IMG/VR virus record: IMGVR_UViG_3300037189_005128
Span: 1 to 21,620 of that record
Length of the DNA stretch: 21,620 nt
Direction: 5' to 3' (one strand)
Origin: a virus
The notes under the pieces are model-generated. The model was not told where the DNA came from. It saw only the letters and a list, made by a program, of their open reading frames with translations, and made no database searches. Shown here in pieces: positions 1 to 21,620 of this stretch (positions are counted from its first letter, which is position 1; each line of letters starts with the position of its first letter). Made by a program: the position numbers and the translations under genes.

Positions 1-8
1 TCTGCCAT
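1..8 (-). CDS. Start of next gene, cut by the window edge
   Basis: An ATG lies on the minus strand at 8-6, one base beyond the stop codon of the annealing-protein gene (TAA at 12-10). A GGAG ribosome binding site lies at 19-16, inside the last codons of that gene, with a 7-base spacer to the ATG. Only the first codons (Met-Ala) are in the window, so nothing can be said about the product. The spacing and the binding site support a real gene continuing the same operon. Confidence 0.55.
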
Positions 9-9
9 C

Positions 10-525
10 TTAGAACTCCAAATCATTCAGGTCGGGCTTCTTGGCTGGGGCAGGAGCGACCTTCTCCGTATCCCCGAAGATCTTCTTCGCCGCTTCGCCC
101 ACGCGATCCGTGGCGAGGTCAGCCTCTGGATCATCACCCGTTGGGATGAGGAACGCAGTGAGCAGCGCGTACTTCAGTGCGCCAGTCGCAGCCTTATATG
201 CCGCTTTGTCGCCTGAGTCTGCGCCTGTGCCGACCGACTGGAATGCGAGCGTCTCGCCCGACTCGCCGTCGGTGAGTGTCCACGTGAAGCGAAGCGTCAG
301 CAGCGCCTGCTTGCCGCTCGGCGTGAGTCCCTCGCTGATGACATCGATCTGTGTCGGCGTCATTGAGACATTAAACTTCACGAGCTGCTCGCGCACCTTG
401 TCGGCAACTGCCGATGCCTGCACGAACTTGTATCCCTGTGCTGAGTTAGTTCCTGTTTTCGCAACGTACCCGACCGCTTCCATTACCTTGGCAATCTTAG
501 CGGCAAGTTTGACTGGCTGCGTCAT
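10..525 (-). CDS. ERF-family single-strand DNA annealing protein
   Basis: A 171-residue protein that probably anneals complementary single strands during phage recombination and replication. The ERF signature is clear at about residues 98-133: G-G-D-S-G-D-K-A, then A-T-G-A-L-K-Y-A-L, then a Phe-leu-ile-pro-thr stretch and G-D-D-P. The C-terminus (about residues 147-171) is an Ala/Pro/Lys linker ending in the acidic-hydrophobic peptide DLNDLEF, which resembles the acidic tip of bacterial SSB proteins; a partner-docking role for it is inference. Two ATGs stand in tandem at 528 and 525. I chose 525 because the AGGAGG at 536-531 is 5 bases from it but only 2 from the other. It lies 9 bases after a 73-residue gene and two genes after a nuclease, the usual pairing of annealing protein with nuclease. 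The family call is strong; the details of action are inferred. Confidence 0.88.
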   Translation of the reverse strand: MTQPVKLAAKIAKVMEAVGYVAKTGTNSAQGYKFVQASAVADKVREQLVKFNVSMTPTQIDVISEGLTPSGKQALLTLRFTWTLTDGESGETLAFQSVGTGADSGDKAAYKAATGALKYALLTAFLIPTGDDPEADLATDRVGEAAKKIFGDTEKVAPAPAKKPDLNDLEF

Positions 526-534
526 CATTACCTC

Positions 535-756
535 CTAGTAAACTCTTGCGAGTTGATTCTCTGCTGGCTTAATCTTTGCCTCAACAGACTTGATTGCGTC
601 CTCAAGCGAGAATGCCTTCACTGGTTTTTCAGTTGCTGCAATCCTGGCATTGAGATCTCGCTTGTACAAATTGTATCCCTGCTCCGCTTGATACAGGAAA
701 TACGTTAGGTACCCATCTTCATTCTGCCACTTGGCAATTGGTCCCATATTCCTCAT
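535..756 (-). CDS. Small hypothetical protein in the recombination cluster
   Basis: A 73-residue protein I do not recognise. The sequence is soluble-looking and rich in Tyr, Lys and Glu. An aromatic N-terminal half (about residues 8-28 with W10, Y16, Y19, Y22) is followed by a probably helical Lys/Glu/Ala half. There is no signal peptide or membrane segment. An in-frame start at 798 is possible but would overlap the nuclease by 46 bases. The ATG at 756 is preferred because it forms an ATGA overlap with the nuclease stop and has an AAGGAG at 770-765 with an 8-base spacer. Its place between nuclease and annealing protein suggests an accessory recombination role, but that is only context. Confidence 0.7.
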   Translation of the reverse strand: MRNMGPIAKWQNEDGYLTYFLYQAEQGYNLYKRDLNARIAATEKPVKAFSLEDAIKSVEAKIKPAENQLARVY

Positions 757-1430
757 CCCCGACACTCCTTCAACCACTGGCAGCCCTTGCAGGGCCACTC
801 CGCCTTCATATCCTTCCCCCTTCGGGACGGCAAGCGAGGCGGCTTGCGCTTGCTGAAGTATTGTAGCACCTTCAGGATGCGAAGGGCGCGGTCGCGCCAG
901 CCACGGTCTAGCCTGAACTCAAGGAGCTTGAAGTCCTCGGCGGCGGCGTAGATGACCCGCGCCTCGACTGGCTCGCCCAACTCCTTCTCCAGGATGTAGG
1001 CGTAGACCGAAGCCTGAACTGCGTGTTCGGGCTTGACCTCGCGGATGTACTGCATCCCTCGGTTGGTCGTGGACTTATACTCCCAGACCTCGCGCCTGCC
1101 GTCAGGCCACTTGACCAAGGCATCCACGTTGCCAGAGAAATCAAACTCTGGGAGCAGGACTGGCACTTCCTCTTGGAACTCCAGCAATTCGCCAGCAGCA
1201 AGGGCGTCCTTGCCCGCCTTGTTCAGCACCTCAGCCACGGCGTGTCCGCGCTCAAAGATGCGGTAGAGATTATCTGGGAATGGATTGCTTGGCTCCACCT
1301 TCTCGGTGGCGTACCATTGCTGTCGGATGCAGGCACCCAGCAGCGAGCCGCGCCAACGGGCAACAGCGGGTCGCCCAATCTCCGCCTTGCGGGCAAGGTA
1401 CCCGTCAAGAATGGCGGAGAAGTTGCTCAC
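753..1430 (-). CDS. Cas4/RecB-like PD-(D/E)XK nuclease with a probable Fe-S cluster
   Basis: A 225-residue nuclease, probably an exonuclease that resects DNA for the annealing protein downstream. Motifs of the PD-(D/E)XK superfamily appear in order: H63, G100-x-V-D103, E117-Y-K119 and Q139-x-x-x-Y143. Four cysteines, one near the N-terminus (C34) and three clustered at the C-terminus (C214, C217, C223), match the 4Fe-4S arrangement of Cas4 and AddB-type nucleases. No CRISPR array or other cas gene is present here, so a Cas role is unlikely. It starts with GTG at 1430 in a GTGA overlap with the epimerase stop; the ribosome binding site is weak (GGA), so translational coupling is likely. Length is typical of stand-alone Cas4-like phage nucleases. 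Family call is confident; the polarity of cleavage cannot be read. Confidence 0.87.
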   Translation of the reverse strand: MSNFSAILDGYLARKAEIGRPAVARWRGSLLGACIRQQWYATEKVEPSNPFPDNLYRIFERGHAVAEVLNKAGKDALAAGELLEFQEEVPVLLPEFDFSGNVDALVKWPDGRREVWEYKSTTNRGMQYIREVKPEHAVQASVYAYILEKELGEPVEARVIYAAAEDFKLLEFRLDRGWRDRALRILKVLQYFSKRKPPRLPSRRGKDMKAEWPCKGCQWLKECRG

Positions 1431-2383
1431 TTGTCCAACTGCTCTTTGTAAATCTCGGTGCGCGTGCGGAGGTTGCCGTTGTATGGGATCAGCGTCTGCT
1501 CCACATCAATGAGTTCCAGTCGGTCAGTGGTCTTCGCCAACTCACTGTCTCGGATCTCAAAGTGGTAGAGCAGTCGACCGTTGTCCATCCAGTAGTCGCG
1601 CTTGTCGCCGTCGCTGCCAGTGTATGGTGAGACCTCAGCGCCAGTCGCAAGACCGATGCGGTCAGCCAACTGCGTCACCGTCACGTTCTCTGAGCAGGCG
1701 TTGTAGATGCCCTGCACGGCAGGGAGGATCGCGCCGAGCGAGATAATCCAGCCAGCGTCATCCACGTTGAGGATCGGGCGCTTGGCTTCCGACTGTGGGT
1801 GGATGTGCTTCTTGTGGATTGCTTCCCACATAAAGGCGTTGACCACCAAGTCGCGGCGCATATTTGGAGCGGAACCCCAGAGGGTGCCGAGGCGCAGCGA
1901 TACCCAGGATCGACTCTGCGTTGTGAGCCACTCGTCCATCTTGACCTTGCTCTTGGAGTAGGCGGTCAATGGATCGGTTGCCGTGTCTTCCTTGGCGATG
2001 TCGCCGTTCGCGCCATAAACTGACGCCGATGAGATGTAGACAAAGCGACCGTTCGGGTTGCGATCCCAGAAGTCTTCTGCCTTCATCCTTGGCAGCTCGT
2101 AGTTAGACCAGAAGGTATCAAACTCATCAAGGTTGCCCATATGGTCGTTGCTCACAGCGGCAAGCCAGACGATGACATCGTAAGTGCCGAGCGCGTCAAT
2201 GTCAGAAAAGCGGGCGTTGATGCCATTGCGCTCTGAGTGCGGGATATGCTCGGCGTTGAGACCACGGATGCTCTCGTCGTACCAGCCCTCGTCAATGCCG
2301 TGGACCGTTGCGCCAGAGTGCTTGAGGTGCTTGACAACCATCGGTCCAATGAAGCCACGATGGCCGACCACTAATACTTTCAT
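1427..2383 (-). CDS. NAD-dependent epimerase/dehydratase (extended SDR)
   Basis: A 318-residue cytoplasmic enzyme that probably interconverts nucleotide-activated sugars. The N-terminus carries the Rossmann glycine motif G7-H-R-G10-F-I-G13 after a hydrophobic strand, with D31 at the end of the second strand as expected for NAD binding. The active site reads S118-S-A-S-V-Y-G, followed by Y142-S-K-S-K146, the YxxxK pair of short-chain dehydrogenases. Length fits extended SDRs such as UDP-sugar epimerases and dehydratases; which sugar is used cannot be decided. It begins at an ATG that overlaps the stop of the RmlD-like gene by four bases (ATGA), with AAAGGA 7 bases upstream. With that gene it forms a two-enzyme sugar cassette, and two glycosyltransferases elsewhere in the window could use the product. 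Confidence 0.85.
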   Translation of the reverse strand: MKVLVVGHRGFIGPMVVKHLKHSGATVHGIDEGWYDESIRGLNAEHIPHSERNGINARFSDIDALGTYDVIVWLAAVSNDHMGNLDEFDTFWSNYELPRMKAEDFWDRNPNGRFVYISSASVYGANGDIAKEDTATDPLTAYSKSKVKMDEWLTTQSRSWVSLRLGTLWGSAPNMRRDLVVNAFMWEAIHKKHIHPQSEAKRPILNVDDAGWIISLGAILPAVQGIYNACSENVTVTQLADRIGLATGAEVSPYTGSDGDKRDYWMDNGRLLYHFEIRDSELAKTTDRLELIDVEQTLIPYNGNLRTRTEIYKEQLDK

Positions 2384-3222
2384 CGCTTGATCCTTTCTTC
2401 GGCACGAGGGCCGCTGATGTATTCTTGCATTGCCTCAGCCCACGTGCGGAAGCGCGGGAGCCGTGTATTAATCAGCGCACCATACTTTGGTCGCGTCTGG
2501 TCAAAGCGGAAGGAGCCAGTAATGCGCCCCTTGTTGCGCGACATCTGCCGTGCGACGCGAGCAAACTCCATCCAGTTGGTCACGCCTTGGTTGACAAGAT
2601 GGTAGGTTCCACGCGATTGCGCACCAGCCAAGTCGACCAGATGCTCTGCCACATCGGGCAGGTAGGTCGGGCTGAAGAACTGGTCAGTCGGCAGGTCAAT
2701 CTTGTTGTTCGTTGAGGTAATCATATCTACGAAGCTTGGCTTCATCGGTGAAGGGTAGACGCCCCACGGGCTGCTGATGCGTGCCACTACGCCGCCGCGC
2801 TCCAGCGTCTTCTCTTCGCCTATGCTCTTTGTGTGGCCATAGATGCTCAGAGCGCCTCGGCTCACAGCCTCTTCGTTCAGCGGACGATCCTCTTCGTTCA
2901 AGTCAAAGACGTAGTCCGTTGAGATGTAAACCTGCTTTGCCACATTGCCGATGATCTCTGGGAGCAAGGCGTTGGCAACGAGCGCACCACGCTGATCCTT
3001 TTCGCAAAGATTAATGTCTCTTAATGCGCCGCAGTTGATGACCCCAGTGACATCGTCGTCCTTGAGTTGCTGCGGCAGCGTCGCCATATTGTAGGCAACA
3101 AAAACGCCCGCATCAGCATCGGGCTGAAGCGAGCGGGTATAAACCTTGAACCGCGCATTCCGACGGCGCAGTTCAGCGATGACGTGTTGCGCGACCTGAC
3201 CCGACCCTATGACCCCGTACAT
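2380..3222 (-). CDS. RmlD-like dTDP-4-dehydrorhamnose reductase family protein
   Basis: A 280-residue SDR enzyme resembling RmlD, which in rhamnose synthesis reduces dTDP-4-dehydrorhamnose to dTDP-rhamnose. The sequence shows the family motif S101-T-D-Y-V-F-D107, then Y128-G-H-T-K132 as catalytic YxxxK, an R-x-S-S-P-W-G stretch and a later F-F-S-P-T-Y segment like the family's substrate-binding loop. The T102/Y128/K132 set corresponds to the known RmlD catalytic residues. The glycine motif is atypical (G-S-G-Q-V-A-Q), so cofactor binding may differ. The true product could be another deoxysugar. No RmlA, B or C gene is in the window, so precursors would come from the host or from elsewhere in the genome. 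It starts at ATG 3222 with AGGAGGG at 3233-3227 and overlaps the epimerase by ATGA. Confidence 0.82.
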   Translation of the reverse strand: MYGVIGSGQVAQHVIAELRRRNARFKVYTRSLQPDADAGVFVAYNMATLPQQLKDDDVTGVINCGALRDINLCEKDQRGALVANALLPEIIGNVAKQVYISTDYVFDLNEEDRPLNEEAVSRGALSIYGHTKSIGEEKTLERGGVVARISSPWGVYPSPMKPSFVDMITSTNNKIDLPTDQFFSPTYLPDVAEHLVDLAGAQSRGTYHLVNQGVTNWMEFARVARQMSRNKGRITGSFRFDQTRPKYGALINTRLPRFRTWAEAMQEYISGPRAEERIKR

Positions 3223-3256
3223 CCGACCCTCCTATTTACGTTAGATTATTTTAGCA
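3220..3256 (-). promoter_or_regulatory. Candidate extended -10 promoter and strong ribosome binding site for the sugar cassette
   Basis: On the minus strand TGC-TAAAAT (3256-3248) matches an extended -10 box (TGn plus 5 of 6 bases of TATAAT). It overlaps the end of the phosphoesterase gene and stands 25 bases before the RmlD-like start codon. AGGAGGG follows at 3233-3227. I see no good -35 box. A similar TGC-TAGAAT and an identical ribosome binding site precede the GT-B glycosyltransferase. This is a weak promoter call and a strong ribosome binding site. Confidence 0.4.
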
Positions 3257-4376
3257 CACTCTTCGGAGCGTAACGCTTGCCGCGCCACACCAACTCGGTG
3301 CCAGTCCACGACGCGAAGTCTGGCTGCCACGCCCCAGCCTGATCTCCCCACAGTTCAATGACTGCGAAGCCTGCCGACCATCGGCTAACCTGATGCTGCG
3401 CAAGGTAGCCCAGCTCTGTCCGTCGGCACATCATCCCCGTGGAGATGGCTGCCGTGCGGCGAGCCTCGATGCCAGCAAAACCGCCAATGGTCTCAAAGGC
3501 GACACCCTGAGAGTGGTCGTGACCACCCACAACGGAGACGCCAGAGGCCTTGACGATTGGCATAATACTTGCACCGCCGCCTGTTGCGCGAGAGTAGGTT
3601 CCGTGTGTGGCGATGAGGTCTGGCGCGATCTGGTAGTACGAGCGGAGATGCTCTGGGCCAGAGAATGCTACGCCCTCAGAGATGCACGGCTGGATGTCCA
3701 GCGCGTCCAGTCGCAGCAAGTTGGCAAGCGACAAGATCTCGCGCCCTTCAGAGTCCGAGAGACCTACGAGATCAGGAGCCTTCTTTGCCAGCCACTTGGA
3801 GAATCGAGCTTCGTGGTTCCCATAAAGAAAAAAGATCTGCGCCTCTGGCCCAGCCGATGCGCGGATCTCTGCGAGTCTCCGATGTGTGTGCGCTAACTCT
3901 TGCTGCACTGGCATCCCCAGACGTGGGTCCTTGTCGTAGGCGCTGACCGCTGTCAGGTCAAGGATGTCGCCTGTGAGGACAATGCGATCTGGTCGCTCTG
4001 CCGCAAGGAATGTCAAGAACGAAGCGTACACCTCTGGATCCTCAGAGGGGAACTGGAAGTCGCCTGCCGCGACGACTAGCTCATTCGTTGACTCACGCCG
4101 CTCTCCAATCCTCTGAACATAATCCAAATGCAGAACGTCGACCGATGTGATATAGTCCCCAGACGCTGGGGGGGTAGGGGGGGTTAAATCTCTCTTAACG
4201 AGTCCCCCTTCAGAGGAGGTAGATACTGGGGAGGGGGTATGGGGGAGGGGGCTAGAAAGCAGAAACTTCTGGTAACGCTTTTGCGCCTGGTCCTTGGTGA
4301 GACCGAGCCTCGCCCCAATAATTGAGAACGACATACCCTTTGATCGAAGCTCGTGAATGTCCAGATCTAGACTCAC
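3246..4376 (-). CDS. Metallophosphoesterase with N-terminal helix-turn-helix
   Basis: A 376-residue protein with a calcineurin-like phosphoesterase domain that probably binds two metal ions and cleaves a phosphomonoester or phosphodiester. Motifs in order are G-D106-F-Q108, G-D137-I-L-D140, G-N187-H188-E, H258 in THG, and G-H286-D-H288. The first motif has Gln where most members have His. Residues about 8-38 read like a helix-turn-helix (R-S-K-G-M-S ... I-G-A-R-L-G-L ...). A Pro/Ser/Thr linker (about 41-75) connects the two. The start is GTG at 4376, in a GTGA overlap with the upstream stop and with GGAGG 4 bases away; an in-frame start at 4448 would overlap the neighbour by 76 bases. The helix-turn-helix suggests DNA targeting. 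Substrate unknown; nucleic-acid processing is one inference. Confidence 0.83.
   Translation of the reverse strand: MSLDLDIHELRSKGMSFSIIGARLGLTKDQAQKRYQKFLLSSPLPHTPSPVSTSSEGGLVKRDLTPPTPPASGDYITSVDVLHLDYVQRIGERRESTNELVVAAGDFQFPSEDPEVYASFLTFLAAERPDRIVLTGDILDLTAVSAYDKDPRLGMPVQQELAHTHRRLAEIRASAGPEAQIFFLYGNHEARFSKWLAKKAPDLVGLSDSEGREILSLANLLRLDALDIQPCISEGVAFSGPEHLRSYYQIAPDLIATHGTYSRATGGGASIMPIVKASGVSVVGGHDHSQGVAFETIGGFAGIEARRTAAISTGMMCRRTELGYLAQHQVSRWSAGFAVIELWGDQAGAWQPDFASWTGTELVWRGKRYAPKSVLK
4168..4251 (+). other. G-run cluster with G-quadruplex potential
   Basis: The plus strand has two runs of seven G (4168-4174 and 4177-4183). After a gap it has G4, G5, G5 and G5 at 4228-4231, 4233-4237, 4241-4245 and 4247-4251, separated by loops of 1, 3 and 1 bases. 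The second block fits the standard intramolecular G-quadruplex pattern with very short loops. The G-rich strand is the template strand of the phosphoesterase gene, and the C-rich strand encodes its Pro/Ser/Thr linker. Confidence 0.75.
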
Positions 4377-4615
4377 AGTGCCTCCAAGATTTTCAGTATC
4401 AGAGTGATCAAGATGCCCACAGCGGACACAGTGATTCCCACTTTCCATCTTAGCGCAATACCCGATTCCTTGCTGATCTCCTCCGCCGTAGAGGACTTCG
4501 CCACAGCAACCTCAACATCACGGAGGCGGCCATCAATGGCATCAAGGCGCGACGAGATCTCCGTCCTAACCTCTTGGATGGATTGGAGGATATTGGCAAA
4601 CTGGCTACCCGTCAC
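4373..4615 (-). CDS. Small coiled-coil protein with C-terminal membrane segment, possibly lysis-related
   Basis: An 80-residue protein. Residues about 5-50 form a heptad-like amphipathic helix (I-x-x-V-x-x-E-I, then L-x-x-I-x-x-R-L-x-x-V). Residues about 58-77 are a single hydrophobic segment, followed by only a short Leu/Glu/Ala tail. This layout resembles XhlA-type cell-lysis membrane proteins and some holin accessory proteins, and its place after the tail-tip gene is where many phages put lysis genes. No endolysin is adjacent, so the lysis role is a guess; a membrane-anchored virion or superinfection protein is also possible. The start ATG overlaps the stop of the tail-tip gene (ATGA), and the gene ends in a GTGA overlap with the phosphoesterase. 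Confidence 0.72.
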   Translation of the reverse strand: MTGSQFANILQSIQEVRTEISSRLDAIDGRLRDVEVAVAKSSTAEEISKESGIALRWKVGITVSAVGILITLILKILEAL

Positions 4616-5889
4616 GGGGTTTGCTTACCCCTACGTCTACGGGTATTGCCACGGTCAGAGAGATGGTCTGGTCCGCTCATCGTGGACGGAGTCGCACGAT
4701 TCTTCCCGCCAGCAGACTTGATGCTTGAGTCGTCCTTGTATGGGCTAACTTCAGTGACTGTCTGGTTGCGGTTGTAGAAATCAAATGTTAAAGATTCTGA
4801 ACCATCCTCTCGACCAACCCATTCCTGCCCACGAAGGGTAAGGTTAGTGTTGAGTGAGACTGGACCTCGGTTGATGATGATGCGGATGTCGTCTCCAAGC
4901 TGGTAATCTTTGTAGGGAATAATGGCACCGTCGCTGATGGCAACCGTGATCTCTTTGATCTTGTCTGGGCTGGACTCGTAGAGGTTCTGCGCCGCCTTCT
5001 TGGTAGCGGAGGCAGAGGAGACAACGTCTTGCTGAATGTCTAGCCGCTCAATGACGCCATAGGTTGATGCAAGAGCCGAGGTTGCTACAGAGGACCAGAC
5101 GCGAGACGATGTGGTGAGGAATTGATTAGTCGAGATGAGGAGGGCCTTAGTGCGGAGGCTCTTGAAGTTTGGGGTGTAAGAGAATCGCTTGACGTTACCA
5201 CCATAAGACAAGGTAAGTTTGTTGTTGGTTGCAGTGGAGTAGTTCTGGTCAATAAAGAAACTGTTGTAGCTTGTGGTCTCCGTTTCAATACGATTGCCGA
5301 AGACGACCTTAGTAGTTAGTCCTTCTTGGGCAATAGCGCAAACATTACGGATAAAGTCTGTCCTAGTCTCACCAGCAGTAAAAATGTCATAGGTTGTTGC
5401 GGCACCGTTAATCGTTGCCTCAATGTTAATGAACCCTAAGCGTGAATTAGTTGCAGCCTTTGCTGCGCTTAGTTCTGCTTGAACGATATAGCCGAGTGTC
5501 TTGTTGTCATAGGTTACCGTCGCTCCACCAAGCGCCGCCGTTGGGTCAGTGAGGGTCTGGTTGAGGACGGTCATATAGTCAATGCCGTAGAAGACAACCT
5601 CGTCGTCGGTGGCAACATAGTCCTGAAGGATGCCGTTCCCAATGGTTCGGTAGATAAGGTCATCCTCATCGAATCGCTCAACGCTATAGTGCCGCTCCAG
5701 TGGCAAGCACTGGCTGATCTGCGGATGGTTATACGGCAGGGTAAAGAACATCTCGCCGCCCTCATTGAGGTACGACGAGACGCCGATGTACTTTGCATCC
5801 TTAATGGTTGCCTTCAGACTTCCGCGACCACGGCCTGTGCCAGTGGTATCCCAGAGGGAGATGCGGAACGTTGACTGCGTGTAGGGCAT
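4612..5889 (-). CDS. Tail-tip / minor tail protein, Gp37-like
   Basis: A 425-residue protein probably forming the tail-tip hub beneath the distal tail protein. The N-terminal part (about 1-120) resembles the Gp37-like tail proteins of siphophages: beta-rich, with an F-F-T-L-P strand, a basic/acidic V-E-R-F-D-E-D-D loop and a hydrophobic F-Y-G-I-D-Y segment. The middle is beta-rich and Thr/Asn-rich, as usual in such proteins. The last 30 or so residues are disordered and basic with an R-R-R-R run. The ATG at 5889 is preferred because it forms a TAATG overlap with the preceding stop; a TTG at 5898 is an alternative that adds three residues. The family call rests on overall pattern and gene order rather than catalytic residues, and is moderate. 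Confidence 0.62.
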   Translation of the reverse strand: MPYTQSTFRISLWDTTGTGRGRGSLKATIKDAKYIGVSSYLNEGGEMFFTLPYNHPQISQCLPLERHYSVERFDEDDLIYRTIGNGILQDYVATDDEVVFYGIDYMTVLNQTLTDPTAALGGATVTYDNKTLGYIVQAELSAAKAATNSRLGFINIEATINGAATTYDIFTAGETRTDFIRNVCAIAQEGLTTKVVFGNRIETETTSYNSFFIDQNYSTATNNKLTLSYGGNVKRFSYTPNFKSLRTKALLISTNQFLTTSSRVWSSVATSALASTYGVIERLDIQQDVVSSASATKKAAQNLYESSPDKIKEITVAISDGAIIPYKDYQLGDDIRIIINRGPVSLNTNLTLRGQEWVGREDGSESLTFDFYNRNQTVTEVSPYKDDSSIKSAGGKNRATPSTMSGPDHLSDRGNTRRRRGKQTP

Positions 5890-6860
5890 TAGTACCAAGC
5901 CTCTGTGTACGTGACGATGATCTGGGCTGGGATGTTTGCACCAGTGTAAGTCGTCGTCATTGTGGTTGCTGAGTCGTCCGTCGGTGGGATGGCCCCGAAG
6001 AGGTAGGTCGTGGTGTCAATGACATCCTGACGCAAACTCTTGACGTAGGCTCCGCCAACGGTTGACCGAACGCCACGGTAGACGACCTGGTTGTCAAAGT
6101 CTATGTACCAGCGGACCTCGCTGCTTGCCGTCTTGGCTGGGAAGTCTAGGCTGTTCAACTTAAGCGCCACGCTGTCAAAGGTGAAGGTCACTGAGGTGAT
6201 CGTTGCCGATGAGTAGGTTGACGACGTGGAGAAGACGATCTCAAAGGATGGGTAGACAATTGCTGAGCCAAGGTTTGGGAACGAGGTCGTTGCTGAAGAT
6301 GAGGTAATCGTTATTGACCTCTCTGTCTGGCGGAACTTATAGGGCTTTCGGGCAACAAAAGTGAGCTGGACATTAGCGGCAAAGCCCTTGGACGATACGC
6401 CAACAGATTGTGCCGAGGTTAACTGCACTGCTGGGATGGCGGCTGGGCGCACTTTCATCTGCATCGGGATGTACCCTGATGTGAAGTTCGTTGTGTCAAT
6501 GGTTGCTTGCGAGAAGGCGAGGTTTCTGAACCCCTCGTCGGTCTGGTATTCGCGTGGGATTGGTCGTGAAGAATCAAGAAGTGCTTGGATCCTGTCGTGG
6601 AAGTCAGCGATGGACGAGCCAAAGACGCCGCAAACGATGGAGAGCGTCTTGGTGCCAAGGTAGGTATCCCCAGCGTCAACTCCGTCGTGGAGCGCACGCT
6701 TGTCTACATACCCAGTTAGGGTCACATCGCCAAATGTTGCAGAGAGAACCTTGTAGCCACTGAGCGGGGACGAGGTTGTGACCTCGGACGCAGCGATGCT
6801 GTTGAGGTTGATCGTGCTGGAGCCAGCAATCTGGTAGGTAATCGGAAGGTTAAAATCCAT
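5889..6860 (-). CDS. Distal tail (Dit-like) protein
   Basis: A 323-residue beta-rich protein that I read as a distal tail or baseplate-collar component. The N-terminal region (about 35-105) has the pattern of siphophage Dit proteins: a hydrophobic strand, G-D-V-T-L-T-G, a Gly/Asp-rich turn, and a helix reading F-H-D-R-I-Q-A-L-L. A P-A-A-I-P-A-V-Q-L stretch (about 141-149) and a V-x-L-T-F-V-A-R-K-P strand (about 164-173) resemble the later part of the Dit core. Residues about 180-323 look like an added carbohydrate-binding or galectin-like beta domain, but this is only inferred from composition. GGAGG lies 8 bases before the ATG, inside the previous gene, and stop and start overlap as TAATG. 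It could instead be another type of minor tail protein. Confidence 0.58.
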   Translation of the reverse strand: MDFNLPITYQIAGSSTINLNSIAASEVTTSSPLSGYKVLSATFGDVTLTGYVDKRALHDGVDAGDTYLGTKTLSIVCGVFGSSIADFHDRIQALLDSSRPIPREYQTDEGFRNLAFSQATIDTTNFTSGYIPMQMKVRPAAIPAVQLTSAQSVGVSSKGFAANVQLTFVARKPYKFRQTERSITITSSSATTSFPNLGSAIVYPSFEIVFSTSSTYSSATITSVTFTFDSVALKLNSLDFPAKTASSEVRWYIDFDNQVVYRGVRSTVGGAYVKSLRQDVIDTTTYLFGAIPPTDDSATTMTTTYTGANIPAQIIVTYTEAWY

Positions 6861-7498
6861 TATCCGATCCTCCGAATGCGACGGAGCCGTGCCTCCTCGC
6901 GGCGCACTCGCGCCTGGTTAGAGAGCGCAATCTGGTTCATTGAGAGGGCAGAGACATCGGAGTTCCCTGACTGAACCTGCCACTGCTGGAACGCTACGCG
7001 ATCAGAGAGCAGTCGATTGAACGCTTCTGCCTGCGCCCATACGCGGACGGATGAGATGGCAGAGACATCCATATCTGTCGTTGCGGTGCTGGTAGAGAGC
7101 TGAACAAACCCAGAGTAGCCGAAGATCTTCAGCGTAGCTGGGGATACGAGCGAGTAGTGCGGCGGGAAGAAGAGGATGTTGTTGTGGAGTTCCCAGCCAG
7201 AGTCTGGACCATCACCGCTTGATGGCAAGAGGCTCTCGCGGTACTGACCTGAACTGTCGTAGACATCTACGCGGAATGGCCACGACACATCGGTCAGAGC
7301 AATGGAGTTGACTGCGCCAGAGATTGGCTGCGTGACCGCTGTTGTCTGAATTGCTTCCTTTGGATAGAACCCATTGACCCAGTCAATGCCTGAGTTGATG
7401 AGGTCGGTGACCTCTGTGTCGCTCCACGTCGCCCCATTAGGGTCGCGCAGATCTGACCGTACCGATGTCCTAAGTGCTGAGAGTGTCTCTCCTGCCAT
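6860..7498 (-). CDS. Head-tail adaptor (connector) protein
   Basis: A 212-residue protein likely to sit below the portal and link head and tail. The N-terminal helix pattern L-R-x-x-V-R-S-D-L-R-D, then W-S-D-T-E-V-x-x-L-I-N-S-G-I-D (about 8-40), is typical of phage head-tail connector proteins that follow the capsid gene. A beta-rich middle and a C-terminal Arg-rich helix (R-R-E-E-A-R-L-R-R-I-R-R) follow. The gene overlaps the glycosyltransferase by 29 bases, an unusually long overlap here, and its ribosome binding site is weak (GGAA close to the ATG), so translation may depend on the upstream gene. It ends in a TAATG overlap with the Dit-like gene. The functional call depends on pattern and position. 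Confidence 0.65.
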   Translation of the reverse strand: MAGETLSALRTSVRSDLRDPNGATWSDTEVTDLINSGIDWVNGFYPKEAIQTTAVTQPISGAVNSIALTDVSWPFRVDVYDSSGQYRESLLPSSGDGPDSGWELHNNILFFPPHYSLVSPATLKIFGYSGFVQLSTSTATTDMDVSAISSVRVWAQAEAFNRLLSDRVAFQQWQVQSGNSDVSALSMNQIALSNQARVRREEARLRRIRRIG

Positions 7499-8717
7499 TC
7501 TTCCAAATCCCCTTATGCTCTACTGCCCACTTGAAGGCATCGGCCCATTCCTTGGCACGATCCTTATAATCGTATTCTTTGAGTACCCGCTCCTTGGCGG
7601 CACCTGCAAGCTGCTCCCGCAGGTCCTTGCTTCTAACTAAACTCTTGACTGCGTCAAACCATTGCTGTCGACCACGGACGACAAGTCCGTCAACGCCGTG
7701 GTTGACCACTGAGTACGGAGCATCTCCATACTTGAAGCCTTCGCCAATGAATGCGGCGCCCACCATTGCGTACTCCAGCCAGTGAAGCTCCGACTTACAG
7801 CGGTCAAACTCGTCACCGCCGAGTGGTGCAATCCCAATGTCGCCGTGGCTTGCTGCTAGGGTCTCGGCAAACTGGCGGATGTTCTCAACGTATGGATATG
7901 CCTCATCAAAGAACGGTGCGATGACGTGGTCTGTTCCTGGGTTTACTCCGATGAAGACGTTCCAGAGTTCCTTGCGGAGGTCTTGGATTCCCTTGCCAGC
8001 GTATCCACCCTCCCACTTTCCTCGGTCGTCTGGGTGTCCGCCGTAGTCGCGCATCCGCGCCGTGCTGCCGTAATAGACCACACGTGGCTTGTCACCGCCG
8101 TGTTCTGGGCGAGTGCGACTTGTCGTATAAATCGAAGGATCAATTGCATTTCTAATCACCTGAATGTTGCTGTTGAGATGGGAATACGCATCCTTGATTG
8201 GACCCGTGCTGACGGTAACGAGGTCAGCCCTCCGTGTCATCCGCTCAACAAGCGGAATTTCCGCCTGAACATCTGGCCAGTAGCCATTCCACTTGCGGAT
8301 TTGGAAGTGGTTGTCGTCCGTTTCGTAGACTATTGCCTTGTCAAACTTCTCTGACTCAAAGGCTGGCCACATCCACTCGGTGATGGAGTCACGAAGTTCC
8401 ATCTTGTGTGGGTGAGTGAGGATCTTTGCTTGATCCTTTGTGGCGTCTCCGCAGGTGTTACATTTAGCGGAGCAGTTGTAGTAACGGCGGAACATCACAA
8501 CGTCCGCCCAATCAATGTCACTGGTGTCAACGGCAAGGAGTCCCTTGCGCATCGCTTCATCTTGCCGCATTCCTTCAGCACCAGGTTTGGCGATGAAGTT
8601 GACCTTGTCAATGTGTCTGACGTTGATGCCCATCTTCTTCCACTCTTCGTCAAACATATGACCACGGAAGTAGGCGCAAGGTCCCTGCTCGGCAGTACCC
8701 CATACGAGAATGTTCAT
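7470..8717 (-). CDS. GT-B glycosyltransferase (group-1 / GT4-like)
   Basis: A 415-residue enzyme that probably transfers a sugar from a nucleotide-sugar donor. The C-terminal half has GT-B signatures: N190-A-I-D-P-x-x-Y, a V-V-Y-Y-G-S strand (213-218), I-G-I-A-P-L (294-299) and K308-S-E-L-H-W-L-E315-Y-A as the donor-binding E-rich motif. The N-terminal half is divergent and contains a C82-x3-C86-x2-C89 cluster with nearby H102 and H104, which looks like a metal-binding knuckle that I do not know from standard GT4 enzymes. The gene sits between the capsid and adaptor genes, so the acceptor may be a virion protein; DNA or host glycan are alternatives. Start at ATG 8717 with AGGAGGG at 8728-8722, after a structured leader. 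Confidence 0.8.
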   Translation of the reverse strand: MNILVWGTAEQGPCAYFRGHMFDEEWKKMGINVRHIDKVNFIAKPGAEGMRQDEAMRKGLLAVDTSDIDWADVVMFRRYYNCSAKCNTCGDATKDQAKILTHPHKMELRDSITEWMWPAFESEKFDKAIVYETDDNHFQIRKWNGYWPDVQAEIPLVERMTRRADLVTVSTGPIKDAYSHLNSNIQVIRNAIDPSIYTTSRTRPEHGGDKPRVVYYGSTARMRDYGGHPDDRGKWEGGYAGKGIQDLRKELWNVFIGVNPGTDHVIAPFFDEAYPYVENIRQFAETLAASHGDIGIAPLGGDEFDRCKSELHWLEYAMVGAAFIGEGFKYGDAPYSVVNHGVDGLVVRGRQQWFDAVKSLVRSKDLREQLAGAAKERVLKEYDYKDRAKEWADAFKWAVEHKGIWKNGRRDTLST

Positions 8718-8731
8718 CCGACCCTCCTGAG

Positions 8732-8747
8732 CGAGCCTAGAGGCTCG
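8732..8747 (-). promoter_or_regulatory. Leader hairpin next to the glycosyltransferase ribosome binding site
   Basis: CGAGCC (8732-8737) and GGCTCG (8742-8747) form a perfect six-base stem with a four-base loop. In the minus-strand transcript it ends three bases before the AGGAGGG of the glycosyltransferase, so it could influence access to that site. Confidence 0.6.
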
Positions 8748-8753
8748 TTTATT

Positions 8754-8782
8754 GCTGGGGGGTACTTAGATACCACCCCTGC
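8754..8782 (-). promoter_or_regulatory. Leader hairpin with a bulge
   Basis: GGGGGGTA (8757-8764) pairs with TACC-A-CCCC (8771-8779), giving eight pairs around one bulged base and a six-base loop. GC at 8754-8755 and GC at 8781-8782 add two outer pairs across a T-T mismatch on the plus strand. Probably a structured part of the glycosyltransferase leader. Confidence 0.5.
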
Positions 8783-8791
8783 TATTATCGT

Positions 8792-8815
8792 GGCTCCTGG
8801 GGCTTCCTAGGTGCC
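8792..8815 (-). promoter_or_regulatory. Imperfect leader hairpin
   Basis: On the minus strand GGC-A-CCT-A-GG and CC-C-AGG-A-GCC form a symmetrical stem of three, three and two pairs broken by single mismatches, with a three-base loop. It is weaker than its neighbours and could be chance on its own. Confidence 0.35.
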
Positions 8816-8824
8816 TCTACGACG

Positions 8825-8833
8825 ATTCTAGCA
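8825..8833 (-). promoter_or_regulatory. Candidate extended -10 promoter for the glycosyltransferase
   Basis: TGC-TAGAAT on the minus strand matches TGn plus 5 of 6 bases of TATAAT. It lies just after the GC-rich hairpin and about 107 bases before the start codon. There is no clear -35 box. A near copy, TGC-TAAAAT, precedes the RmlD-like gene. Confidence 0.35.
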
Positions 8834-8843
8834 TACCCTACTC

Positions 8844-8869
8844 GCCCCACCCCCCGAAGGGGGCGGGGC
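8844..8869 (-). terminator. GC-rich hairpin with UUCG loop after the capsid gene
   Basis: On the minus strand GCCCCGCCCCC and GGGGGTGGGGC form an 11-pair stem (one G-U pair) closed by a UUCG tetraloop, 19 bases beyond the capsid stop codon. No U-run follows on the minus strand, so it may be an inefficient terminator or a barrier that protects the capsid mRNA end. On the plus strand it is followed by only TTT. Confidence 0.55.
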
Positions 8870-8888
8870 TTTCAGGAATCCTTACGGA

Positions 8889-9860
8889 TTAGACAGAGAC
8901 CGTGGCCTGTGTCTTCAGGATGCGATAGCGTGCGCCAGCCTCATCGAGGAGGAGGGAGCCGAAGCGCATCTTGTAACCCACGATTGCGCGCTGCGCGAGT
9001 GGGTCAGAGTGGTCGCCACCTGGAGCCACAAAGTAGCTCTGAAGGGTCTGCGAGTCACCAATCGTGTAAGCGTCTGGTCCGAGGAACAGCGCGTTGTACA
9101 CGTTGCCTGCCGAGGCGCCTGCGGTCGCATAGACCTTGGCGTCCGACGAGACGATGAAGCGTACGCCAGCAAACTGACCAATCTCACCAGTGAGAAGTGG
9201 GGTCTGATTGACATACTTGTTTGCTTCGATCCAGCCGTTGACGCTGGTGTCTGACACAAGGTCATACTCCTGCGCAGGGTGGATGATGCAGCGATACGTG
9301 CCGTCAGCGAACTGCGGAACGTTTGCACCCTTGAGGCGAGCAACCATCTGCTTCACGAACGAACCATTCAACACGCCAGCAACGGCAACAGCCGAGTTAG
9401 CAGTGTTGGTCGTGATCGTCGCGGAACCAGTGGCACCAAAGATCGCAGCCGTTGAGGCTGAGCTATGGATGTTGTCGCGGACAAGCGTGTCCATTGAGCG
9501 AACGGCCTTGTAGGCAACACGCTCAGCAGCAATGCTGATGAGGTCGTGTGGCGAGTCAAGGTTGGCGAGGTCAGAGACCGCAACCGTCGCGCCGTACTGC
9601 GCAGCGGTGAAGTACTCAGACGAGATCGTCAGGGCATCGTCCGTTGGAGCGGTGCCTTCCGTCAGGGTCGTCGTGCTGACCGCGAGATCGGCATAACGAG
9701 CATAACGAAGGGTGTTCGTACCCTTAATGAAGCGAGCTGGGACATAAAGCCCTGGCATCGCGTGAACAGCACGGGCGCGCAGTTCCTCTTCGGCACGGGC
9801 AGCAACAAGCTGCGTGACGAGATCAGAAAAGTTCGTCGTGCTGGTAGTCGTGGTAGCCAT
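8889..9860 (-). CDS. Major capsid protein, N4-gp56 family (HK97 fold)
   Basis: A 323-residue protein that builds the icosahedral head. Family features visible in order are a K-G-T-N-T-L-R-Y segment (46-53), L-T-E-G-x-x-P-T (66-73), Q-Y-G-A-T-V-A-V-S-D-L (87-97), G-E-I-G-Q-F-A-G-V-R-F-I-V-S-S-D (about 225-240), Y-T-I-G-D-S-Q-T-L-Q and G-D-H-S-D-P-L-A-Q-R-A, followed by G-Y-K-M-R-F-G. These match the N4-gp56 family of HK97-fold capsid proteins, which occurs in podophages and other tailed phages. A Thr/Ser-rich N-terminus precedes the fold, without a delta-domain, which agrees with a separate scaffold gene upstream. The start at ATG 9860 has AAGGAG with an 8-base spacer, the strong site expected of a highly made protein. 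A GC-rich hairpin follows the stop. Confidence 0.92.
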   Translation of the reverse strand: MATTTTSTTNFSDLVTQLVAARAEEELRARAVHAMPGLYVPARFIKGTNTLRYARYADLAVSTTTLTEGTAPTDDALTISSEYFTAAQYGATVAVSDLANLDSPHDLISIAAERVAYKAVRSMDTLVRDNIHSSASTAAIFGATGSATITTNTANSAVAVAGVLNGSFVKQMVARLKGANVPQFADGTYRCIIHPAQEYDLVSDTSVNGWIEANKYVNQTPLLTGEIGQFAGVRFIVSSDAKVYATAGASAGNVYNALFLGPDAYTIGDSQTLQSYFVAPGGDHSDPLAQRAIVGYKMRFGSLLLDEAGARYRILKTQATVSV

Positions 9861-9872
9861 TTATGCTACTCC

Positions 9873-10433
9873 TTATCTATCAGCGAATGGATTTCCCAAC
9901 GCTTTCAGCGCATCAGAGATGCTGCTAGAGGTTGGCTTTTCTACAGGCGCGGCGGTTGCCCGACGCGCATTATTTGGATCCACTGGCGCTGGCTCCGACT
10001 CTTGCACCTGCTGAAGGGACGCCGCCTGCTTGAAGAAGTTTTCCAAGGCTGCCGCCTTGCCTGTCTCATCCAAACTACTGGTGTCCTTCAGGAACTGGTG
10101 TGCGAGTGGGTATTCCCGTGCGAGGCGTTCCTGCTTTGCGTCCTGCTCCGCAGCCGCTGCCTTCTGCTCAAGTTCTCGAATCTTGGCTTGCGCCTTCTCG
10201 AACTCGGTCATAGAGGCCTGCTCCTGCTCTGCCTTCCACTTAGCAAGCTCATCCGCCTTGGAACGAATCTCATCGAGTTCCTTCTTCGTCGCGGTGAGTG
10301 CCTGATCCTTGCCTGCTAGGCGCTTCTTCCAAGTGGTAACATCCGCCTCGTTATCAGTGGGAACAGCAGCAACCTCTGGGGCTACTACCTCATCCGACTG
10401 CACTGGGGCGCTGTTTACGACTTCGTCAGCCAC
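9873..10433 (-). CDS. Head scaffolding protein
   Basis: A 186-residue, strongly charged and helical protein expected to guide capsid assembly and leave before or during packaging. Residues about 35-110 form a long coiled coil rich in Lys, Glu, Ala and Gln. The N-terminus is acidic and disordered, and the C-terminus holds a Pro-rich linker and a short helix (I-S-D-A-L-K-A-L-G-N-P-F) that could contact the capsid protein. No serine-protease motif is present, so it is not a fused protease-scaffold. The start is GTG at 10433, with AAGGAG 7 bases upstream. An out-of-frame ATG at 10438 lies only 2 bases from that site and is rejected. It sits 12 bases before the capsid gene, the usual scaffold-capsid order. 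Confidence 0.85.
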   Translation of the reverse strand: MADEVVNSAPVQSDEVVAPEVAAVPTDNEADVTTWKKRLAGKDQALTATKKELDEIRSKADELAKWKAEQEQASMTEFEKAQAKIRELEQKAAAAEQDAKQERLAREYPLAHQFLKDTSSLDETGKAAALENFFKQAASLQQVQESEPAPVDPNNARRATAAPVEKPTSSSISDALKALGNPFADR

Positions 10434-10484
10434 AGCATTTCTCCTTTTCCTAACTACTCCCCGACCAATGTCAGGGTTATATAT

Positions 10485-13400
10485 TTATGGTGCGCGAAAG
10501 GCGTTAAAGATTTCTTGCTGGATTTCCTCAGCGCCAGATGTAATCTGTTGATTAAGTTGATTCCTCTGTTCAAGAGACTGCAATCCCTGGAATGTAAGCG
10601 GGATTTGCCCAAAGGCTGTTCCGCGACCAACCTGCTCAAGCGCCCCGCCGAAGATACCCGTGGCAAAGTCCCCAATGCCAATCTCCTTGCCGCGTGCGGC
10701 TGGCTGTACCAAGGCTCGTTTGATGTATGTTGGAATCGTTGCAAACCCCATAGAGTCTGGAGTTACTGGGATCACTGTCTGGAGGATGTATAGGAATGCG
10801 TCGTCAACCGCAAACGCATCTAAGAATGTACTGTCTGTATTTGATCGATGGTCAGCCCACTCCACAATATCCCCCCAAGCATTGAGGCCAGTAAGCGGAA
10901 GGATCTTTCCGTTCGGCCCTGGGGTGAGGAACATCAGGCGCATCATTGCTGGAATTGCTTTGCGGGTCATATAGGAATATGGGTAAACCCCAAGGTACGG
11001 ATGGTTAATGCTTCGCTCTAGCCAGCTTCGCTGCGTGGCAAAGTATTGAAGTGTATCTGCCTTCCTTGTTCCCTTGAGAAGCTGCGTTGACCACACGCCA
11101 GTAAACAGACCAACAAGTCGCTGCGCATCCGCAAGCTCCATCCCGCCATCTGTTAGCCCCTTGACCGAAAGACCAACCATTGTTGGCATCTCGTCGGCAA
11201 TTCTTTTCGCTAGAAGGCCTGGGTCTGTCTTAATGATTGACTCCTCAAGAAGAAGCCGCAGGGCATCCTCTGATGAACTTACCCCGAAGTGCTGCATCAT
11301 CTTTGGCATAATCTCTGGATATGTCTGGTTGAGGGCGGCAATGAACTCCTCTGCCGCAAACCGATCAGCCATAATGTTTCTGGCAATTTCCTTTTCCTTG
11401 AGGATGTCCTTACCAGACTTACCAAGGAATTTCTTCGCTCGATTAATAAAGGTTGGTGCTGACTCAGCCGCCGCTGCGGTTGCTTTGATTAGCAGGGAGT
11501 GCTGCTCAAAGAAGTTATCGGCACGCTCTCGGTTAATGTTGTTTCGGTCTAGGAACGCACGGCGGCGAGAGGTGACCCCCAGTTCGCCAAGAACCTCGTC
11601 AGAGGCGTCGTCCCAAATGTTGTAGATCAATTTCATTGTAGCAGTTTCAATGCGCTCAAGCACGCGCTGGAAGTATGGGTTCAGCTCACCAAAGCGAATC
11701 GATGGGAATAGTCGGTCAGTCATCATTGTAATGACTGGCATTCTTGCCTTGGCCTTGGTGCTTACTGCAACCGTTGCGCCAAAGATTCTCCAGTCTCCAC
11801 CAGATGCGTCAATAATATCCTTAATAGGATCATTGCCCTTCTGAACGTATTCTGCGTATCGCTTGTCCCCAAGGATTTCGTAGAACAACCTGTCTACTTG
11901 TCTTCCCTCTTGGTAAAGTCCACGCGGCTGTGTTCCAACCTCGGAAGCAAGCCGATTAATACGAGTCAATAGGTCGCGGGCCTCGCCAACGGTGAGTCCA
12001 GCCTTGGAGACCATCTTGCCGACAAATGACTCTGTCGCCTTAGACTTGGTGATCTCGGCTCCGTACTGTCGGTGTACCCTTTCCATAATCTGCTGGGTTC
12101 TACTTGGACGCATATCAAATTTTCCAAGTTCGCCATCAAGATCGTCCAGCGTGCTTTCCGCAAGGTTGTCAAAGAATGGTACAACGGTTTCAACAATTCT
12201 TTCACCACGAGAGGCGTCGTCAACAACCGTGAGGATGGTCCTGATCCCGCTCTTTGGTGCCTTGCCAAGGTAGTATCCAGTTTCAAGGATTTCATCACCA
12301 ATGGACACGATTGCATCAAGCCGAGGATCTGCCTGCATCCCAGCATAGATTTTTCGGTAATCATCTTCAATTAGGCGCATTGCGAACGCGCCAGCAGAGT
12401 CACCCTGCTCAATGTAGTCGCTGACCTGGCGCCAGTCTGCTGCTCGACCATTGCCGTGAATCTGGGAAACCTCGTCGTATTTTGAGGCAGCCTCATCAGC
12501 AAGGGCCTGAAGTTCCTTCTCAATGTCATCAGCGGATCGGTTGAATAGAGCGCCCTGCTCCCTTGACATATTCTTAACGGATTCAAGCTCATCTTTAAGT
12601 TTTCTGAATCTACTAGAAAGATCTGCGGCCAGGTCCTGGGTCAGGGTTCGTGTGGACACCAAGGTCAACCTAGACCACTCTTCCCCCTTGTCAAAGTGAC
12701 TTACAAGTCGAGCAAGCTTCTTTGATGCTTCTCCGTATGCCGCGCCGCGAGCAAATGCGGCAATATCGGCAAGTCCCTCAATGTCATCACCGTACAGGGC
12801 AAAGATCTCTGCTGACTTTGTAAGTGCAGCATCCATACTCATCCCCGCACCAGCAGCAAGCCACCTGGCAACCTGCTCAACCGCCTCATTAGACTTAGTC
12901 TTGACTAGGTCATAGACTTCAAGCTTTGCCTCACGAAGCGCACGGGTAGCCTCCTCTGAAGCAATGCGGACATCGGATGCGGCGCGAGCCTCGGCATCAA
13001 ACAGGATTTGGACCCGATCCTTGCGGACACGGTTAGCCGTCATAATGCGCTCAAGGTCGTCAATAATGGGAGCAATGTCTGGAAGTCGGATAATCTGCTC
13101 AACCGTAAGGCTGCCAATAGCAGCCTTCTCTTCAATCTTCTTTTTTAGGACGTTCTGGAGTCGGTAGAACGGCTCGTCAAGAACCCTGACCTCATCGGCC
13201 ATCTTTTCCCGAAGAGCAAACTTCTCTGCCTCAATGACATCATCGCCTGCCCCTGATCGCTCAAGTCGCTTAACCAGTTCCTTCTCGGCCTTGGCCAGCT
13301 TCTGCTGCCCCCTGCGTGCGGAGTAAATAATATTACGAAGGTTGGTGTATCCCTTCCTTGCCGAACCTCGACCAAGGTTGCCTCCAGAGAAGATGTCGTC

Positions 13401-14555
13401 AAACCTTGCCCCTCCACGGATACCCTCAACCAGTTGCGTAATGTAGCTCTCTGCTGAGGCAAGAGACTGCGTTCGGACAGCTTCAGTGGCGCGGCGGACA
13501 GCGACGGCACCAGTGGTATACTTTGCCGTCCTGGCGTAGCTCTTTAGCGCCCTGGCTGCAATGACTGGACCAAGTGAGTCCAGGAACGAGCCAATCTTCT
13601 TTGTGTCAAAGACACGAGTAAACGCATAGGCCATCTCCTTGGCGGAGTGGGCGGCAGTGAGTTTGGCAATGCCAGTAAGTTTACCTGTAGCGGATGCGTG
13701 AAGTTCTGCTGCAAGTTGGTGTTTGTCAAGGAATGCAATGTCTTCGTCTGCCTTGGCAAGACGCTTTGTCAGCGTCTCAATCTTTACAACGTCTTTTGTA
13801 GCCTGTGCCGCAGCAAGATCAGCGGCGATGGCAACACGGGCTTCTCGCACTCCAGACGCAACTAGTCCACCAGCCCTTGCGGATGTCTTTATCAGGGATC
13901 CAGCACCAAGGGAGATTAGGTTGAGCGGGTCAAGGACGAGTGAGTAGAATAGGTTTGCCGCACCGTTGGTAGAGAACCCAGAGTTGCTTGCGGCAAGTTC
14001 CTCTGCAATGTCACTAAGTTCAGCATCGTCAAGGTTCATATTGTTGTATCGCTCAAGACCATCGTTGCCGAAGATCAGCGAGATGGCATCAACGCGACCC
14101 TCTGATGCGGACTTGACCCTAGCGCGGGCAATAGCCTTCTCGACTTCCCTTCCTGGGACAGCCGCTGCCTCGGCGGCAATAGCGATTGGTGCGCCGAGCA
14201 TTTCAAGGCCGCCGACAGCAGCTTGAGCAAGATTCTTGTCGCCAATCTTGATTCCCTCTGCCGCACGAACGCCAGCTCCAAGCGTAAAGTCTAACGCGCC
14301 GCCAACAAGCCCAATGGCTGGCTTGGCAATGGCGCCGAAAACGGGAATATTCTCAGCAACGTTGACCAGTCCCTTTCCAAGGTTAATGAATCCAGCACTG
14401 AGGTTCTCCGTTGATTGCCGAATGCTCTCCCCTGGTCGAGCAATGTTAAACGCAACACGACCCAGGTCAGCAGAATTATCTACTGTCTTAATCGGATCTG
14501 GCTGGCGAGAGCCGCCAGAAGAACCTTTATTCCCTGGATTGTATACGCTTGCCAT
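10485..14555 (-). CDS. Very large minor virion protein, possibly a DNA-ejection protein
   Basis: A 1356-residue protein I cannot assign to a family with certainty. The N-terminus is disordered and Gly/Ser-rich. Gly/Ala-rich hydrophobic stretches follow (about 71-96 and 109-134) and then an F-Y-S-L-V-L-D-P-L-N-L-I-S-L-G segment (203-217). A long Ala/Lys/Glu coiled-coil region spans about 230-700. The last third is more globular, with a H-P-Y-L-G-V-Y-P-Y-S-Y-M segment near residue 1210, and it ends in N-A-F-R-A-P. The size and make-up recall internal virion or ejection proteins (T7 gp16 is of similar length) and also tape measure proteins, but gene order between portal and scaffold fits neither standard layout. 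No lytic transglycosylase, polymerase or toxin motif is evident. It is coupled to the 882-residue gene by TAATG. Confidence 0.6.
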   Translation of the reverse strand: MASVYNPGNKGSSGGSRQPDPIKTVDNSADLGRVAFNIARPGESIRQSTENLSAGFINLGKGLVNVAENIPVFGAIAKPAIGLVGGALDFTLGAGVRAAEGIKIGDKNLAQAAVGGLEMLGAPIAIAAEAAAVPGREVEKAIARARVKSASEGRVDAISLIFGNDGLERYNNMNLDDAELSDIAEELAASNSGFSTNGAANLFYSLVLDPLNLISLGAGSLIKTSARAGGLVASGVREARVAIAADLAAAQATKDVVKIETLTKRLAKADEDIAFLDKHQLAAELHASATGKLTGIAKLTAAHSAKEMAYAFTRVFDTKKIGSFLDSLGPVIAARALKSYARTAKYTTGAVAVRRATEAVRTQSLASAESYITQLVEGIRGGARFDDIFSGGNLGRGSARKGYTNLRNIIYSARRGQQKLAKAEKELVKRLERSGAGDDVIEAEKFALREKMADEVRVLDEPFYRLQNVLKKKIEEKAAIGSLTVEQIIRLPDIAPIIDDLERIMTANRVRKDRVQILFDAEARAASDVRIASEEATRALREAKLEVYDLVKTKSNEAVEQVARWLAAGAGMSMDAALTKSAEIFALYGDDIEGLADIAAFARGAAYGEASKKLARLVSHFDKGEEWSRLTLVSTRTLTQDLAADLSSRFRKLKDELESVKNMSREQGALFNRSADDIEKELQALADEAASKYDEVSQIHGNGRAADWRQVSDYIEQGDSAGAFAMRLIEDDYRKIYAGMQADPRLDAIVSIGDEILETGYYLGKAPKSGIRTILTVVDDASRGERIVETVVPFFDNLAESTLDDLDGELGKFDMRPSRTQQIMERVHRQYGAEITKSKATESFVGKMVSKAGLTVGEARDLLTRINRLASEVGTQPRGLYQEGRQVDRLFYEILGDKRYAEYVQKGNDPIKDIIDASGGDWRIFGATVAVSTKAKARMPVITMMTDRLFPSIRFGELNPYFQRVLERIETATMKLIYNIWDDASDEVLGELGVTSRRRAFLDRNNINRERADNFFEQHSLLIKATAAAAESAPTFINRAKKFLGKSGKDILKEKEIARNIMADRFAAEEFIAALNQTYPEIMPKMMQHFGVSSSEDALRLLLEESIIKTDPGLLAKRIADEMPTMVGLSVKGLTDGGMELADAQRLVGLFTGVWSTQLLKGTRKADTLQYFATQRSWLERSINHPYLGVYPYSYMTRKAIPAMMRLMFLTPGPNGKILPLTGLNAWGDIVEWADHRSNTDSTFLDAFAVDDAFLYILQTVIPVTPDSMGFATIPTYIKRALVQPAARGKEIGIGDFATGIFGGALEQVGRGTAFGQIPLTFQGLQSLEQRNQLNQQITSGAEEIQQEIFNAFRAP

Positions 14556-17203
14556 TACTTCATAGTCCTTTCGCCAGCTCGGAAGTCAATAAGAGACTGC
14601 TCAACTTCTGCTGGGGTAAACTTTTGCTCCTTCTTAATGTTAAGAGGAGCACGCTCACCAGCCCTAAAGTCAACAAACGACTTAGTAATTTGCTGAGGGG
14701 TAAACACCTTAACCGTAGGTGGTGGTGGAACGATTGGCTTTGGTAGCGGCTTAGGAGTCTGGATGTTGAGCGGCTCCCGCTCTCCAGCCCTAAACTGATT
14801 CATATTCCTAAAGAACCCATCGCGCTTTTCTGGCTTATTGTTGTTAAACTGAAATCCAGTTGCGGGGTCAACGCTGAGACCCTGTGCCTCAATAAGATCG
14901 GATGGATACTCTTCCTTCATTTTATCTGTTCTAATGTCAACGATCTTCGGAAGTTGCTGAGATGGGTTTACTACAATTCCAGCACCAGCACCAGGGCCGA
15001 TGTCTAGAAGTGAAATTGGTCCCCTATCATCCTGCTGCTTGGCAAACTCTGGCTTTAGGACCCAGATTCCAGGACTCTTCTCTACGTACTTATTAATGTT
15101 ATTGCCAACATACTTATCCCAGTCAGATACGTTGGAACCCTGTAGTTCGTAAATCTGCTTACGCTGCTGCGGGCTAAGGTTTGGTAGCGTCTGAAGTTGC
15201 TTTGCTTGACGAAGGTCGGCGTCGGCCTGAACCAGTCTAAGGGCGTCGTTAATATCGTTTTTCTGGTCATCAGAGAAATTACCAGTTGTAAGAAGTCCAG
15301 GAATCCCGTTTGCCTCATCTCCAGTAATTTTTTTTGCAACTGAACGGAGAAGTGCTGGTGTCGATACAAGAGAGGTATCAATAGTTCCGAGAGGGTTAGG
15401 ATCGGTTGCCCCATTCTGCTTGCTTTCATCCAAAACGTACTTGTTTGACTCCGTTGCAAGCGGAAGGTTGATCGCCCTTCCCTCAAGGTTGGTTGCAACC
15501 GTGAGACCGTCAACATCGTACACCCAGCCAATTTGCTTCTTACCAGCTTGACCAGCCGCATAAAGAGCCTCTCCGTTGATTTCACGAATAAACGGTACGA
15601 GACTACCGTCTAGGGATTTTCCAAATGTGACTTGCTGGTATACCCCAACTCCAAATCCATTAGATGAAATCGCATTAACTGTCCCATCACTGGAATTCAA
15701 CGCACCAAGACCAGTAGCAAGTGCTGCGGCATCAACCTGTGATTTGCCGTCGTACTGCCAGTCATTGTCAATATTCAGCTCGCCAGTGTTGCCGTCGTAT
15801 TTTCCAGAAAGAGTAATTGATCCTTCTGCAACTGGATCTCCGTTTGCCCTATTAAGCTCATTCTGGTATAGGGTGACTAGGTACTGTGAAGACCTTGCAA
15901 GCGCAACGGAGAAACTTGCTGGATCTCCACCTGGGATTGTGCCAAACACCTTGGAGTTCTGACCATTTAGGTACATCTTCCACTGGTTCCTAATGTATGT
16001 CTGGTCAATTGGGTTAGTTGCGGCTGCGAGCATCTTATTTCTCTTGTCCGCAGCGTAGGAGAAGTCGTCCTCAACGGAGCCTCGACCAGTGGCCTTGATG
16101 GCCCTGGTTACTTCGTCGTATCCGTCTTGATTCCCAGAGATGGCATAGTCAGCCTGGATTCGGTCCATCTTTGACTCGCGCCAGTCCTTAAATTCCTCTG
16201 GTGACGAAACATAAATTCCAGCATCCCCAAGAAGATTGGTCGCACCAGGATTTGCAATGAGGTATTCATCGTATAGCAGCCAGATCTCTGGGTTGGCTGC
16301 GATGTACTCGTTGACCTTGGATGGGTCCTGCTCTAGGTTTTCTAAATCTTTTGGGTCGCCTACCCCAGTTGCCGCCGCAGCGACAAGGTATGCGCGGGCA
16401 AGTTTCCCTGTGTTGTTGCCGATTCTCTTATTCGCTACGCTAGATCCGCTTCCACCACCGCTGGAGGTTGCGATTGCGGCAAGCACGCCAGTGTACAGTG
16501 CGCTTCCCTTTTCAACACCAGATGAAAGCATTCTTGCGGCAAGAGAGTTAGCCAGCGAAGCATACTTAGCCTGCGAAATGAGTCCAGCCCGCAGCTTGTT
16601 GCTCCAGATTTCTGACTGTGCCGACCACTCGTAAGAGAAGGAGTCATACACTGCTGTGTTGTACGCCTCAGATCCTGGCTCCAGCGCCTGGATTGCAGCC
16701 ATCGTGATTGACTGGTATTCCTTCGGGCTGATCTCCCTCTTCTTAAGGGCCTCCCCCTTGTACCTTAAGAATGCTGTGGTCGTAGAATCAATCGCATTGG
16801 CAAACTCAGCCAGGTCGTCTTGGTCGGTTGATGTCTGCCCGCGACCGCTAATAAAATCAATAACCTGCTCGTAGTTAGATCCGTTTGTTGAGTTGAACTC
16901 ATCGATTAGATTTCCGTATTGCCTCTTGATGTCATAATTGGTGACATCGCTAATCTTTTGGAAGATTGCCTGATATGCTTCGGTACCCTCATCAACCCCA
17001 GCCATTGATGCGGATTCCCTGTAGAAGTTTATGATGTCTTGGAGCGTAGGGATTCCCCCGCCAGCATATGAGATTTCGCTATAATACGCATCAAGGAGCG
17101 CCTTCTCCTCGTCTTGCTTTTGCTGCATTACGAGCGAGCGAATTGTTGCGGAAAGGTCAGATGCCCCAGTCTCGGAGCGACCAAATCGTCCTCGTCGTGC
17201 CAT
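14555..17203 (-). CDS. Large virion protein with C-terminal FRAGER repeats
   Basis: An 882-residue protein of unknown family. Residues 1-250 are mainly helical and contain a Ser/Gly linker near 245-255 (G-G-G-S-G-S-S). The region about 260-420 is helical and Asp/Asn-rich, and about 440-600 looks beta-rich. The last 80 residues are a low-complexity tail with FRAGER at 804-809, 846-851 and 874-879; the first two are followed by x-P-L-N-I. Poly-proline (P-P-P-P at about 826) and FTP-containing segments separate them. No enzyme motif or signal peptide is seen. It follows the portal with a TAATG overlap, so it is probably made with it and may attach to portal, scaffold or capsid. With the 1356-residue protein it could form an internal core, by analogy with the T7 gp15/gp16 pair; this is inference. 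Confidence 0.6.
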   Translation of the reverse strand: MARRGRFGRSETGASDLSATIRSLVMQQKQDEEKALLDAYYSEISYAGGGIPTLQDIINFYRESASMAGVDEGTEAYQAIFQKISDVTNYDIKRQYGNLIDEFNSTNGSNYEQVIDFISGRGQTSTDQDDLAEFANAIDSTTTAFLRYKGEALKKREISPKEYQSITMAAIQALEPGSEAYNTAVYDSFSYEWSAQSEIWSNKLRAGLISQAKYASLANSLAARMLSSGVEKGSALYTGVLAAIATSSGGGSGSSVANKRIGNNTGKLARAYLVAAAATGVGDPKDLENLEQDPSKVNEYIAANPEIWLLYDEYLIANPGATNLLGDAGIYVSSPEEFKDWRESKMDRIQADYAISGNQDGYDEVTRAIKATGRGSVEDDFSYAADKRNKMLAAATNPIDQTYIRNQWKMYLNGQNSKVFGTIPGGDPASFSVALARSSQYLVTLYQNELNRANGDPVAEGSITLSGKYDGNTGELNIDNDWQYDGKSQVDAAALATGLGALNSSDGTVNAISSNGFGVGVYQQVTFGKSLDGSLVPFIREINGEALYAAGQAGKKQIGWVYDVDGLTVATNLEGRAINLPLATESNKYVLDESKQNGATDPNPLGTIDTSLVSTPALLRSVAKKITGDEANGIPGLLTTGNFSDDQKNDINDALRLVQADADLRQAKQLQTLPNLSPQQRKQIYELQGSNVSDWDKYVGNNINKYVEKSPGIWVLKPEFAKQQDDRGPISLLDIGPGAGAGIVVNPSQQLPKIVDIRTDKMKEEYPSDLIEAQGLSVDPATGFQFNNNKPEKRDGFFRNMNQFRAGEREPLNIQTPKPLPKPIVPPPPTVKVFTPQQITKSFVDFRAGERAPLNIKKEQKFTPAEVEQSLIDFRAGERTMK
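14567..14794 (-). repeat. Three FRAGER peptide repeats at the C-terminus of the 882-residue protein
   Basis: Codons for FRAGER occur at 14794-14777, 14668-14651 and 14584-14567. The first two DNA copies differ by two bases in 18 (TTTAGGGCTGGxGAGCGx). The third uses different codons (TTC CGA GCT GGC GAA AGG), so the peptide is kept while the DNA has drifted. Copies 2 and 3 are each preceded by a 12-residue segment beginning FTP and ending in Asp. Confidence 0.9.
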
Positions 17204-19509
17204 TATGCTTGTACCTCATTTGTCGCGGTTGGCGCTGGCAATAGGTTCTCTTCGCCAGGGGCTACTGCATTCTGCGCATTCGCCTCTGGTGGGAGTTGCG
17301 CCTGATTCTCAGGCTGGTTCAGCGATTGGCTTCCAGGAACTCCAGATGTCAGCGTGCGCTGGGCATTTTGTGCCTGAGCTTGCGTCAACATCAACTCCTG
17401 CTCCATCGCGGCCTGAGAAGCCTGCTGCTGACCCTGCTGCATCTGCTGCATCTGAGCAATGACCTGGGTCATTGTCGCAACAGAGGCTGGGTTGAGCGTG
17501 GCGTCAGTCTGCTCATCACGGATGAGTTCCTTCTCGCCAATTGGATCTTCCACGCCCACACGATCCATCGCACGCTCAGCCGACCAGAGTCGGTTCTGTA
17601 CGAGGTTGATCGCGGTGCTGGCAAGTTCCAGCGTGTCTCGTGGGGTAAGCTCAGGGGCAACGATCTCAATGCGGTATTCTCCAGCAATGAGGGACTTGAC
17701 ACCTGGCTCCTTGGCTTCCCAGATGCGTGCGCACATCTCCCAGACCTGCTTCATCCACGAGTAGAAGACCTTGCGCTTAGGGGCAAGGCGCGACTCGTAG
17801 TTTGCAATCAGGGCGGCGATAGCGCGGGACGACCCAAGCACCTGTGCTGGGGCAAGTCCGAGGAGCAGATCATTGAGACCAGTCGCTACCGTCAACTCAC
17901 GGTCAATGCGCTGGATGTACTGCTCAATCTGGAAGTTCGGGATGAACGGCTGGATGGAACGAATCTCGTTGCCTGGTCCAGGGGCCGCCATTCGACCTGG
18001 CTTAGGTAGCGCGTTTGGTGGAATCTCGTCTGGCGCATCAGCACCAACCAACTGCCACATCTGCCCGCCGACCACGGACTGGATCATCTGCGCCATTGCA
18101 GTGATGCGCTCGTCCTTCTCGCGGAGGAGCTGCTCGGCATCGTAGAGCGCAGGCTTGCCGTATGGGCTACCTGGGATCTTGCCGTTCGGAAGGTGGATGT
18201 ACGGGATCTTACCGCCGTACTCTGGATGCGGGTCGTTCTTGACGAGCGTGTTGCCCACATAGATTGCGTTGTAGACGAGCGGCGCCTTGCCCTCGCCCTT
18301 TGGCACCTTGTACCAGTAGTCGTAGACTTCAATCTGCATCTGCTCGTAGGCAGTCTCACGCTTGAGTGGGTTGCGCTCAAAGGCGTTCGCCCAGACGTTG
18401 CCGATTGGGTCAGCGTGGTCCCCGACGCTTGTGTATGGGTACCACTTCTCACCCTGTTTGACTGGAATGACGCTGATGTTGTAGTCCTCTTGGATCGCCT
18501 GTGGCGACATACCATAGGTATAGAGCGCCCAGTCAAGGCGGTTATAGTCGCTGTTGCCAAAGCCGAGGTAGAGGTTCTCTGGTCGCTCAATGATGGAGAC
18601 CTTTGGCACGCGCTCAACTGGGTCCCAATAGACTTTGGCTGCCGTGTGTCCGTAGAGTTCCTTGAGGAGCGCAGCCTGCTCGTGCTGGAGGTCCATATCG
18701 TTGGCTTCCCACCAGCGGAAGTACAACTGCTCACGCATCTGCGCCATCTTGCGATCCGCTGCCTCTTGACCAGTCGGAACGTAGTTGACGATTGGTCGCA
18801 CTGCCTGAATCGCGGCAGGGATCTGTACATAGGCGTGATGGATGTTGACGGAGACGTGGGCGCGACCAGCGAGTCGTGCGCTTGGGTCCTGTGACCAGTG
18901 GTCTGCGCCACCGAGCGTCATCGTCTCTGGATGGTATAGGTTGTCCATACGGCGGAACAGCGCCTTGAGGCGGTTCTGCTCTGGATCGACCAACTGCTTG
19001 CGACCAAGGATCTCCTGAAGCAAGACGAAGTCGTCGTTCTGCTTTGGATCTTGTTCCTTGGCAACGAGAGAGGACTCAAGCATCTTAAGGGATGCAGCCT
19101 CTGATTCGGTCAACTTGGAGATGTCTGGCTGGATACGGAGCGTACCGCGTCCGCCGCCAAGACCAGCCTTGAATGCGCCACTGGCCTGCTGCGGGGACTT
19201 TGAGTCCGCATTGACAATGGTTGGGAAAGTTGAGATTGGAGTAGATGGGCTAAAGTTCTTTACTCCAGCAGGAGCGCGTCGTGAGGCGTCAGTAATAAGC
19301 CGACCGAAGTTTGGCGCCGTGGCAAGAGGCTTGCTCTTGTCCAATGGAGTGACGATTTGCCTACCAGACTTAAGCTGTCGAGCCTTGTCAAGAGACTTGC
19401 CAATTGCAGCAATCTGCTCAGGTGTAGCAATATCTGGGTCGGTAGTATACTGAGCAGGTACGCCTCGCGCACCAACGAATGCTCCTGGGATCTTTCGTAC
19501 CTTAGCCAT
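17203..19509 (-). CDS. Portal protein
   Basis: A 768-residue protein, the dodecameric vertex through which DNA enters and leaves. The core (about 175-650) shows typical portal features: a R-M-D-N-L-Y-H-P start region, a W-W-E-A-N-D segment, a Y-W-Y-K-V strand, and the L-T-V-A-T-G-L-N-D-L-L-L-G-L-A-P region followed by S-S-R-A-I-A-A-L-I and a long helix. Two features stand out. There is a basic, Pro/Ser-rich N-terminal extension of about 170 residues, and a Gln/Met/Ala-rich C-terminal helix (about 675-720), which fits a crown or barrel, with a Pro/Asn tail. It begins at ATG 19509 in a TAATG overlap with the terminase stop and ends in another with the 882-residue gene. The family is confident from motif pattern and position. 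Confidence 0.88.
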   Translation of the reverse strand: MAKVRKIPGAFVGARGVPAQYTTDPDIATPEQIAAIGKSLDKARQLKSGRQIVTPLDKSKPLATAPNFGRLITDASRRAPAGVKNFSPSTPISTFPTIVNADSKSPQQASGAFKAGLGGGRGTLRIQPDISKLTESEAASLKMLESSLVAKEQDPKQNDDFVLLQEILGRKQLVDPEQNRLKALFRRMDNLYHPETMTLGGADHWSQDPSARLAGRAHVSVNIHHAYVQIPAAIQAVRPIVNYVPTGQEAADRKMAQMREQLYFRWWEANDMDLQHEQAALLKELYGHTAAKVYWDPVERVPKVSIIERPENLYLGFGNSDYNRLDWALYTYGMSPQAIQEDYNISVIPVKQGEKWYPYTSVGDHADPIGNVWANAFERNPLKRETAYEQMQIEVYDYWYKVPKGEGKAPLVYNAIYVGNTLVKNDPHPEYGGKIPYIHLPNGKIPGSPYGKPALYDAEQLLREKDERITAMAQMIQSVVGGQMWQLVGADAPDEIPPNALPKPGRMAAPGPGNEIRSIQPFIPNFQIEQYIQRIDRELTVATGLNDLLLGLAPAQVLGSSRAIAALIANYESRLAPKRKVFYSWMKQVWEMCARIWEAKEPGVKSLIAGEYRIEIVAPELTPRDTLELASTAINLVQNRLWSAERAMDRVGVEDPIGEKELIRDEQTDATLNPASVATMTQVIAQMQQMQQGQQQASQAAMEQELMLTQAQAQNAQRTLTSGVPGSQSLNQPENQAQLPPEANAQNAVAPGEENLLPAPTATNEVQA

Positions 19510-21008
19510 TAATCACTCTCTCCATAATAGGTGAAGGTTGGATTCTCCAGTCCCTTCTCAGGATTCCTTAGCGCGTGTCGTACTGCGATTGCTAGTGCCA
19601 TCACGGCATCTTGTTCAAGTTTCTTATCGTCTAGTTTGTAGATCAGCAGTTGTCGTTTGAGTTCGTCCCACGGTCCGCCCATCGGGAACTCAATCTGACC
19701 CTTGTCGATCACTGCCTTCAAGTCGTTCAGAAGTTCTACCTTCTTAGACTTGGTCCCGCCGAAGTCAAACCCTCGGAGCGGACGAATCATTGAGAACTCC
19801 TGCTGGAAGAGTCGTCCTCCGAGTCCAGTAGAGTCCACGATGGTGGTGCAGAATGCACCGTCTTGGCTGTAGAGGAGATGTCCCTCACGAACCATATTCA
19901 CAACAGCGGAGATGCTCTGCTTCCCGCCGCGCTTTCTGACACGCACACCGCGCAACTTGCCGCGTTCTGTGATGTCTAGTGTGATGGCCCAGGTTGCGTC
20001 GTGTGAAATCCCTGGGTCTACTCCCTGAACATATCGGTGGTTCTTCGTTGGCTTCAGGTCATCCTCAAGCGTCCTGTAGGATGCAAGGATGGACTGGCTC
20101 CAGAAGAAGGCATCGCGGGCTTCAATGAAGAATCCGTCAATGTTCTGTGGAATAAGATATTCGGCTTGCTGGCGAACAACGTCATCAAAGTTGTCCTGCG
20201 TCAGACCGTAGCCAATGTTGTCGCGGGTGGAGAGTCGGAAGGAGATGAACTTCTCATCCTTCGCTGGGTTCTCTGGGTTTCCCCGTTCCCACAGCTCCGC
20301 GTAATCGTTGATGCCTTCGCTCGGTGTCCCAATAAAGTGGAGTGGTCCACCAGTGGAGAGTCGGCGGAGGTTGAGTACTTCTTGGTAGATCATCACGAGA
20401 TGCGGCTCAAACGCCGCTTCGTCAAATGATACCCCGTTCATATCCTTGCCAAGGAGAGCCTTCGCTCGATCCTGTGTGGTGCGGAAGTGGATGCTGGCCC
20501 CGCCAACGATTGGATTGAACTTGACCCAGGCATACTCGCCGCGATACTTCTTCTGGGTATCTACGACCTTGCCGAGTTCCTTAATCATAGCACATCCGCG
20601 TCCACGTTGCGCTGGATGAGCGCCAGAGAGAATGGTCTCAATCTCTCGGAAGACCAGCTCTGCGGTCTCCTGCTGGATTCCTACGTGGTACCACTCATAT
20701 GGAGTGTCTAGCCACTTACGGTAGGAGTCTGGATCGCCTGCTTGTGGGTTAGATAGTCCTAGTTTATATAGCGCGTGATGGAGGCACACAACAGCCATAG
20801 CAAGAGTCTTTCCAGCACGGTTCCCTGCTGAGACAACGGTCGTAATGTACCTCGGTCGATAACCTGTAGCGTCTCTCTCACTGCACGCCTTCCACCAGGC
20901 TACTTGCCCAGGATTTCCCTGAATACCCAGCCAGCGAAGAGCAAAGAATTCAATGTCCTCACGTCCGCGAGCAAGATCAATAGCGACGTCATTTGTTAGC
21001 TGCTTCAA
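19509..21008 (-). CDS. terL: Terminase large subunit (ATPase and nuclease)
   Basis: A 499-residue packaging motor that cuts concatemers and drives DNA into the prohead. The ATPase domain has Walker A G62-N-R-A-G-K-T68 and Walker B with F195-D196-E197, plus a G-T-P-S coupling motif (227-230). The RNase-H-like nuclease domain shows acidic residues D331 (V-D-P-G), D392 (V-D-S-T-G) and D467 (Q-D-A). Length is normal. The start is TTG at 21008, in a TTGA overlap with the preceding stop; the next in-frame Met is at residue 71, beyond Walker A, so no ATG alternative is possible. The ribosome binding site is poor and a small hairpin precedes it, so translation probably depends on reading of the upstream gene. 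The portal follows by TAATG. Confidence 0.95.
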   Translation of the reverse strand: MKQLTNDVAIDLARGREDIEFFALRWLGIQGNPGQVAWWKACSERDATGYRPRYITTVVSAGNRAGKTLAMAVVCLHHALYKLGLSNPQAGDPDSYRKWLDTPYEWYHVGIQQETAELVFREIETILSGAHPAQRGRGCAMIKELGKVVDTQKKYRGEYAWVKFNPIVGGASIHFRTTQDRAKALLGKDMNGVSFDEAAFEPHLVMIYQEVLNLRRLSTGGPLHFIGTPSEGINDYAELWERGNPENPAKDEKFISFRLSTRDNIGYGLTQDNFDDVVRQQAEYLIPQNIDGFFIEARDAFFWSQSILASYRTLEDDLKPTKNHRYVQGVDPGISHDATWAITLDITERGKLRGVRVRKRGGKQSISAVVNMVREGHLLYSQDGAFCTTIVDSTGLGGRLFQQEFSMIRPLRGFDFGGTKSKKVELLNDLKAVIDKGQIEFPMGGPWDELKRQLLIYKLDDKKLEQDAVMALAIAVRHALRNPEKGLENPTFTYYGESD

Positions 21009-21310
21009 GACTTCTTCGCCTGTAGGCGAGATGAGATGTTCTTAGCCTTGGAGCGAGCATCTGCCTTACTGCTGGCACCCCAGGCCTGAAGCGAGAGAAG
21101 GAGTCGGGTCGGCTTCCCCTTCGCATCGCGTTCAGGACCTGGAGTATTTCCCATTCTGGCGAGGAACGAAGCGCGTCGCGGATTGTCTCCGCTCTTGACT
21201 GGCGCCTTCAATGTTCCGCCAGTCTGCGCCTTGTACGAGGCCCGACCCTTTGCGTTGAGACCACCTTTTGGGTTCTGTCCCTCTTTACGCTGCCACGCTG
21301 CTGTCTTCAA
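21005..21310 (-). CDS. Small basic DUF6321-like protein, possibly packaging-related
   Basis: A 101-residue, strongly basic protein. It resembles DUF6321 proteins known from phages: W-x-R-K-E-G-x-N-P-x-G-G-L-N-x-K-G-R-x-S at residues 6-25, F-x-A-R-M-x-x-x-P-G-P at about 49-59 and K-G-K-P-T-R-L-L-L-S-L at 64-74. The function of the family is not known to me. Directly before the large terminase it occupies the place of a small terminase, and its charge would suit DNA binding, but it has no recognisable helix-turn-helix, so this is inference. The start is TTG at 21310 in a TTGA overlap with the glycosyltransferase stop, with GAGG 7 bases upstream. No earlier ATG fits without a long overlap. Confidence 0.78.
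   Translation of the reverse strand: MKTAAWQRKEGQNPKGGLNAKGRASYKAQTGGTLKAPVKSGDNPRRASFLARMGNTPGPERDAKGKPTRLLLSLQAWGASSKADARSKAKNISSRLQAKKS
21016..21029 (-). promoter_or_regulatory. Small hairpin before the terminase TTG start
   Basis: TCGCC and GGCGA form a perfect five-base stem with a four-base loop, seven bases before the TTG start of the terminase and inside the end of the preceding gene. With the weak ribosome binding site (GAAG) it could make terminase translation dependent on ribosomes finishing the upstream gene. Short enough to be chance. Confidence 0.35.
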
Positions 21311-21620
21311 TCTCTTACCTCATTGTGGAAATATAGTACTTCTGCGACCCTTGTGATCTTTCCACCGTGATCCGCAAGACCGTTGATGAATGTTCCGTCT
21401 GCCTCGTAGTGGCGGTCCTTGTAGCCAACGCTACGAGCATAAGATGTCTTAACAATGTAATTGCCAGAGGTTGAACTTCCAGCACTGAAGTTTGGAGTGG
21501 AGGACTTGCTCCATCCGCAGAAGACAACATCGCTGCCTTCCTGTGCCATCATCTTTTCGATGTAGGTCTTGTCGTACGAGTCGTCGTGGTTGAACCAGCC
21601 CGTGTAGTCAGATGTCGCCA
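21307..21620 (-). CDS. Family-2-like glycosyltransferase, N-terminus outside the window
   Basis: The frame stays open to the window edge, so only the last 104 codons are present; an internal ATG pair at 21552 is not the start. Early in the visible part is G-W-F-N-H-D-D-S-Y-D, with an Asp pair like the DxD region of GT-A glycosyltransferases, then a helix Y-I-E-K-M and a strand D-V-V-F-C-G. Near the end A-D-G-T-F-I-N-G-L resembles a later family-2 segment. Family 2 enzymes move sugars from nucleotide donors to glycans or lipids. This would be the second glycosyltransferase in the window beside two nucleotide-sugar enzymes. The short visible part limits confidence. The gene ends in a TTGA overlap with the DUF6321-like gene. 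Confidence 0.62.
   Translation of the reverse strand, partial: ATSDYTGWFNHDDSYDKTYIEKMMAQEGSDVVFCGWSKSSTPNFSAGSSTSGNYIVKTSYARSVGYKDRHYEADGTFINGLADHGGKITRVAEVLYFHNEVRD

Follow-up and report, generated by a model that had tools for sequence, protein, structure and literature searches.

In phage T7 the terminator T-phi, a GC-rich hairpin that immediately follows the major capsid gene, is leaky, and the genes that come later are read less. Among dispersed short sites, the stoperators follow the 13-bp consensus GGTGGMTGTCAAG. The SAS/ESAS sites of cluster K mycobacteriophages are also 13 bp long; they lie just upstream of start codons and are confined to the non-structural half (PMC3203893). Here, these systems are set beside a gap that follows the capsid gene in an uncultured freshwater phage, known from a window of 21,620 nucleotides (the whole stretch of DNA that was analysed). 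The SAS/ESAS sequence GGGATAGGAGCCC has no match in the window at two mismatches, and the stoperator consensus has three two-mismatch matches, which is near chance, none of them in the gap.

The gap (8718-8888, minus strand) runs for 171 nt from the capsid stop to the glycosyltransferase start, a length that a first-pass annotation had reported and that the two flanking open reading frames confirm. That annotation had also proposed four successive hairpins, which might form a capsid-mRNA stabiliser plus a regulated leader, or an independent small RNA. The features needed for the discussion are the following:

8889-9860, minus strand: major capsid protein gene (phrog_1357; PHROG match)
8844-8869, minus strand: hairpin 1, whose GC-rich stem of 11 pairs carries a UUCG loop, located 19 nt beyond the capsid stop codon (folding and conservation)
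8825-8833, minus strand: extended -10 (TGCTAGAAT) of a putative promoter, suggested by the hexamers of relatives, where TTGACA or TTGACT lies 17 nt upstream, within hairpin 1
8757-8831, minus strand: copy of the dispersed ~70-bp element (CTAGAATC..CGTAGAGGCACCTAGGA..CAGGAGCCACG..GGGGTGGTATC..; profile match)
8757-8779, minus strand: inverted repeat 3 (GGGGTGGTATCTAAGTACCCCCC), which forms the element's 3' part and is a weak candidate for a conserved RNA fold
8732-8747, minus strand: hairpin 4 (CGAGCCTCTAGGCTCG), optional in relatives (folding of relatives)
8718-8729, minus strand: ribosome-binding region of the glycosyltransferase gene (AGGAGGGTCGG; from the sequence)
7470-8717, minus strand: glycosyltransferase gene (phrog_7162; PF13524; PHROG/Pfam match)

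The gap matches no Rfam family at gathering score, a search for tRNAs gave none, and cultured phages hold no near or distant DNA match. Close relatives of the capsid were sought in prokaryote genomes in order to name the host, and none was present. A gene for an ERF-family ssDNA annealing protein (PF04404) lies at the window edge, at 10-528.

A conserved RNA hairpin behind the capsid gene

Protein searches of viral contigs yielded 71 loci for the capsid and 58 for the glycosyltransferase, in the gene order of the window, which together represent 56 distinct homologous gaps. These fall into four types: type A of 139-174 nt, to which the window belongs, type B of 97-100 nt, type C of 104-105 nt and type D of about 76-94 nt. 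Not one of the 56 gaps lacks hairpin 1, which is long, GC-rich and found in every type despite sequence change, with a mean folding z of -3.65 and 95% of values below -2. In the window itself, the hairpin at 8869-8844 has the 11 pairs and the UUCG loop first annotated. When the minus strand is folded, as that annotation had suggested, a 201-nt stretch does better than its dinucleotide shuffles (z -4.2, 1 of 200), and most of the excess comes from hairpin 1, which gives z -3.2 alone, the next 126 nt giving z -2.3.

The strand on which this structure is selected can be read from its wobble pairs. In the sense of the capsid mRNA, the 37 distinct stems contain 49 G.U pairs and not a single A.C mismatch, while the opposite strand has 18 A.C mismatches and folds more weakly in 32 of the 37. 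Whole pairs have also been replaced, for example AU, GC and CG at one and the same position among the relatives. Wobble restricted to G.U in the capsid-mRNA sense, combined with pair-for-pair replacement, implies that selection acts on the RNA transcribed with the capsid gene. The covariation check in homologous gaps therefore supports hairpin 1; it lends nothing to hairpins 2 and 3. Of the four hairpins proposed, the first thus stands as a conserved RNA structure, and it is the only one within the gap; the four are not confirmed as equivalent, hairpins 2 and 3 having no covariation support, hairpin 4 being optional, and these further inverted repeats being weaker than the first.

Hairpin 1 shares with intrinsic terminators a GC-rich stem-loop in the RNA sense. 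It has no U-run after the stem, as the first-pass annotation had observed, and the relatives agree: their 10 nt after the hairpin hold 1.2 T on average and 3 at most, so that it is not a canonical intrinsic terminator. Terminator prediction gave no match at the site. The hairpin is best read as the end or stabiliser of the capsid message, or as a leaky attenuator of it. Of the earlier idea of a capsid-mRNA stabiliser, the part that is well supported is a hairpin other than a simple U-tract terminator, found in all clades and with its wobble pairs in the mRNA sense; stabilisation as such is a proposed function.

Promoter-like site and leader

Every type B sequence carries TTGACA, then 17 nt, then TAGAAT, TATGCT, TATGAT or TAAAAT, which amounts to 10-11 of the 12 consensus bases of a sigma70-type promoter, and the -35 (TTGACA) falls within the loop and 3' arm of the hairpin. 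In much of type A the spacing to TAGAAT is again 17 nt, and the upstream hexamer reads TTGACT, TTGGCT, TGGACT or TAGACT. In the window's subclade the -35 has been lost, with no recognisable -35 left, and the extended -10 TGCTAGAAT has been kept. The hexamers conserved in relatives suggest that this site would act as a promoter, and the putative promoter that overlaps the hairpin in them supports the idea that transcription of the next operon starts separately. The gaps of types C and D have the hairpin, with neither a promoter-like site nor the element, which implies that the hairpin and the promoter/element parts are separable. The copy of the element in the capsid-glycosyltransferase gap is absent from all relatives of types B to D.

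The leader behind this site is conserved in sequence and not in fold. Across 25 relatives its folding is modestly above chance (mean z -1.8); the 5' half reaches a mean z of -2.6, hairpin 3 a mean z of -1.1. For hairpin 3, RNAalifold gives a consensus structure with essentially no energy, at -0.29 kcal/mol. Hairpins 2 and 3, which covariation does not support, both coincide with the element copy at 8831-8757. About half of the relatives do without hairpin 4. It comes and goes (as GCGAGCCTCTATGCTCGC in relatives) between otherwise near-identical gaps, and the sequence of its loop, GCCTCT, has its complement, AGAGGC, where the leader starts. The evidence does not support the proposal of a regulated leader in the form of an RNA fold: the fold is not conserved, and the conserved sequence belongs to a DNA-level element whose other copies also lie antisense in genes. 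Nothing in the evidence favours an independent small RNA.

A dispersed element of about 70 bp

Scanning viral contigs for the conserved leader string AATCAACGKAGAGGC revealed copies elsewhere in the same phages and in other phages. By profiles built from them, most type A genomes have 2-6 copies and reversed sequence has none; over all fetched loci there are 168 distinct copies of at least 20 bits, compared with 0 in the reversed sequences. A profile made from copies outside the capsid-glycosyltransferase gap has its best match in the window at 8830-8767 (E 2.9e-8), the best match in the reversed control being 0.41; this profile is not wholly independent, its first seeds having been the leader, and its matches extend at least 13 unselected bases beyond the seeds. 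The consensus over 15 contexts is AGAATC-aaCGgAGAGGnncCTAGGAGCCACGgAGAGCGnCG...GGTGG, and in 84 of the 168 copies CGNAGAG occurs twice at exactly 21 bp, or two helical turns. The leader copies have drifted from the element core CTAGGAGCCACGKAGAG. In cultured phage records the consensus has no match. The core pattern AGA-N5-CTAGGAGCCACGNAGAG matches once in 84,980 prokaryote genomes, which is chance level, and a host-genome repeat was rejected on that ground.

Uncultured phages, related and unrelated, carry the element at many sites and in both orientations. Its noncoding contexts are the capsid-glycosyltransferase gap, the upstream regions of G010 and G013 and the neighbourhood of HNH endonuclease genes, which adjoin it in three contigs. 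In the sense direction it is found in coding DNA in the linker of a peptidase-like gene and, in another frame, in a small ORF; in the antisense direction it lies in the linker of a Rad52_Rad22-family annealase (PF04098). A 55-aa ORF with the element, again in sense, sits directly behind an HK97-type capsid gene (phrog_10) that has a UUCG hairpin of its own (L238, L134, L312, L166). The order of capsid gene, UUCG hairpin and element is thus repeated behind a capsid with no sequence similarity to that of the window. A purely coding origin was rejected, as frames and strands differ between the contexts. Genes found only in element-bearing genomes were considered as candidates for binding factors; they include many accessory genes and did not decide the matter. 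Two side observations concern the neighbourhood of copies. In L310, L349 and L387, which are other phages, antisense copies stand between thioredoxin-like and HNH endonuclease genes, a possible homing endonuclease link. The noncoding regions of L284 5401-9900 (G010) are rich in TGTTACATTGTT and TATTGACTATCA repeats, which are probably early promoter/operator arrays.

Inside genes, the element is under constraint. Homologs of the Rad52-like gene were fetched by their N-terminal domain only, regardless of the element, and nearly all carry it; at four-fold sites they show a synonymous diversity of 0.09 within the element, compared with 0.34 in the domain (permutation p=1e-4). For the peptidase gene, whose homologs were fetched by the C-terminal domain, the corresponding values are 0.05 versus 0.22 (p=0.002). 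Synonymous sites frozen in both genes tested imply a constraint on the nucleic acid, whatever the frame and strand. One peptidase homolog (L526) has no element and a linker of equal length, aligned gap-free, and simple insertion of the element was rejected for this reason.

Competing explanations and known systems

We propose that the gap is a transcription-unit boundary made of two unrelated parts. Hairpin 1 would protect the 3' end of the capsid message, make downstream transcription leaky, or both, so that capsid would be produced in excess. The start region of the putative promoter, with its -10 at 8830-8825, coincides with the 5' edge of the element copy; the element would be a DNA site that a putative phage-encoded DNA-binding factor probably reads, and which here may mark or control where the glycosyltransferase/tail transcript begins. 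As a whole, this two-part model has, in our judgement, an even chance of being right. Hairpin 1 could instead be a true intrinsic terminator that works without U residues, leaving the downstream genes wholly dependent on the overlapping promoter; the very strong stem speaks for it, as does the putative promoter that clades A and B have directly downstream, yet it has no U-run and in clades C and D, where the hairpin comes without a promoter-like site, the tail genes would need read-through, so we regard it as unlikely. More doubtful still is a leader acting as a structured cis-regulatory RNA or as a put-type RNA antiterminator for the late operon: its position, where a long operon is predicted to have its 5' end, and the folding of its 5' half would suit such a role, whereas the fold of hairpin 3 is not conserved, the two conserved stem-loops that put-type RNAs have at the transcript start are not seen here, copies occur antisense in genes, and conservation is in sequence and not in structure.

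For the element, we tentatively propose, at somewhat below an even chance, an undescribed and widespread phage DNA site of ~70 bp whose direct repeats are spaced by two turns of the helix. It would be read by a putative phage-encoded system, be under selection inside genes in either orientation and in several frames, and be placed repeatedly behind capsid genes of unrelated families. A mobile or selfish repeat, the phage counterpart of the Rickettsia palindromic elements, that enters intergenic DNA and permissive linkers would account for the many contexts, the two orientations, the linkers of two genes and the adjoining HNH endonuclease genes. We consider it improbable, as the equal linker of the element-less peptidase homolog shows no insertion and synonymous freezing over many lineages points to constraint. 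The similarity could also derive from protein, if the element-like leader were a decayed small gene coding 'RINVEAPxxxVERA': leader and two coding contexts would give INVEAP in the same reading frame, but the frame is another in the small coiled-coil-like ORF, the strand is opposite in the Rad52-like genes and the synonymous sites are frozen. This last reading, which we hold to be very improbable, appears largely refuted by the differences in frame and strand. For phages it is unusual that a long DNA motif is selected inside coding sequence whatever the frame or strand, and such selection suggests that abundant uncultured freshwater phages have in common a system for regulation, replication or recombination. 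The hairpin at the capsid end, with its sense-strand wobble pairs and a putative promoter in its 3' arm, would be a compact and testable way of setting capsid versus tail expression.

SAS/ESAS, stoperators and selfish repeats of the Rickettsia kind have defining features that do not fit the element. Like the SAS/ESAS (PMC3203893), it is an asymmetric repeat that recurs across related phages and is rare in the genomes of hosts, and the string TAGGAGCC is common to both; unlike them, it is ~70 bp long and has copies in the interior of genes, in antisense and behind capsid genes. The stoperators of cluster A mycobacteriophages (PMC9283540) are dispersed asymmetric repressor-binding sites too, some of them within genes, whereas the element is far longer and has 2-6 copies per genome. 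With the Rickettsia palindromic elements, which are selfish DNA (PMC2229807, PMC10969869), it shares the occurrence of repeat DNA both between and inside protein genes; it differs from them in that no insertion or length change is seen and in its synonymous constraint. Hairpin 1 resembles T-phi of T7 in being GC-rich and in its place immediately after the major capsid gene, but it has no U-run and in relatives is overlapped by the promoter.
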